A stretch of 64,000 bases of DNA from Gloeobacter morelensis MG652769 (GTDB lineage: Bacteria > Cyanobacteriota > Cyanobacteriia > Gloeobacterales > Gloeobacteraceae). Under the pieces are notes generated by a model that saw nothing but the letters and a program-made list of their open reading frames with translations, made no database searches and was not told the DNA's origin. Of this stretch, positions 1 to 64,000 are shown in pieces; position 1 is the first letter of the stretch; every line of letters begins with the position of its first letter. Made by a program: the position numbers and the translations under genes. Where the stretch lies: the NCBI RefSeq assembly GCF_021018745.1, contig NZ_CP063845.1, positions 2,542,001 to 2,606,000 of the forward strand, given 5' to 3'.

Positions 1-482
1 AGATAGATCCCGCAAAGTTCCCAGACAAACTGCTCGATATCGAGCTTGGAATCGAGATGTCCAAGTTCCACCGACCTGCGAACGAGGTTCGTCAGCAAAT
101 TTCGCCAGTATGCTTCCATGGCCACGACCTTGGCGCGAACCTCACCCTCTGCGTCGTCCAATTCAAAAGTGGCCGCCGCCACCGGACACCCCCCCCGCAA
201 ACCTGCCTTGGTCGTCCACCCAAGCCAGTGCTCGACAAGCGCCTTCAACCGGGGCAAACCTTCGGCCGCCCGCAGTGCCGGCTGGATCACCTGGGCTGCC
301 GATACCTCGGCCATGCGGTCCAGCAGGGCAATTTGCAGCTCTTCTTTGGAGTGAAAGTGCGCAAATAAGCCGCTCTTCGATACGCCTGCCTGTTGCGCCA
401 GAACCCCCAGGGTTACGCCGGCTAAGCCCGATTCGCTCAGGAGATCGAGGCCGCTTTGGAGAATACGTTCTCTGGTAGTCAT
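1..482 (-). CDS. TetR/AcrR-family transcriptional regulator (3' end beyond the window)
   Basis: The ATG is at 482 on the minus strand and the frame stays open to the window edge, giving about 160 residues. It begins MTTRERILQSG and carries a typical TetR helix-turn-helix at about residues 20-50 (VAQQAGVS-like core: LAQQAGVSKSGLFAHF). The ligand domain contains a GGCPVAAA motif common in the YxaF/LmrA-like branch. TetR proteins usually repress a neighbouring gene, often an efflux pump, and release DNA on binding a small molecule. A perfect 13-bp inverted repeat lies just upstream (521-600), which fits autoregulation and control of a divergent gene. The ligand is unknown. The C-terminus is missing because the window starts inside the gene. 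Confidence 0.85.
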   Translation of the reverse strand, partial: MTTRERILQSGLDLLSESGLAGVTLGVLAQQAGVSKSGLFAHFHSKEELQIALLDRMAEVSAAQVIQPALRAAEGLPRLKALVEHWLGWTTKAGLRGGCPVAAATFELDDAEGEVRAKVVAMEAYWRNLLTNLVRRSVELGHLDSKLDIEQFVWELCGIY

Positions 483-520
483 TGGGATCTGCTTTTTTTG
501 ATGTCTGCGAGAGAGAATAG

Positions 521-600
521 CACGACCGGTTGTATTTTACCAGTTTTGTTCTAAGAAAAGCTTTCCAATAGGCTAGTCGTCATAAGCACAACCGGTCGTG
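521..600. promoter_or_regulatory. Perfect 13-bp inverted repeat, probable TetR operator pair
   Basis: CACGACCGGTTGT at 521-533 is the exact reverse complement of ACAACCGGTCGTG at 588-600, with 54 bp between. Each arm is itself a near-palindrome around ACCGGT, as expected for a dimeric repressor site. The pair fills the space between the TetR gene start (482) and the divergent start at 605. The TetR link is inferred from position and symmetry. Confidence 0.65.
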
Positions 601-604
601 TTTA

Positions 605-760
605 ATGCTCGCGCCGAAGTGTTGGCCCAGTGGGAGCTTTTTGGCTTCTATGATGTTGGGCGCGGCCGCTGCCCTGGCCTCAGTTTTGGGAGCAAGTGCA
701 CGGCCGCCTGGCGGGCTACCCGCCGTGGAGCGGCCCAAACCAGCCCCGGGGTGTCCTTAG
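605..760 (+). pseudogene. Truncated N-terminus of an exported protein, divergent from the TetR gene
   Basis: A short frame opens with ATG at 605, five bases after the operator, and stops at 758-760. The 51-residue product has a signal-like hydrophobic stretch (SFLASMMLGAAAALASV) ending near an Ala-Ser-Ala site, then a Pro-rich tail (PAVERPKPAPG). This resembles the N-terminus of a periplasmic adaptor of an efflux pump, which TetR proteins often control. It ends abruptly where the convergent FG-GAP gene begins, and the two overlap by four bases. I read it as the stub of a gene cut off by rearrangement; a real short peptide cannot be excluded. Family assignment is weak. Confidence 0.3.
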
Positions 761-3732
761 CGCGGCCCGCTGAGTTTCCAGTTGGGGTCACTGACCGATG
801 TCAGCGATACCGAAGCGACAAAACTCGTCCCGTTCATGATCCAAACCACATTTTGACCGGTCGCCTGATTGCGCCAGAGAATATCTACCTTGCCGTCGCT
901 GTTGTAATCGCCCACCCCGCCGATTTGCCAGTTCAAATCGCCCACAGCCGGCAGGGCCACCGAAGCGATAAAAGCTGTGCCGTTCATCCGCCAGAGGCTG
1001 TTTTGACCCCCGGCCGTGTTTCTCCAGAGGATATCCGCTCTACCGTCCAGACTAAAATCCCCCACTCCGACAATCTGCCAGTTGCGATCGGATACCGGGC
1101 TAATCGCCAAAGAAGCGACATAGCTCGTCCCGTTCATCTGCCAGACGGTGTTGGTGCCGGTGGTAGTGTTTCTCCAGAGAATGTCCGGTTTGTTGTCGCC
1201 GTTAAAGTCGCCTGTGCCGCCGATGCGCCAGGCGAGATCCCCGACGGCAGGAAGAGTAACGGAACTGAGGAAGGTAGCTCCGTTCATCTGCCACAGGGAG
1301 TTGGCGCCGGTGGCTTGATTGCGCCAGAGAATGTCGATTTTGCCGTCGGCGTTAAAGTCGTTTGCCCCGGCAATCTGCCAGTTGGGGTCGGAGACGGGAT
1401 TGACCGCCAGTGAGCGCAGGAAGGTGGTGCTGCTCATCTGCCAGACGGTATTTTGACCGGTGGCCGTGTTTCGCCAGAGGATGTCCGATTGGCCGTCGCC
1501 GGTAAAATCTCCTGAACGGTTGGTAATGTTGAGTAGAACGGCGGCGGTATCGTTAAAGCGGTTGGCGGTTGCTACATCTTGCCGACCATCGCCGTTGAGA
1601 TCTGCAATCGCCACCGAGTACGGCTCCTCACCGCCAGCAAAATTGATCGCTGCCCCAAAACCGCCGCTGCCATTGTTCAAAAGTACCGAAATGCTGTCGG
1701 AATAGTCGCTGCTGGTAATCGCATCGAGATCGCCGTCTTTATCCATATCCCCCAAAGCCAGAGCGTAGGGTTTATCTCGGACCTCGAAGTAACCAAACAG
1801 TGTAAATCCGCCACTGCCGTTGTTTTTAAATACCGAAATATCAGCAAAAAATTCGCTGCTAAAGACCATATCGAGATCGCCGTCTTGATCGACATCGCCC
1901 AGGGCAATGGAATCCCCCCCGCTGCTAAAGTTGATAGGATCGGCGAAGCTGCCGGTGCCGGAATTTTTGAGCACGCTGACATTGTCGTAGTTGGCGGTGA
2001 CCGCATCGAGATCCCCATCCTTGTCGATATCGCCCAGGGCAACCGCCTGCGGTCCGTCGCCAGTTCTAAAGTTGGCTTGCCGCACGAAATTACCACCAGT
2101 ATTGATCAGTACAGAAACGATATCTTCGTCTTCTGCAGAGACTACAGCGTCGAGATCTCCGTCTTTATCCAGATCCCCTAGAGCCACGCCGTTTGCTTCG
2201 TCACCCGTCGGGACGTTGGCGGGAGCCCCGAACGCTCCGGTGCCGTCGTTTTTGAGGATCGAGGCGTCGTAGGAAGTGCTGTTGGCGGTCACCGCGTCGA
2301 GATCGCCGTCGCCGTCCACATCCCCTAGAGCGATTGCCCTCGGATCGGTGCCGACTACGAAGTTGCCGGCAGGGGTGAAAGCACCGGCGCCTGTGTTCTT
2401 GAGCACCGTGACGGTATCCTCGCTGATATTGGCCACGACCAGGTCGCGATCGCCGTCGCCGTCGATATCCCCGGCTGCCACCGCGCGCGGGCCGTAATCG
2501 GTCTCAAAGGTCGCCAGGCTCAAAAAACTGCCGGAACCGGTGTTTTTGATCACCGAGACGCTGCTGCCGTCGAACTCGTCCACGCTGAAATCGGAGTTGG
2601 CTGTGACGATATCGAGGTCGTTATCCCGGTCGAGATCCGCCAGGGTCACCGCCCGGGGACCTTCTGCTGCTATCAGGGCTACCGGTACGGCAAGCACGCC
2701 GGTGCCGGTATTTTTGAGCACCAGGGCAATGCCGTCATAACTGGTGGCCACCACATCGAGATCGCCGTCTTTATCGACATCCCCCACAGCCAGGGAGTCG
2801 GGAGATATCTCGTTGGTCAGCGTCGATGCAGGCGCTGCAAAATTGCCGCCGCCGGTGTTCTTGAGCACCAGCACCTGCGGATCGTCCGGCACACCGAATA
2901 GACCAATAAAATTGCCGGTAATGATATCGAGATCGCCGTCGTTGTCGATGTCGCCTAAAGCCAGAGAATACGGATTGTTACCGTCGATTCCTGCTACGAA
3001 GCTGAGGGCAATGGCAAAGCTGCCGTTGCCGTTGTTTTTGAGTACTGAGACAGTTTCAGAAAATGAATTGGCTGTGACAATATCGAGGTCGCCGTCGTTA
3101 TCGACATCCCCCACTTTCACGACGATCGGATTGCTGCCTACCCCCAGATCCACCCGCGAACCAAAGCCGCCGCTGCCGTTGTTTTTGAGTACGGTGACCG
3201 TGTCGTCGAGATAACTGGCACTCACAATATCCAGATCGCCGTCCTTGTCGAAATCGCCCAGGGCCACCGAGTCCGGTTCGTCCCCTACCGCAAACGCCAC
3301 CGGAGCGCTAAAACCGCCGGTGCCATTATTTTTCAGAACCGAGACAGCATAAGAAAGAAACGTGTTGCTGGCCACGACGTCGAGATCGCCGTCGCCGTCG
3401 AGATCGCCCAGGGCGATCGCCGTGACCGATTCGCCTGCGCCAAAGTTGGCAGGTGCACCCAGGTTGCCGGTGCCGTCGTTTTTGAGCACCGAGATGCTGT
3501 CGGAAGTGAAGTTGCCGGTGACCACATCCGGATCGCCGTCTTTGTCGATATCGCCCACCGCCACCGCCAGGGCCGGTGGTTCACCTTCAAAAGTGCGCGG
3601 AGCAGCCAGTTCCACCTGGGCCGCCGCCGGAGCAGCCAACAGCACCGAAGCGGCCAGTGCCGGCCATCCGTGCCGCCGCAGCAAACGATAGGCTAGCGAA
3701 TCCTTTTTCTGCATGGACATCCCACCCGGCAA
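757..3732 (-). CDS. Secreted FG-GAP/VCBS repeat protein (predicted β-propellers)
   Basis: The protein has 991 residues. After a basic N-terminus comes a signal peptide (ALAASVLLAAPAAAQ). About fourteen FG-GAP repeats follow, each with a calcium-loop core such as GDIDKDGDLDIV, spaced about 50 residues apart. The last ~240 residues switch to five repeats of a different type, marked by D-ILWRN and W-MNG motifs. Such repeats fold into β-propellers that bind Ca2+ and are typical of extracellular or surface proteins with adhesive or structural roles. No enzymatic domain is visible. The start is uncertain: ATG codons exist at 3732, 3720 and 3714, and none has a strong ribosome site. Confidence 0.85.
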   Translation of the reverse strand: MPGGMSMQKKDSLAYRLLRRHGWPALAASVLLAAPAAAQVELAAPRTFEGEPPALAVAVGDIDKDGDPDVVTGNFTSDSISVLKNDGTGNLGAPANFGAGESVTAIALGDLDGDGDLDVVASNTFLSYAVSVLKNNGTGGFSAPVAFAVGDEPDSVALGDFDKDGDLDIVSASYLDDTVTVLKNNGSGGFGSRVDLGVGSNPIVVKVGDVDNDGDLDIVTANSFSETVSVLKNNGNGSFAIALSFVAGIDGNNPYSLALGDIDNDGDLDIITGNFIGLFGVPDDPQVLVLKNTGGGNFAAPASTLTNEISPDSLAVGDVDKDGDLDVVATSYDGIALVLKNTGTGVLAVPVALIAAEGPRAVTLADLDRDNDLDIVTANSDFSVDEFDGSSVSVIKNTGSGSFLSLATFETDYGPRAVAAGDIDGDGDRDLVVANISEDTVTVLKNTGAGAFTPAGNFVVGTDPRAIALGDVDGDGDLDAVTANSTSYDASILKNDGTGAFGAPANVPTGDEANGVALGDLDKDGDLDAVVSAEDEDIVSVLINTGGNFVRQANFRTGDGPQAVALGDIDKDGDLDAVTANYDNVSVLKNSGTGSFADPINFSSGGDSIALGDVDQDGDLDMVFSSEFFADISVFKNNGSGGFTLFGYFEVRDKPYALALGDMDKDGDLDAITSSDYSDSISVLLNNGSGGFGAAINFAGGEEPYSVAIADLNGDGRQDVATANRFNDTAAVLLNITNRSGDFTGDGQSDILWRNTATGQNTVWQMSSTTFLRSLAVNPVSDPNWQIAGANDFNADGKIDILWRNQATGANSLWQMNGATFLSSVTLPAVGDLAWRIGGTGDFNGDNKPDILWRNTTTGTNTVWQMNGTSYVASLAISPVSDRNWQIVGVGDFSLDGRADILWRNTAGGQNSLWRMNGTAFIASVALPAVGDLNWQIGGVGDYNSDGKVDILWRNQATGQNVVWIMNGTSFVASVSLTSVSDPNWKLSGPR

Positions 3733-3811
3733 ACAGTGACTTCAGCTGTATATGGTCAGCTTGCCTAAAAAACTTAAGCCCAGCCCCACGGTTACCCCAG
3801 CAAAGACGTCG

Positions 3812-4216
3812 CTAGAGTCCCAGATCCGGCCAGGCCGCTTCAAAAAGCCCAACAAGCGGTCTGTAATCGGCAGTGTCGCTTCCCCAACCGGCCAATCCCA
3901 CGACAAACTGTTCGATCGACTCCGCCGCCCATGCCTGCGGACAACGCGCCTCCAGACGCAGCAAATAGCGCTCGCAGCCGAAGCGCAGCGTCGGATAACT
4001 GGCAAGCCGCCGGTTGTGAGCATCCAAAAAGCTCTGGGCGCCCTCGCGCGGCGTCCAGGGGATCTGCCAGTAGTTGTGGTGGCGGCGGGCGGCCTCGCTG
4101 GTCAGCCCTTCGCAGGCCCACTGGGCATGCACCCAGCTAAAGCGGGCCAAACCGGGACGCAGTACATACAGCGTGCGCAACAATACGCCGCTGGTGTCGG
4201 TGGAACCTGCAACCAT
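3812..4216 (-). CDS. Conserved-looking hypothetical protein
   Basis: A 134-residue frame starts at ATG 4216; an in-frame TTG sits at 4222. The product is soluble, Trp-rich and Arg-rich (HAQWACEG, RRHHNYWQIPW, LRFGCERYLL) with no signal peptide or membrane segment. I do not recognise the family. It lies on the minus strand between the FG-GAP gene and the phosphoketolase promoter region and is divergent from the latter. Composition looks like a real cytoplasmic protein rather than a shadow frame, since no better frame lies opposite. Confidence 0.55.
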   Translation of the reverse strand: MVAGSTDTSGVLLRTLYVLRPGLARFSWVHAQWACEGLTSEAARRHHNYWQIPWTPREGAQSFLDAHNRRLASYPTLRFGCERYLLRLEARCPQAWAAESIEQFVVGLAGWGSDTADYRPLVGLFEAAWPDLGL

Positions 4217-4310
4217 GATCAATTTGCGTAGTTAAATCATTATGTGCAAATGCGAGGGATTCTGGTTTTTTCAATCGCTTAATACTCTTTTCCTGGTCAC
4301 GTCCAGCTAC

Positions 4311-4340
4311 CTTAACTATCCTTTAACTGGGTTTTGAGAC
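4311..4340 (+). promoter_or_regulatory. Pho-box-like direct repeats upstream of the phosphoketolase operon
   Basis: CTTAACTA (4311-4318) and TTTAACTG (4322-4329) are spaced 11 bp apart, and a weaker copy TTTGAGAC sits in register at 4333-4340. The cyanobacterial Pho box bound by SphR/PhoB is described as tandem 8-bp PyTTAAPyPy(T/A) repeats separated by 3 bp, which the first two copies match at 8/8 and 7/8. It lies about 45-70 bp before the phosphoketolase ATG. Regulation by phosphate is an inference. Confidence 0.4.
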
Positions 4341-4381
4341 GATAAGCCCACGTCCCCATCCAGGATTCGAGGCGAGATCCT

Positions 4382-6763
4382 ATGGTAGTAGCCAAGATTG
4401 AAAAAACCGGCACCCTGAGCGCAGAGCAGTTGCAAAAGATGCACGCCTATTGGCGGGCGGCCAACTATCTGTCGGTGGGCCAGATTTATCTGATGGACAA
4501 TCCCCTGTTGCGCGAGCCGCTCAAACTCGAGCACGTCAAACCGCGGCTTTTGGGGCACTGGGGTACCACTCCCGGGCTGAATTTCATTTATGTCCACCTC
4601 AACCGCGTGATCCAGGACCAGGATCTCGACATGATCTACATCGCCGGACCGGGGCACGGCGGACCCGGTTTGGTGGCAAACACTTATCTCGAAGGCACCT
4701 ACAGCGAGTACTACCCGAACATCTCCGAGGACACCGAGGGGATGAAGCGCCTCTTCAAGCAGTTCTCCTTTCCCGGCGGCATCCCGAGCCACGTCGCCCC
4801 GGAGACCCCCGGTTCGATCCACGAAGGGGGCGAATTGGGTTACGCGGTCTCCCACGCCTACGGCGCCGTCTTCGACAATCCCGATCTCATCGTTGCCTGC
4901 GTGGTGGGGGACGGCGAAGCCGAGACCGGTCCGCTCGCCACCTCCTGGCACTCCAATAAATTTCTCAATCCCGTGCGCGACGGGGCGGTATTGCCGATTT
5001 TGCACCTCAACGGCTACAAGATTGCCAACCCGACGGTGCTCGCGCGCATCAGCCACGAGGAACTGGAGAAGCTCTTTGAAGGCTACGGCTACAAGCCTTA
5101 CTTCGTCGAAGGCTCCGAGTACGAGCCGACCCACCAGTTGATGGCAGCGACACTCGATACCTGCATCGCCGAGATCAAGGCCATCCAGCACGAGGCGCGT
5201 ACCGGCGGCGCGACCGCCCGTCCCCGGTGGCCGATGATCGTCCTGCGCACCCCCAAGGGCTGGACCGGCCCCAGGGAAGTGGACGGCAAGAAGACCGAGG
5301 ATTTTTGGCGCTCGCATCAGGTGCCTTTTTCGGAGATGGCGGGCAAGCCCGAGCACGTGCAGTTGCTCGAGACCTGGATGCGCAGCTACCAGCCGGAGGA
5401 GTTGTTCGACAAGAACGGTACCTTTTTAGGCGAGCTCAAGGCCCTGGCCCCCAAGGGGCACCGGCGCATGGGGGACAATCCCCACGCCAACGGCGGCATC
5501 CTGCTCAAAGATCTGAAGATGCCCGATTTTCGTTCCTACGCGGTGGATGTGGCCAAACCCGGCACCACCTTCGCAGAAGCGACCAAGGTGATGGGCATCT
5601 TTTTGCGCGACGTCATGAAGGCGAACCTCGAACAGCGCAACTTCCGGATCGTTGGCCCCGACGAAACGGCCTCCAATCGCTGGGGAGCGCTTTTTGAGAT
5701 CACCGACCGCACCTGGATGGATGAAATCTACCCCTACGACGATCATCTCTCGCAGGACGGCCGGGTGATGGAAATACTTAGCGAGCACACCTGCCAGGGC
5801 TGGCTGGAGGGGTACCTGCTCACCGGCCGGCACGGATTTTTCTCGTGCTACGAGGCGTTTATTCACCTGGTCGATTCGATGTTCAACCAGCACGCCAAGT
5901 GGTTGAAGACCACCCGCCACATTCCCTGGCGCCGTCCGATCGCTTCGCTCAATTACTTGCTCACCTCCCACGTCTGGCGGCAGGACCACAACGGCTTTTC
6001 GCACCAGGATCCGGGCTTTATCGACCACGTGGTCAACAAAAGAGCGGAGGTCATCCGGGTGTACTTGCCGCCGGATGCCAATACGCTTTTATCTGTCACA
6101 GATCATTGCCTGAGAAGCCGCCACTATGTGAACGTTGTCGTGGCGGGCAAACAGCCCGCTTTGCAGTACCTCGACATGGACGCGGCCATCAAGCACTGCA
6201 CCAAGGGCATCGGCATCTGGGACTGGGCGAGCAACGACCAGGGCGTCGAGCCGGACGTGGTGATGGCCTGCTGCGGCGACATCCCCACCCTGGAGACGCT
6301 CGCGGCGGTGGACATCCTGCGCCAGAACTTCCCGGATCTGAAGATCCGGGTGATCAACGTCGTCAACTTGATGAAGCTGCAGCCGGAAAGCGAGCACCCC
6401 CACGGCCTGTCGGACAAAGATTTCGATTCGATCTTTACCCCCGACAAGCCGGTGGTGTTTGCCTTCCACGGCTATCCCTGGCTCATCCACCGACTCACCT
6501 ACCGGCGCAACAACCACAACAACATCCACGTGCGCGGCTACAAAGAAGAGGGCACCACCACCACGCCCTTCGACATGGTGGTGATGAACGACCTCGACCG
6601 CTTCAACCTGGCGGACGACGTGATCGACCGGGTGCCCCGGCTGCGCTACACCGCCGCCCACGTCAAGCAGATGCTCCACGACAAGCTCATCGAGCACAAG
6701 CAGTACATCCACGAGCATGGCGACGACATGCCCGAGATCCGCGACTGGCGCTGGCCGTACTAG
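4382..6763 (+). CDS. xfp: Phosphoketolase (xylulose-5-P / fructose-6-P)
   Basis: The 793-residue protein has the usual family length. It is a thiamine-diphosphate enzyme that splits xylulose-5-phosphate or fructose-6-phosphate with inorganic phosphate to give acetyl phosphate plus glyceraldehyde-3-P or erythrose-4-P. Visible marks are the N-terminal [11 protein letters not shown] segment, the GPGHGGPG motif at about residues 90-97, and the ThDP/Mg motif GDGEAETG at about 177-184. The C-terminal domain includes [13 protein letters not shown]. It heads an operon with glycogen phosphorylase, a histidine phosphatase and acetate kinase, which gives a route from glycogen to acetate with ATP from acetyl phosphate. 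Confidence 0.97.
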
Positions 6764-6773
6764 CCCGAGCGTC

Positions 6774-6806
6774 GAAGCGGGGCGTCTCCTGTCGATGCCC
6801 CGCTTC
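6774..6806 (+). terminator. 10-bp perfect stem-loop between xfp and glgP
   Basis: GAAGCGGGGC (6774-6783) pairs exactly with GCCCCGCTTC (6797-6806) around a 13-nt loop, starting 10 bases after the phosphoketolase stop. No clear T-tract follows, so it may be a partial terminator, an RNA processing site or a stabilising 3' structure that sets different levels of xfp and glgP mRNA. Confidence 0.45.
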
Positions 6807-6857
6807 AACGATTGAATCTTTGACTGCTCCGAACACCCACTGCGTCGAGAACCCACG

Positions 6858-9434
<2,577 letters not shown>

Positions 9435-9446
9435 AGGAGAGGGGCA

Positions 9447-10085
9447 ATGAGCCTGCGGGTCCATTTTCTGCGCCACGGCGAGACGATCTACAGCCGCACC
9501 GGCGGCTACTGCGGCGAACTCGACCCCGAGTTGACCGCCGAGGGTGAGCTGATGGCGGCGGCGTTTGCCGCCGCCCACCGCTCCACCCCCTGGGATGCGC
9601 TCTACGTCAGTCCGATGCGGCGCACCGTGGCGACGGCCAGGCCCCTGTGCGAAGCCCTGGGATTGGAGATGCAGTTGCGCGACGGCCTCAAAGAGATCCG
9701 CTACGGCGCGTGGGAGGGCAAGACCAGCGACGATGTCAAAGCGCACTACGCCGACGATTATGTGCGCTGGCTGACCGAACCCGCCTGGAACCCGCCCACC
9801 GGCGGCGAGACCTCGGTGGCGATCGCCAGTCGCGCCATGCCGGTGATCGCCGAGATCGAATCGAAGTATGCGGAGGGCAACGTGCTCGTGGTCTCGCACA
9901 AGGCGACCATTCGCATTATGCTCTGCTCGCTTTTGGGCATCGACCTCGGCCGCTACCGCGACCGTATCAACATCCTGGCGGCCTCGCTGAGTACGGTCAA
10001 ATTCGACGTGCACGGACCGCTTTTAGAATCACTCAACGACCGCGCCCACCTCGGTCAGGAGTTGCGCACCCTACCGGGAACTTGA
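9447..10085 (+). CDS. Histidine phosphatase (phosphoglycerate-mutase-like)
   Basis: The 212-residue protein has the RHG catalytic motif at residues 9-11 (FLRHGET) and the second catalytic histidine in VVSHKATIR near residue 151. It belongs to the branch-1 histidine phosphatase superfamily, which includes cofactor-dependent phosphoglycerate mutases and sugar-phosphate or small-molecule phosphatases. Sequence alone does not fix the substrate. A ribosome site (AAAGGAGAGG) precedes the ATG. It sits 12 bp after glgP and 10 bp before ackA, so it is very likely co-transcribed and may dephosphorylate or isomerise an intermediate between glycogen breakdown and phosphoketolase. Confidence 0.85.
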   Translation: MSLRVHFLRHGETIYSRTGGYCGELDPELTAEGELMAAAFAAAHRSTPWDALYVSPMRRTVATARPLCEALGLEMQLRDGLKEIRYGAWEGKTSDDVKAHYADDYVRWLTEPAWNPPTGGETSVAIASRAMPVIAEIESKYAEGNVLVVSHKATIRIMLCSLLGIDLGRYRDRINILAASLSTVKFDVHGPLLESLNDRAHLGQELRTLPGT

Positions 10086-10095
10086 GGGCTGTGAG

Positions 10096-11313
10096 GTGAA
10101 AGTACTCGTTCTCAACGCCGGTTCGAGCAGCCAGAAAAGCTGCCTGTACGATCTGCCCGAGGACAGGCTGCCTGAGGCTCCCCCCAAACCTTTGTGGGAA
10201 GCGCAGATCGACTGGCCCCACGGGACGGATGGAGCCTATTTGAAGGTCAAATCCGCTCACCTGAAGCTGGAGGTGACGCTCTTTGGCGCCTCGCGCTCCG
10301 AAGATACCGCCCGGATGCTCGAAACGCTCTCCAGTGGAGAGACCCAGGTGATTGCCCACCCAGGGCAAATCGACATTGTCGGCCATCGGGTCGTCCACGG
10401 CGGCGAAACGTACCGCGACAGCACCCGGATCACCCCCGCGGTGAAAGCGGCTATCGCCCGGCTGGCCCACTTTGCCCCGGTGCATAACCCGGCGAACCTG
10501 GCCGGTATCGAAGCGCTCGAAGCCGTCCTCGGCCCGGAAGTTCCCCAAATCGCTGTCTTCGACACGGCCTTCCACAGCCGCCTGCCCACCGCCGCCTACG
10601 TCTACCCCGGACCGTACGCCTGGCTGGAGGCGGGCATCCGCCGCTACGGCTTCCACGGCATCAGCCACCGCTACTGCGCCGAGCGCGCCGCTCAACTCCT
10701 TGGTCGCGATCTGGAGCAGCTGCGCTTGATTACCTGCCATCTGGGCAACGGCTGTTCGCTCGCCGCCGTGCAAGCAGGCTTCAGCATCGATACGACGATG
10801 GGATTTACGCCTTTAGAAGGGCTGATGATGGGCAGCCGCTCGGGCTCCGTCGACCCCGGCATCTTGATCCATCTGCTGCGCCAGGGCGATTGCAGCGTGG
10901 ACAAGCTCGATCACCTGCTCAATCAGGCTTCCGGCCTGGAGGGCATCTCCGGCATCTCCAACGACCTGCGCCTCATCTTCGAAGCGATCGAAGCAGGCCA
11001 CGCGAGAGCCAGACTGGCTCTCGACATCTACCTGCACCGCCTGCGCGCCGGCATCGGGGCGATGGCGGCGAATCTGGGCGGCCTTGACGCTTTGGTCTTT
11101 ACGGCCGGTGTCGGCGAAAACGCCGCCCCGGTGCGCGCCGGTGCCTGCGAAGGCCTGGAATTTTTAGGCATCGCCATCGATCATCACAAAAACAACGACC
11201 GCCCAAAAGATACGGATATTGCCACCGCCGCTGCGGCGGTGCGGGTGCTGGTCATCCATACTCAGGAGGACTGGGCGATTGCCCGCGAATGCTGGCAGCA
11301 TCTGCGCCGTTGA
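10096..11313 (+). CDS. ackA: Acetate kinase
   Basis: The 405-residue protein starts at GTG 10096. It converts acetyl phosphate and ADP to acetate and ATP. Family marks are the N-terminal NAGSSSQK, the VHGGETY segment near residue 97, the glycine-rich GFTPLEGLMMGSRSG at about 235-249 and TAGVGENA near the C-terminus. It closes the xfp-glgP-phosphatase-ackA operon; the acetyl phosphate source is the phosphoketolase, and no phosphotransacetylase gene is present here. Its stop lies only seven bases from the end of the convergent LysR gene, so transcription of the two units must terminate within or beyond the opposite gene. Confidence 0.96.
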   Translation: MKVLVLNAGSSSQKSCLYDLPEDRLPEAPPKPLWEAQIDWPHGTDGAYLKVKSAHLKLEVTLFGASRSEDTARMLETLSSGETQVIAHPGQIDIVGHRVVHGGETYRDSTRITPAVKAAIARLAHFAPVHNPANLAGIEALEAVLGPEVPQIAVFDTAFHSRLPTAAYVYPGPYAWLEAGIRRYGFHGISHRYCAERAAQLLGRDLEQLRLITCHLGNGCSLAAVQAGFSIDTTMGFTPLEGLMMGSRSGSVDPGILIHLLRQGDCSVDKLDHLLNQASGLEGISGISNDLRLIFEAIEAGHARARLALDIYLHRLRAGIGAMAANLGGLDALVFTAGVGENAAPVRAGACEGLEFLGIAIDHHKNNDRPKDTDIATAAAAVRVLVIHTQEDWAIARECWQHLRR

Positions 11314-11320
11314 GACGAAT

Positions 11321-12265
11321 TCAGGCGGGCCGTTCCAGCAGGCTGGTCATCTCGATGCTGGTGCGCTCGGCCACCTCGCGGCCCTCTTCGATGAGGTACT
11401 GCAAGAAGGTGCGGGCGACCACCGAGAGGCGCTTGCCCGCCGGATAGACGACATGCCAGTGGCGGCGGATCGGAAAGCCTTCGGCGTTGAGGATGGCCAG
11501 ATGGTGCAACGCCCCTTCGCTTGCCAGGGCGTGGTGGGAGAGCACCGCGATGCCCAATCCGCCGATGACCGCCTGCTTAATCGCTTCGGAACTGCCCAGT
11601 TCCATCTTGACGCGTGGGGTGACCCGGCGCTCTTCAAAAAATTGCTGCACCACCATACGCGTGCCCGAGCCGGGTTCGCGCATCAAAAAGGGTTCTTGCA
11701 CCAGACGGCTCACAGGAATATTGCGCTGCAGCGCCAGCGGATGGCGGTAGGGCGCAATCACTACCAGTTTGTCGTCGAGAAACGGATGCATCTCGACGTT
11801 GAGATCTTCAGGCACCTGGCCGACGATATAAAAATCATCGAGATTCTCCGCCAACCGTTCGAGCACCCGGCCGCGGTTGGCGACCTCCAGCGAAATGTCG
11901 ATCTCCGGATAGCGCTGGCAAAACGGCCCCAAAAGGCGGGGTGCAAAGTACTTGGCCGTTGTCACCACCGCAAGGCGCAATTGCCCTTTTTTGAGCCCCT
12001 GCATGTCGGAGACGGTCATCTCGAACTGGGCTAGACGGGTGAAGATCTCTTCGCAGGTGGCGAGCAGCTCCCGGCCCGCATCCGTCAAAAACAACCGCTT
12101 GCCGATCTGCTCGAACAGCGGCATCCCAACCGCCCGGGTCAGCTGCTTGATCTGCATCGAGACAGTCGGCTGGGTGAGGAACAACTCCTCCGCGGCGCGC
12201 GTGAAGCTGCGGTGGCGCGCAACCACCTGAAACACCTGCAGCTGGTGCAATGTAGCGTGCTTCAA
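11321..12265 (-). CDS. LysR-type regulator, RbcR/CmpR-like
   Basis: The 314-residue protein starts with TTG at 12265, six bases after a GGAGG ribosome site. The LysR helix-turn-helix spans residues 5-65 (SFTRAAEELFLTQPTVSMQI). The effector domain follows; its marks include GQLRLAVVTTAKYFAP and EPGSGTRM. This N-terminus and the AKYFAP segment are typical of the cyanobacterial RbcR/CmpR/NdhR group, which control carbon-fixation and inorganic-carbon uptake genes in response to metabolites such as 2-phosphoglycolate or 2-oxoglutarate. It sits at the edge of the NDH-1MS cluster, and an ATAGA-N6-TCTAT dyad is found both before this gene and before cmpA. Which of the three regulators it is cannot be told by eye. 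Confidence 0.92.
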   Translation of the reverse strand: MKHATLHQLQVFQVVARHRSFTRAAEELFLTQPTVSMQIKQLTRAVGMPLFEQIGKRLFLTDAGRELLATCEEIFTRLAQFEMTVSDMQGLKKGQLRLAVVTTAKYFAPRLLGPFCQRYPEIDISLEVANRGRVLERLAENLDDFYIVGQVPEDLNVEMHPFLDDKLVVIAPYRHPLALQRNIPVSRLVQEPFLMREPGSGTRMVVQQFFEERRVTPRVKMELGSSEAIKQAVIGGLGIAVLSHHALASEGALHHLAILNAEGFPIRRHWHVVYPAGKRLSVVARTFLQYLIEEGREVAERTSIEMTSLLERPA

Positions 12266-12283
12266 GACGATCCTCCAGCACCT

Positions 12284-12299
12284 ATAGACATAGTTCTAT
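12284..12299. promoter_or_regulatory. ATAGA-N6-TCTAT dyad upstream of the LysR gene
   Basis: ATAGACATAGTTCTAT lies 19-34 bases upstream of the TTG start. Its 5-bp arms are exact inverted repeats six bases apart. The same arms and spacing occur at 25923-25938 before cmpA, and with one mismatch at 12768-12783 before ndhF3. It is a candidate autoregulatory site of the adjacent LysR protein. Confidence 0.5.
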
Positions 12300-12338
12300 C
12301 ATGAACGGGAATAACATCAACTAAAGATGATGGATGCA

Positions 12339-12352
12339 TGAGAATATTCTCA
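12339..12352. promoter_or_regulatory. 14-bp perfect palindrome TGAGAATATTCTCA
   Basis: An uninterrupted 14-bp palindrome lies in the 113-bp gap between the LysR start and the end of the small Cys-motif gene. It could be an operator upstream of the LysR promoter. No family could be assigned. Confidence 0.35.
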
Positions 12353-12378
12353 CCAGACGGGATCCGCCTGCATGAGAC

Positions 12379-12687
12379 CTATAAATGGGCGCGAAACTCC
12401 TGCTCCAGCGAGGGCGGTTCGATCGGCTCCGCAGCCAGTGCTTCGAGATCTTGCAGGTCGGAGCGCAGCTTTTCGATGCGCTCACCGAGCAACCGCCGGA
12501 GCAGCTCGACAGATGCGCCCGCACAATCGCGGCAGGCCTCGCCGCAGGCCTGTCCCCGCTGGTTATAGACCACCGCCAGCACAGAAAGACTGCCGCGGGC
12601 GCGCAGTGGATGAAAGCGCCCGGTGCAAATCGCGCAGTAGCTCGGCCCGTTTCCCGCGTACACCGTCGTCTCCCACACGATCTTCAC
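12379..12687 (-). CDS. Small protein with two CxxC-type pairs, unknown function
   Basis: The best start is GTG at 12687, preceded by AGAAGGTGG, giving 102 residues. It contains SYCAICTGRFHPL near the N-terminus and ACGEACRDC about 30 residues later, a pattern suggesting a zinc ribbon or metal site. The C-terminal third is acidic and probably helical (LLGERIEKLRSDLQDLEAL). There is no signal peptide. It lies between the LysR gene, same strand, and the divergent ndhF3 operon, so the ndhF3 control region also serves as its promoter region. I do not recognise the family; a role linked to CO2 uptake is only suggested by position. Confidence 0.6.
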   Translation of the reverse strand: MKIVWETTVYAGNGPSYCAICTGRFHPLRARGSLSVLAVVYNQRGQACGEACRDCAGASVELLRRLLGERIEKLRSDLQDLEALAAEPIEPPSLEQEFRAHL

Positions 12688-12767
12688 GGGCCACCTTCTG
12701 CCTGGCAGATATTGCGCCCAGATATAGCAGATCCGCAGCGGGCCCATGGCCCCAACCGGACAAAATC

Positions 12768-12783
12768 ATAGATAGAAATCGAT
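12768..12783. promoter_or_regulatory. ATAGA-N6-TCGAT, imperfect copy of the LysR-type dyad before ndhF3
   Basis: The flanking bases extend the match to CATAGAT-AGAA-ATCGATA (12767-12784), compared with CATAGAT-TAAT-ATCTATG before cmpA. It lies about 155 bp before ndhF3 and 80 bp before the divergent small gene. It is a candidate low-CO2 control site. Confidence 0.4.
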
Positions 12784-12812
12784 ATTAATTATTGAGAGCA
12801 TCTACTTTTGTC

Positions 12813-12827
12813 TATTGCAAAGCAATA
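12813..12827. promoter_or_regulatory. TATTGC-AAA-GCAATA inverted repeat before ndhF3
   Basis: Six-base arms flank AAA in the AT-rich stretch between 12760 and 12840, where the ndhF3 promoter should lie. It may be a second regulator site or a small hairpin in the leader. No known consensus was matched. Confidence 0.3.
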
Positions 12828-12938
12828 TTAACATCGATGCAGTAGTGCAACGGTTCGAACAAACGGTCCCCCGCCCCGCGGGGAGACAGGCGGGCCGGAT
12901 GTTCGTGCATTTGTCCAGCGTCGGGAGTTCTGGCTGCG

Positions 12939-14747
12939 ATGGATCTCGCTATTGTTCAATCTGCCTGGTGGATTCCCCTGTACAATCTGGCCGGCGCCGT
13001 GTTGGCCATGCCCTGGTCCCCGGGGATCATCCGCAAGACCGGACCGCGCCCGGCCGGTTACCTCAATTTGGTTGCGACGCTGTTTGCCCTGACCCATTGC
13101 CTGCTGTTGCTGCGGGAGGTCTGGGGTGAGGGGCCGGTGGCGATGAGCTTTACCTGGTTGGAGGTGCCGGGCCTGACCCTGACGCTGCCGCTGGAAATTT
13201 CGGCGGTGACGGTGACAGCGGCGGCGGTGGTGGCCGGGTTGGGCTTGCTTGCCCAGTTGTACGCTATCGCCTATATGGAGATGGACTGGGGATGGGCCAG
13301 GCTCTTTTCGCTGTTGGGCCTGTTCCAGGCGGGCATGAGCGCGCTGGTGCTGTGCAACTCGCTGTTTTTCAGCTATTTTATTCTCGAAATTCTCACCCTG
13401 GGCACCTATTTGCTGGTCGGGTTCTGGTTCAACCAGCCGCTGGTGGTTACCGGGGCGCGCGACGCCTTTTTGACCAAGCGCGTCGGCGACTTGTTTATGT
13501 TGATGGGCGTGCTTGCCCTCTGGCCGCTGGCGGGGACCTGGGACTTCTCGCAACTGGCGCGCTGGGCCGCGACCACTCCTCCGGATCCGACCATTGCCAC
13601 GTTGTTGGGACTGGCGCTGATCGCCGGTCCGATCGGCAAGTGCGCCCAGTTCCCGCTGCACCTGTGGCTCGACGAGGCCATGGAAGGTCCCTTGCCCTCG
13701 ACCATTCTGCGCAACTCGGTGGTCGTTGCCACCGGCGCCTGGGTGTTGGTCAAAATGTATCCGCTCGTTGCCCTCTCGCCGGTGACGGTCGCGGTCCTCA
13801 TCGCCATCGGCTCGATCACCGCCCTGGGCGGCTCGCTCGTGGCCCTGGCACAAATTGACGTCAAGCGCGTGCTTTCGTACCTGGTGAGCGCCTATTTGGG
13901 TTTGGTGCTCATCGCGGTGGCTGTGGGCCAGCTCTCGACCGCACTGTTGCTGCTGTTGGCCCACGCCCTGGCGATGGCGCTGTTGGTGATGTCCGTAGGA
14001 TCGGTGGTCTGGAACAATATCAGCCAGGATCTCAGCCAATTGGGCGGTCTGTGGTCGCGTCGGCCCATCACCGCGCTGTGCTATCTGACCGGCTGCTTTG
14101 GGTTGGTGGCAGCTTTGCCCCTTGGGGGGCTTTGGGCGCAACTGGAGATGGTCGAGGGGCTCTGGAACGCCCAGCCGCTTCTGGCTGTGCTCGTGGTGGT
14201 CGTCAATGCCCTGGCCGGTTTTGCTTTGGGCCGCGTCTTCGGTCTGATTTTCCTGGGCAAGCCCGCCCAGATGACCGTGCGCTCGCCTGAGGCGCCCTGG
14301 CCCATAGTGGTGCCGATGACGGTGCTGGCCGGTTTGGTGGTTCACTTTCCCATCGTGCTTGCCACGATCGGCTTGCTGCCGGGCACCGCCGCCAATCCGC
14401 TGGCGGTCCCCGCCCTGGTGGCCCTGGTGGTGCCGGGCCTGGCAGGCGTGGTGCTCGGAGCGCGGCTCAGGCCGGTGGAATTGCCCATCCGCCCGGTGCA
14501 GGACTGGCTGGCCAACGACTTTTACACCGCCGTCGCCTACAAGAACACCATCGTCTTTGTGATCGGTTTGATTTCGCAGTTCGTTTCACTTTTTGACCGC
14601 TATGTGGTCGACGGGTTGGTGAACCTGGTGGGGCAGCTCTCGTTTTTGGGTGGCGAGGGCATCAAGTACAGCACCACCGGCCAGACCCAGTTCTATTTGC
14701 TCACGATCATTCTGGGGGTCGTGCTCCTCGGAATGCTGATGATTTAG
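12939..14747 (+). CDS. ndhF3: NDH-1 subunit NdhF3, CO2-uptake type
   Basis: The 602-residue polytopic protein is an NdhF/NuoL-family proton-pumping subunit. It has many hydrophobic helices, the conserved motif DAFLTKRVGD and the GPIGKCAQFPLHLWLDEAMEGP segment shared with antiporter-like subunits. It is shorter than respiratory NdhF1 and matches the CO2-uptake NdhF3/F4 type. It is followed by ndhD3, cupA and a fasciclin-domain cupS. That order defines the NDH-1MS complex, in which the Cup subunits couple electron flow and proton pumping to CO2 hydration. It acts in the energised membrane facing the cytoplasm. F3 rather than F4 is assigned because of cupA and cupS downstream. Confidence 0.93.
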   Translation: MDLAIVQSAWWIPLYNLAGAVLAMPWSPGIIRKTGPRPAGYLNLVATLFALTHCLLLLREVWGEGPVAMSFTWLEVPGLTLTLPLEISAVTVTAAAVVAGLGLLAQLYAIAYMEMDWGWARLFSLLGLFQAGMSALVLCNSLFFSYFILEILTLGTYLLVGFWFNQPLVVTGARDAFLTKRVGDLFMLMGVLALWPLAGTWDFSQLARWAATTPPDPTIATLLGLALIAGPIGKCAQFPLHLWLDEAMEGPLPSTILRNSVVVATGAWVLVKMYPLVALSPVTVAVLIAIGSITALGGSLVALAQIDVKRVLSYLVSAYLGLVLIAVAVGQLSTALLLLLAHALAMALLVMSVGSVVWNNISQDLSQLGGLWSRRPITALCYLTGCFGLVAALPLGGLWAQLEMVEGLWNAQPLLAVLVVVVNALAGFALGRVFGLIFLGKPAQMTVRSPEAPWPIVVPMTVLAGLVVHFPIVLATIGLLPGTAANPLAVPALVALVVPGLAGVVLGARLRPVELPIRPVQDWLANDFYTAVAYKNTIVFVIGLISQFVSLFDRYVVDGLVNLVGQLSFLGGEGIKYSTTGQTQFYLLTIILGVVLLGMLMI

Positions 14748-14784
14748 CTTCTGTTCTCCACACGACGCGCGAGGTACGGTTGCA

Positions 14785-16293
14785 ATGTTGAGTGTGCTTA
14801 TCTGGTTGCCGGTGGTGGGCGCTCTGGTGGTGGGCCTTTGGCCCGGCGCCGCCGCAAGATTACGAAGCATCGCCCTCGCCTTCGCCACGGCCGGGGTGCT
14901 CTGGTCAGCCTGGCTGCTCTGGCAGTTCGACCCCACCCGGCCGGGGTTGCAGTTTGTCGAATTTATCCCCTGGATTGCGCCGGTGGGTCTGCACTACAGC
15001 CTCGGGGCGGACGGCCTCTCGCTGCCGCTCATCGCCCTCAACAGCCTGCTCATCTGGATCGCCATCTACAGCAACGCCTACTCCGGCGAACGCCCCAGGC
15101 TGTACTACGGCTTGCTGTTGCTGGCCGGGGGCGGGATGGCCGGGGCGTTCGCCGCCCAGAACTTGCTGCTGTTTTTCTTGTTCTACGAGCTGGAGTTGCT
15201 GCCTTTTTATCTGCTGATCTTTTTGTGGGGCTGCAGTGAGAAGCGCGGCTACGCGGCGATGAAATTTCTCATCTACACCGCCGTCTCGGGCTTTTTGATT
15301 CTGGGTGCTTTTCTGGGCCTAGTGCTGCTGGACGGTTCGTCAAGCTTCGCCTACGGTGAACAATCCACCGCCGCCCTGCCGTTGATTACCCAGTTGATTC
15401 TGCTCACAATGCTGCTGGTCGGCTTCGGCATCAAGATTCCGCTGGTGCCGCTGCACACCTGGCTGCCGGACGCCTACTGCGAAGCGTCCCCGCCGGTGGC
15501 CATTCTCTTAGGCGGGGTGCTCGCCAAGCTCGGAGCCTACGGCCTGCTGCGCTTCGGCCTGGGGCTCTTTCCTGAGACCTGGGCCCTGGTGGCGCCAGGG
15601 CTTGCCACGATCGGTGCAATCACCGCTGTCTACGGCGCCTTCTCCGCCATTGCCCAGAGGGACATCAAGCGCATGGTGGCCTACAGCTCGATTGGCCACA
15701 TGGGCTATATTCTCCTGGCCGCCGCCGCCGCCACCCCTTTGAGCCTGCTCGGGGCGATGCTGCAGATGGTGAGCCACGGCCTCATCCTCGCGATTTTGTT
15801 CCACCTGGTGGGGGTGGTCGAAGCCAAAGTCGGCACCCGCGACCTGGACGTGCTCAACGGCCTGATGAACCCGATTCGCGGCCTGCCGATGGTGAGCGCG
15901 CTGTTGGTGCTGGGGGGGATGGCCTCCGCCGGCATTCCGGGGCTGGTGGGCTTCGTGGCCGAATTTCTGGTGTTGCAGGGCTCCTTTGCCGCTTTCCCGG
16001 TCCAGACGATTCTGTGCGTCGTCTGCAGCGGCCTCACGGCGGTCTACTTCGTGATTTTGCTCAACCGCACCTGCTTCGGTCGCCTGGATAACGCCACCGC
16101 CTACTACCCGCCGGTGCGCTGGATCGAGCGCACCCCTGCATTGATCCTCGCCGGCATCATCCTGGTCCTGGGCGTTCAGCCCGAGTGGCTCTCGCGCTGG
16201 AGCGAGGTGACCGCCGAGTCGATGGTTACCCCAGTTCAAAGTGCGGCCAACCAGCCCAAAAAGCCGGCCGCCGCTTCTCTCAGCCCGAACTAG
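14785..16293 (+). CDS. ndhD3: NDH-1 subunit NdhD3, CO2-uptake type
   Basis: The 502-residue protein belongs to the NdhD/NuoM family, with about 13-14 membrane helices. Conserved segments are FFLFYELELLPFYLLI near residue 130, KIPLVPLHTWLPDAYCEA near 215, and DIKRMVAYSSIGHMGYILL near 290. It pairs with NdhF3 in the distal membrane arm of NDH-1MS. It starts 37 bp after ndhF3 and ends 22 bp before cupA. The C-terminal 15 residues are Pro/Ala/Lys-rich and probably exposed. Confidence 0.93.
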   Translation: MLSVLIWLPVVGALVVGLWPGAAARLRSIALAFATAGVLWSAWLLWQFDPTRPGLQFVEFIPWIAPVGLHYSLGADGLSLPLIALNSLLIWIAIYSNAYSGERPRLYYGLLLLAGGGMAGAFAAQNLLLFFLFYELELLPFYLLIFLWGCSEKRGYAAMKFLIYTAVSGFLILGAFLGLVLLDGSSSFAYGEQSTAALPLITQLILLTMLLVGFGIKIPLVPLHTWLPDAYCEASPPVAILLGGVLAKLGAYGLLRFGLGLFPETWALVAPGLATIGAITAVYGAFSAIAQRDIKRMVAYSSIGHMGYILLAAAAATPLSLLGAMLQMVSHGLILAILFHLVGVVEAKVGTRDLDVLNGLMNPIRGLPMVSALLVLGGMASAGIPGLVGFVAEFLVLQGSFAAFPVQTILCVVCSGLTAVYFVILLNRTCFGRLDNATAYYPPVRWIERTPALILAGIILVLGVQPEWLSRWSEVTAESMVTPVQSAANQPKKPAAASLSPN

Positions 16294-16315
16294 TCACCGC
16301 ACGAGGTATCCGCCG

Positions 16316-17626
16316 ATGACGACCGCCACAAAATCCCCTATCCTCCCCGGCTACAGCGGGGTTCTCCCGCCCTCCCAGCACGAATTTGCGGAGGTCGTTC
16401 ACCGCCTGGAGGCGGGTGGAGCGATGTTGCCGGATTCGCCCGAGAACCTGATGCAAATCATCGGCATCTACAAAGCCTACGCCGTGCCGATGGACTTCTA
16501 CTGGCGCGACTTGCTCTATATGGCCGAGCAGGTCTTCCTCGATCCGCTACCCTTCTTCAAGTACTTCCCGACCCAGGAGTATCTCGATCGCCACAACCAC
16601 TACGCAGGGGATACCGCCGACCTGCGTATCTGGCGCGGTCCCGCCACCGCCCACCCGGAACTGTTGGCCTTCATGGACAAGGGCGAAACCGGCAAGATGC
16701 CCAAGTTGTTCCACCACCTCTGGCACGACCGCATCAACATGGAATTTGCCGAGGAGTGCATGCGCGCCATGCTCTGGCACCAGGGCATGGGCGGGCGCTT
16801 CAACGATTACCTCGATAGCGACGAATACCGCGAGGGTGCCGATCGGGCCATCCGCGCCTACTTCAAGGGCAATCCGGCCATGCTCGCCCTGCACAAACTC
16901 TTTCCGGACCTGTTCTTGGAGCAATGTCGCCAGGCGAGTTACCTGGCCAACCTGGGCCTGTTCTGGGAGGTGATGGCCCCGGTCTTCTTCGAGATGTCGG
17001 ATCTGTTCGACGAGGGCAAATTGCGCACCGTCCCCGAGGCGATGAACTTTCTGGTGAACGGCATCTTTGCCATTGCTGGGCGGCCCATCTACCACCACGT
17101 CTACATCCGGGGCGAGTGCTACGAAGTGATCCCCAAATCCAAGGGCTTTACCTGGCTGTACGAAGCGGCCCTGCCCTACGTGGAGGCCGTCTTCTACCGG
17201 ACCTCGCCCTTTCGCGGCACCAAATCCTACAACGCCCAGGCCAAACAGGTACCCGAGGATCAAAAAGACTTTCACTTTGGCATACTCTACGCCGATGTCT
17301 TTCCGGTGGGCACCGCCGGGATCCCGCCCACGCTGCTGATGCAGGATATGTACCATTTCTTGCCGCCCTATCTGGTCGAGTACTACAACCGCCACTGCAA
17401 GGGCAAGGACGACATGCTCATCCAACTGGGCATCACCTTTCAGCGCTCGATGTACTGTGTGACCTCGGCGGTCATTCAGGCATTGCGCGCGGCCTTGCTG
17501 TATCCGCTCGACGACCCGAATCCGCGCCACCTGCAGGCCAATCGGGCTTTTTTTGAGATGCAGCTTGACCGGTTCAAGCGGCCCGAGGCGCGCCTGCGCA
17601 GCATCCAGAACCCGGACTACCGTTAG
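16316..17626 (+). CDS. cupA: CO2 hydration protein CupA (ChpY)
   Basis: The ATG at 16316 gives 436 residues, near the length of known CupA and longer than CupB. The protein is soluble and family-specific. Conserved segments include [17 protein letters not shown] at the N-terminus, [12 protein letters not shown] near 255, and [19 protein letters not shown] near 340, all mirrored in CupB at 19853-20980. CupA docks on NdhF3 on the cytoplasmic side and is thought to hydrate CO2 to bicarbonate, with a metal site at the interface. An upstream frame extension overlapping ndhD3 was discarded because the ATG matches the family N-terminus. Confidence 0.95.
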
Positions 17627-17648
17627 CCAGCCAAGGAAAACACACCCC

Positions 17649-18053
17649 ATGCCCGACATTGTCGACATCGCCGTGGGCGCCGGCGCCTTCAAGACCCTGG
17701 TAACCGCCGTCCAGGTGGCCGGCTTGGTCAATACCCTCAAAAGCCCCGGTCCCTTCACGGTCTTTGCCCCCAACGACGATGCCTTTGCCAAACTCCCACC
17801 GGGCACCATCACCTCCCTGGTGCAAAACCCGCCCCAACTGGCGCGCATCCTCTGCTTCCACGTCGTCCCCGGCCGCTACAAACAGGCGGACTTAGCCAGG
17901 GTGGGTTCGCTCAACTCCGTCGAAGGCGCCCCCATTCCCTTTTATTGCGAAGACGGCGTCTTCGAGGTCAAAAACGCCACGGTCCTGGCAGCGGACATCG
18001 AAGCGGACAACGGCATCATCCATGTGCTCGACCGCGTCATCTTGATGGGCTAG
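17649..18053 (+). CDS. cupS: CupS, fasciclin-domain subunit of NDH-1MS
   Basis: The 134-residue protein is a single fasciclin (FAS1) domain. It shows [18 protein letters not shown] near residue 38, a [10 protein letters not shown] segment near 70 and the final [14 protein letters not shown]. The length matches CupS, the small subunit that binds CupA in NDH-1MS. No signal peptide is present, in line with a cytoplasmic role, unlike most secreted FAS1 proteins. It begins 22 bp after cupA and is the last gene of the ndhF3-ndhD3-cupA-cupS operon. Its presence separates this cluster from the cupB cluster, which lacks a cupS. Confidence 0.9.
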
Positions 18054-18100
18054 GAACATCTGCACACATCGGCTAGCATGGGGCCAAAACGCTCACTGCC

Positions 18101-18733
18101 ATGGTCATCACTTCCCAGGCGCTCCAGTACCCAGACTCTGACGGTTTGCCGATGTCCGACAACACCGAGCAATTCCGCTGGATCGTCTATATCAAAGAGG
18201 GGCTCGACTGGCTGTTCGTCGACGATCCGGGCGTGTTCGTGGCGGGCGATTTGCTGTGGTACCCCGTGGAGGGCGACAACAAAACCCGCCAGGCCCCCGA
18301 CGCGATGGTCGCCTTCGGCCGCCCCAAGGGTAGGCGCGGCAGCTATCGGCAGTGGGAGGAGGGCAACGTCGCTCCCCAGGTGGTCTTCGAGGTGCTCTCG
18401 CCCGGTAACACCCTCACCGAAATGGGCCGAAAGTTGCGCTTCTACGAGCGTTTCGGTGTGGAAGAGTACTACCTCTACGATCCCGACCGCTACGATCTGG
18501 CCGGTTTTGTGCGCCAGGGCGATGGCTTGGATCCGGTCGAAGCGATGCAGGGTTGGGTCAGCCCGCGCCTGGGGGTGCGTTTCGCTTTAACCGACAATGG
18601 CGACTTGAGCTTGATCCGCCCGGACGGTCGTTCTTTCGAGAGTTATCAGGCGGTTGCCCGACGTGCGGAAGTGGCGGAGAAACGAGCGGAAGAATTGACC
18701 CGGCGACTGCGAGAATTGGGACTGGAACCCTAG
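18101..18733 (+). CDS. Uma2-family (DUF820) putative PD-(D/E)xK nuclease
   Basis: The 210-residue protein has the Uma2 fold marks: RQAPDAMVAFG near residue 67, VVFEVLSPGNT near 95 and RKLRFYERFGVEEYYLYDPD near 110. These contain the acidic residues and lysine of a PD-(D/E)xK nuclease core. The C-terminal 40 residues are a charged helix rich in Glu/Arg. Cyanobacteria carry many paralogues, often in mobile or accessory places, with unproven roles. It lies 48 bp after cupS on the same strand and is probably unrelated to CO2 uptake. Confidence 0.88.
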   Translation: MVITSQALQYPDSDGLPMSDNTEQFRWIVYIKEGLDWLFVDDPGVFVAGDLLWYPVEGDNKTRQAPDAMVAFGRPKGRRGSYRQWEEGNVAPQVVFEVLSPGNTLTEMGRKLRFYERFGVEEYYLYDPDRYDLAGFVRQGDGLDPVEAMQGWVSPRLGVRFALTDNGDLSLIRPDGRSFESYQAVARRAEVAEKRAEELTRRLRELGLEP

Positions 18734-18798
18734 CCGCCCGGCGCACTAAAGCCTGACAAGTCTCCTGCGACGATCTGGCAGCTTCTATCGGTCGCACT

Positions 18799-19653
18799 AT
18801 GTCTTTGTTTCGACGCCGCACCTTGTTGCTTACGGGCCTTGGTCTCTGGTCCACCTGCCGGCTGCTGGCCCAGCCGGCAGGCAATCTGGTCGTTCCCTAC
18901 GTACCCACGGCGGATCCGGTCGTGGCAGCGATGCTCAAGCTCGCCCGCGTGGGCAAGGATGACTTTTTGATCGATCTCGGTTGCGGCGATGGGCGGATTG
19001 TGATCACCGCCGCTCGCGAGCACGGCACGCGTGGTTTTGGCGTGGATATCGATCCAGAACTGGTGGAATTGAGCCGCAGCAACGCCCGGCGGGCCGGTGT
19101 CGAGGACCGGGTAAGCTTTACTGAGCAAGATCTTTTCCAGACCGACCTGCGCCCGTCCTCGGTCGTGACGCTATATTTGTTTCCTGAGATCAACCTGAAG
19201 CTCAGATCCAAGCTCTTTGCCGAACTCAAGCCTGGATCCCGCGTGGTCTCCAACGAATGGGACATGGGCGCATGGCAACCGGACGAGACACTCAAAGTGC
19301 AAGCACCGGATCGGGCTTATCAAATCTTCGCCTGGACAATCCCTGCCGAAGCCCAGGGGGTTTGGGAAGGCGGCGCCTCTGCAGGCGGCCCCCCGCGCAG
19401 TTACAGGCTCGTGCTTCGCCAGCACTTCCAGACGGCAAGCGGTACTCTACTTGTCGAGGGCAAGGAGTATCTGTTGAGCGATGCGCGCCTGGAGGGCAAC
19501 CTCCTGCGCTTCGTGGTCCCAGCCGCGGGTTTGCAATTTGTCGGGAAGGTGTCAGGTGACTTGTTGGCGGGGAATTTTGGAGGGGGGCCACCCGAAAGAG
19601 GTCCAACCTGGCAAGCCCAGCGGCTCAAACGATTTAATGAAGTATGGTACTAG
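18799..19653 (+). CDS. SAM-dependent methyltransferase with an N-terminal export-like signal
   Basis: The 284-residue protein has class I methyltransferase motif I (LIDLGCGDGRIVITA) at about residues 54-68 and an acidic motif II (GVDIDPELVE) near 80. Before this lies a basic start, RRRTLLLTGLGLW, and a LLAQPA segment that looks like a signal peptide, possibly Tat type. The C-terminal 100 residues are β-rich and unassigned. The substrate is unknown. An exported SAM enzyme would be odd, since SAM is cytoplasmic; the N-terminus may instead be a membrane anchor. Confidence 0.75.
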   Translation: MSLFRRRTLLLTGLGLWSTCRLLAQPAGNLVVPYVPTADPVVAAMLKLARVGKDDFLIDLGCGDGRIVITAAREHGTRGFGVDIDPELVELSRSNARRAGVEDRVSFTEQDLFQTDLRPSSVVTLYLFPEINLKLRSKLFAELKPGSRVVSNEWDMGAWQPDETLKVQAPDRAYQIFAWTIPAEAQGVWEGGASAGGPPRSYRLVLRQHFQTASGTLLVEGKEYLLSDARLEGNLLRFVVPAAGLQFVGKVSGDLLAGNFGGGPPERGPTWQAQRLKRFNEVWY

Positions 19654-19819
19654 TCCAATCGGTCGTCTTCAGGCCAATTCCGATGAAACCTTTTTCCGCA
19701 TTACTCTGAACCCCGCGCTCATGGGAGGAAAGCCTTGCATCCGGAGTCTTCGCGTGACTGTAGGCATGGGGTTTGGGTTGATGGTTTCCGGATACTCGAC
19801 AGTCGACTTGTTGTTGTAG
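19637..19819 (+). pseudogene. Truncated DUF433 (antitoxin-like) gene
   Basis: The frame encodes 60 residues. After an unrelated-looking start it reads TLNPALMGGKPCIRSLRVTV, the hallmark of DUF433 proteins, which act as antitoxins of VapC-like or DUF5615 toxins. A normal DUF433 protein continues for a further 20-25 residues after the helix ending here at STVDLLL. The stop cuts it short and no toxin gene follows. The start overlaps the end of the methyltransferase gene. I read it as a decayed remnant. Confidence 0.5.
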
Positions 19820-19852
19820 ATAAAAATCGTTCGAGGGTGCGTGTACTTCCGA

Positions 19853-20980
19853 TCAATTGAACGCCGGCAACCGGGAGTGCATCAGCCGGTCCATCCAGGT
19901 TTCGAGATAGGCGCGGTTGGTCCGCTGCTGTTCGGGCCTGTCGGTATCGATGGGGTGAGGGGCAAGGCCTAAAATCGCGGCGGTGGTGACACAGAACATC
20001 GATTTTTGGAAGCTCACGCAGATTTGCACCCGCATGTCTTCTTCGCCGCGCAGGCTGCCCAGGTAATACTCGCGCAGGTACTCGGGCAGGTGCTGCTTCA
20101 TGTCCTGCATCAACAGCGTGGGCGGAATGCCCGAGCCGCCGATGGGAAGCGGATCGGCGTAGAGCGCGCCATAGTTGAAATCGGCCTGATTTTCAGAAAT
20201 TTGGCCCGCCTGGGCGTTGTAGGAGACCGTGCCCATAAACGGAAACGAGCGAAAGAACACTGCTTCGACGTAGGGCACCGCGGCGTCCATCAAAAAGTGC
20301 AGCTCGGCCTCGGCAGGAATCAGTTCGTAGCGCTCGCCGCGAATATCGACCGCGTAGGTGAGGGGCAGATTCGCCGCCTCCACCAGACCGTCTTTGATGT
20401 GGGCCACCACCTCGGGAATCGAGCGGATCTCACCCCGGTCGTAGCGGTCCGAAAGGATGAGAAACATCGGGCTCATCACCCGCCAGAATTGCCCCAGCAC
20501 GCTGTAGTAACAGCTCTGGCGCGCCCACTCCGGCAGGAAATCCGGGAACAGGCGGTGCAACAGCCCGGCGGCCGGGTTGAACTTGAGCTTGGCGCGGATC
20601 GCCCGCTCGGCCCGCTCGGCAAAGGCGGGGCTGTCCAGGTAGGCGTCGAGTTTGGCGGCGCCGTGCCAGAGCATCGCCTTCATGCAGTACTCAGAAAATT
20701 CGTAATTAATCCGCTGGTGCGCCCAGTGATCGAGCAGCTTCGGCAGACTCACCTTGCCGTTGAAATACTTGAAAAATGGAAAGAAGACCAGAAACTGGCG
20801 ATCGGCGATGTAGAGCAGGTTGCGCCAGTAGGCGTCGAGCACCACGCCGTAGCTTTTGAGGACACCGACCACCTCCATCAGGTTGTCGGAACCGTCGGGC
20901 AGGAGCGCCCCGCCCGCTTCCATCCGCAAGATCACCCGACCGAGGGGATGGGAAGAGACTTTCTGGTCGTACATCACCAC
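19853..20980 (-). CDS. cupB: CO2 hydration protein CupB (ChpX)
   Basis: The 375-residue protein starts at GTG 20980, seven bases after GGAGA; a second GTG and an ATG follow at once. It is homologous to CupA at 16316-17626: compare RMEAGGALLPDGSDNLM, VDIRGERYELIP and [19 protein letters not shown]. It is about 60 residues shorter and lacks the CupA insert near residue 95, as expected for CupB. It completes the constitutive CO2-uptake complex NDH-1MS' with NdhD4 and NdhF4. It is the last gene of ndhF4-ndhD4-cupB. Confidence 0.94.
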   Translation of the reverse strand: MVMYDQKVSSHPLGRVILRMEAGGALLPDGSDNLMEVVGVLKSYGVVLDAYWRNLLYIADRQFLVFFPFFKYFNGKVSLPKLLDHWAHQRINYEFSEYCMKAMLWHGAAKLDAYLDSPAFAERAERAIRAKLKFNPAAGLLHRLFPDFLPEWARQSCYYSVLGQFWRVMSPMFLILSDRYDRGEIRSIPEVVAHIKDGLVEAANLPLTYAVDIRGERYELIPAEAELHFLMDAAVPYVEAVFFRSFPFMGTVSYNAQAGQISENQADFNYGALYADPLPIGGSGIPPTLLMQDMKQHLPEYLREYYLGSLRGEEDMRVQICVSFQKSMFCVTTAAILGLAPHPIDTDRPEQQRTNRAYLETWMDRLMHSRLPAFN

Positions 20981-20992
20981 GGACGGTTCTCC

Positions 20993-22525
20993 TTACGGGG
21001 TGTGGGCGCGGCGCACCGCGACGGTGTGGGTGCGCTCGGCTTGGGCGGGTAGTGCGCCCGCCAGGGCGGGCCGCCCGGCAACGAGGGCGGCGGTGGTCGC
21101 TTCACTCCAGCGGACCAGCCACTGCGGCTGCAGGCCCAAAAAGACGACCAGCAGGGCGATGGCCAGACCCGGCAGGCGCTCCGACCAGCGCACCTGCGGC
21201 AGGTTGGCGAACTGGGCCGGTAGACGGCCAAAAAAAGCGCGGTTGATCAAGATGAGCAGGTAGACCGCCGTGAGGCCGGTCCCGAGGATGCACAGCAAGG
21301 TCTGCACCGGGAAAACCGCGTAGCTCGCCCGGAAGATGATAAATTCGGCCACAAAGCCCACCATGCTCGGGATGCCCGCGGAGGCCATCACAGCCAGGAT
21401 CATCAGGCTGCCGATAAAGGGCAATCCGCGCTCCGGAGCTAGCAGACCGCACAATACGTCGATGTCGCGGGTGCCGGTTTTCTTGTAAACCACCCCCACC
21501 AGCAAAAACAACAGCCCCGAGATGAGGCCGTGGCTCACCATCTGGGCAACCGCCCCCAGCAAACTCAAAGGCGTAGCGGCGGCGGCGGCGAGCAGAATAT
21601 AGCCCATGTGGCCGATCGAACTGTAGGCGACCATTTTCTTCATGTCCTTCTGGGCGATGGCCGTCATACAGCCATAAAGGACACTCACCACCGCCCAACC
21701 GGCCAGCCAGGGCGCCGCCGCACTCCAGGCCTCGGGGAAAAAGCCCAGCCCAAAACGCAACAGGCCGTAGGTTCCGAGCTTGAGGAGCACCCCCGCCAGC
21801 AGCAGAGACACCGGTGTACTCGCCTCGACGTGGGCATCCGGCAGCCAGGTGTGAAAGGGCACAAGCGGAATCTTGATGCCAAAAGCGACGAGCACCGCCC
21901 CCAACAGCAGAAACTGGGTAGCCAGGGGCAGATTGTGGACAGCCAGCGCTTCGTAAGAATAATTGGCGATGCCCGCCAGACCCGCCAGGCCGAAGAACGC
22001 CACCAATACCATGATCCCCGAGATGGCGGTATAGAGCAAAAACTTGGTGGCGGCGTAGTTGCGCCGGGGTCCGCCCCAGATGGCAATCAGCAAATAGAGC
22101 GGAATCAGTTCCAGTTCGTAGAACAAGAAAAACAACAGCGCGTTCTGGGTGGCGAAAGCCCCCACCACCCCGCCGCACAAAAGCAGCAAAAGCCCGTAGT
22201 ACAGACGCGGGCGCTGGACATTTTCGTCACTGCTGAAGATCGCTATCCAGACCAAAAAGGCGTTCAGCAGCAACAGCGGCAGCGACAACCCATCGATGCC
22301 CAGTTCGTAGGAAAGACCCAGCGAGGTCATCCAGGGGACAAATTCGCGAAATTGCAGCCCACCGTCGGCCGGGTTGTACACAAAGGCAAGCACCGCCGCG
22401 AGCACTAACCCCAAAGACGCCACCGACAGGGCAATCCGGCGCGGCCAGACCGCCGGGGCCCCGGCGGGCCAGAAACCGACCACCGCCGCTCCCAGGATAG
22501 GCAACCAGACCAGCAAACTGAGCAT
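20993..22525 (-). CDS. ndhD4: NDH-1 subunit NdhD4, CO2-uptake type
   Basis: The 510-residue polytopic NdhD/NuoM-family protein parallels NdhD3 in this window. Shared segments include FFLFYELELIPLYLLIA, KIPLVPFHTWLPDAHVEAS and DMKKMVAYSSIGHMGYILL. It starts 15 bp after ndhF4 and ends 12 bp before cupB, so the three genes are one transcription unit. The C-terminus carries a 30-residue Ala/Arg-rich extension. The D4 assignment rests on the cupB partner and the lack of cupS. Confidence 0.92.
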   Translation of the reverse strand: MLSLLVWLPILGAAVVGFWPAGAPAVWPRRIALSVASLGLVLAAVLAFVYNPADGGLQFREFVPWMTSLGLSYELGIDGLSLPLLLLNAFLVWIAIFSSDENVQRPRLYYGLLLLLCGGVVGAFATQNALLFFLFYELELIPLYLLIAIWGGPRRNYAATKFLLYTAISGIMVLVAFFGLAGLAGIANYSYEALAVHNLPLATQFLLLGAVLVAFGIKIPLVPFHTWLPDAHVEASTPVSLLLAGVLLKLGTYGLLRFGLGFFPEAWSAAAPWLAGWAVVSVLYGCMTAIAQKDMKKMVAYSSIGHMGYILLAAAAATPLSLLGAVAQMVSHGLISGLLFLLVGVVYKKTGTRDIDVLCGLLAPERGLPFIGSLMILAVMASAGIPSMVGFVAEFIIFRASYAVFPVQTLLCILGTGLTAVYLLILINRAFFGRLPAQFANLPQVRWSERLPGLAIALLVVFLGLQPQWLVRWSEATTAALVAGRPALAGALPAQAERTHTVAVRRAHTP

Positions 22526-22540
22526 CGCTGCTATTCGCTC

Positions 22541-24397
22541 CTAGCGCAACATAGTCGTCAGTTGATAAGCGCACACCACGATCACCCCGAGCAGGATCGT
22601 GAGCAAATAGGCCTGGGCCTGTCCCGGCGCGCTGCGTTTGAGTCCTTCGCCCCCGGCAATCGTGGCCACCCCGATCATGTTGACCACGCCGTCGACCAGG
22701 TGGCGATCGAACTTGGCCATCAAACTCGAAGCCCCAGCTACCCAGACGACGATGGTCTGGCGGTAGAACTGCTCGATATAAAGGTCGTAGGCCAGAAAAT
22801 CGTGGGCCACCCGCCAGGTCTGGACAAAGGAAGCGTGCACCCAGGCGGTCGGAAGCTTTTCGTGGGTGATCCACCAGCCCACCAGACAGCCCGCCAGGCT
22901 GGAAGCCACCAGCGAACCGCCAAATACCCAGGCGGGCACTGGTCCTTCCACCGAAGTCAAAAGTCCCAACTCGTGCAAAATCACCGGCGAGAGAATATTG
23001 ATGATCGAGAGCGACAACATCGGCACTGACATCGGCCAGGCAATTTCGGGAGCGCGCCGGGTCTTGGCCTGGCGAGGCCCCAGGAACACCCGGCAGTAAA
23101 CGCGGGTGAGGTTGAGAGCGGTGAGCCCGTTGACCAGCAGCAGCACTCCGATCGCCCAGGGAGCCCAGGGCCAGAGCCGCTCACTTGCGTAGATCGAAGC
23201 CCAAAAAGTACCCAGAGGCAGCAGTGACACCGAAGCGGCCCCTCCGACTAGAAAGGCGGTGGTGGTAGCCGGCAGGCGCGACCACAGCCCACCCATCTCG
23301 GTGACATCCTGGGTGCTGGTAATCAAGATCACCGCCCCGACGCTCATAAACAGCAGCGCCTTGGCGACGGCGTGGGTCAGCAGCAGCAGCAGCGCGACTT
23401 CGTTTTGCTCCAGGCCTACGGCGACAAACACCAGGCCCAGGTAGGCGCTTGTCGAATGGGAAAGAGCCCGCTTGATGTCGATCTGTGCCAGGGCCACACA
23501 GGAGGCGCCGATCGCCGTCGCTGTGCCCACCACCAGCAAGGCTCCCAGTACCCAGGGCGAAAGCGCCAAAACCGGCTGCATCTTGATGAGCACGTAGGCC
23601 CCACAGGCCACCACCAGCGAGTTGCGCATGATCGAGGCGGGGTTGGGGCCTTCCATCGCCTCGTCAAGCCAGAAGTGCAGCGGGATCTGGGCACACTTGC
23701 CGATCGGACCGGCAATCAGCGCCAGTCCCAGCAGTGTGGCGCTCAAGGGGGACAAATTGGCCGTCTCAGCCCAGAGCGCCAAGTCTTGAAAGTTGAGGCT
23801 GGGGGCGAGGTTGGCCAGGACCACCACACCCATCAGCAGCAATAGATCCCCCACCCGCTTGGTCAAAAAAGCGTCCCGCGCCGCAGTCACCACCAGCGGC
23901 TGGGCATACCAGAATCCCACCAGCAGATAGGTCGAAAGGGTCAGCATCTCCAGCAGCGCATAGCTCAACAGCAAGTTATTGCTCATGGCTAGACCGCAGA
24001 TTGCCCCTTCGAAGAACCCCAACAGCGCGAAGAAGCGGGCAAGTGCCCAGTCCTTTTCCATATAACCCAGCGCATAGATCTGTGCGCACAAACTCAAAAA
24101 AGTAATGACTACTACCGCGCCGATTGTGACCGGTGAAACCTCCAATTCCAGGGCCAAACGCATTCCCTGTGTTTCAAGCCAGGTATATTCTAGTTGCAGC
24201 GGCAACCGTCCCCAGACGGCGGGCAGCAGCGTCAGTCCATGCACCAGGGCCAGCACCGTCATCAACATGTTGAAGTAAGCCGCCGGCCGCGGTCCGCCGC
24301 TGCGCACCCCGACTGTCGCCCAGGGCAGGGTCAACACCGCGCCGGCCAGTCCGTAGAAGGGTACCCACCAGCTTGTTAAAAGAAGCGACTCGGTCAT
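22541..24397 (-). CDS. ndhF4: NDH-1 subunit NdhF4, CO2-uptake type
   Basis: The start ATG at 24397 follows GGAGAAG by eight bases and gives 618 residues; a longer frame exists from 24427 but lacks this ribosome site. The protein is an NdhF/NuoL-family antiporter-like subunit with DAFLTKRVGD and GPIGKCAQIPLHFWLDEAMEGP, nearly matching NdhF3. It is the first gene of ndhF4-ndhD4-cupB. NDH-1MS' is generally made constitutively, and the ATAGA-N6-TCTAT motif found before ndhF3 and cmpA is absent here, which agrees with that. Confidence 0.92.
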   Translation of the reverse strand: MTESLLLTSWWVPFYGLAGAVLTLPWATVGVRSGGPRPAAYFNMLMTVLALVHGLTLLPAVWGRLPLQLEYTWLETQGMRLALELEVSPVTIGAVVVITFLSLCAQIYALGYMEKDWALARFFALLGFFEGAICGLAMSNNLLLSYALLEMLTLSTYLLVGFWYAQPLVVTAARDAFLTKRVGDLLLLMGVVVLANLAPSLNFQDLALWAETANLSPLSATLLGLALIAGPIGKCAQIPLHFWLDEAMEGPNPASIMRNSLVVACGAYVLIKMQPVLALSPWVLGALLVVGTATAIGASCVALAQIDIKRALSHSTSAYLGLVFVAVGLEQNEVALLLLLTHAVAKALLFMSVGAVILITSTQDVTEMGGLWSRLPATTTAFLVGGAASVSLLPLGTFWASIYASERLWPWAPWAIGVLLLVNGLTALNLTRVYCRVFLGPRQAKTRRAPEIAWPMSVPMLSLSIINILSPVILHELGLLTSVEGPVPAWVFGGSLVASSLAGCLVGWWITHEKLPTAWVHASFVQTWRVAHDFLAYDLYIEQFYRQTIVVWVAGASSLMAKFDRHLVDGVVNMIGVATIAGGEGLKRSAPGQAQAYLLTILLGVIVVCAYQLTTMLR

Positions 24398-24490
24398 CGG
24401 CGGAACTTCTCCAGGGGCGCTGAGCAAAAACTAGTCCTGCACCCGTAGAGCCAAGACAAGCCAACCCAGCAATTTTACGATTTCTTAAGC

Positions 24491-24496
24491 ATTATA
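24491..24496 (-). promoter_or_regulatory. TATAAT -10-like element before ndhF4
   Basis: On the minus strand AAAG-TATAAT-GCTT lies about 95 bases before the ndhF4 start in the AT-rich stretch 24470-24525. No good -35 box was found at 17 bp. The rest of 24428-24682 holds no convincing gene. Confidence 0.35.
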
Positions 24497-24682
24497 CTTT
24501 GGTTTATCAAAATTTTAATCTCGTCGCCGGATTTGTCACATTCGGAAGCACCGAGCCCCAGCGGCGCGCGGAGACCCATGGCCCGGCCGGATCCCGTCGC
24601 GTGGACCCCGAGCAAAGCATCGATAATTACAGTTACAATTACAGAAATATCCTGCCTGCGTTTCGCCGCCGCTCAGAAAAAT

Positions 24683-24901
24683 TTACGCGCCCGGAAAACG
24701 GTGTTTGAATGCAGAGGCGGAATTTTTCAGCAACCAGTTTGCCGCCGGCTCATCCCCTTCGTGCCAGGCCAGCCGTTCGATGCACGAGAGCAACACATCG
24801 GCCACCCGCTCGCCGCTCATGCGCTGCTGCAGCTGCATGAGGATGTTGGTTGCCCGCTCGACGTCGCGTTCGCGGATAGCGCACTTCAGGTCTCTCTGCA
24901 T
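24683..24901 (-). CDS. Small helical protein of unknown function
   Basis: The 72-residue product is soluble and probably all-helical (IRERDVERATNILMQLQQRM, ADVLLSCIERLAWHEGDE). GGAGCGG lies seven bases before the ATG. It has an amphipathic pattern and balanced charges, which argues for a real protein. It sits alone between the ndhF4 promoter region and the divergent DUF6671 gene. I do not recognise the family. Confidence 0.55.
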   Translation of the reverse strand: MQRDLKCAIRERDVERATNILMQLQQRMSGERVADVLLSCIERLAWHEGDEPAANWLLKNSASAFKHRFPGA

Positions 24902-25054
24902 CGGGCCGCTCCAGCTTCGGTCCTACTTCACTAACACGGCCCAGGGCTTGCGCAGCCCGGTTTTTGGGGCTTCTTCACCGCTACTTAGTATTCTTCTAAA
25001 TTCGACAACTTCGTTTGCAAACTCTAAAGAAACCACTCGCTTTTCCGTCGCAAG

Positions 25055-25921
25055 ATGCAACAAAATACCACCAGTTCCCATCCGCTGCTCGGCGGCCGCG
25101 CGGCGGTGCTTGCCACCATGCATCGCAAGGAGGCGGCGATTGCCCCGGTGCTCGCCTCGGGCCTGGGGTTGCAGGTGCTCCTCCCGCCGGCGGATTTCGA
25201 TAGCGACCGCTTCGGAACGTTCACCCGCGAAGCGCCCCGTCCCGGCGATCAGCTACAGACGGCCCGCGCCAAGGCCCGCGCCGGCATGACCGCCACCGGA
25301 CTGGCGGTGGGCATAGCAAGCGAAGGCAGTTTCGGCCCCCATCCGGGTCTGCCCTTTGTGCCCGCCAACCGCGAAATCGTCGTGCTCATCGACGACGAGC
25401 ACCACCTGGAGGTGGCGGGCGAAGCGTTCTCGACCCAAACCAATTTTGCCGCCGGTGCCGTCTGCAGTCTGCCGGAGGCCCTCGCTTTCGCGCAGCGGGC
25501 TGGATTTCCCGAGCACGGGCTGGTTGTGGGTACCGGCCGCCCCGAGGATACTCTGCTCAAAGGCGTCGTCGATCCGCAGCAGCTGGAGGAGGCGGTCGCC
25601 TTTGCCCTGGCCCGCTCGGGGCGGGTGCACCTGGAGACGGACATGCGCGCTCTATACAATCCGACCCGCATGGGGGTGATCGCCCAGGCCGCCCGCCATC
25701 TGGTCGAAAAACTCTACCAATTTTGCCCCCGTTGCGGCCATCCGGGATACGGCATAATCGCACTGCGGCGCGGCTTGCCCTGTGCGCTGTGCGGCACGCC
25801 CACCGACTTGCCCCGCGCCGCAGTCCACGGTTGCTCGCGCTGCGCACGGCAAGAGATCGTGCCCAGGCCGGACGGTCTGCGCGCGGCGGATCCGGCCCAG
25901 TGCCCACTGTGCAACCCTTAA
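25055..25921 (+). CDS. DUF6671-family protein with a C-terminal zinc-ribbon pair
   Basis: The 288-residue protein has a conserved body (LATMHRKEAAIAPVLA near residue 19; TDMRALYNPTRM near 190) and a C-terminal region with four CxxC pairs: CPRC, CALC, CSRC and CPLC. These should form two zinc ribbons. The layout matches what I recall of DUF6671, a family of unknown function. There is no signal peptide. The gene ends right at the dyad preceding cmpA, so transcription running out of it would enter the cmp control region. Confidence 0.65.
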   Translation: MQQNTTSSHPLLGGRAAVLATMHRKEAAIAPVLASGLGLQVLLPPADFDSDRFGTFTREAPRPGDQLQTARAKARAGMTATGLAVGIASEGSFGPHPGLPFVPANREIVVLIDDEHHLEVAGEAFSTQTNFAAGAVCSLPEALAFAQRAGFPEHGLVVGTGRPEDTLLKGVVDPQQLEEAVAFALARSGRVHLETDMRALYNPTRMGVIAQAARHLVEKLYQFCPRCGHPGYGIIALRRGLPCALCGTPTDLPRAAVHGCSRCARQEIVPRPDGLRAADPAQCPLCNP

Positions 25922-25939
25922 CATAGATTAATATCTATG
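25922..25939. promoter_or_regulatory. CATAGAT-TAAT-ATCTATG dyad upstream of cmpA
   Basis: This 18-bp site has perfect 7-bp arms. Its core ATAGA-N6-TCTAT (25923-25938) is identical in arms and spacing to the site before the LysR gene. It starts within the stop codon of the upstream gene and lies about 150 bp before the cmpA ATG. It is the best candidate operator for LysR control of the bicarbonate transporter. Confidence 0.55.
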
Positions 25940-26087
25940 ATTTGTATTATGTAAATCGACTTTTCTCTATGCATGGTCTCGATTACGATTGCGGGCGTGG
26001 AGGTCAACGATGCACTGCGGTTCGCTTTGGCGCCGCTGTGCACCTGGCTCCCGACTGGTATCGGCAGCGAGAAGAAGAGGACACACC

Positions 26088-27434
26088 ATGGCAGGTAAAC
26101 CACTTGGCCACAGGGGTGCTGGCACCCAGGCCGCCGACTTTGAGCAATCCGCGCGGTGGAAACCGACCAGACGCCAGTTTTTGCAGGGGAGCGGGGCCGC
26201 CTCGGCCGGTTTATTGCTGGCACCCGGGTACGCGGGGGCGGCGGACGCGCCCGAGGTGACGGCGGTTCGGATCGGCTTCGTAGGCCAGACGGACGCGTCG
26301 CCAATCATCATCGCCAAGGTCAAAGGGTACTTCGAGAAGCACGGCCTCAAGGATGTCGAACTGATCAAGCAGCCTTCGTGGGGGGTGACCCGCGACAACC
26401 TTGAACTCGGTTCCGGGGGCGGCGGACTTGATGTGGCGATGGTCCTGCGGCCGATGCCCTTTTTGATGGCCCTCGGGGCGAACACCAAGGGCAACAAAAA
26501 AATTCCCATATATGTGCCGTTGCAACTGAACGTCGACGGGCAGGGGATCACCGTGGCCAAGGTGTTCAACGCCGAGAATGTCCGCCTCGACGCCTCGGTG
26601 ATGAAGCCCAAAATCGAAAAGGCCAAAGCCGAGGGCAAAAAGCTCAAGTTCGCCAGCACCTTTAAAGGCGGCACCAGCGATTTGATGCTGCGCTACTGGC
26701 TGGCCGCCGGCGGCATCGATCCGGACAACGACATTGATTGCCTGTACGTGCCGGGGCCGCAGCTGGTGGCGAGCATGAAGGTGGGCAATCTGGAGGGTTT
26801 CTGCGTAGGTGACCCCTGGCACGAGCGGGCGATCAGCGAAAAGATCGGCTACAGCGCGGTGATCTCAGGGGAACTCTGGAAGGACCATCCCGAAAAAGCC
26901 CTCGCCATGCGCGCCGACTGGGCCGACAAGCACCCCAAAGCCGCCCGCGCCATCCTCAAAGGGATTATGGAAGCCCAGCAGTGGTGCGACGTGATGACCA
27001 ACCGCGACGAGTTGTGCACGATTCTCTCCTCGCGCGAGTACGCCAATGTGCCGGTGGCCGACATCAACAACCGCCTCAAAGGTGCCATCGAGTACGGCAA
27101 CAACCGTCCGGTGGTGAGTAACAGTCCCTACGTGATGCGCTTCTGGCGCGAAAACGCCTCCTATCCCTACAAGAGCCACGATCTCTGGTTTATGACCGAG
27201 AATATCCGCTGGAACTTGCTGCCGGCTGCTACCGATGTCAAGGCGGTGGTGGGGGCGGTCAACCGCGCCGATCTGTGGCAGCAGGCCGCCAAAGAAGGGG
27301 GCATTGCCGCTGCGCAGATTCCGAAGGTGGCCTCGCGGGGTGTGGAGGTGTTCTTCGACAAGACCCGCTTCGACCCGGCCAACACCACCGCCTATCTCAA
27401 AGCGCTCAAAATCAAGCGCGTCGCGCTCGCTTGA
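26088..27434 (+). CDS. cmpA: Bicarbonate/nitrate ABC transporter substrate-binding protein, probable CmpA
   Basis: The ATG at 26088 follows GAAGAAGAGG and gives 448 residues. A twin-arginine signal (TRRQFLQG, then a hydrophobic Ala-rich stretch) is at about residues 25-55. The body is the CmpA/NrtA-type binding fold: GYFEKHGLKDVEL, FKGGTSDLMLRYWLAAGGID and GELWKDHPEKALAMRADW. CmpA and NrtA are close paralogues that bind HCO3- or NO3-. The His seen after GGT in NrtA as I remember it is Ser here, which leans to CmpA. Context decides: a carbonic anhydrase lies within the operon, beside CO2-uptake and carboxysome genes. Nitrate transport remains the alternative. Confidence 0.85.
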   Translation: MAGKPLGHRGAGTQAADFEQSARWKPTRRQFLQGSGAASAGLLLAPGYAGAADAPEVTAVRIGFVGQTDASPIIIAKVKGYFEKHGLKDVELIKQPSWGVTRDNLELGSGGGGLDVAMVLRPMPFLMALGANTKGNKKIPIYVPLQLNVDGQGITVAKVFNAENVRLDASVMKPKIEKAKAEGKKLKFASTFKGGTSDLMLRYWLAAGGIDPDNDIDCLYVPGPQLVASMKVGNLEGFCVGDPWHERAISEKIGYSAVISGELWKDHPEKALAMRADWADKHPKAARAILKGIMEAQQWCDVMTNRDELCTILSSREYANVPVADINNRLKGAIEYGNNRPVVSNSPYVMRFWRENASYPYKSHDLWFMTENIRWNLLPAATDVKAVVGAVNRADLWQQAAKEGGIAAAQIPKVASRGVEVFFDKTRFDPANTTAYLKALKIKRVALA

Positions 27435-27472
27435 GCGCACCCCAGCCAACCTCTATTCCCAGGAGAGACGAC

Positions 27473-28309
27473 ATGACGACGACCCTCGAAGGCCGCCGCC
27501 AATCGCCGGTCCAACAACTTCTTGCCGCATTGCCCGATGCCGGGAGCCTGCAGAAACTCGCAGCGCCGGTGGTGGCGATCGGTGTGTTCCTGCTGCTGTG
27601 GCAGCTGTTGACTTTGAGTCCCGACGCCACGCTGCCGGGACCTGCCAAGGTGGTCTCCGAGACCTGGGGACTGATCGTGGATCCGTTTTTCCGGGGTTCC
27701 GGCACCAACCAGGGGCTCTTCTGGCAGATCGCAGCCAGCCTGCAGCGGGTGGCCCTTGGCTTCAGCCTCGCCGCCGCAGTCGGGATCGCAGTCGGGATCG
27801 TGATCGGTGCCAATGCGCTGATCTACTCGGCCCTCGATCCGCTCTTCCAGGTGCTGCGCACCATTCCGCCCCTCGCCTGGCTGCCTATCTCCCTTGCGGC
27901 CATCCAGCAGTCCGAACCGGCGGCGATTTTTGTGATTTTCATCACCGCCATCTGGCCCATCATCATCAACACGGCGGTAGGCGTCCAGCAGATTCCCCAG
28001 GATTACAACAACGTCGCCCGCGTCCTGCAGCTGTCGCGCCCGAAGTATTTTCTGAAGGTGCTGCTGCCGGCGGCTTTGCCCTATATCTTCACCGGCCTCA
28101 AAATCGGCATTGGCCTCTCGTGGCTTGCGATCGTGGCGGCGGAGATGCTGATTGGCGGTGTGGGGATCGGCTTTTTTATCTGGGACGCCTACAACAGCGC
28201 CAAGGTGAGCGAGATCGTCCTTGCTCTGGTGTACGTGGGTCTAGTCGGGTTGCTGCTCGATAAGCTGGTCGGTTTTATCGGCAAACTGGTTGCTCCTGCC
28301 GAACGCTAA
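27473..28309 (+). CDS. cmpB: Bicarbonate ABC transporter permease, probable CmpB
   Basis: The ATG at 27473 follows AGGAGAG and gives 278 residues. It is a BPD-type inner-membrane permease with about six helices. The conserved EAA-like loop (ARVLQLSRPKYFLKVLLPAALPYIFTGLKIGIG) lies near residues 182-215, and TIPPLAWLPISL near 130 is typical of the nitrate/bicarbonate/taurine group. It starts 38 bp after cmpA. It should form the channel driven by CmpC and CmpD. Confidence 0.88.
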   Translation: MTTTLEGRRQSPVQQLLAALPDAGSLQKLAAPVVAIGVFLLLWQLLTLSPDATLPGPAKVVSETWGLIVDPFFRGSGTNQGLFWQIAASLQRVALGFSLAAAVGIAVGIVIGANALIYSALDPLFQVLRTIPPLAWLPISLAAIQQSEPAAIFVIFITAIWPIIINTAVGVQQIPQDYNNVARVLQLSRPKYFLKVLLPAALPYIFTGLKIGIGLSWLAIVAAEMLIGGVGIGFFIWDAYNSAKVSEIVLALVYVGLVGLLLDKLVGFIGKLVAPAER

Positions 28310-28391
28310 AAGCCAAGATTGCCGCTTTTTTTCTCAGAATGCAGATATGTTCAATCGTGAGATGGAATTCGATTCACGCCAGGAGGAAACC

Positions 28392-29096
28392 ATGACCGTT
28401 CAGCAGCCCAAGTTCTTCTCGCGCCGGGATCTGTTGTTTACCGCCGGTACCGGGTTTTTTGCAGGAGTCGTCGCAAGTGCCCTGCCCACCGGCGCCGAAG
28501 CGGCCACCAATCTGACCGCCGATCAGGCGCTTGAGCGGCTCGTCGAAGGCAACAAGCGCTGGATCCAGTTCAAACTCACCGGAGCGGACCGCACCAAAAG
28601 CCGACTTGCGGAAGTGGCCAAAGGCCAAAGTCCCTTCGCCGCCTTCGTCAGCTGCGCCGATTCGCGCGTACCGGCTGAACTGATCTTCGATCAGGGTCTG
28701 GGAGACCTGTTCATGAACCGGGTGGCGGGCAACGTCCTCGATGAGATGATGCTGGGCAGCCTCGAATTTGCCACCTCCGTCCTCGGAGCGCCCCTGGTCG
28801 TGGTCATGGGTCATCAGCGCTGCGGTGCGGTGCAGGCGGCGGTCAAAGCGGTGACCGAGGGTACCCAGTTTCCGGGCCACCTGGCCAATTTTGTCGATGC
28901 CATCCGCCCGGCGGCGGCGAGCATCAAGGGCATGCCGGGCGATGCGGTGGAAAACGCCATTCGCGCCAATGTGCTCATCACCGTCGACAAGATCAAAACG
29001 GCTCCTCCCATCATCAGCAAGCTGGTGGAGCAGGGCAAAGTCAAGGTCGTGGGCGCCCGCTACGACCTCGATACCGGTGCTGTCAGCTTTTACTAA
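28392..29096 (+). CDS. β-carbonic anhydrase with a Tat-type signal peptide
   Basis: The ATG at 28392 follows AGGAGG and gives 234 residues. The N-terminus has a twin-arginine motif, SRRDLLFTAG, a hydrophobic core and an Ala-Glu-Ala-Ala cleavage region near residue 35. The mature part has the β-class zinc ligands C88 and D90 in SCADSR and H141/C144 in GHQRCGAV. It catalyses CO2/HCO3- interconversion and should act folded in the periplasm. It lies between cmpB and cmpC in the same direction, so it is placed to supply bicarbonate to the transporter. It is not the carboxysomal CcaA, given the export signal. Confidence 0.9.
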   Translation: MTVQQPKFFSRRDLLFTAGTGFFAGVVASALPTGAEAATNLTADQALERLVEGNKRWIQFKLTGADRTKSRLAEVAKGQSPFAAFVSCADSRVPAELIFDQGLGDLFMNRVAGNVLDEMMLGSLEFATSVLGAPLVVVMGHQRCGAVQAAVKAVTEGTQFPGHLANFVDAIRPAAASIKGMPGDAVENAIRANVLITVDKIKTAPPIISKLVEQGKVKVVGARYDLDTGAVSFY

Positions 29097-29115
29097 TTTT
29101 GTGGAGAACGCTTCG

Positions 29116-31116
29116 ATGTCCGTTTTTCTCGAAGTCGAACAGCTCGACAAAGTCTACTCTTTGCCGGGAGGCGGCAACTACATCGCCCTCAAAGGTGTGG
29201 AATTGACCGTGCGCCAGGGCGAATTCGTCTCGCTCATCGGCCATTCCGGCTGCGGCAAGTCGACTTTGCTCAACATCGTCGCGGGTCTCGACCGCCCGAG
29301 CACCGGTCGCGTGGCCCTCGCCGGCCGGCCGGTGCTCGGCCCCGGCCCCGACCGGATGGTGGTTTTCCAGAATTACTCGCTGCTGCCCTGGCTCACGGTG
29401 CGCGAAAACATCGCCCTGGCCGTGGACGAGGTCTACACCGACAAATCCAAACAAGAGCGCGATGAAATTGTCCGCTCCCACGTCCAAATGGTGGGCCTCA
29501 CCCCGGCCGCCGACAAAAAGCCCGCCCAACTGTCCGGCGGCATGAAGCAGCGCGTCGCCATCGCCCGGGCGCTTTCCATCCGCCCCGAGTTGTTGCTCCT
29601 CGATGAGCCGTTCGGTGCCCTCGACGCCCTCACCCGCGGCAATCTCCAGGAGCAGTTGATGCGCATCTGCGAGGAGACCGGCGCCACCTGCATGATGGTC
29701 ACCCACGACGTGGACGAGGCGTTGCTGCTGTCCGATCGCATCGTCATGCTCACCAACGGCCCCCAGTCGCGCATCGGCCAGATCCTGGAGGTACCCTTCG
29801 AGCGCCCGCGCACACGCCTGGAGGTGGTCAACCACCCGAACTACTACAGCCTGCGCAGCGAGATGCTCTATTTTCTGGGCCAGCAAAAGCGCATCAAGCA
29901 GCTGCGCTCCCGCCAAAAAGGTCCCATCGCCCGCCACGGCCTCGAAAAGATCAACCTTGAAGTGGGCTATTTGCCGCTTACCGCCTGCGCGCCGCTGGTG
30001 GTGGCCAAAGAAAAGGGATTTTTCAACCGCCACGGTCTGGAAGAAGTAACTCTGGTGCGCGAGCCGAGCTGGCGGGCGGTGGTGGATGGGGTGGCCGGGG
30101 GCTATATCGACGCGGCCCAGATGCCCGCCGGGATGCCCCTGTGGTTTACTCTGGGGGGCCACGAGGACAAGCCTTTGCCGGTGGTGACCTCGCTGACCCT
30201 CTCGCGCAACGGCAACGCCGTTACCCTGGGTAAAAAATTTCTCGACCTGGGTGTCTTCAACCAGGCGGACTTAAAGGCCTACTTGCAGCGCACCGCCCGC
30301 GACCGCCACACCTTCGGCCTGGTCCACCCGGCCTCGATGCACAACTTGCTGTTGCGCCACTGGCTTGCCGCAGGCGGCATCCACCCGGATCGGGACGTGG
30401 ATCTGACCACGCTGCCGCCCGCCCAAATGATTGCCAACCTCAAAGCCGGCAACATCGACGGCTTTTGCATCGGCGAACCCTGGAACATCCGGGCCGCCGC
30501 CGAGGGCATCGGCTTTACGGTCGCGACGGATCTGGAGATCTGGCCCGGTCACCCGGGCAAGGTGCTGGGGGTGCGCGAAGACTGGGCACAGACCTACCCC
30601 AATACCCACCTGGCCCTCATCAAAGCGCTCACCCAAGCCTGCCTGTACTGTGCCGATGAGGCCAACGCCGAGGAGGTCCGCGGCCTGCTTTGCCGCGACG
30701 AGTACCTGGGAGCCGATCCCGCCTACGTCCAGTTGGGGGAGGGCGAACCGAACACCTGTGCCCTCGGCAGGGACCGCCTCCAGTACGCCCACCACCTGTT
30801 TGCCGGCGCCGGGGTGAACCGCCCCAGCCGCACCGAGCAACTGTGGATCCTCACCCAGATGGCTCGCTGGGGGGATGTGCCCTTCCCGCGCAACTGGGTG
30901 GAGGTGATCGAGCGGGTCTGCCGGGTGCAGGCTTTCAGTACCGCTTCGCGCGAGTTGGGGCTCGAAGTCGATTACCGCCGCGGTCCCATTCGTCTGGCCG
31001 ACGGCACCCCCTTTGACGCCGAGGACCCGCTGGGTTACCTCAAGGCGCTTGAGATCAAAAGCGATGTCTATATTGCCGAGGTACCCTTGCCCGCAAGCCT
31101 TGCCGCCGCCCCCTGA
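29116..31116 (+). CDS. cmpC: Bicarbonate ABC transporter ATPase with fused substrate-binding domain, CmpC
   Basis: The ATG at 29116 gives 666 residues in two parts. Residues 1-260 are an ABC ATPase: Walker A GHSGCGKS near 42, signature LSGGMKQR near 140, Walker B LLLLDEPFG near 160. Residues from about 275 on are a CmpA/NrtA-like solute-binding domain (VGYLPLTACAPLVVAKEKGF; MHNLLLRHWLAAGGIHPD; NIDGFCIGEPW) kept in the cytoplasm, where it is thought to sense substrate and regulate transport. This fused architecture is diagnostic of CmpC/NrtC. It starts 19 bp after the carbonic anhydrase stop. Confidence 0.9.
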   Translation: MSVFLEVEQLDKVYSLPGGGNYIALKGVELTVRQGEFVSLIGHSGCGKSTLLNIVAGLDRPSTGRVALAGRPVLGPGPDRMVVFQNYSLLPWLTVRENIALAVDEVYTDKSKQERDEIVRSHVQMVGLTPAADKKPAQLSGGMKQRVAIARALSIRPELLLLDEPFGALDALTRGNLQEQLMRICEETGATCMMVTHDVDEALLLSDRIVMLTNGPQSRIGQILEVPFERPRTRLEVVNHPNYYSLRSEMLYFLGQQKRIKQLRSRQKGPIARHGLEKINLEVGYLPLTACAPLVVAKEKGFFNRHGLEEVTLVREPSWRAVVDGVAGGYIDAAQMPAGMPLWFTLGGHEDKPLPVVTSLTLSRNGNAVTLGKKFLDLGVFNQADLKAYLQRTARDRHTFGLVHPASMHNLLLRHWLAAGGIHPDRDVDLTTLPPAQMIANLKAGNIDGFCIGEPWNIRAAAEGIGFTVATDLEIWPGHPGKVLGVREDWAQTYPNTHLALIKALTQACLYCADEANAEEVRGLLCRDEYLGADPAYVQLGEGEPNTCALGRDRLQYAHHLFAGAGVNRPSRTEQLWILTQMARWGDVPFPRNWVEVIERVCRVQAFSTASRELGLEVDYRRGPIRLADGTPFDAEDPLGYLKALEIKSDVYIAEVPLPASLAAAP

Positions 31117-31141
31117 CGCACTCTACCTATCGAGCACTGCC

Positions 31142-31951
31142 ATGATCGCCAATTCCGTCTCGCTCGAACCGCTGCTGGCCATCCGCAACGTCAGCAAATC
31201 GTTCCCGACCCCGAACGGCCCCTACACGGTGCTGGAGGACGTCAATCTCGCCGTGCGCCAGGGCGAATTCGTCTGCATCATCGGTCATTCCGGCTGCGGC
31301 AAGACGACCCTGCTCAACATGGTGGCGGGCTTTGCCACCCCCACCACGGGCGAGGTGCTCCTGCGCTCTGAGCCCATCGCCCGGCCCGGCCCCGACCGAA
31401 TGGTGGTTTTTCAGGGCTACGCGCTGTTGCCGTGGCTGTCAGCCTTCGAAAACATTTATCTGGCCGTCGACGCGGTCTGGCCCACCAAGTCCAGAAGCGA
31501 AAAAACAACCATCGTGCAGACCAACCTGGCTCGGGTGGGCCTGTCGGAGGCGGCCGAGAAGAAGCCCGCCCAACTGTCCGGCGGCATGAAGCAACGCGTC
31601 GCCATCGCCCGGGCGCTTTCCATCCAACCGGAGGTGCTCATCCTGGACGAACCTTTCGGCGCTCTTGACGCCATCACCAAAGAAGAACTCCAGGAGCAAC
31701 TATTGCAAATCTGGAATACCAGTCGCGCCACGGTACTGATGATCACCCACGACATCGACGAGGCGCTCTTTCTGGCTGACCGGCTGGTGATGATGACCAA
31801 CGGTCCGGCCGCCCACATCGGCGAGGTGTTGACGATTCCCTTTGCCCGGCCACGCAACCGCACCCGCATCATGGAAGACCCGCGCTACTACGACCTGCGC
31901 AACCATGCCCTGGATTTTCTTTATCGCCGCTTCGCCCACCAGAGCGACTAA
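31142..31951 (+). CDS. cmpD: Bicarbonate ABC transporter ATPase, probable CmpD
   Basis: The ATG at 31142 gives 269 residues, a stand-alone ABC ATPase closely similar to the N-terminal half of CmpC. It has Walker A GHSGCGKT near 46, LSGGMKQR near 147 and Walker B LILDEPFG. With CmpC it forms the ATPase dimer below CmpB. It begins 25 bp after cmpC and ends the operon. Its stop codon overlaps the last codons of the convergent ccmO by four bases. Confidence 0.89.
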   Translation: MIANSVSLEPLLAIRNVSKSFPTPNGPYTVLEDVNLAVRQGEFVCIIGHSGCGKTTLLNMVAGFATPTTGEVLLRSEPIARPGPDRMVVFQGYALLPWLSAFENIYLAVDAVWPTKSRSEKTTIVQTNLARVGLSEAAEKKPAQLSGGMKQRVAIARALSIQPEVLILDEPFGALDAITKEELQEQLLQIWNTSRATVLMITHDIDEALFLADRLVMMTNGPAAHIGEVLTIPFARPRNRTRIMEDPRYYDLRNHALDFLYRRFAHQSD

Positions 31952-32685
31952 CGCTCGGGAGTCTTGGCGGGCAGCTCCAACAATTCGCCCACTTCCTGGC
32001 GCACCAGGCTCGGCAGAAGCAGGGGTTCGGGCACTTCGAGCAGCGCCGGGGAGATAGGCAGCGATTGCTCCAGTTCGTCGAGGGGCCGGGGGATGACCAT
32101 GACCGCGTGCAGTTCGCCGATGCGCTCGGCTTCTTTCATCCCGGCGTCGATGGCGTAGATCACATCGGCAACGTGGCCCTGGATGATCACTGTGCACAGG
32201 CCGGCGCCGATTTTTTCGTAGCCGATCAGGTGCACCTCGGCGGCGCGCAGCATCGTGTTGCTCGCCCCCACCAGCGCCGGAAACCCGCGGGTTTCCAACA
32301 GACCGATCGCCTGGTTGCTGAAGTGGCTGAAAGCCTGCTTGCGGGCGTAGCGGGGGATGCGGCTGTTGATGGGCAGCACCGCCTCGAGATTGGCAAGGGG
32401 CCGGGGGATGATCGAAGAAGTGACCAACTGACCGAACTCCTTGGCCGTCTGCACCCCCGCCTCGACGGCCAGGCGGACATCGGAGGTTTTGCCCCGCACC
32501 ACGGCAGTACAGTACCCGCCGCCCACTTTTTCGTAGCCTACCAGGAGCACCCCGGCGGACTTGAGCATCGCGTCGGCGGTCCCGACGATCGCGGGATAGC
32601 TGGAGGTCGAAACCAGACCGAGGGCGCTTTCCATTACAAATCCTGACTCACGCCATGGCAAAGGCGCGGCAATCCTCTCAATCAT
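31948..32685 (-). CDS. ccmO: Carboxysome shell protein CcmO, tandem BMC domains
   Basis: The ATG at 32685 follows GGAGGAG and gives 245 residues. It has two BMC domains, at about residues 20-105 and 125-210, each with the KSAGVLLVGYEK-like and RAAEVHLIGYEK-like core and an IPRPL element. Tandem-BMC shell proteins assemble as pseudohexameric trimers in the β-carboxysome facet. The last 35 residues are Leu/Pro/Glu-rich. It ends the ccmK-K-L-M-N-O operon. Its 3' end overlaps cmpD on the other strand. Confidence 0.95.
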   Translation of the reverse strand: MIERIAAPLPWRESGFVMESALGLVSTSSYPAIVGTADAMLKSAGVLLVGYEKVGGGYCTAVVRGKTSDVRLAVEAGVQTAKEFGQLVTSSIIPRPLANLEAVLPINSRIPRYARKQAFSHFSNQAIGLLETRGFPALVGASNTMLRAAEVHLIGYEKIGAGLCTVIIQGHVADVIYAIDAGMKEAERIGELHAVMVIPRPLDELEQSLPISPALLEVPEPLLLPSLVRQEVGELLELPAKTPER

Positions 32686-32760
32686 AGCTCCTCCGTTTTG
32701 CCCGCCCGGATACGTTGCGGCAGTTCTGCAGGATGGGCGTGGGGCGCAGGATAGGCAAAC

Positions 32761-33348
32761 CTACGTTCCTGGGGCAGAATCGGGGTTCTGCAGCGAGACG
32801 TCGTGGGGAAAGAGACTGAGGCGCAGCCGCTCCAGGTACGCCTTGCCCGCCACCGGCGGCTGACCGTTCTGCTGCGGTTCGGGGAGTGCCGCCTGCACCG
32901 GCGGGTCCAAGCCGGCCGCAAGCGCCTGGTTGGGATCGCGCGGAGCTGGAGCGGCGGGAATGACGTGGGGTTGCGCCGTTGCCGCAGGCAGGGCCTCGGC
33001 GGAGCGGCCGGCCTGGCCGACTAGCGAATGGGGGGGAATCACCTGGCCAGGAGCGATATCGGGATTGAGCAGGGTCGTAGCCGTGCCGACGCAGGCGTCG
33101 GCGCCGATTTTACCCCTGCCCACCACCAGCACCCCTGCGCCAAGACTGGCCCCCGAGCCTACTTCGAGGGTGCCCTGATGGGCATGCAGGATAGCTCCCA
33201 TGCCGATGCACGCTCCTGAGCCAATCACGATGCGGCTGTCGGGGTCAGCCCGCAGTAGAGCGCCGGAGGCGACGGCCGCGCCGGGATGGATGGTCACATC
33301 GCCGCTTGTGTAGGCGTTAGCGTCCCAGGGCGGTGGCAGAGAAGCCAT
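32761..33348 (-). CDS. ccmN: Carboxysome assembly protein CcmN
   Basis: The 195-residue protein has an N-terminal left-handed β-helix of hexapeptide repeats (about residues 15-100), a Pro/Ala-rich linker, and a C-terminal amphipathic helix GKAYLERLRLSLFPHD that matches the CcmN encapsulation peptide. In β-carboxysomes the β-helix binds CcmM and the peptide binds CcmK shell proteins, linking core to shell. The gene starts five bases after ccmM ends and is 75 bp from ccmO. About ten residues follow the peptide, so it is not quite terminal. Confidence 0.93.
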   Translation of the reverse strand: MASLPPPWDANAYTSGDVTIHPGAAVASGALLRADPDSRIVIGSGACIGMGAILHAHQGTLEVGSGASLGAGVLVVGRGKIGADACVGTATTLLNPDIAPGQVIPPHSLVGQAGRSAEALPAATAQPHVIPAAPAPRDPNQALAAGLDPPVQAALPEPQQNGQPPVAGKAYLERLRLSLFPHDVSLQNPDSAPGT

Positions 33349-33352
33349 CGGT

Positions 33353-34640
33353 TCAGGGCCGCTGGATGATCAGTTCAGCGACGCGGCGCTTGGCCTTGGG
33401 GTCGATACCGATCAGCCGCACGTACTCACCTGTATGCTCGCGCAGCACGGTCTCCAGAGCACTCACCGCCTCCGGCTCGCGGGCCGCCTGGAGCGTTGGG
33501 CCGCTCACCCACGAGTTGGCCTTGAAGCGGCGGGCATCGGCAAATTCGACCGCGAGGCGACAGCCCTGGGCAAGCAGAGAGCGCACCATATCGAGCACCT
33601 CGCTGCTGAGCGAACTGCTGCGCGTCGGGCCGGGTGCATAGGCCGGTGCGGGACTGTAGCCGCCCGCAGCCGGTGCGCTCGCAGGAGCAGGTTTGCCGTT
33701 GGGCCGCTGGATGATAGTCTCGCTCACGCGGCGCTTGGCCTTGGGGTCGATACCGATCAGCCGCACGTACTCACCTGTATGCTCGCGCAGCACGGTCTCC
33801 AGAGCACTCACCGCCTCCGGTTCGCGGGCCGCCTGGATCGCCGGGCCGCTCACCCACGAGTTGGCCTTGAAGCGCCGCTCGTCGGCAAATTCGACCGCGA
33901 GGCGACAGCCCTGGGCAAGCAGAGAGCGCACCATATCGAGCACGGCGGCATCGAGCATGCCGCCCCCGCCGCTCCGATGGCTGACGGTGTTGTAGCCCTG
34001 GGTTGGAGCGGCGTCTCCCCCGCTCGGCCGCTTGCCGTTGGGGTGCTGAATAATCGTCTCGGCCACGCGGCGCTTAGCCTTGGGGTCGATACCGATGATG
34101 CGGACATATTCGCCGGTATGTTCCTGGAGACAACCTTCGAGGGCAGCGAGCACCTCCGGTGCGCGAGTAGCGGCAATCGGCGCGCAACTCTGCCAGGAAT
34201 TGGCCCGAAAGCGCCGCTCGTCGGCGTGCTCGGTGCCGATGCGATAGCCCTGCGAAAGGAGCGAGTGCACCTGCTGGGCCGCCTCGGGACTGAGCAGACC
34301 GCCGTTGGCCGGCTGGTAGGCAACGCCCGCGGGAGCGGCCGGGGTTGCAGCGAACTTGCCGCCGCTAACGTTGGCCTCGATCGGTTTGCCGTCGGGGCGC
34401 TGGATGATAGTCTCGCTCACGCGGCGCTTGGCCTTGGGGTCGATACCGATCAGCCGCACGTACTCACCTGTATGCTCGCGCAGCACGGTCTCCAGAGCAC
34501 TCACCGCCTCCGGTTCGCGGGCCGCCTGGATCGCCGGGCCGCTCACCCACGAGTTGGCCTTGAAGCGCCGCTCGTCGGCAAATTCGACCGCGAGGCGACA
34601 GCCCTGGGCAAGCAGGGAGCGCACCGTGTCGAGGGTTTGA
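33353..34640 (-). repeat. Four SSUL-encoding repeats within ccmM, three nearly identical in DNA
   Basis: Copies lie at about 34393-34640 (1), 34040-34270 (2), 33705-33945 (3) and 33353-33600 (4). Copies 1, 3 and 4 are almost identical over some 200 bases, including synonymous sites, whereas copy 2 differs at many positions. This points to recent homogenisation of three copies by recombination. Confidence 0.85.
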
Positions 34641-35347
34641 CTGGTCATGAACATACTGCTTACCTGAGCGTGGGTTCTGGGTGTGGGTTTGCCGTTGGTG
34701 CCCCGCGGCGCCGGGTTGCTCTCGTCGCGAATCGGCACGATGCACTCGATGTCGGCGGCGCAGCGATAACCCTGGCGCAACGCATCGTTGATGCCGATGA
34801 CGTGCTTGGCGAAGTGGATATCGATATCCTGGGCGTCGGGGAGGCGGTTGGCCTGCTGCTGGGTGGTAATCACCGCGCCGGAGGGCACGTACTTGCCAGG
34901 CGGGATCTCCACATCCTGCACCAGCGCGTGCATCATCACGATGCAGCCTTTGCCCACCCGGGCATTAAAGATTGTCGAGCGAAAGCCGATGAAGCAATCG
35001 TCGCCGACGTAGCAAGGCCCGTGGATGAGGGCCATATGGGTAATCGAGGTGTTCGAGCCCACCCACACCGAGTAGGATTGGCCGTCGTCGCCGTTGACCC
35101 GTCCTTCCTGCAGGCCGTGGATGACCACGCCATCCTGGATGTTGGTGTTGGCACCAATGTGAAAGGGTGAACCCTCGTCCGCACGAATCGAGGTTCCCGG
35201 CGAGACCAGTACGTTGGCGCTGATGCGCACATCGCCGATGATCTGCGAGAAACTGTGTACGTAGGCGGACGGATCGATTGCGGCCTCAGCCAACCGTCTC
35301 GACCACGGGGTAGGGGGAGCCGCGAGGCGGCTTTGTGCAACCATCAA
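33353..35347 (-). CDS. ccmM: Carboxysome scaffold CcmM: γ-carbonic anhydrase domain plus four SSUL repeats
   Basis: The protein has 664 residues. Residues 15-205 form the γ-carbonic anhydrase β-helix, with zinc ligands H77, H104 and H109 and the cysteine pair C196/C202 that in Thermosynechococcus CcmM forms the activating disulfide. So the domain is probably an active anhydrase. Four Rubisco-small-subunit-like (SSUL) modules follow, at about 237-320, 353-432, 475-555 and 585-664; these bind Rubisco to form the condensate. Only module 2 has the redox cysteine pair (C388, C406). Internal ATGs at 34654 and 34648, behind AGGTAAG, could give a short SSUL-only form of about 432 residues. Confidence 0.96.
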
Positions 35348-35374
35348 CCGATTCCTCCAAACGCATTCAACCTG

Positions 35375-35677
35375 CTAGCGGTACTGGTCCTTTTTGCTGT
35401 AGAGCGAGCGGTTGTCGACGCTGACCGTGTCGATGATGCCGATCACTACCGCGTCGACCGGACGCTTTTCACTGCCCACCACTTGCCTGGCCGCACTGCC
35501 GCGGCTGAACAGTACCCATTCGTCGAGCCCGGCCCCGACGCCGTCGGCCGCCACTTCATATTGCGCAAGCGGCTGGCCGGCCTCATCGATAAGTTGGAGC
35601 AGCAAAAATTTTACCCCGACCATGCTGGGCTCCTTTTGCGTGCTGACCACCGTGCCCCGGACTCTGCCAATCTGCAT
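35375..35677 (-). CDS. ccmL: Carboxysome vertex protein CcmL
   Basis: The 100-residue protein is a BMV-family pentamer that caps the vertices of the shell. Marks are the N-terminal [35 protein letters not shown] near residue 45 and the VIGIIDTVSVDN segment. The ATG overlaps the upstream ccmK stop as TGATG, which suggests translational coupling between shell hexamer and pentamer. It lies 27 bp before ccmM. Confidence 0.95.
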   Translation of the reverse strand: MQIGRVRGTVVSTQKEPSMVGVKFLLLQLIDEAGQPLAQYEVAADGVGAGLDEWVLFSRGSAARQVVGSEKRPVDAVVIGIIDTVSVDNRSLYSKKDQYR

Positions 35678-36018
35678 CAGGGTCTGCCGTAGGGACGAAT
35701 GGAGTTGACACCCTCGCGGAACTGCTCGACCGCCTCGGTGTAGCGGATGGGCAGCACGTATTCGAGGTTCTCGTGGGGACGGGCGATGATGTGGTGCGAG
35801 AGCAACTGACCGCCGTAGACGCGCTTGATTGACTCAATGCCTGCCGCCACCGAAGCCTGCACCTCCGATACATCGCCGCGTACGATCACCGTGACCCGGC
35901 CACTGCTGATTTTTTCGTAGCCCACCAAGGTGACGCGGGCCGCTTTGACCATCGCATCCGCCGCCTCGACCACGGCCGGAAAACCCAAGGTTTCAATCAT
36001 GCCAACTGCAACTGCCAT
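35677..36018 (-). CDS. ccmK: Carboxysome shell hexamer protein CcmK (second copy)
   Basis: The ATG at 36018 follows GGAGG and gives 113 residues with one BMC domain: [40 protein letters not shown] and the central-pore region typical of CcmK1/2. Compared with the first copy it has a longer C-terminal tail ending in IRPYGRP. Longer frames upstream read through the first copy's end and were rejected. The stop overlaps the ccmL start. Confidence 0.94.
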
Positions 36019-36055
36019 TCGGATTCCTCCTAAAAAAACACGCAAATACAACCCA

Positions 36056-36364
36056 TCAAGTTCGGAATTGCTCAACTGCTTCGGTGTAGCGAATCGGCAA
36101 CACGTACTCGAGGTTCTCGTGGGGACGAGCAATGATGTGTGTCGAAAGTATCTCGCCGCCGTTCACCCGCTTGGCCGACTCCACACCAGCCGATACCGAA
36201 GCTTGCACCTCCGATACATCGCCGCGCACGATCACCGTGACCCGGCCGCTGCCAATTTTTTCGTAACCGACGAGTGTCACCCGGGCCGCCTTGACCATCG
36301 CGTCCGCCGCCTCGACGACGGCCGGAAAGCCCTTGGTTTCGATCATTCCAACAGCAATAGGCAT
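36056..36364 (-). CDS. ccmK: Carboxysome shell hexamer protein CcmK (first gene of the ccm operon)
   Basis: The ATG at 36364 follows AGGAGG and gives 102 residues with a single BMC domain ([39 protein letters not shown]). It forms the main facet hexamers with its 113-residue neighbour, from which it differs mostly at the C-terminus. It is the first gene of ccmK-ccmK-ccmL-ccmM-ccmN-ccmO. The leader upstream has a nested inverted repeat at 36425-36467 and a TATAAT element at 36516-36521. Confidence 0.94.
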
Positions 36365-36424
36365 GAACAACCTCCTGTGCATTTCGCGCAGCCAAACAAA
36401 ACAGTTTGTGGCGAAAATTGTGAG

Positions 36425-36467
36425 GGAATACTCATCGCTTTTCGGAGGCGAAAATCCTGGGTATTCC
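36425..36467 (-). promoter_or_regulatory. Nested hairpin in the ccm operon leader
   Basis: Outer arms GGAATAC (36425-36431) and GTATTCC (36461-36467) enclose inner arms TTTTCG and CGAAAA around GAGG. The structure lies 60-105 bases before the first ccmK start, within the likely 5' untranslated region. A neighbouring CTTAT-AGA-ATAAG dyad is at 36471-36483. It may be a protein site on DNA or an RNA leader structure. Confidence 0.4.
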
Positions 36468-36515
36468 TAGCTTATAGAATAAGACCACGCCTGCCCGAAT
36501 GCAATATTAGCAGCG

Positions 36516-36521
36516 ATTATA
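36516..36521 (-). promoter_or_regulatory. TATAAT -10-like element of the ccm operon
   Basis: On the minus strand GAAAG-TATAAT-CGC lies about 155 bases before the first ccmK start in an AT-rich stretch. A clear -35 box was not found. The sequence around it resembles the element before ndhF4 (AAAG-TATAAT). Confidence 0.35.
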
Positions 36522-36664
36522 CTTTCATATGTTTTAAATTAGCCTTTCTTATCTAAAGACGGGTCGATACTGGTGCCGCCGCGGTTCTCACTGCTCCAAA
36601 ATCGTCGGCGGTGCAGGTTGACACTGGCTCCGCCTTCAGGCAAAGATGGTATTTGCGTCAGTAA

Positions 36665-36738
36665 GGCCCCGTAGCTCAATTGGTTAGAGCGCCGCCCTGT
36701 CACGGCGGAGGTTGACGGTTCGAGCCCGTTCGGGGTCG
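36665..36738 (+). tRNA. tRNA-Asp (anticodon GTC)
   Basis: A 74-nt cloverleaf can be drawn. The acceptor GGCCCCG pairs with CGGGGTC (one G-U), with D-arm GCTC/GAGC, anticodon stem CCGCC/GGCGG with loop CTGTCAC (anticodon GTC), and T-arm ACGGG-type stem with GTTCGAG. CCA is not encoded. It stands between the ccm promoter region and the convergent protease gene. A 6-bp stem (36757-36774) follows. Confidence 0.95.
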
Positions 36739-36785
36739 CTAATTTATTGAAAGGTTTCAGGGATAGAACCCTGACGCCTGGTTCC

Positions 36786-37973
36786 CTATTGTTCTTCGAG
36801 CTGCTCGCGCAATTCGCCCAGGGTAACGGGCACCTGCACCTCAGCGTTGTTGCGGATGATCGTCAGGGTGACCTTGTCGCCCGGCTTGTGCTTTTGGATC
36901 TGGTTGATCAGATCCTGGGCGTCTTTGATGGCGACTTTGTCGATTGCCACGATCACATCGGCGCCCACCGGCAGTTGCAGGTTGCCGTCAACCGTCTCAA
37001 GCCGACCGGCCCGCAGTCCGGCGCGAGCTGCGGCACCGCCCGGCACCACCGCCGCCACCAGGGCGCCTTCTTTGACCGGCAACTGAAGCGTTTCGACCAC
37101 CATTGGCGAGAGGGGCAGCACCTGCACCCCGAGGGAGGCGCGACGGACGGTGCCGCGCGAGATCAGTTCGGGTAGAACCTGGCGCACGGTGTCGACCGGG
37201 ACGGCAAAGCCGATACCCGCACTCGAACCGCTGGTGCTGAAAATGGCGGTATTCACGCCGATCAACCGACCCTGGCTGTCGAGCAGCGGCCCGCCGGAGT
37301 TGCCCGGGTTGATGGCGGCATCGGTCTGGATGAGGTTTCTGAGGGTGCGCCCCGCCCGTTCGGAAGCGAGATCGCGGTCGAGGGCGCTGACCACTCCGGT
37401 GGTGAGGGTGCGCTCCAGGCCGAAGGGATTGCCGATGGCGAGCACCTTGCGCCCCACCTGCAGGTTGCTTGATTCCCCCAGGGTGATGGTGGTGAGGTTC
37501 GGGGGCGGATCTTCCATCTGGATGACCGCGAGGTCGTTGCTCGGGTCGGCGCCCACCAACTTGGCGCGGTAGCGTTTGCCGTTGGCGAGGGTAACTTCCA
37601 GGCGGCTTTTGGGGGAGCGCACGACATGGTAGTTGGTCAGGATGCGGCCCTGGGCATCCAGGATGCTCCCGGAGCCGCTGCCCTGCTCGGGGACGGCGCG
37701 GCTGAAGTAGTCGTAGCGCAGCACGGTGGTGGTGATGTTGACCACCGCCGGGCTCACCCGCTCGTAAATGGCGATATTGTCCTGCTCGTCGGAACCTAAA
37801 GACGTCGGCAGAGGCGGCGGGGCGCCCTGGCCTTCGGCGGTCTTCGGTGGAGCAGGCAGGGTCGCCGGGGCGGGGGCTGTTGCCCGGCTGACGGCAAAGT
37901 AGCTGCCGGCGGCACCGCCGGTGGCGGCCAGCAGAGCGATAATGAGCACCTCAGCCGATTTAAACATCTTCAC
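36786..37973 (-). CDS. HtrA/Deg-type serine protease with PDZ domain
   Basis: The 395-residue protein starts at GTG 37973 (ATG alternative at 37967). The N-terminal hydrophobic segment (VLIIALLAATGGAAGSYFA) is a signal or anchor, then a Pro-rich linker. The trypsin-like domain has the triad H116 (TNYHVV), D147 (NDLAVI) and S226 (GNSGGP). A PDZ domain spans about residues 300-385. Deg proteases degrade or refold damaged periplasmic and membrane proteins. The gene start overlaps the end of the hydantoinase gene by 14 bases, so the two are probably coupled. Confidence 0.94.
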   Translation of the reverse strand: MKMFKSAEVLIIALLAATGGAAGSYFAVSRATAPAPATLPAPPKTAEGQGAPPPLPTSLGSDEQDNIAIYERVSPAVVNITTTVLRYDYFSRAVPEQGSGSGSILDAQGRILTNYHVVRSPKSRLEVTLANGKRYRAKLVGADPSNDLAVIQMEDPPPNLTTITLGESSNLQVGRKVLAIGNPFGLERTLTTGVVSALDRDLASERAGRTLRNLIQTDAAINPGNSGGPLLDSQGRLIGVNTAIFSTSGSSAGIGFAVPVDTVRQVLPELISRGTVRRASLGVQVLPLSPMVVETLQLPVKEGALVAAVVPGGAAARAGLRAGRLETVDGNLQLPVGADVIVAIDKVAIKDAQDLINQIQKHKPGDKVTLTIIRNNAEVQVPVTLGELREQLEEQ

Positions 37974-39957
37974 GGTCAGGTTCGAATTCTAATATCAGCG
38001 TACCGCATCGATCGATCTGCCCCCGCCATCCCGGCGGCACCACGACGGTGGCTTCGGGCATCTCCACCAGAGCGGGGCCTTCCAGGCGGCTGCTGACCCC
38101 CATCGCGGTGCGATCGTAAACAGGCACCGTCCGAAAGCGCCCGCCGCTCCAGGCGAGCCGCTCCGCCACCGGCCCATGCCCGGCCGGAGCCTGGGCCTGC
38201 AACTGCGGCAGGATGAGCGGCTCGGTGGCCACCAGGCGCGCCTGCACCACTTCGATCGCCTGCGCCGGGTCCGACCAGCCGTAGCGCTGCGCGTGTATCG
38301 CGTGAAAGGCCTCGGCGGGCGCCTCGCGCTCTGCCGCCGGATCGACGGGCACACTCAGCTCAAAAGATTGCCCCCGATAGCGCATATCGGCAGAGTAGGC
38401 ACGCTCCTGCAGATGGGCCGGTGCGAGCAGCTCAAGCGCCCTGAACGCATGCAGCCAGTGGTCGCCCAGATCCGCCAGAACCCGCAGCACCGGGCGCGAG
38501 AAATCCTGCCGAACCGGCGAGACGGCAAGCCCCAGGGCGGAGAGCACTCCCCCGGCCTCCGGCACCAGCACCCGAGCGATCCCGAGCGCTTCAGCCAGAT
38601 CGCAGCCGTGCATCGGTCCTGCCCCACCGAAGGCCAGCAGCACCAGTGAGCGCGGGTCAATTCCCCGCTCCACCGACATCACGCGCAAAGCCGCGATCAT
38701 GTGGGCGTTGGCCACCTCCCGGATGCCGACCGCCGTCCGTTCCATCGCGAGGCCGAGTTTGTTGGCCAGGTGCCCGAGGGCGGCGGCGGCGGCAGCTTTG
38801 TCGAGCTTGATCGCTCCGCCCAGCACCGCACCGTCCGCCAGATAACCCAAAAAGAGATTAGCGTCGGTGACGGTCGCTTCGGTGCCGCCCCGGCTGTAGG
38901 CGGCCGGACCGGGAATTGACCCGGCCGAATGGGGACCGACCCGCAGCGCGCCGCCGCCGTCCACCCAGGCCACCGAACCGCCGCCCGCGCTCACCGTATG
39001 AATATCGATCTGCGGCAGGCGCACCGGATAACCCGCGACCACCGCCTCGGCGCTGGTCTGGGGTTCCCCCCGCAAGATAAGCGACACGTCCGTACTGGTA
39101 CCGCCCATATCGAAGGCGAGCACATCGGCAAACCCCGATTGGGCGGCGACAAAAGCCGCCCCCCGCACCCCCCCTGCCGGGCCGGACAGCAGAGCTGCCG
39201 CCCCCCGCGCCTTCTCAATGGGGATCACTCCGCCGCTCGACTGCATGATGAGCGGCACCGGTAATTGCAGATCCCGACAGCGCCCGGCCAGCCGGTCGAG
39301 GTAATAGCGCAGCTTCGGACTCAAATAGGCGTCTACCACCGTAGTGCTGAAGCGCTCGTACTCGCGAAATTCAGGGGCTACCTCGCTCGACAGCGACAGG
39401 TGCGTCTGCGCAAAAGCTTCGCGTAGGGCATCGGCGACGGCCTGCTCGTGTTCAGGATAAGCAAAGGCAAACAAAAAACCGACCGCCACCGCTTCGATCT
39501 TCCTGGCAGCCACAAGCGGCGCCAGCCGGGCAATTAAATCCTCTACCGCTTCACGCTCAAGGGGAATCATCACCCCCGCCGGTCCCATCCGCTCGCGCAC
39601 CGTAAAGCAATGCTCCCGCGCCACGAGCGGCTGGGGCCGGGGGGCGCTCAGGTCGTAGAGGTGAGGACGGTTCTGGCGGCCGATGCGCAGGATATCTTGA
39701 AAGCCTTCGGTAGTGACAAACGCCGTCGCCGCCCCCTTGCCTTCCAACAGGGCGTTGGTGGCCACGGTCATTCCGTGGGCGAACACGCCGATGTCGCCGC
39801 CGGTCAGCCCCGTGCGCACGAACGCCTCGATCACCCCTTCCGACTGGTCGGCGGTGGTAGGGACTTTGGCGGTGATCATTGTGCCCTCGACCACCGCCAC
39901 CAGGTCGGTGAAAGTCCCCCCCACATCCACACCCAGGCGAATGATTCCCACACCCAT
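37960..39957 (-). CDS. Hydantoinase/5-oxoprolinase subunit A (HyuA-like)
   Basis: From ATG 39957 it encodes 665 residues; GTG at 39951 is better spaced from GGAGG. Marks are the ATPase-type N-terminus IIRLGVDVGGTFTDLV, DMGGTSTDVSLI near 280, and LLAFGGAGPMHGCDLAEALG near 465. Family members hydrolyse hydantoins, oxoproline or carboxylate acetone with ATP, usually with a HyuB partner encoded next to them. No HyuB gene lies here; the downstream gene is a protease. The exact substrate cannot be told from sequence. Confidence 0.87.
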   Translation of the reverse strand: MGVGIIRLGVDVGGTFTDLVAVVEGTMITAKVPTTADQSEGVIEAFVRTGLTGGDIGVFAHGMTVATNALLEGKGAATAFVTTEGFQDILRIGRQNRPHLYDLSAPRPQPLVAREHCFTVRERMGPAGVMIPLEREAVEDLIARLAPLVAARKIEAVAVGFLFAFAYPEHEQAVADALREAFAQTHLSLSSEVAPEFREYERFSTTVVDAYLSPKLRYYLDRLAGRCRDLQLPVPLIMQSSGGVIPIEKARGAAALLSGPAGGVRGAAFVAAQSGFADVLAFDMGGTSTDVSLILRGEPQTSAEAVVAGYPVRLPQIDIHTVSAGGGSVAWVDGGGALRVGPHSAGSIPGPAAYSRGGTEATVTDANLFLGYLADGAVLGGAIKLDKAAAAAALGHLANKLGLAMERTAVGIREVANAHMIAALRVMSVERGIDPRSLVLLAFGGAGPMHGCDLAEALGIARVLVPEAGGVLSALGLAVSPVRQDFSRPVLRVLADLGDHWLHAFRALELLAPAHLQERAYSADMRYRGQSFELSVPVDPAAEREAPAEAFHAIHAQRYGWSDPAQAIEVVQARLVATEPLILPQLQAQAPAGHGPVAERLAWSGGRFRTVPVYDRTAMGVSSRLEGPALVEMPEATVVVPPGWRGQIDRCGTLILEFEPDREDV

Positions 39958-40010
39958 CCCTCCAAAGGCTGTGTGAGCTATCTTGGCACGCTGTCTTCCC
40001 GATGCCGATT

Positions 40011-40285
40011 CTAGGGCAACACGCCAAAACGTACGGGACTGGAGACCGCACCTGCCGGAGTGGTCACGACGATTTTCCGCTGGCGGCACCTGCGGGTACC
40101 GTTGAGCGGATCTGGGTGTCGGAGATGACAGTGAAATCGGCAGGGACTACCCGGCGTGCTTCGCTGCGAAATAGAACAGCCGTCGCTCCTGTAAAGCCCG
40201 TACCGGTGATGGTGACTCCAAAGCGTGGAGCGATAGCGAATATGGGTGTTTCAGTGCACCATCCGCCCCCCAGCAGGACCGTCCA
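40011..40285 (-). pseudogene. Decayed IPT/TIG domain immediately downstream of the phytase
   Basis: Directly after the phytase stop, in the same frame, codons read into FGVTITGTGFTGATAVLF and ISDTQIRSTVPAGAASGK, an IPT/TIG immunoglobulin-like domain. A one-base loss in a run of A then breaks the frame; in the next frame it continues IVVTTPAGAVSSPVRFGVLP to a stop at 40011-40013. The domain is thus split by a stop and a frameshift. Either the phytase once had this C-terminal domain, or a separate TIG-repeat gene was deleted to this fragment. Confidence 0.6.
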
Positions 40286-41665
40286 TCACAGCCGATAACC
40301 GGTGCGCGGATTCCAGCTGGTCGTGTCGATACTCAAAGGGGCACTAAACGCCTGTGCCACCCGCTGCCAGGGAGTGAATTTGAAGTTGGTGTTGTCGCGC
40401 GCTTCCCCTTCTGCATCCAGGACATCGGGGGTGTTGGCGCCGTCCTGGGTGACCAGCAACCCCAGTGGGAAAGCTGGTCCCAAAGGCACGTTGAGCACCG
40501 CCGCCCCGTCGCACTCCTGTGCGCCGTCTACGCCCCTGCGGCGGTTGTCGGCAATTGCGAAGCTGCCGATGAAGCGATTGGCACCCCGACGGTCGTAGAC
40601 CGCAAAAGTGTCGTCGCCCTGGCTGGAAGCGAGCAAGTAGCCCTGATTGCTAGCGGTGTAGTAGATGGTGAGTCCTTCGACATCGGCGCTCAGATATTTG
40701 CCGCCGTAACCCGGATCGGCGGCGTAGTTGATGACACACTCTTCTTCTTCGGTGTCGTAGGTGTAGGGCACGCCAAATTCGCGCACTTTGTCCACCAGCA
40801 CCGGGCTTGCCGCTTCGAAGGCCGCCGAGATCCGCCAGATGCCCACATCTTCCTGGCCTGCGTAGAGAATGCCCAGTTCTTGATCGACCACCATCCCCTC
40901 CACCTGGGCCAGATCGCCAGGATCGTTGCAGGGGGTCCAGCTGGTGCCGTTGGGCAGTGTAAAACTCTCAGGAAGAACCACCTCGGCAATTTTGCGGTAG
41001 CCCACCTGTCCGCCGCCGATATCGAACAGTTCGAGCTTGGCGATGGCCGTGCGCGAGCGCTGGCTCACAAAGGCGAAGGTGCGGCCGGAGTCGCGGTTGC
41101 GGTAAAGGGCGAGGCCATAAGCTGTGGTTTGCTCGTTGACTTGTGCTTGATCGGCTGAAAACACAAAGCCCGCGTCTGGGTCGGTGACATCCACCAGCGG
41201 GGCCTGGCTTTGGGCTGCTTTCGCCGGGTCGATCGTGTAGATGCGCAGCTTGTCGCGACCGCGGTCGGTGGTGACGGCCAGATCGACGCTGCGGCCACCC
41301 AGGGTGAAGCCGTAGACCACATCGACGTTGTTGAACCGGCCGGGGGCGTCGTCGGGAGTAGGGGGCGGCGGGGCGGAGACGGCCTGCAGTTCTTGGCCCG
41401 CCAGGTCGTAGACCGACAATCCGGCATTTTTCTTGGTGCCCACCATGACACTTTTGGCCGGGGCGACCGGGTGCAGCCAGATGGACGGATCGTCGGCGTC
41501 CGCTTCACCACCTGCTTCGTCGTCAAATAGGGCCGGCGTCTCCAGCTTCGGCCGGACTGTTGCCACCGGCGCAGTACTTTGGGCCTGGACCGCCGCGACC
41601 GCCAGGGTGGCAGCCAGCGCAAAGCAGACGAAAGACTGGATCTCAAGGCGAAGCTTTACAGACAC
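40286..41665 (-). CDS. Secreted β-propeller phytase
   Basis: The 459-residue protein has a signal peptide (ALAATLAVAAVQAQS). Conserved segments of β-propeller phytases are DADDPSIWLHPVAP near residue 57, FNNVDVVYGF near 111, EGMVVDQELGILYAGQEDVG near 257 and SADVEGLTIYYTASNQGYLLASSQGDD near 325. The enzyme binds several Ca2+ ions and releases phosphate from inositol phosphates outside the cytoplasm. Four cysteines near the centre may form disulfides. A TTAACC-type element upstream (41709-41727) is a weak Pho-box candidate. Confidence 0.9.
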   Translation of the reverse strand: MSVKLRLEIQSFVCFALAATLAVAAVQAQSTAPVATVRPKLETPALFDDEAGGEADADDPSIWLHPVAPAKSVMVGTKKNAGLSVYDLAGQELQAVSAPPPPTPDDAPGRFNNVDVVYGFTLGGRSVDLAVTTDRGRDKLRIYTIDPAKAAQSQAPLVDVTDPDAGFVFSADQAQVNEQTTAYGLALYRNRDSGRTFAFVSQRSRTAIAKLELFDIGGGQVGYRKIAEVVLPESFTLPNGTSWTPCNDPGDLAQVEGMVVDQELGILYAGQEDVGIWRISAAFEAASPVLVDKVREFGVPYTYDTEEEECVINYAADPGYGGKYLSADVEGLTIYYTASNQGYLLASSQGDDTFAVYDRRGANRFIGSFAIADNRRRGVDGAQECDGAAVLNVPLGPAFPLGLLVTQDGANTPDVLDAEGEARDNTNFKFTPWQRVAQAFSAPLSIDTTSWNPRTGYRL

Positions 41666-41736
41666 TTTGTTTACCTACGAGTTGAACCCGCGCGATCGTA
41701 GTGTCCTTACCCTAAGTCCTGGTTAACGGAGCGCCT

Positions 41737-42696
41737 TCAAGTCACCGCCGCCTGACACAGCCGGGCGCGGTGCTCGCCGAGCAGCGGTTGCAAAGCCGCG
41801 GCAACCCGTCGATCGAGATGGGGATACACCGGAAGCCGCGGCTCCAACCGCCAGCCCGCCGCCGCGAGTCGTTCGCCGAGCCGCTCCACAACCGGGTGGG
41901 CGTAGTCGGGATTGACCACGTCCACTGGACCAATCCCCCCCAGATCCCGCGCCCCCGCCTCCAGCAGCGGTACGGGGTCACCCACCAGGTTGGGCGGGAT
42001 CTGAATTGTGATCTCGGCAGGCAGAATCTGCCGGGCCAGCCGCACCACACCGAGCAGTTGCGCGTCGCCCAGCGGTTCTCCAGCCCAGCTTTGGGAGCCG
42101 CCGGGGCTGTGGGGCTGCAGGATGACCTCCTGGATGTGTCCGTGGCGATGGTGCAGCCGGGCGATGGTCCGCAACGTATCCTCGCGCTCGGCGGGTGTCT
42201 CGCCGATTCCCAACAGCAGACCGGTGGTAAAGGGAATACCCAAGGTGCCTGCCCATTCGAGCTGCTCGGTGCGCAGCGCCGGGAGCTTGCTTGGGGCGTG
42301 GCGGTGGACGCTTCCCAGCAGCCTGTTGCTGTCGATTTCGAGCATCAGACCCAGCGAGACGTTCAGCTGCTGGAGCGCGCCCATCTCCTCGAAGCGCAGA
42401 ACGCCGCAGTTGGTGTGGGGCAAAAATCCTAACTCCAAGGCCACTGCACAGATGTTCTGAATCATCGCAAACCATTTGCCCCGGCGCGGATCGTGGGGGT
42501 GCACCTCGCCTGAGAGGACCAGAATTTCGACCACACCGCTTCCCACCAGCGGCAGCAGCAGCGCGCGCACCTCGGCAGGCTGCAGCCACGCAGCCCCGCG
42601 ATCGGCCCGAAAATTGCAGTAGCCGCAGCGGTTGAAGCACTCGCGCGTGGGCACCAGCGTAAAAGAAGGGCTGTAGGTGACGGTGCGCTCCCTCAT
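41737..42696 (-). CDS. cofG: CofG: radical-SAM subunit of the deazaflavin (FO) synthase
   Basis: The ATG at 42696 gives 319 residues. The radical-SAM cluster motif is C20-x3-C24-x2-C27 (ECFNRCGYCNF). Other marks are LVLSGEVHPHDPR near 60, HTNCGVLRFEEM and QEVILQPHSP. With CofH it builds 8-hydroxy-5-deazaflavin, the core of F420 and an antenna of some photolyases. CofH is not in the window. The start overlaps the stop of the upstream 99-residue gene as ATGA, so the two are coupled. A longer upstream frame runs over that gene and was rejected. Confidence 0.9.
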   Translation of the reverse strand: MRERTVTYSPSFTLVPTRECFNRCGYCNFRADRGAAWLQPAEVRALLLPLVGSGVVEILVLSGEVHPHDPRRGKWFAMIQNICAVALELGFLPHTNCGVLRFEEMGALQQLNVSLGLMLEIDSNRLLGSVHRHAPSKLPALRTEQLEWAGTLGIPFTTGLLLGIGETPAEREDTLRTIARLHHRHGHIQEVILQPHSPGGSQSWAGEPLGDAQLLGVVRLARQILPAEITIQIPPNLVGDPVPLLEAGARDLGGIGPVDVVNPDYAHPVVERLGERLAAAGWRLEPRLPVYPHLDRRVAAALQPLLGEHRARLCQAAVT

Positions 42697-42992
42697 AGAT
42701 CGATCCCCACCTCGGCAAGCAATGTGGCCAGCGCTTCGTCCTGCAACCCCGTGGCAATCACCTGGGGGTTGACGGGGGAGAAGGGAGCGCGCTGGCGCTC
42801 GACGCCTAAAAGTTGGGCACCCGCCGGGATCACCGGCTGGCCAGGATCGGCGGGCGTGGGTCGGGTTAAAAAACTGGAGGCGCCGCGAAAGACCAGCACC
42901 TCCTCTTCGGAGCCATCCAGCAGAACCCGCACCAGCAGAACTTCGCCAGGGCGTTTGCGAGTATAGGCTTCGAGGGCATCGCCGAGGGGCAT
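42693..42992 (-). CDS. Small hypothetical protein coupled to cofG
   Basis: The 99-residue acidic protein (LGDALEAYTRKRPGEVLLVRVLLDG; LATLLAEVGIDL) looks like a compact α/β domain without membrane segments. It overlaps cofG by four bases (ATGA). Its function is unknown; similar short proteins are, as far as I recall, widespread in cyanobacteria and plastids, but I cannot name the family with certainty. Coupling hints at shared expression with deazaflavin synthesis. Confidence 0.65.
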   Translation of the reverse strand: MPLGDALEAYTRKRPGEVLLVRVLLDGSEEEVLVFRGASSFLTRPTPADPGQPVIPAGAQLLGVERQRAPFSPVNPQVIATGLQDEALATLLAEVGIDL

Positions 42993-43069
42993 CGCATCGG
43001 TCTCCAGCTTTGGTGTCCAAGCATATTTTCAACCGGCTCCCACGCCCGCGGGTGATAAATTGTAAACCA

Positions 43070-43399
43070 ATGTTGTGGTTAGTGCGCCTGGTGTTGCTGG
43101 CGGTCGCGGCGGGCTTTTTTGCCTGGGTCGCCTACGAAAATCCTCTGCCGGCGGTCTGGCGGGAGGTGCGATGTCTGCCGGTCTACTGGCGGCCGACGCT
43201 TCCGTATCCAGAATTTCTCTCCAGGCTGCGCGCCGGCGAAATTCGCTTTGTCCTGCTCAACCCCGAGCAGGCGCGCATCTACGTGCGCAAGGGCGACGAG
43301 CAGTACGCCGTGCGCGTGCCGGAACTGGATTTTACCTGGCAGGAACTGCTCCACGAAAAGCGGGTGCGGGTGGTGGTGCTGGCCGAGGGCGGATGTTAA
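43070..43399 (+). CDS. Small single-span membrane protein, FtsH N-domain-like
   Basis: From ATG 43070 it encodes 109 residues; a longer frame opens at 43010. The first 20 residues are a transmembrane segment (LVRLVLLAVAAGFFAWVAY). The rest, FLSRLRAGEIRFVLLNPEQA to a final VRVVVLAEGG, has the pattern of the small domain that follows the first helix in FtsH proteases (a loop driven by strands, then LLHEKRVRV). No AAA or protease domain follows. It could be a regulator or a stand-alone relic; this is an inference from pattern. Confidence 0.55.
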   Translation: MLWLVRLVLLAVAAGFFAWVAYENPLPAVWREVRCLPVYWRPTLPYPEFLSRLRAGEIRFVLLNPEQARIYVRKGDEQYAVRVPELDFTWQELLHEKRVRVVVLAEGGC

Positions 43400-43402
43400 A
43401 GA

Positions 43403-44488
43403 TCAAGGCTGGGCGTCATCGGCGGTGCTTTTGGCCCACCAAAGGCACAGCAGCGAACCGACTGCGACGATCGCCAGGGCGTTGAGCAGGTGAACATGCA
43501 TTGGAAACGGGTCGAGTACCTGTCTCAGGTAGAGATATAAGATCAAACTCGCCCCAGCCCCAAAAAGTGTCACCAGCGGCACAGCGACGGCGAACAACAA
43601 ACTGCCCCCCAACAGCGCAAAGGGTTTCCAGGGATTGTCTGCCGCAAGCGGCACCACCGCGCTTGCGGAACTGCCCGCAGTATGGAGAGCTTCTCGGTGC
43701 TGAAGAGCTTCGAGCGCCTCGCGGGCATTACCCAGGCGCTCCTCGAGAGCCGGTTCGAGCAAGCGTTCCAACCAGCGCACCAGTGGCCGACCCACCCCCA
43801 CCCGGCTCTGGAAGACAAGGTGCAAGCCCCGGCGTGGAAAGTCCGCCGGATCGGTGCCGGTGAGGGCAAAAAGCAGTGTCGCTCCAAGGGCGTAAAGGTC
43901 CGATCCCGGTGTGGCGCGGCCGATAAATTGCTCGGGCGGCATATAGCTGAAGGTTCCGGCGACCGTCAGGGTGGCCGTACCGCCCTGGGCCTGAACCGAG
44001 CCGAAGTCGATGAGCGCGTAGCCGCCATCGGCGGTGCAGACGATATTGCTGGGTTTGATATCGCGGTGAATCACCGGGGGCGCCTGGCTGTGCAAGTAGG
44101 CAAGCGTCTCCAGCAGATGCGCCGCCAGACGGACGATATCCGCTTCGCCCAAACGCTCGCCCGAGCCGACCCGTTCGGCCAGGGTGATCCCGGCGATGTA
44201 CTCCTGAGCCAGGCAGTAGTAATGCCCTTCGGGCAGCTCCGCCCAGAAGGCGTCCCGGTGGCGGGGGATACCGGGGTAGTCGAGCGAGGCGAGGGTGCGC
44301 GCCTCGCGCTCCAGCCGCTGGTGATCTTGCCAGGTGGCCTGGCGGCCGAAATAAAGCGTCTTGAGGGTGACGAACGCTTCGGCGCACAGCCCGTCCGCCG
44401 CCAGCCAGGTCTCGCGACCGCCGTTCACACCGAGGTGCTGACACAACCGGTAGCGCTCTCGAACCAGCTCGCCTTCGCTGAACGGCAT
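43403..44488 (-). CDS. Membrane-anchored Ser/Thr protein kinase
   Basis: The ATG at 44488 follows GGAGG and gives 361 residues. The eukaryotic-like kinase domain spans about residues 10-270, with the ATP lysine K43 (VTLKTL), catalytic HRDIKPSN (D143) and metal-binding DFG (D161). The glycine loop is weak (GVNGGRETWLA). Two hydrophobic helices near 293-312 and 330-350 anchor the C-terminus, so the kinase domain is cytoplasmic. No extracellular sensor domain is present. Targets are unknown. It lies on the opposite strand to its neighbours, ending four bases from the small membrane protein gene. Confidence 0.9.
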   Translation of the reverse strand: MPFSEGELVRERYRLCQHLGVNGGRETWLAADGLCAEAFVTLKTLYFGRQATWQDHQRLEREARTLASLDYPGIPRHRDAFWAELPEGHYYCLAQEYIAGITLAERVGSGERLGEADIVRLAAHLLETLAYLHSQAPPVIHRDIKPSNIVCTADGGYALIDFGSVQAQGGTATLTVAGTFSYMPPEQFIGRATPGSDLYALGATLLFALTGTDPADFPRRGLHLVFQSRVGVGRPLVRWLERLLEPALEERLGNAREALEALQHREALHTAGSSASAVVPLAADNPWKPFALLGGSLLFAVAVPLVTLFGAGASLILYLYLRQVLDPFPMHVHLLNALAIVAVGSLLCLWWAKSTADDAQP

Positions 44489-44613
44489 GGCGGCCTCCTG
44501 CGGTTGAAAAGTTAGGGTCCGGCCAAAAACTGCTACAAGGAAATCATAGTGTTCGGCCAACCGTGTGTTCTTCACAACACCGGGCGGGCGGAATCGTTCG
44601 CAGCAGGTACCCG

Positions 44614-44883
44614 ATGAAAGGCCGACGCAAAATCAAGTATCCCCACCTAGTAGGCTCCAAGTGGACCGCCGCCGCCAAGATCATGGGATGGCGGCACTTT
44701 CAGGTTTTTGCCCGGGAGGACCGCAAGGGTCTGGTCTTTGCCCGCCTGCAATCGGTATGTGCAGTGGAGGTCAATTTTTGGGTAAACGCCAAAACCCTCA
44801 AAAACCGGGATCTGTGGGAACCCGGCTGGACCACCCTCGGCGAGATGGCTGCGGATCCCGACGGAGCGGCGCGAATTCAGTGA
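44614..44883 (+). CDS. Trp-rich small protein, TIGR02450-like
   Basis: From ATG 44614 it encodes 89 residues; the frame also extends upstream to 44563. KIKYPHLVGSKWTAAAKI resembles the family marked by an NPKKLLxSKWTA motif, followed by HFQV. Trp residues recur (KWTA, GWRHF, NFWVN, DLWEPGWTTL). The function is unknown. It is divergent from the kinase gene and overlaps the end of the convergent iron-sulfur protein gene by seven bases. Confidence 0.65.
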   Translation: MKGRRKIKYPHLVGSKWTAAAKIMGWRHFQVFAREDRKGLVFARLQSVCAVEVNFWVNAKTLKNRDLWEPGWTTLGEMAADPDGAARIQ

Positions 44884-45227
44884 GCGGCGGTGGCCGCCTC
44901 GGGATTGGTCGAGAAGGAGGAACCGCAGCCGCAGGTGTGGGTGGCACTGGGGTTGTGGAAGCGGAAGCCGCCCCCCATCAGATCGCCGGACCAGTCGAGG
45001 GTAAGCTCCCCAAGATAGGGCAGGCTTGCGGCATCAACGGCCACACGCACGCCGTCCTGATCAAACAGGTGGTCGTCCACCCGGCTTTCGGTGTCAAACT
45101 TCATCGTATAGGACATGCCGGAGCAGCCGGCGTTGACCACCCCCAGACGCAAGAACTGCCGGTCGTTGCCGCTTTTTTTCTGCAGGCGCCTGACTTCTTG
45201 GAGGGCGGTTTCGGTGAGGTTGATCAT
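44877..45227 (-). CDS. Iron-sulfur cluster carrier, IscA/SufA/HesB family
   Basis: From ATG 45227 it encodes 116 residues. The three conserved cysteines are C35 (AGCSGMSY), C99 and C101 (TCGCGSSF). It is an A-type carrier that binds iron or an Fe-S cluster and delivers it to target proteins in the cytoplasm. No other suf genes are adjacent. An in-frame start upstream at 45239 is possible. Confidence 0.93.
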   Translation of the reverse strand: MINLTETALQEVRRLQKKSGNDRQFLRLGVVNAGCSGMSYTMKFDTESRVDDHLFDQDGVRVAVDAASLPYLGELTLDWSGDLMGGGFRFHNPSATHTCGCGSSFSTNPEAATAAH

Positions 45228-45400
45228 GGCCAGAACCACACAATCGCTTTGTTAAGCGCATTGTAGCCCACCGACGCACCTGCCTTTTGCAGAAGCGGCG
45301 GCTGCGCCCAAGCGCACCCAAAAGTGGGTTCAACTCCGTAGTTCAGACCCGGGCCTGCCGCGACGATGAAGAAGCAAGCCAACAGGCAAGCACCCGTCCG

Positions 45401-45469
45401 CGCAAGACGGCAACCGGGCTTCACGCACCCCCCTGGCGTGGAGCCCGGTTGCCGTTTGAGGGGCTTGCG
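45401..45469. other. 20-bp-stem hairpin in the intergenic region
   Basis: Arms 45407-45426 and 45436-45455 pair over 20 bp with one G-T and a 9-nt loop (ACCCCCCTG). Outer CGCAAG (45401-45406) also pairs with CTTGCG (45464-45469) after a short unpaired stretch. The region 45228-45639 has no gene. No T-tract follows on either strand, so a simple terminator is doubtful; a small structured RNA or a palindromic repeat element is possible. The following 170 bp to the protease gene hold nothing else that I recognise. Confidence 0.6.
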
Positions 45470-45639
45470 GCGGACTAGTTCAGATTTTTGGAGGTTATTT
45501 TATCGGCTACTACGCGCGCAGGTTTGCAAGAATAACCAGCCGGGTGATAGCCCAGTAGATGCTTGATGCAGCCGACTCGACAGACAAACTGCTTGTGCTA
45601 GTTTGGGCTTTTCCTATCCAGTCCAAGGGGAGCGTAGAG

Positions 45640-46680
45640 ATGGCAAGGATTCTCAGGCTGGTCTCAAACAGTGCATTCGCAGGCGAATCGGTGCCTTTGT
45701 CACAAGCTGGCCCTCCCGAAGACGGGGAATTGCTGGACGCTTACTCAAACGCGGTGACCCGCGCCGCCGAGACCGTGAGCCGCTCGGTGGTTAATATCGA
45801 CGTGCGCAAAAGCACACGGGGACGCCAGGGCAACCAGCAGACGCACGGCAACGGCTCAGGATTTTTGTTTACCCCCGACGGCTATATCCTGACCAACAGC
45901 CACGTCGTCCATGGGGCCGGCGCATTGGAGGTGACGCTGCAGGACGGTCGGCGGATGGCGGCAACCCCTGTGGGCGACGACCCCGACAGTGACCTCGCTG
46001 TCATCCGCATCGACGGGGCTAACCTCTACCCCGTCAAATTGGGCGACTCCCAGAAAGTGCGCGTCGGCCAGTTGGCCATCGCCATCGGCAGCCCCTACGG
46101 TTTTCAGTACACAGTGACCGCCGGGGTGGTCAGTGCCCTCGGCCGTTCGCTGCGCTCCGGCTCCGGGCGGCTCATCGACAACATTGTCCAGACCGACGCC
46201 GCCCTCAACCCGGGTAATTCCGGCGGACCGCTGGTCAACTCGCGCGGCGAGGTGATCGGGGTGAATTCGGCGGTTATCCTGCCGGCCCAGGGCATTTGCT
46301 TTGCAATCGCCGTCAACACCGCCAAATTCGTCGCAGGTCAGCTCATCAACGGCGGCCGGGTGCGCCGCAGCTTTATCGGCGTCGGCGGGCAGACCGTGCC
46401 GCTGCCGCGCTTCGTGGTGCGCTTTCACAATCTCGCAGTCGAAAGCGGCGTACTGGTGGTTTCCGTCGAGGCCGACAGCCCCGCTTCGCGCGCGGGCCTG
46501 CGCGAAGGGGATGTGATCGTCGAATTGGCTGGGCAAGCGGTCTCGGATATCGACGCTCTGCACCGCGCCCTGAGCGACAAGCAGGTGGGGGTGCACTCGT
46601 CGCTGACCGTCCTGCGGCGCAACGACAAGCTCAGCCTGGAGATTGTTCCGGCGGAGTCGACCGCAAAGGCTTCCCAGTAG
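45640..46680 (+). CDS. HtrA/Deg-type serine protease without a clear signal peptide
   Basis: The ATG at 45640 follows GGGGAG and gives 346 residues. The protease domain has H88 (TNSHVV), D118 (SDLAVI) and S194 (GNSGGP); a PDZ domain spans about 255-340. Unlike the other Deg protease here (36786-37973) it has no hydrophobic N-terminus, so it is predicted cytoplasmic or weakly attached. The PDZ peptide loop reads RRSFIGVGGQ. An IS remnant begins right after its stop. Confidence 0.92.
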   Translation: MARILRLVSNSAFAGESVPLSQAGPPEDGELLDAYSNAVTRAAETVSRSVVNIDVRKSTRGRQGNQQTHGNGSGFLFTPDGYILTNSHVVHGAGALEVTLQDGRRMAATPVGDDPDSDLAVIRIDGANLYPVKLGDSQKVRVGQLAIAIGSPYGFQYTVTAGVVSALGRSLRSGSGRLIDNIVQTDAALNPGNSGGPLVNSRGEVIGVNSAVILPAQGICFAIAVNTAKFVAGQLINGGRVRRSFIGVGGQTVPLPRFVVRFHNLAVESGVLVVSVEADSPASRAGLREGDVIVELAGQAVSDIDALHRALSDKQVGVHSSLTVLRRNDKLSLEIVPAESTAKASQ

Positions 46681-46682
46681 TA

Positions 46683-47155
46683 AGAGCTCATTCGCAAAGA
46701 GTGTTAAGAGAAGGTGTCCAGTCAGTACGTTTGCGCTAAGGTTCAGGCAGCCAGCCTAGATGCCAGCCGACGAACCGCAAACCCTACAAGAGCGACCTGA
46801 CAGACGAGCAGTGGGCCACCTCGAACCCCTGCTGCCAAAAGCCAAACCCGGCGGCAGGCCGCGTTCTGTCGATATGCGCGAAGTCGTCAACGCTATCGTG
46901 TACGTGCTACATACCGGCATTCAATGGGAGATGATGCCCCACGACTTACCCCCTTACGCCTGAATTCAAACGCTGGGTGGTGGAGCGGACGTTCGGCTGG
47001 CTGCTGCGCGAAAGGCGGTTGAGTAAAGACTATGAGCAGTGGCCAGAAAGCGGCGCGTCGATGATCTACCTGGCAAACATTCGACTGATCCTACGAAGAT
47101 TGACTGCTGCTCAGCCTGCTCCTGAAACTGCTTAACAACTTTACGAATCAGCTCT
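46683..47155 (+). mobile_element. Internally deleted IS5-like element
   Basis: The left end (46683-46708, AGAGCTCATTCGCAAAG...) and right end (47131-47155, ...CTTTACGAATCAGCTCT) are imperfect inverted repeats of about 25 bp, and TTAAG ends both inward. Total length is about 473 bp versus 850 or more for a full element. Possible TNA target duplications (TAA left, TGA right) are not identical. It is non-autonomous now. Confidence 0.75.
46760..47134 (+). pseudogene. Transposase remnant (IS5-type DDE), frameshifted and deleted
   Basis: The N-terminal part reads KPYKSDLTDEQWA in one frame and, after a shift, LEPLLPKAKPGGRPR and [19 protein letters not shown] in the next, typical of the DUF4096 domain of IS5-family transposases. 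The catalytic middle, including the first two acidic residues, is missing. The C-terminal end [19 protein letters not shown] follows in another frame to a stop at 47132-47134. It is inactive. Confidence 0.85.
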
Positions 47156-47599
47156 GAATCAAGTAGCAACGTGTGTCAAAACCTGGAGTTTTCCGAAGAA
47201 ATCACTTTGCGGAAATGACTTGAGAATCGCGCACGGACTTGCAAGCTTTTGGGCCGTCCAGATATCTGCGATTCGCATAAAACCACCCATCTCAACGGGG
47301 GTGCCGAGTGCAGCAGATTCTCAATCCTTGCGCTGACGGTACTGCGTCAGCTTCCGGCCGGGCGGGTTGCCGGTCTGACTCATCGGTAAGTGCCTGAATC
47401 TCTGGACCAAATGCGTGCAGTTGCGCGACTACCTACCGCAGGTTTTTGGCCAGACGCTTGCGTGGCGCAGGGTCGAGAATTCTCACGGCGTCGGTGGTGT
47501 ATTCAGGCAGGGTGCCAGCAATGGACCGCAGCAGCTAGGCCAGGGGACCAGGTGGGGTGCGGGCCAAGCAGCGGAGAAGTCTTCACCCCCAAATTTGCT
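47156..47599. other. 444-bp intergenic stretch without a recognisable gene
   Basis: No frame here shows protein-like composition over a useful length. A 7-bp hairpin GCTGACG-GTACTG-CGTCAGC is at about 47331-47352. On the minus strand a 20-codon frame starting MSQTGNPPGRKL surrounds it. The stretch lies between the IS remnant and the glutaredoxin 3' end and may be debris of a former insertion. Confidence 0.4.
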
Positions 47600-47938
47600 C
47601 TAGGCTTTGGCGCCTTCGCCCTCAAAAGCCTGATCGACGAGGGGCTTCAATTCGCCGCGGTTGTGCATTTCGATCAAAATGTCGCAGCCGCCGACAAATT
47701 CGCCGTCGACGTACACCTGGGGAATCGTCGGCCAGTTGGCGTACTCTTTGATGCCCTGGCGGATCTCAAAATCGTCGAGCACGTTGACCGCTTCAAACGG
47801 GTGACCCAGCGAAGAGAGAATCTGCACCGAGGCGGCGGAGAAACCGCACTGCGGAAACTGGGGGGTACCCTTCATAAAGATCAGCACTTTGTTATTTTTG
47901 ACAAGGGAATCAATTTTTTCGTGTGTTGACTGGGACAT
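47600..47938 (-). CDS. Monothiol glutaredoxin, CGFS (Grx4) type
   Basis: The 112-residue protein starts at ATG 47938. The active site CGFS has its cysteine at residue 31 (PQFPQCGFS), followed by [20 protein letters not shown], which forms the cis-Pro and glutathione-binding part. CGFS glutaredoxins carry [2Fe-2S] clusters with glutathione and pass them to client proteins, rather than acting mainly as reductants. The start lies 57 bp from the divergent glyoxalase II gene, so the two share a promoter region. Confidence 0.95.
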
Positions 47939-47995
47939 GGTTCCAAGCTCCTGGCCGTCAATACTTGATCTTAACGCAGCAATCCAGGAGGTTCG

Positions 47996-48754
47996 ATGCT
48001 GGTCCACCGCCTCAACGCCCTGAAGGACAACTATGTGTTCGTGCTGGAGGACGCAGCGGCCAAAACGGCGGCCGTCGTCGATCCCGCCGAGGCCCGGCCG
48101 GTGCTCGAGGCGCTCGTCCGCCTCAAGCTCAAGCTCGTCGCCATCTTCAATACCCACCACCACCACGACCACGTCGGCGGCAACCGCGAACTGCTCGAAG
48201 CCTACCCCGGCATCGCGGTCTACGCTTCGCGCCGGGACCGCGGCCGCATCCCCGGCCAGACCGTCGAGCTCGAAGACGGCGACACGGTCACCTTTGCCGG
48301 GGAGCGGGCACGGGTGATCTTTGTTCCCGGTCACACCCACGGCCATATCGCTTACCACTTCCCGGGTGCTGGGCACCTCTTTTGCGGAGATACGCTCTTT
48401 GCCGGGGGCTGCGGCCGTCTGTTCGAGGGCACCGCCCGGCAGATGCAGCACTCGCTGAGCCGCCTGCGCGAACTGCCTGAGCAAACCCAAGTCTGGTGCG
48501 CCCACGAGTACACCCTGGGCAACTTGCGCTTTGCGCAGACCCTCGAACCGGACAACGCCGAACTGGCGGAGCGGCTGCGCACCGTCGAAGTGCTTCGGGC
48601 TCGAAAAATGGCGACGGTTCCCTCGACCATGGCCGCAGAGCGGGCGACCAATCCTTTCTTGCGCTGGGAAAGCCGTCAATTACAACGGGCGGCGGGGGCG
48701 ATTGAGCCGGAGGAGGTGTTTGCCCAGATCCGGGCTCTCAAGGACCGCTTTTAG
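47996..48754 (+). CDS. gloB: Hydroxyacylglutathione hydrolase (glyoxalase II)
   Basis: The 252-residue metallo-β-lactamase-fold enzyme has the metal motif THHHHDH at residues 53-59, GHTHGH near 117 and [13 protein letters not shown] near 130. The C-terminal helical part that binds glutathione is present (NPFLRWES near 220). It hydrolyses S-lactoylglutathione in methylglyoxal detoxification. AGGAGG precedes the ATG. The glutathione-linked glutaredoxin is divergent at 57 bp. Confidence 0.95.
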
Positions 48755-49047
48755 TAGCGGTTGACCCGGCGGGTCAAGATCATCGCGAGGGTCTCGGCAT
48801 CGTCGAGAGCCGGTTCGCGGTGGGCCTCGCAGGGAATCACCTGGCTGGTGATGCGGATGGAGCTGCGGGAATCTTGAACGGCCACCTGCCAGCAGTGGCA
48901 GGGAACCCGATCGATAGAGCGCTCACCCTGATAAAGAAAGAGGACCGTTCCGAAGGAGGTGCAAAAAAGTTTGGCGTTGGGCACGAGTGGAACCCTCAGA
49001 GAACCCCGCTGCAAAGCGCGGGCACCGCTAATGGCCGGTTCTTTCAT
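48751..49047 (-). CDS. Hypothetical protein
   Basis: The 98-residue product ([42 protein letters not shown]) is probably β-rich and cytoplasmic. I do not recognise the family. The stop overlaps the end of gloB by four bases on the opposite strand. AT-rich sequence (49050-49075) upstream would suit a promoter. Composition and the clean upstream region favour a real gene. Confidence 0.5.
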   Translation of the reverse strand: MKEPAISGARALQRGSLRVPLVPNAKLFCTSFGTVLFLYQGERSIDRVPCHCWQVAVQDSRSSIRITSQVIPCEAHREPALDDAETLAMILTRRVNRY

Positions 49048-49186
49048 AGCATACCTTTAAATTTAAATTTCGTTACACTTTCGCCGACGGCGACCGCGAA
49101 CTCGGAGATGCCGCACAAGTTCTACCGGAGGGCAGATCACCGTTTGGCGATTGCCGGTACACTCTAGACACAGTCAGGAGCGAGCC

Positions 49187-49651
49187 ATGCCAGTCAAGAT
49201 ACGCCGGGATTTGTTGTACGCAATTCTTTCGCACATCCAGGCCCTTGAGCAGCAGGAAGTGCAGCCCAAACCGGCCATGTCCGAGCGCGACTTCGGCCAC
49301 CTCGACGCCACACCGGCCGAGATTATCGGGCACATCGATTATCTCTATCAAAAGCGCATGTACCGGGGCGATTTTGAGCCCGGCTCCTACGGCGATCGCC
49401 GCCTGGAGCACGGCGTGTTCGACGAGCGCAAGCAGGTGAGCGAAGACAACATTGTCGAGCCGCCGCCCGCCGATTCGGTCTTCGAGGAAAAAGATTATCC
49501 CGCCCCCGAGGCCGCCCCCAATGTGCGCGATGTAACCCCCATCGACGGGGCGGTGGATGTGGATAACGTGCGCCTCACCGCCGCCGGCAAAGCCGCCCTC
49601 GCCGAACTGGAGCGCGACGGCCACGCCCCGGAGCCTTCGAATCTGAGCTAG
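49187..49651 (+). CDS. Hypothetical protein, possible winged-helix pattern
   Basis: The ATG at 49187 follows AGGAG and gives 154 residues. It starts with a basic helix (VKIRRDLLYAILSHIQALEQ), has EIIGHIDYLYQKRMYRG near residue 45, and ends VRLTAAGKAALAELERDG, the pattern of a winged-helix C-terminus. The middle is acidic and Pro-rich. DNA binding is possible but not shown. Confidence 0.65.
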   Translation: MPVKIRRDLLYAILSHIQALEQQEVQPKPAMSERDFGHLDATPAEIIGHIDYLYQKRMYRGDFEPGSYGDRRLEHGVFDERKQVSEDNIVEPPPADSVFEEKDYPAPEAAPNVRDVTPIDGAVDVDNVRLTAAGKAALAELERDGHAPEPSNLS

Positions 49652-49665
49652 TCGGCCCCGGCGGG

Positions 49666-49983
49666 CTAACCGCCTCGCTCCTGCAGCTGCCTGAGTTGAT
49701 ACTCGATACGGTCGAGGCGGCTTTTGAGCGCCTCGATCTCGGTCTGGTTCGGCACGTCGTACTCTTTGAGCACCGTTTTGATCTGGCGGCGGAACTGCTC
49801 TTCGAAATTGCCCTGCTCCTCGCGCAGGCGAAAGAGCAAGTCGTCGAGAAATTCTTTGGCGTCCTCCTGGCGCAGGCGGCCGTCGCTCACCCATTCGTCG
49901 ACGGCCTGCTGAAGCCGCTCAGTAATTACGGCGGTGGCGCCGACACCCATCAACAGCAGCTGTTTGAGAACGTTGTTTTCCAT
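49666..49983 (-). CDS. Phasin-like coiled-coil protein
   Basis: The ATG at 49983 gives 105 residues. A short hydrophobic N-terminus (VLKQLLLMGVGATAV) is followed by long charged helices ending in a heptad-like coiled coil (EIEALKSRLDRIEYQLRQL). This resembles the small cyanobacterial phasin-type proteins that coat polyhydroxyalkanoate granules; a more general membrane or granule protein is possible. The start is only about 22 bases after the end of rnpB on the same strand, leaving no room for its own promoter. Confidence 0.6.
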   Translation of the reverse strand: MENNVLKQLLLMGVGATAVITERLQQAVDEWVSDGRLRQEDAKEFLDDLLFRLREEQGNFEEQFRRQIKTVLKEYDVPNQTEIEALKSRLDRIEYQLRQLQERGG

Positions 49984-50004
49984 GTGTTTCACCGATCGGT
50001 CGAG

Positions 50005-50380
50005 ATGGAGGAGCCGGACGTAAGCCGGGTTCTGTTCCACCGCAGCAGAGCTGCGGCGGGGCGGTCATCTATCTGGGACGCCGGTTGCCCGGCGCCTCAA
50101 GCGGCGTGTTGGGGGACGGTCAACGAGCAACCCACGTGTCCCCCGCCTTGCTCAGGACGGGGTTTACCGAGCCGGCACCTCTCGATGCCGCTGGTGCGCT
50201 CTTACCGCACCTTTGCACCCTTACCTGCGGGGCGCAAGCGCCCCCATCGGCGGTATGTTTCTGTGGCACTATCCTCACGCTCGCGCGCACTGGGCGTTAC
50301 CCAGCAATCCGCTCGTTGGGGAGCCCGGACTTTCCTCAGGCCGGTTGCCCGGCCCGCGACCACCGCACCAACTCCTCCAC
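50005..50380 (-). ncRNA. rnpB: RNase P RNA, bacterial type A
   Basis: On the minus strand the 5' part has GGAGGAGTTGG and GAGGAAAGTCCGGGCTCC, then GAGGATAGTGCCACAGAAA, GGTAAGGGTGCAAAGGTG, GGTAAGAGCGCACC and CGGTAAACCCC. The 3' end ACGTCCGGCTCCTCC pairs with the 5' end as helix P1. These are the conserved blocks of the ribozyme that trims tRNA 5' ends. A TAAAAT -10 element lies at 50385-50390. The exact ends are estimates. Confidence 0.93.
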
Positions 50381-50484
50381 CTCTATTTTAGGGCGGCGGT
50401 GCGGCCGGTCTGGCATCCGGCGGAGCGTTGCATCCACCCGCCAGTGGTGCATAGTAAAGAATGTGCCCAATCCCCCGATGTGCC

Positions 50485-51291
50485 ATGCTGCGTGCGATTC
50501 AGCCCGAAAAAGTCTATCCCTCGGTTCAGCGCTATCTGGAGTTGCTGTTCATGCTCACCTGGCGCAACCTCAAGGTGCGCTACCGCGGCTCGGCGCTGGG
50601 GATCTACTGGTCGCTGCTCAATCCGCTGATCATGACCGGGGTCTACACGGCCATATTCGGCACCACGTTCGCTTCTTACTACAACGATTCGCTGCTGAGC
50701 TATCTGCTCGCCGCCTTTACGGGCCTGGTGGTAATCAACTTCTTCAACATCACCACCCTCCAGGCCCTGCCGAGCGTGGTCGCCAGCGGCGCAATGCTCA
50801 ACAAAATCCGCATTCCCTTCAGCGTTCTCCCCCTTTCGCTGGTGGGTGCCAATATTTTTCAGTACGTGGTGGGTGTGCTGCCGCTTTTGGTGGTGATGAC
50901 TTTATTTATCACCGGGCAGCCCGCCCACGTGCCGCTGCTGCTTTTGCCTTCGCTGGCCCTGGCGCTGGTGGCGACCGGCATCAGCCTGATGGTGAGCGCC
51001 CTCTATGTCTTTTTTCGCGATTTGCCCTATATCTATGAATTGGTCACATTTGCGCTGTTTTTGAGCAGCCCGGTATTTTATCCGGCGGCCATCGTCCCGG
51101 ATTCTGTCAAGCCTTTTCTTGCAATTAACCCGCTCACGCCGATCATCGAAAGCCTGCGCCAATTGATCTTAGGCGGCACCGCCATCGACTGGGGTCTACT
51201 GGGTTTCGCTCTGTTGTCGGGTGGGGTGGTCTGCGGCCTCGGTTGGGTGCTGTTCCACGCCTGGTCCGATCGCTACATGGACTTGTTGTAG
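50485..51291 (+). CDS. ABC-2 permease of a polysaccharide exporter (Wzm/TagG-like)
   Basis: The protein has 268 residues from ATG 50485, or 276 from 50461. It has about six membrane helices, with the N-terminal LTWRNLKVRYRGSALGIYWSLLNP region typical of lipopolysaccharide or teichoic acid exporters and a C-terminal NPLTPIIESLRQLI loop. It partners the ATPase 48 bp downstream. The pair should move a lipid-linked glycan across the inner membrane. Confidence 0.9.
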   Translation: MLRAIQPEKVYPSVQRYLELLFMLTWRNLKVRYRGSALGIYWSLLNPLIMTGVYTAIFGTTFASYYNDSLLSYLLAAFTGLVVINFFNITTLQALPSVVASGAMLNKIRIPFSVLPLSLVGANIFQYVVGVLPLLVVMTLFITGQPAHVPLLLLPSLALALVATGISLMVSALYVFFRDLPYIYELVTFALFLSSPVFYPAAIVPDSVKPFLAINPLTPIIESLRQLILGGTAIDWGLLGFALLSGGVVCGLGWVLFHAWSDRYMDLL

Positions 51292-51339
51292 CCCGGCCAA
51301 CTGCGCTAGTCTGCCTAAAGGTTCATCCGCAACATCCCA

Positions 51340-52098
51340 TTGGAAGCCATTCGACTCAGCAACGTTTCTCTCTGGCGGCGCACCCAGGAGGAATTCTCCT
51401 ACGACCTCAAAAAAACTGTCCTGACTATTCTGGACGGTCGCTACCGCAAACCCGGCCGCAAACAGGTGCTCGCAGGCGTTGATCTGACGATCGAAAGCGG
51501 TGAGAAAGTCGGGATCGTAGGCTCGAACGGCTCGGGCAAATCGACCCTGCTCAAGGTGATCTGCGGCATTCTCAAGCCAACCACCGGCGAGGTGCACGTG
51601 CGCGGGGCGATTGCGCCCCTGATTGAACTGGGGGCGGGCTTCGACTCGGATCTGTCATTGGTCGACAACATCGTGCTCTACGGCGTGCTGCTCGGGTTCT
51701 CGCGCCGCGAGATGCGCGCTCGGGTACGGCCCATCCTCGAATTTGCTGACTTGGCCGCTTACGCCGATGTGCCGGTCAAGACGCTCTCCTCGGGGATGAC
51801 CGCCCGGCTCGGCTTTGCCATCGCCACCGACGTGCCGCCGGATATTTTGATCCTCGATGAGGTGCTCTCGGTGGGTGACGAGCGCTTCAAGACCAAGTGC
51901 CGCAGCCGACTGGAGCAGTACTGGGGAGAGAATGCGACGGTGCTGGTGGTTTCCCACGATTTGCCCTATATCGAGCAAAGCTGCGAGCGGGTGGTGTGGA
52001 TGAACGGCGGCCGGGTGATGCGCTCCGGTCCCCCCGCCGAGGTGATCGCAAGCTACCTGCACTCGATACAGACCCCCGCCGGCGCCGAGCGGGGCTGA
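51340..52098 (+). CDS. ABC ATPase of a polysaccharide exporter (Wzt/TagH-like)
   Basis: The 252-residue protein starts at TTG 51340; no ATG or GTG lies between the upstream stop and the conserved IRLSNVSLW. Marks are Walker A VGSNGSGKST near 65, GAIAPLIELGAGFDSDL typical of glycan exporters near 91, signature TLSSGM near 148 and Walker B ILILDEVLSVGD. It lacks the C-terminal carbohydrate-binding domain of some Wzt proteins. It pairs with the preceding permease. Confidence 0.9.
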   Translation: MEAIRLSNVSLWRRTQEEFSYDLKKTVLTILDGRYRKPGRKQVLAGVDLTIESGEKVGIVGSNGSGKSTLLKVICGILKPTTGEVHVRGAIAPLIELGAGFDSDLSLVDNIVLYGVLLGFSRREMRARVRPILEFADLAAYADVPVKTLSSGMTARLGFAIATDVPPDILILDEVLSVGDERFKTKCRSRLEQYWGENATVLVVSHDLPYIEQSCERVVWMNGGRVMRSGPPAEVIASYLHSIQTPAGAERG

Positions 52099-52170
52099 GG
52101 TGCCCACGAGCGCTAAGCAAATGTTTCAGGCTATGCTTTTATCTGGCCATTCGCTCCGGTCCCAGCGCGC

Positions 52171-53325
52171 ATGATTGGCAAAGTAGGCGGGGATCCCACA
52201 GCAAGAGTCCTGAAGATTGTGGACCTCTATCTGGTCTCGGAGTTGCTGCTGCCGTTTTTATTCGGGGTGGCGACGTTTGCCTCCCTGGGCATGATTGTCG
52301 GCTCGCTTTTTGAGCTGGTGCGGGCGATGCTCGACAACGGCCTGTCGGTGACGGTGGCAGCCCAGGTGTTCGCCCTGCGGCTGCCCTCAGTAATCGTCAT
52401 CACTTTTCCTACGGCGATGCTGCTCGCCACGCTCCTGGCCTACGCCCGGCTGTCCGGCGACGCCGAGACGGTGGCGATGCGCGCCTGCGGGATGAGCGTC
52501 TACCGGCTGGTGCTCCCGGCTCTGTCGGTCGGGTTGCTGGTCACTGGGGCGACTTTTATGTGCAACGAACTGGTGGTACCGGCGAGCAACGCCGAGGCCA
52601 GCCGGTTGCTCTTCCAGGCCATCGACCGCGACAAGCCCGATTTTCAGAAGGACAATATCATCTACCCCGAGTACGGGTTTGTGACGCCGCGCGACGGTCG
52701 CCCTACCTACCACACGCTGGTGCGGCTATTCTATGCCCGTCAGTTCGCCGGGGGGATCATGCGCGATCTGACGGTGCTCGATTATTCGCAAGATGCCGTC
52801 AACCAGGTAATCACCGCCGCCGCTGCGGTCTACGACAACCGCTCAGGGGCCTGGACACTCCAGGATGGCACCGTCTATGTGGTCGCCCCGGACGGTTCCT
52901 ACCGCAATGTGTTGCGCTTCAAGCGCCAGCAAGTCAAGCTCAGCGAGCGGCCCGAGCAGTTTGGGGGCGGCGCGCGTCCGGAGGATCTACCCATCGCCCA
53001 ACTGAGCGATTACATCCGCCGCCTGGAACTCTCGCAGCAGCAGGTGCGCACTTTGCAAGTCAGCCTCCAGCAGAAGTACGCCATACCGGTCACCTGCTTT
53101 GTCTTTGCACTGGTGGGCGCAACTTTGGGCCTCAGGCGGGTGCGCACCAGCAACGCCCTCGGCCTGGGGCTGAGCATCTTGATCATTTTTGGCTACTACT
53201 TGCTGATGTTTGTCTGCCAGGCCCTCGGTCAGACCGGGGTGCTCGCTCCCTGGTTGGGAGCCTGGGCACCCAATCTTGCGGTCGGTGCCCTCGGGGGGGT
53301 GCTGTTGTGGCGCACCGCCCGCTGA
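52171..53325 (+). CDS. LptF/LptG-family permease (lipopolysaccharide export)
   Basis: The 384-residue protein has six predicted membrane helices, three on each side of a periplasmic β-jellyroll (about residues 130-270). The N-terminus VDLYLVSELLLPFLFGVATF and the EYGFV and KYAIPVTCFVFALVGATLGL segments are typical. LptF/G extract lipopolysaccharide for transport to the outer membrane. Cyanobacteria often have one such gene, acting as a homodimer. It follows the glycan exporter on the same strand. Confidence 0.9.
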   Translation: MIGKVGGDPTARVLKIVDLYLVSELLLPFLFGVATFASLGMIVGSLFELVRAMLDNGLSVTVAAQVFALRLPSVIVITFPTAMLLATLLAYARLSGDAETVAMRACGMSVYRLVLPALSVGLLVTGATFMCNELVVPASNAEASRLLFQAIDRDKPDFQKDNIIYPEYGFVTPRDGRPTYHTLVRLFYARQFAGGIMRDLTVLDYSQDAVNQVITAAAAVYDNRSGAWTLQDGTVYVVAPDGSYRNVLRFKRQQVKLSERPEQFGGGARPEDLPIAQLSDYIRRLELSQQQVRTLQVSLQQKYAIPVTCFVFALVGATLGLRRVRTSNALGLGLSILIIFGYYLLMFVCQALGQTGVLAPWLGAWAPNLAVGALGGVLLWRTAR

Positions 53326-53401
53326 GGGTACGCCTGCGGCGGGTGCGCCGCCAAACGTAGTAGGATACAGGCTTTGAAAGTCCCGTGGAGGGGTATAGAC
53401 G

Positions 53402-55240
53402 GTGGCCTCGGTCATTCTCTGCTGGTTGTACGTGACCGCTCTGGGCGGCCTTTGCGGCTGGTTGCTCCTGCACCGGGCGGACCGTGCTTCGGAGGCGGTG
53501 CCCCCGGCGGTGGTGCCGCTGGTGGGGCTTGCGGCGGTGACGGCGGCGGCGGGTTATCTTTCGCTGTTTATCGGTCTTGGGCTGGTGGCCAACCTGCTGG
53601 TGTGGCTCATTGCCTGTGCTTTGCTGTGGCCGCGGCGCGCAGCTTTTGGGCAGGCCCTTGGCCGGCTGCGCGAGCGGGCGGCCCAGACGACCCCCTGGTT
53701 TTGGCCGGCGGCGGGCGCTCTGGCTGCTACCCTCGCCCTGACGTCCGTGGGTAAACCCTGGCTTGCTCAGGGATTTTTTAACTACGACACCGGACTGTAC
53801 CATGCCCCTTCGATCCGCTGGATCGAAAGCTACGGTGCGGTGCCCGGCCTGGGTAATCTGCTGCCGCCTCTGGCGGTCGATTCGCAGTGGTTTATTGCGA
53901 GTGCTCTGTTTAGTTTCGCCTGGCTCTATAAACACCCCCTGCACGCCCTGCTCGGTTTTGTAGCCTTCTGGGGTTTTTGTTTTGCCCTTGGGGGGGTGCG
54001 CGAGCTATTGGTCGGCAAAGGCGACTTGCGGGTAAGCAGTATTTTTCAGGTGCTGTCGCTGGTGCCTTTGCTTGAACTGGTAGGCAACGTCGCCTCGCCG
54101 ACCACCGACGAACCGGCCGCGGTGTTGATGCTGGTGGCGCTCGCCCTGGTCTGCCGCAGCCTCGAAGTGGAGCAGACCCAGCGCGACACCCGCGCGCTGC
54201 AGCTGGCCGTGGCCGCGCTGGCGCTATTTGCCGTAGCCATCAAGTGGAGCGTACTGCCGTTGCTGCTGCCGGTGGGGTATCTCGCCTGGCGCCAGTGGCA
54301 AAAAGAAGGCGCCCCGGCCCTGCCAGGCTACGGCCTGCTGGTAGTCGGCATGCTCACACCCAAATTGGTGCGCGGTGTCATTCTCTCGGGGTACCTGGTC
54401 TATCCCTTTGCGGCCATCGACTGGTTCGGCTTCGACTGGAAGATGCCCATGGAGATTGTCCAATCGGAGAAGCGGTTTATCGAGAGTTGGGCGCGTATGC
54501 AGTTTCGCTCTCCGGAGGAGGTGCTGGGGGGCGGCTTCGGTTTCTGGTTTCCAAGCTGGGTCGAGCAGTTTCGCTCGACCCCGATTGCCTGGTGTTTGTT
54601 GGCGGCGGCGGGGGTGTTTGTGCTCTCGGCGCTGCGGCGGCGGGAGCACTGCGTGTCTATCCTGCGGCGCTATGGGATCGTCTATCTCACCGCCATGGCC
54701 GGGGTGGCCTACTGGTTCTGGACGGCGCCGTTTCTGCGCTTCGGTTACGGGTTTCTCGCCGTAACGGCAATTTTGCTGGTGCTCCCGGCAGCGGACGCTC
54801 TGGCTGCGCGTCTGCCCCGGATATCCGCCCGCCTGCGCCCGGAGGCCTTGGCCACCGCCGCCCTCGCCGCCCTGGTATTGCTCACCGAGGGTGAAAAACG
54901 TCTACTGGGTACAGGCCTCACATTGACCAGGCACTACCTCGAGACCCTCGAGCAGATCTACACGGGGTACCTGCCGATTGGATTGCTCTACCATCAGGTG
55001 GATTACCCCCAAATCGAGACACTGCTGTTGCCGATGCGCAATGCCCGGATCTATCGCCCCCTGACCGGCCAGCTGTGCTGGCACGCGCCGCTGCCGTGCA
55101 CGCCCTACCTCTACAAACCCATCGAATTACGAAGCGGCTCGCTGCAAGGCGGTTTTCGCTCCCGGCCGGACGACGTGACCACTTCGCTTGCCGATTTTGA
55201 CGGCCGTCGCATCGAGCGCGAACAACGAAAAAAACCTTAG
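53402..55240 (+). CDS. Polytopic membrane protein, LIC_10190-like, probable glycan enzyme
   Basis: The 612-residue protein starts at GTG 53402, after GGAGGGG. It has about 11-13 membrane helices and a conserved loop NYDTGLYHAPSIRWIESYG near residue 128, with acidic residues placed as in GT-C glycosyltransferases. The C-terminal 90 residues are soluble. It resembles the LIC_10190 family of unknown function. The next gene is a GT2 enzyme that could make its lipid-linked sugar donor. Confidence 0.7.
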   Translation: MASVILCWLYVTALGGLCGWLLLHRADRASEAVPPAVVPLVGLAAVTAAAGYLSLFIGLGLVANLLVWLIACALLWPRRAAFGQALGRLRERAAQTTPWFWPAAGALAATLALTSVGKPWLAQGFFNYDTGLYHAPSIRWIESYGAVPGLGNLLPPLAVDSQWFIASALFSFAWLYKHPLHALLGFVAFWGFCFALGGVRELLVGKGDLRVSSIFQVLSLVPLLELVGNVASPTTDEPAAVLMLVALALVCRSLEVEQTQRDTRALQLAVAALALFAVAIKWSVLPLLLPVGYLAWRQWQKEGAPALPGYGLLVVGMLTPKLVRGVILSGYLVYPFAAIDWFGFDWKMPMEIVQSEKRFIESWARMQFRSPEEVLGGGFGFWFPSWVEQFRSTPIAWCLLAAAGVFVLSALRRREHCVSILRRYGIVYLTAMAGVAYWFWTAPFLRFGYGFLAVTAILLVLPAADALAARLPRISARLRPEALATAALAALVLLTEGEKRLLGTGLTLTRHYLETLEQIYTGYLPIGLLYHQVDYPQIETLLLPMRNARIYRPLTGQLCWHAPLPCTPYLYKPIELRSGSLQGGFRSRPDDVTTSLADFDGRRIEREQRKKP

Positions 55241-55248
55241 GAAAATGC

Positions 55249-56016
55249 ATGCTCGCCGACTTGCTCCCCGTTCCCACCGGTCCCCTGACGATTCCCGAGA
55301 CTGCCGACGCCCCTGTGTACCTCTCGTTGGTGATCCCCACCTACCGCGAAGCCCAAAACATCGAAGCGCTGCTGGTGCGGCTGACCCGGCTGCTGGAGGC
55401 GACCTTGTCCGGAACCTTCGAGCTGATCGTCGTCGACGACGATAGCCCCGACTTTACCTGGAAACTAGCCCAGGGCCTGACGGCGGATTATCCCCACCTG
55501 CGGGTGATGCGCCGCACCGACGAGCGCGGTCTGGCGACGGCTGTGGTCCGCGGCTGGCAGGCGTCGCGCGGGCAACTGTTGGGGGTGATCGACGGCGATC
55601 TGCAGCACCCGCCCGAGAATGTGCTGAAATTGCTGGCCGCCGCCGAGCAGGGGACGGATCTGGCGGTGGCCAGCCGCCACACCGAGGGCGGCGGTGTGAG
55701 CACCTGGAGTCTCACGCGGCGGCTCGTCTCGCGCGGTGCCCAGCTTGTCGGTCTTGTCGTGCTTCCCAGCGTGGTCGGGCGGGTCAGCGATCCGATGAGC
55801 GGCTTTTTCGTGGTGCGGCGCGCCTGTCTGGCGGGCAAGCTCCTCAGTCCCCTGGGCTACAAGATCTTGCTGGAGGTCTTGGGTCGCGGCGACATCCACA
55901 CTATCCGCGAGGTGGGCTACGTCTTTGAGGAGCGCACCCAGGGCGAGAGCAAAGTGACCCTGCGCCAGTACGGCGAGTACCTGCTCCACCTGTTGCGCTT
56001 GCGCCTTGCGCGTTGA
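55249..56016 (+). CDS. GT2 glycosyltransferase, dolichyl-phosphate mannose synthase-like
   Basis: The 255-residue protein has a GT2 domain: LSLVIPTYREAQNIEAL near residue 25, VVDDDSPDFTW near 63 and the metal-binding DGDLQHPPE near 116, which is typical of polyprenyl-phosphate mannose or glucose synthases. There are no C-terminal membrane helices. It probably makes polyprenyl-phosphate sugar for the membrane protein encoded eight bases upstream. Confidence 0.9.
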   Translation: MLADLLPVPTGPLTIPETADAPVYLSLVIPTYREAQNIEALLVRLTRLLEATLSGTFELIVVDDDSPDFTWKLAQGLTADYPHLRVMRRTDERGLATAVVRGWQASRGQLLGVIDGDLQHPPENVLKLLAAAEQGTDLAVASRHTEGGGVSTWSLTRRLVSRGAQLVGLVVLPSVVGRVSDPMSGFFVVRRACLAGKLLSPLGYKILLEVLGRGDIHTIREVGYVFEERTQGESKVTLRQYGEYLLHLLRLRLAR

Positions 56017-56154
56017 ACCGATGCTTTCGATCTTGCCAAGAGTGCAGGCAGGACAAATCGCTGTGAAGGCCAGTGCAAAAGACGTTACGGTACCCTGGTG
56101 TTGGGCGGCCAGGCTCTTAAGGGAGGCGGGCTCGGGCCGCAGCGAGGGCTGTGC

Positions 56155-57036
56155 TCATGGGGCCACCCGCCGGTACAGATACGGCGTCGTAACCGAAAGA
56201 CCCAGCCCTGCCGGCTGCGTCACGCGCTCGGAGCGGCCGACAAAGAGCACGCCCCCGGGGCGCAGGGCATGGGCGAGCCGGCGCAACAGGCGGCGTTGGG
56301 CGCCCTCGTTGAGGTAAATCAAGAAGTTGCGGCAAAAAATCAGATCCCAACCCCCCTCGAATGGGCGGCTGAAGACATCCTCGCAGCGAAACTGCACCGC
56401 CCGGCACAGGGGCTCACAGAGCGTATACGCGTCTCCCACCGCTTGCGCGTAAGGGTGCAGGCGCTCGGGAATCGTTTTTTCGAGCGCCGACCGGTAGACA
56501 CCCCGGCGCGCCTGCTCAATCGCCGTTGCGCTGCAGTCGCTGCCCACCAGCTTGCTGCCCGCAAGCCGCCCGGCCTCGTTGAGGCACACGGCCAGCGAGT
56601 ACGGTTCCTGCCCCATCGCACAGCCCACCGACCAGGCGCTCAGCGGCCCGCCTCCAGCCAACTGCGGTAGTACCCTGCCCTCCAGGACCTGCCACTGTTC
56701 GGGATCGCGAAAGAAACCGCTCACCGAGGTGACCAGGCTCTCGCGCAACCGGGCAAAAGCCTGTGGGCGCTCGATCAGATGGCGGCGATAATCTGCCCAA
56801 CTCTGCACGCCGGCCAACTGGCGGCGAATGACCAACCGCTGGTGCAACTGATGCAATTTATAAGCAAAAATATCGATGCCGGAGGCGGCTGCCAGCCAGA
56901 GGCAAAAGCCGTTCCACCCCGCCTCCGCTTCACCGGTCGCTTCGGAGACAACCTCAGCCCGTAGAACGGGGGAGAGCTTGGCGACACGCGTCGGCAGGCC
57001 CGCAGCAGAAAGAGGCTTGAAATTGTCCGTCATCAC
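56155..57036 (-). CDS. CheR-type protein-glutamate methyltransferase
   Basis: The 293-residue protein has the CheR N-terminal helical domain, LVTSVSGFFRDPEQW near residue 105, SAWSVGCAMGQEPYSLA near 133 (SAM binding) and DLIFCRNFLIYLNEGAQRR near 230. It methylates glutamates of chemoreceptors using SAM. No other chemotaxis genes are in the window. A preceding 40-residue extension is unusual. The gap 56017-56154 holds nothing that I recognise. Confidence 0.9.
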   Translation of the reverse strand: MMTDNFKPLSAAGLPTRVAKLSPVLRAEVVSEATGEAEAGWNGFCLWLAAASGIDIFAYKLHQLHQRLVIRRQLAGVQSWADYRRHLIERPQAFARLRESLVTSVSGFFRDPEQWQVLEGRVLPQLAGGGPLSAWSVGCAMGQEPYSLAVCLNEAGRLAGSKLVGSDCSATAIEQARRGVYRSALEKTIPERLHPYAQAVGDAYTLCEPLCRAVQFRCEDVFSRPFEGGWDLIFCRNFLIYLNEGAQRRLLRRLAHALRPGGVLFVGRSERVTQPAGLGLSVTTPYLYRRVAP

Positions 57037-57144
57037 TGGAGAGGAAAATAGACAAAGTCGGCGCGGACACAGACCCGACGGCCGCCTTCGCCATTATCGG
57101 CGACAGACGAACCAACACCACAGGTCCCAGGGCCGTACACCGCC

Positions 57145-58047
57145 CTAACGGCGATGGACATCGCGGGCAAAGTCCAGGATGTGCCGGGCGGTTGGCTCGG
57201 GCTGTTCGAGGTGAGGGGTGTGTCCGCACCCGGAAAGCCAGCGCAGGGAGCTGCGGGCGATGGCCCGCCGGAAACGTTCGGCGTCGGCGGTGCCAAGCAC
57301 GCCGTCCGCTTCGCCCCAGAGAATCAGGGTGCGATGCGCGACCCCGCCGATGCGGGGCGCCAGAAAGTCATACCCGCCGCTGTGGGAAAAGCGCAACAGC
57401 GCCTCCTGCCAGTGGGGCTGGGCGGTATGGAGAGCACAGCAGCGCCGGGCGGCGCGCTGCAGGTCGTCCTCGCGCCCCCAGGCGGGCCGGTTTTTAAAGG
57501 CCCGCCACAGTTCGAGCGCCAGGCCGTCGAAGGGCGGCGAGAGCCACCGGTAGACCGCCGGGCCGCAGGTGAAGCCGACGCTGTCGATGAGCACCAGCCC
57601 GGCGACGGCTTCGGCGTGGGTGAGCGCAAAATCGATAGCGGCAGCCCCACCCATCGAAGCGCCCACCAGCACCACCGGCTCACCAATCCGCTCCAGCCAG
57701 AAGGACCACAGGTGCGCCTTGAGGGCAGCGGCGCTGCAGGCAAGATCCGGTCGCCTTTCGGTAAAGCCGAAGCCCAGCAGATCGATTGCCCAGGTGGGGC
57801 GGTGGGCGGCAAGCAGTGGCACCAGCCGAAAAAATTCGAGCAGCGAACTGTCGAAACCGTGCAGCAGAAGCACCGGTGGCCCGTCTGCTCGGCCGGCGCG
57901 CACGAAGCTGGTGGCGACGGGCCGGGAACCGTCACCACAGAGGACGGGGACGCGCTCGATGCGCTCCAGCAGCCAGCGCGCCTGCGGGTGGTCGATATCC
58001 GCCGCGTCCGGGGCAAAGGGCGCCGGGACGGGAGCTAACCGCTGCAT
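57145..58047 (-). CDS. α/β-hydrolase overlapping the chelatase gene
   Basis: The 300-residue protein has the oxyanion HGFDSS at H64-S69, the nucleophile S131 in GASMGG and a late histidine in GCGHTPH. It starts inside the last codons of the large chelatase gene (13-base overlap), so translation is likely coupled. Length and context recall BchO, an α/β hydrolase linked to magnesium chelatase genes in phototrophs, but the resemblance is only general. Substrate unknown. The gap 57037-57144 before CheR is empty. Confidence 0.8.
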   Translation of the reverse strand: MQRLAPVPAPFAPDAADIDHPQARWLLERIERVPVLCGDGSRPVATSFVRAGRADGPPVLLLHGFDSSLLEFFRLVPLLAAHRPTWAIDLLGFGFTERRPDLACSAAALKAHLWSFWLERIGEPVVLVGASMGGAAAIDFALTHAEAVAGLVLIDSVGFTCGPAVYRWLSPPFDGLALELWRAFKNRPAWGREDDLQRAARRCCALHTAQPHWQEALLRFSHSGGYDFLAPRIGGVAHRTLILWGEADGVLGTADAERFRRAIARSSLRWLSGCGHTPHLEQPEPTARHILDFARDVHRR

Positions 58048-61000
58048 GGCGCCGCCTCCAGGCGGTACTCCAGTTGCCCATATAGAGTATCGAGGTGGGT
58101 GCGCTCCTCGTCGGTGGCCTGCCAGTAGCCGCGGCCGTGGGCCTGGGCCAGTTGCCGGACGATCTCGGCTTCGGCATAGGGGTTGGCGGCGATCAGGCGA
58201 TCGCGCATCGCGGCGTCGAAGACGAAGCGGCGGGCCACCTGGCCCCAGGTGGCGGTGCCGACGCTGGCGGTGGTCGCGTCGAGCCCGAGCAGATATTCGA
58301 CCCGGTCGGCAATTTGCTGGGCGCCCTGGTGGCCGTGGGCGAGCATGCCGTCGATCCAGCGGGGATTTAATAGACGACTGGTCACCCCCTGGCGCACCGC
58401 CTCAGGAAGCGTCTTCACCTCGATGCGCTCGCCGGTGGTATCGGCGATGAGCACCGCCGGGCGGCTGCCGCTCACCAGTTGAGAGGCGCGGGCCATGCCG
58501 CCGAAAAATTCGTAATAGTGATCGAGGTCGGTGACTTCAAATTCGTGGCTGTCGCGCACCTGGCTGACCAGCCGCACGCGCCCGAGGGCGCGCTCCAGCG
58601 CCTCGGGCGCTTCGCAGGCCCCTTGACCGTAGAGATAGCGGGTGCGGTTCAGGTACATCCGGGCCAGGTCCGTTTCTGCTTCCCAGGCACCGGTCTCGAT
58701 CAGGCTGCTCAGCCGGTTGCCGTACTCGCCCGGGGGCGGGCCGAACAAGCGGCCGTGGCGCGGTACCCCCGCCTCGCCCTCAGTCTCCAGCGTGTGGCGG
58801 CGCACAAAATTCTGCTCGGGCGGCTCCGCCAGCCCGGCCACCGCCTCAAAGGCCCGGTCGATCAGCTGGACCAGATGGGGAAAGAGGTCGCGAAAAAAGC
58901 CGCAGATATTGACTGTGACATCGATGCGCGGGCGGGCGAGCACTGCGAGGGGGACGATTTCGGGCTTCATGGCAAACCCGCGGCCCCGGTCCACCCGCAC
59001 GCCGATGTAGTGCAGAATCTGCCCGACCGTTTCGCCCAGGGTCTTGCAGGTCTCGAAGCCCCACAAAATCACCCCCACCGCCTCGGGGTAACCGCCGTGC
59101 TCGGCCCGGTAGCGCCGCAACGTCGCCTCGGCGATTTCGGCCCCCCGCTCGCAGGCGCTCTCGGTGGGCAGTTTGGTCGGATCGAACTGAAAGGTATTGC
59201 GCCCGGTGGGGTAGGTGGACGGGGTGCGCACCGGATCGCCCCCGAGCCCCGGCTCGACGTACCCCCCCGCCAGGGCCTGGATCAAGGCTGCGCTCTCGTC
59301 GGTGTAGCGCACTTGATCGGCCAGCCAACGTAGATAGACCAGCGATTCGGCCAGATCTCCATCGCCGGGATCGCTCCCCAGCACCTGCCGCTCGATAACG
59401 GCCCGCGCCCGGTGGGCGAGGTTCTCCAGTTCGGGGCCGGGCCGGTCGAGCAAACGGTCGTAGTCGAGGCGCGAGCGCACTGCCAACAGACGCGGCAGGG
59501 CCGGCGCCTCCGGGCGGTCGTAGCGGGCCACCAGCGCCAAATAATCGACCAGGGCTTCTCCGGTGAGCCGGTGGCCGAAGGTGTGCAACCCAAGCGGCAC
59601 CGCCACCCGCTTGAGGGCGAACAGTTCCCGGTGCAGCGCCTCCAGGGCCGCTTCGTAGGGTGCGGGATCGAACAGCTCGGAGGTATCCTGCAGGGCCGCT
59701 TCGTCGACGGCCAGGGGCACGGCGTGCTCGGCCGAGATACGGACCATCTGCCGCAGGACAGCTCGGGCGCGCGGCGGGCTCACCCGCAGTTGCTCTTCGT
59801 ACTCGGCGAGCAATTCCTCCAGCTCAAGCAAATGGCCGTAGAGGCCCGCTGCAACGAAGGTGGGCGAGGCGTGGCTCACCAGCTGCGCGTAGCTGCGCCG
59901 CCGGGCGATCGTCCCTTCGGAGACGTTGACTACGTGGTAGAGATAGACGTGGGGCAGATCGCCCATCAGCGCGTCGGGTACCGAATCGGCCCCCAGGGCC
60001 ACCTGCTTGCCCGGCAGAAATTCGAACGTGCCGTGGGTGCCGACGTGGACGACGGCGTCGGCACCCCAACCGTCCGCCTCCGCCAGATAGCGGTAGAAGG
60101 CGATGTACTGGTGGTGGGCGGGCAGGCTCTCGTCGTGGTGGATCTTGGCCGGATCCTCGTGGATGCCCCGCGAGGGCTGCACGGCGACCAGTACATTGCC
60201 GAAGGCGATCCCCGCCATCAGCAAGTCGGTGCCCTCCACCATCAGATCCCCCGGCGGCGGCCCGAAGACCTGCTCGCTGTCCCGGCGCAGGGAGGCGGGC
60301 AGTTTTTCATACCAGCGCAGATAGGTCTCAAGTGGCACGCGCAGGGCGTGGCGGGCGGTGCGCTCGCTGCCGACAAAACTGCCGCCCTGCAACAAGCCGC
60401 GACCCAACAGCAGATCTTTGAGCGTCCCGGCTTCGGGCACCTCGAGGCTGTAGCCGGCCCGCCGCAGTTGGACGAGCACGTTTTCGACCGAGGCGAACAC
60501 ATCGAGAAACGAGGCGGTGCCGAGGGTGCCTTCTCCGGGTGGATAGTTAAAGAGCACCACGGCGACGCGCTTGTGGCGGTTGGCCTTGCGCGTCAGGGCG
60601 ACGCGCTTGAGGATGCGCCGCGCCAGATACTCGCCGCGCCCCGGCACCGGTGCCACCTGCTGAGCGGGATCGAGGCCGTAGAGCATCACCGGATCGATCG
60701 CCCCGTCCAGTTCGGCCAGCGCCACCGTGGCGAGGGTCTCGACCGCAGACAGTCCATCTTTGCTCGCCTCCCAGCAGGCGATCTCGCGGCTGTGGGAGGT
60801 GATCGCCACGTAGTAGGGCACATCGAGGGCACCCAGCAGGTTCACCGTCTTCTGGGCATCCCCCCCGAGCGGTCCGCCATCCAGGCGGAACCACAACAGC
60901 GAAACGATCGCATCGCAAATCGGCCAGCCGTCCTCGAAGAAGTGGGCCTTGAGGGCATCCGCCGTGCGGATGCCGTCGGCAAAAAAGCACACGACATTGG

Positions 61001-61703
61001 CACCCTCGGCCAGGGCAGCGAACAGTTCGCCTCCCCCTGCCAGGTTGGCAGCCAGGGTAGTGCCGCCGTAGAGCAGCACCGCCACGGTGGGCCGCTGCGG
61101 GTCCGAGGGGTGGGCGGTGCGGTACTCGCCGTAACTGGCGTAGCGCGCACCGGAGGCAGGATCGATAAAGCCGCATTCGGGATAGATTTGCGGCGGCGCC
61201 GGTTGGGTCTCCACCCCGGCGTATTCCGCCGCCACGAAGCGCAGCAGGTTGGCCAGATTCTCAGATCCCGAGTGGGTCCAGTACTGCACGCAGCGCTGCC
61301 AGTTGGCGGCGTGGCGACCGCCGACGCGGCCGTTGGCGGAGGCGGTCGGCGGGTAGCTGCCGGGCTGGAGGACAAAATCGCCCATGCGCAACAGTCCCAG
61401 GGCCGCCCCATCCCCGGCAAAAACCGGAATGAAAACCACGGCCTGCCCTTCGCTCTCTCGCCGTGCCCGCTGCACCAGGGACACAGCCTGCTCGGGGGTG
61501 CCGCGCAGATCGAACAGCACCGCCCGTGCCCCTGCAATGCTCGCCAGTGCGGTCTCAACTGCCAGCGAACGGTCCTGAAGGCGGTGGGTCAAAAAAACCT
61601 CCACCTCAAAGAGCGGACCCTCGGCTTCCAGCAGTCGCAAGGCTTCAGGCAAACTTCCCAAGGCTGTGGCTGAGGAAATGAGCACCAGACGGGGTACGGA
61701 CAT
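58035..61703 (-). CDS. CobN/BchH-family chelatase large subunit
   Basis: The 1222-residue protein is the porphyrin- or corrin-binding large subunit of a metal chelatase. Marks are VVHVGTHGTFEFLPGKQ near 545, VVNVSEGTIARRRSYAQLVSH near 590, GFETCKTLGETVGQILHYIGV near 890 and NICGFFRDLFPHLVQLIDRAF near 935. It lacks the N-terminal extension of ChlH/BchH and is about 100 residues shorter. It is more like CobN or the short BchH-like proteins of anaerobes. A Ni/Co transporter next door supports cobalt insertion into a corrinoid; magnesium chelatase is the alternative. ChlI/ChlD-type partners are not nearby. Confidence 0.82.
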   Translation of the reverse strand: MSVPRLVLISSATALGSLPEALRLLEAEGPLFEVEVFLTHRLQDRSLAVETALASIAGARAVLFDLRGTPEQAVSLVQRARRESEGQAVVFIPVFAGDGAALGLLRMGDFVLQPGSYPPTASANGRVGGRHAANWQRCVQYWTHSGSENLANLLRFVAAEYAGVETQPAPPQIYPECGFIDPASGARYASYGEYRTAHPSDPQRPTVAVLLYGGTTLAANLAGGGELFAALAEGANVVCFFADGIRTADALKAHFFEDGWPICDAIVSLLWFRLDGGPLGGDAQKTVNLLGALDVPYYVAITSHSREIACWEASKDGLSAVETLATVALAELDGAIDPVMLYGLDPAQQVAPVPGRGEYLARRILKRVALTRKANRHKRVAVVLFNYPPGEGTLGTASFLDVFASVENVLVQLRRAGYSLEVPEAGTLKDLLLGRGLLQGGSFVGSERTARHALRVPLETYLRWYEKLPASLRRDSEQVFGPPPGDLMVEGTDLLMAGIAFGNVLVAVQPSRGIHEDPAKIHHDESLPAHHQYIAFYRYLAEADGWGADAVVHVGTHGTFEFLPGKQVALGADSVPDALMGDLPHVYLYHVVNVSEGTIARRRSYAQLVSHASPTFVAAGLYGHLLELEELLAEYEEQLRVSPPRARAVLRQMVRISAEHAVPLAVDEAALQDTSELFDPAPYEAALEALHRELFALKRVAVPLGLHTFGHRLTGEALVDYLALVARYDRPEAPALPRLLAVRSRLDYDRLLDRPGPELENLAHRARAVIERQVLGSDPGDGDLAESLVYLRWLADQVRYTDESAALIQALAGGYVEPGLGGDPVRTPSTYPTGRNTFQFDPTKLPTESACERGAEIAEATLRRYRAEHGGYPEAVGVILWGFETCKTLGETVGQILHYIGVRVDRGRGFAMKPEIVPLAVLARPRIDVTVNICGFFRDLFPHLVQLIDRAFEAVAGLAEPPEQNFVRRHTLETEGEAGVPRHGRLFGPPPGEYGNRLSSLIETGAWEAETDLARMYLNRTRYLYGQGACEAPEALERALGRVRLVSQVRDSHEFEVTDLDHYYEFFGGMARASQLVSGSRPAVLIADTTGERIEVKTLPEAVRQGVTSRLLNPRWIDGMLAHGHQGAQQIADRVEYLLGLDATTASVGTATWGQVARRFVFDAAMRDRLIAANPYAEAEIVRQLAQAHGRGYWQATDEERTHLDTLYGQLEYRLEAAPCSG

Positions 61704-61759
61704 GGTGGTCCTCGCATGAAGGGGTACGTTAGTTAGAAGTGTGCGCGGGCGAAATTGCC

Positions 61760-62539
61760 TCAGGCCCAGACGGCGCGCACCGTCAGGTACGCCCCCAGGG
61801 CAAAGATGAACCAGGCACTGGCCTGGCCGACCAGGGGCGCGTAGCGTTCACTGCCGTCGATGCGCTTTTCGAGCCAGTTGACCGACAGCACCAGGCTGAG
61901 GCCCAGACCGATCAGCACCGAGGCCAGCCCGAGGCTGAAGACGACCACCAGTCCCAGCCCCTGCAGGACGTCGGACAGCCCACCCGCCGCCACCGCCGTG
62001 AGCAACACCGCGAGTGCTCCCGGACAGGGCACTACCCCCCCGGAAACACCCAGGGCAATCAGTGCCCGGGTATCGAGCCGCTCGCCGGTGCGCACGCTCC
62101 CGTGGGGGTGCTCATGAGAGTGATCGTGGTGATGGTCGTGACCGTGGCCGTGGCCGTGGTCATGATCATGGTTGTGGCGCATGTTGAGCGCGTGGCTCAC
62201 GCGATGATTCCAACCGGCCCACAGCCGGGCAATCGCCCGCTGCCACACCAGCCAGGCACCCACCGCCAGCACCAATAGCCCCGAAATCAGTTCCAGATAG
62301 TGCTCCACCCACGCAGGCGCGAAGTAGCGAGCCGCCACCAGCGTCAGCGCCGCGAGCATATAGACGCTCAGCGTATGGGTGAGGGTGACCACCAGTCCCA
62401 GCACCACCGCGTCCCAGGGTCGACCGCGGCTACCTACCAGGTAAGCGGCCATCAGGCTCTTGCCGTGGCCCGGCTCCAGCGCGTGCAGGGCTCCCAGGCC
62501 AAAAGCGGATACAACGTACAGCATTCCAGACACGGCCAT
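61760..62539 (-). CDS. Nickel/cobalt transporter (NicO/RcnA-like) with a His-rich loop
   Basis: From ATG 62539 it encodes 259 residues; GTG 62533 is better spaced from GGAG. It has about six membrane helices with LGALHALEPGHGKSLMAAYL near the start and SGGVVPCPGALAVLL near 165, both typical of NicO transporters. A central cytoplasmic loop has about 12 His mixed with Asp/Gly (HDHDHGHGHGHDHHHDHSHE), which should bind metal. Known members export or import Ni/Co. It ends 57 bp from the chelatase start on the same strand, so it probably heads that operon. Confidence 0.88.
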   Translation of the reverse strand: MAVSGMLYVVSAFGLGALHALEPGHGKSLMAAYLVGSRGRPWDAVVLGLVVTLTHTLSVYMLAALTLVAARYFAPAWVEHYLELISGLLVLAVGAWLVWQRAIARLWAGWNHRVSHALNMRHNHDHDHGHGHGHDHHHDHSHEHPHGSVRTGERLDTRALIALGVSGGVVPCPGALAVLLTAVAAGGLSDVLQGLGLVVVFSLGLASVLIGLGLSLVLSVNWLEKRIDGSERYAPLVGQASAWFIFALGAYLTVRAVWA

Positions 62540-62688
62540 TCTCCGGGCAAGCCTGCTGTGTAACTTAGCAGACTGGGGGTGTGCTCCGCGCAACGTCGAC
62601 GCGCTTGTTCGGGTTTCAGCTTGGCGATCGATAGCTTCAGTCTGCCGGGAAACGGTGCTCACTTTCCAGGTCAAACGTTGCTCAATCG

Positions 62689-63570
62689 TTGGCCAGATCG
62701 ACCGGGCGGCAGTCAGCCGACAAAGCCTTCTACATCGGCTACGACACCGCCGCCAAAACCTGGAAGGGCTACCTCTCCAGCGCCGTCACCGCCAAAATCG
62801 CCGTGCGCGCCGCCACCACCAAGCCGATTTCGACCCTGACACCGGTCGGCTTTTCCGCAGGGCCGTTTCCCGCCCTCAGCCCGGTGTTCCTGGTCTACGA
62901 CAAAGCCACCAACCGCTACGTGGACAAGACCGCCGCCGCCGGTTTGGGCAAGGCGATCTTGGGCCGGTTGGTGGCGGCGGGGGACTTTAACAACGACGGG
63001 TTCGTGGACCTGTTTATCACCTGCAACGACGAGTTGGCCAAGCGGCCGAACATTCTCTATCTCAACAAAGGCGACGGCACATTTGTCGAAGCGGCCGGTG
63101 CGGCCGGTGCGGCCGGTGGGACCGTCGGACCGCACAACACGACGACCAATTTGGAGTTGGGTTCGAAGGTGGCTGTGGCCGATTTTAACCAGGACGGCTT
63201 TTTGGACATCTTCACAGGCAATACGCTCTGGAAAAGCATCAGCAAAGAACAGGCTTATCTGGCGGCATCCAACCGGCTGTACCGCAATGAAAAAAACGCC
63301 AACCACTGGCTGGAGATCGACCTAGTGGGCACCCGCTCCAACCGCGACGCCATCGGGGCACGGGTGGTGCTCAAGGCCGGGGGCAAAAGCCAGTTGCGCG
63401 AGCAGGGCGGCGGGATGCACCTGTTTGCGCAGGACCACAAAAGGCTGCACTTCGGGCTGGGGGCTGCTGCCACGGTCGAGTCGGTAGTGGTCGAGTGGCC
63501 CTCCGGGGTGCGTCAAGAACTCAAAAACCTCAAAGTTGACCAAATTCTCAAAATCACCGAACCGCAGTAA
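62689..63570 (+). CDS. FG-GAP protein with C-terminal ASPIC/UnbV domain, probably 5'-truncated
   Basis: The 293-residue frame has two FG-GAP cores, GDFNNDGFVDLFIT near 105 and ADFNQDGFLDIFTG near 165, and a C-terminal ASPIC/UnbV domain (HWLEIDLVGTRSNRDAIGARV; LHFGLG; VVEWPSGVRQEL). Full members of this CRTAC1-like group are longer and secreted. Here no signal peptide is present and the start is in the middle of a β-rich part, so the 5' end seems lost. The upstream 62540-62688 holds no clear promoter. Confidence 0.7.
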   Translation: MARSTGRQSADKAFYIGYDTAAKTWKGYLSSAVTAKIAVRAATTKPISTLTPVGFSAGPFPALSPVFLVYDKATNRYVDKTAAAGLGKAILGRLVAAGDFNNDGFVDLFITCNDELAKRPNILYLNKGDGTFVEAAGAAGAAGGTVGPHNTTTNLELGSKVAVADFNQDGFLDIFTGNTLWKSISKEQAYLAASNRLYRNEKNANHWLEIDLVGTRSNRDAIGARVVLKAGGKSQLREQGGGMHLFAQDHKRLHFGLGAAATVESVVVEWPSGVRQELKNLKVDQILKITEPQ

Positions 63571-63804
63571 TCACTAAGCAGCCTTACCCGCAAGCTCGCT
63601 TGAAGCCGGAGCACTGGTAACGGCGGCCACTTGGTACGCGATTTCGTCCCGGTAAGGCAGCGTGAACGGCTCGCTGCTGTCGGTGGTGCGCCCAAAGAGA
63701 CAGCTTTGCGATCCTGGGCCTCCATCGCTGTGCAGATAACAGCTCCATAGCTCTGGGATAAGCTTGCGGCAAAACGACCCACAGCCCAACCCAGGAGTAT
63801 GTCC

Positions 63805-64000
63805 ATGGCCAGGCACCCCAATGTCCCGCCCATCATCGAGACCCATGACCATGAGTACCGCGGTAGTGGCGTCGAGAGCACTGTGGCCGTCGCCGGTCAT
63901 CCGCTCCATCCGGTCATCGTCACATTTCCGATCGCCTTTTTGGTGGCCGCCTTCGGGAGCGACCTCGGGTACTACCTGACCCAGGATCCGTTCTGGGCGC
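63805..64000 (+). CDS. DUF2231 membrane protein (3' end beyond the window)
   Basis: The ATG at 63805 follows AGGAG by seven bases. The frame stays open to the window end (65 codons). It contains AVAGHPLHPVIVTFPIAFL, the hallmark start of DUF2231, a small family of membrane proteins of unknown role, sometimes with heme-like electron-transfer context. The first 30 residues are polar. The gap 63571-63804 holds nothing I can support. Confidence 0.8.
   Translation, partial: MARHPNVPPIIETHDHEYRGSGVESTVAVAGHPLHPVIVTFPIAFLVAAFGSDLGYYLTQDPFWA

Follow-up and report, generated by a model that had tools for sequence, protein, structure and literature searches.

One redox-type module among four in the CcmM of Gloeobacter morelensis, and a recurrent pattern of at least one SSUL cysteine pair per multi-SSUL CcmM chain

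CcmM of Synechococcus elongatus PCC 7942 (M58/M35) combines a gamma-carbonic-anhydrase (gamma-CA)-like domain, inactive in that species, with three SSUL modules, of which modules 1 and 2 carry a Cys pair. Oxidation weakens Rubisco binding by the short form and promotes homodemixing of the long form, M58 binds Rubisco equally well in either redox state, and M58 no longer homodemixes once the Cys of SSUL1 and SSUL2 are replaced by Ser (PMC8580825). S. elongatus deprived of the CcmM disulfides forms large aberrant carboxysomes and requires high CO2, as cited in PMC12935002. CcmM of Synechocystis sp. PCC 6803 has four SSUL modules, with pairs in SSUL3 and SSUL4 that proved redox-active on titration (Em -271 and -254 mV), so that a difference in pair position between species has already been noted (PMC13214033). 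In T. elongatus BP-1, the gamma-CA domain of CcmM is activated by oxidation via Cys194-Cys200 (PMC13249358). An SSUL domain of the same fold, also with a Cys pair, occurs in Nostoc Rubisco activase (6HAS), where it is fused to an ATPase. The literature searched yielded no protein chemistry for any Gloeobacter CcmM, and no structure or redox data for the one analysed here.

We analysed a stretch of 64,000 nucleotides (the window) from the chromosome of Gloeobacter morelensis, which measures 4,921,229 bp. The product of one open reading frame is identified as CcmM, the scaffold of the beta-carboxysome, by its profile matches and by its domain order: a gamma-CA-like domain at the N-terminus and, after it, a series of four SSUL modules (Table 1). 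The gene belongs to a ccmK-ccmK-ccmL-ccmM-ccmN-ccmO cluster, recognized by matches to the BMC, EutN_CcmL and CcmN profiles and by a gene with two BMC domains. The nearest named record is a metagenome-assembled genome (MAG) of Aphanocapsa lilacina HA4352-LM1, with 93% identity. Residues are numbered here from the TTG codon, although the ATG at codon 2 (35342-35344) is the likelier start because GGAGG lies 9 nt upstream of it; the protein would then have 663 residues and all residue numbers would decrease by one.

Table 1. Features of the ccmM locus, in window coordinates
Feature	Position	Strand	Basis
ccmO-like shell protein, two BMC domains	31948..32685	-	PF00936, two stretches
ccmN	32761..33348	-	NCBIfam NF053793, 150 bits vs cut-off 100
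ccmM ORF, 664 aa from TTG	33353..35347	-	NCBIfam NF053794 beta_CO2some_M, 873.7 bits vs cut-off 550
ccmL	35375..35677	-	PF03319
Gamma-CA domain, aa 6-209	34721..35332	-	PDB 3KWC best solved relative, E 2.3e-106
C196, first Cys of gamma-CA redox pair	34760..34762	-	alignment with 3KWC
C202, second Cys of gamma-CA redox pair	34742..34744	-	alignment with 3KWC; PMC13249358
M232, candidate internal start of SSUL-only short form, 433 aa, 46.6 kDa	34652..34654	-	ATG, weak upstream AGG
SSUL module 1, aa 242-318, non-redox (C250, Gly, Val)	34394..34624	-	PF00101, Cys columns
C250 (AQGC), module 1, loop before first strand	34598..34600	-	sequence, module 1 model
SSUL module 2, aa 360-436, sole redox module	34040..34270	-	alignment with 6HBA
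C388, first Cys of SSUL redox pair	34184..34186	-	aligns with Cys of 6HBA
C406, second Cys of SSUL redox pair	34130..34132	-	aligns with Cys of 6HBA
SSUL module 3, aa 473-549, non-redox	33701..33931	-	protein identical to module 1
C481 (AQGC), module 3	33905..33907	-	sequence
SSUL module 4, aa 588-664, non-redox, converted towards modules 1 and 3	33356..33586	-	nucleotide identities
C596 (AQGC), module 4	33560..33562	-	sequence

PF00101 matches four stretches of this CcmM, and the whole SSUL region contains just five Cys. As the earlier note had described, with all Cys positions correct, C388 and C406 lie 18 residues apart in module 2 only, while the pair columns of modules 1, 3 and 4 are occupied by Gly and Val, and each of these modules has a single Cys, in AQGC. 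Its equation of the pair with the SSUL1 disulfide of S. elongatus is borne out by alignment with the two Cys of PDB 6HBA/6HBB/6HBC, the spacing and the columns being equal. As in Synechocystis, there are four modules, but the pair is found in module 2 instead of modules 3 and 4, and S. elongatus differs in both module number and pair positions. Module 2, including its pair, is kept in two sister species, so the pattern does not look like a product of chance. The pair-less modules appear to be normal SSULs, since 6MR1, the best solved match of module 1 (used as query on behalf of modules 1, 3 and 4), is a CcmM SSUL with the same fold and no Cys pair. We take 6MR1 to be from Thermosynechococcus. 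The predicted structure of module 1 (pLDDT 94.8; TM 0.97 to 6HBC and 0.93 to 6MR1) assigns it to the SSUL fold, to which modules 2, 3 and 4 are assigned by sequence; in that model the loop preceding strand 1 holds the AQGC Cys, strand 2 the Gly and the second long helix the Val. Taken together, the alignments support module 2 as the only SSUL of this CcmM in which the disulfide known from other SSULs is predicted to be possible, and any redox tuning of the SSUL type would therefore have to go through it. An SSUL-bearing activase was rejected as a source of further redox SSULs, as the fusion known from Nostoc is absent from this genome: in a profile search of the whole genome, PF00101 matched only rbcS and ccmM.

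The gamma-CA domain carries a second Cys pair, C196/C202, which the earlier note did not mention. It is the equivalent of Cys194-Cys200 of T. elongatus (PMC13249358), and the three His ligands (His77, His104 and His109) are kept as well, so that by sequence the domain agrees with the T. elongatus type and differs from the inactive domain of S. elongatus. Both Cys are present in 214 of the 276 multi-SSUL CcmM surveyed below. The suggestion that redox control rests on a single module hence stands among the SSULs, but it does not extend to the whole of CcmM, because C196/C202 is also present.

These features can be joined, by homology with the S. elongatus and T. elongatus proteins, into the following model, to which we assign a probability of roughly 0.7. 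The four SSUL modules would bind Rubisco multivalently, and in the reducing cytosol all of them would serve as Rubisco linkers. In the oxidising lumen of the carboxysome, module 2 alone would be oxidised, by a reversible C388-C406 disulfide, while modules 1, 3 and 4 would remain constitutive linkers. Oxidation of module 2 would loosen Rubisco binding by the short form and favour contacts between CcmM trimers, and the carbonic anhydrase domain would at the same time be activated through oxidation of C196/C202, giving the oxidising lumen two points of action in one protein. With one switch among four modules, the redox effect may be slight. Across cyanobacteria, the model assumes that each CcmM chain requires at least one redox SSUL, though no particular one, and that gene conversion could freely replace one non-redox module by another but would not replace a redox module by a non-redox one.

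We then examined how redox modules are distributed among relatives. The set comprised 276 distinct CcmM with at least two SSUL modules (that of the window and 275 relatives), collected from named genome contigs, relatives, a phylum sample and two orders by searches blind to the Cys pair; the sampled genomes are related to one another. One pair was present in 78 proteins, two in 175, three in 17 and four in six. A single redox module is therefore ordinary, and the arrangement in the window is nothing special: the sole redox module was found at every position, whether module 1, 2, 3 or 4, so that no rule of module position could be upheld. The exact pattern "only module 2 of four" was seen in three proteins of the Gloeobacter group and in four that are Thermosynechococcus-like, and at least 54 changes of redox pattern are needed on a tree of 190 leaves. 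In a Gloeobacter-group genome of 4.72 Mb, the redox module is module 1 and not module 2. A module tree comparing the two is uninformative through homogenisation within species, which hides whether the module has moved or the pair was differentially lost and retained (the outgroup module Anth_1 is out of register in this tree and should be disregarded).

Despite this variability, not one of the 276 proteins was without any Cys pair, where independence of the modules would predict 22.9; two proteins that seemed to lack a pair were left uncounted as incomplete, one ending at a contig end and the other with a likely frameshift. The idea of at least one pair per protein came from the first 190 proteins, and the 86 further proteins all agree with it. 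The major alternative is that the pair of module 2 is a chance leftover, i.e. that Cys were lost randomly and one pair was kept in each lineage by chance and shared descent. Pair positions and numbers do vary widely, many of the genomes are close relatives, and, once the proteins are clustered, not many would be expected to be pair-less (8-13). Yet after clustering of the first 190 proteins at 80% identity, none of 96 was pair-less against 8.1 expected, and a count model in which the last pair is never lost was favoured over one with an equal loss rate (2dlnL 9.54, p 0.001; 7.1 on the first set), albeit as a simple model on a single gene tree, that of the carbonic anhydrase domain, with at most four pairs and uncertain branch lengths. 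Moreover, loss of the pairs impairs growth of S. elongatus in air (PMC12935002). We thus regard random loss as improbable. Most likely, to judge from these sequence patterns, CcmM needs at least one SSUL switch, at whatever position. Our confidence is only slightly better than even in the wider proposal that at least one thiol-switchable module, wherever it sits in the chain, is indispensable to every multi-SSUL CcmM, that maturation of the beta-carboxysome depends on one SSUL switch in each polypeptide, and that the two module classes form separate pools of gene conversion.

As for these classes, no pair consisting of a redox and a non-redox module of one protein reached 90% identity (0 of 764), compared with 24 of 513 pairs of the same type; the difference (Fisher p 2e-10) is given without tree correction, and the identity of mixed pairs is slightly lowered as the classes differ by definition at two columns. 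That redox and non-redox modules are never homogenised together is, along with the absence of pair-less proteins, the new observation of this survey. Other columns (P390, T372, A389, H410 and H374) track pair status, and judged by such residues, notably Pro390, Thr372 and His374, redox modules are a module type that differs beyond its Cys. Because modules with the pair share these neighbouring residues, the target of selection could be the module type and not the thiols, so as to keep a redox-type surface (motif TEH...C.P) for contact with Rubisco or with the gamma-CA domain, redox function being secondary. Against this speak the effect of the Cys-to-Ser replacements on homodemixing in S. elongatus (PMC8580825), indicating that the thiols themselves matter, and the redox activity of the Synechocystis pairs at the potentials given above (PMC13214033). 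We therefore consider it an unlikely explanation, a shade less probable than random loss.

Homogenisation among non-redox modules is conspicuous in the window. Modules 1 and 3 are identical in protein (77 of 77 residues), which the earlier note had missed, while their DNA differs at 2-3 of 231 nt depending on the module frame; this near-identity ends at sharp boundaries, with flanks diverged on both sides. The two modules are also identical in A. lilacina. Module 4 shares 215 of 231 nt with module 3 of its own gene but 194 with module 4 of A. lilacina, whereas module 4 of A. lilacina and that of a sister genome of 4.66 Mb share 217. Module 4 of the window, which thus resembles module 3 of the same gene more than its sister counterpart, was recently overwritten, the AQGC Cys being carried along. 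Module 2, on the other hand, shares 208-210 of 231 nt between species but only 152-162 with its own neighbouring modules, and so stayed out of this conversion. In the Thermosynechococcus-like group, which likewise has four modules and the pair in module 2 only, the modules are not homogenised in this way and an AQGC-type Cys is found in module 3 only.

This bears on the AQGC Cys, which the earlier note had described as shared by modules 1, 3 and 4. The site proved to be variable within the genus, a point previously overlooked, with His in module 4 of A. lilacina and in modules 3 and 4 of the 4.66 Mb genome. Since the motif was spread by gene conversion and is replaced by His in sister species, we do not regard it as a conserved second thiol system, and this was rejected as the main reading. 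Across the set, Cys at this site was found in 82 of 473 pair-less modules against 17 of 503 modules with the pair, a difference that could stem from weaker constraint or from a role of that thiol. That the AQGC Cys form disulfides between modules or chains, as a second redox device replacing the lost pairs, is the least credible of the alternatives and very improbable: three such Cys are present in the window, they are commoner where the pair is missing and the one modelled sits in a loop, but a single Cys has no partner within its module, the extra copies are explained by conversion, His occupies the site in one or two modules of the sister genomes, and only 61 of the 276 proteins have any such Cys.

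The preferred reading, a requirement for at least one switch irrespective of its place, is of some practical interest, as efforts to engineer carboxysomes into crops target the condensation of Rubisco by CcmM. The work in S. elongatus, in which the SSUL disulfides were taken out, did not settle the number required or their position. The pattern predicts that one switch would be enough and zero would not, and the 78 natural one-switch CcmM offer a ready minimal set.

The survey omitted the single-SSUL gamma-CA paralogs, most of which, in contrast to multi-SSUL CcmM, have no Cys pair. Eight short CcmM paralogs consisting of a gamma-CA domain and one pair-less SSUL were noted, several of them sharing a genome with a full CcmM. 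In the window, DNA around the ATG of codon 232 is identical in two sister species, although the upstream AGG is weak, and the putative short form starting there would exceed the 35-kDa one of S. elongatus in size.

Finally, a beta-carbonic anhydrase gene (PF00484; window 28290-29096, plus strand) lies near the ccm cluster, flanked by the ntrB/cmpB-like and the cmpC-like gene of an ABC transporter of the nitrate/bicarbonate type, and is one of two in the genome, the other being a 214-aa frame. On account of its twin-arginine-like N-terminus and of this transporter-gene setting, the product is probably not the carboxysomal enzyme CcaA; it is possibly a periplasmic carbonic anhydrase paired with the transporter.
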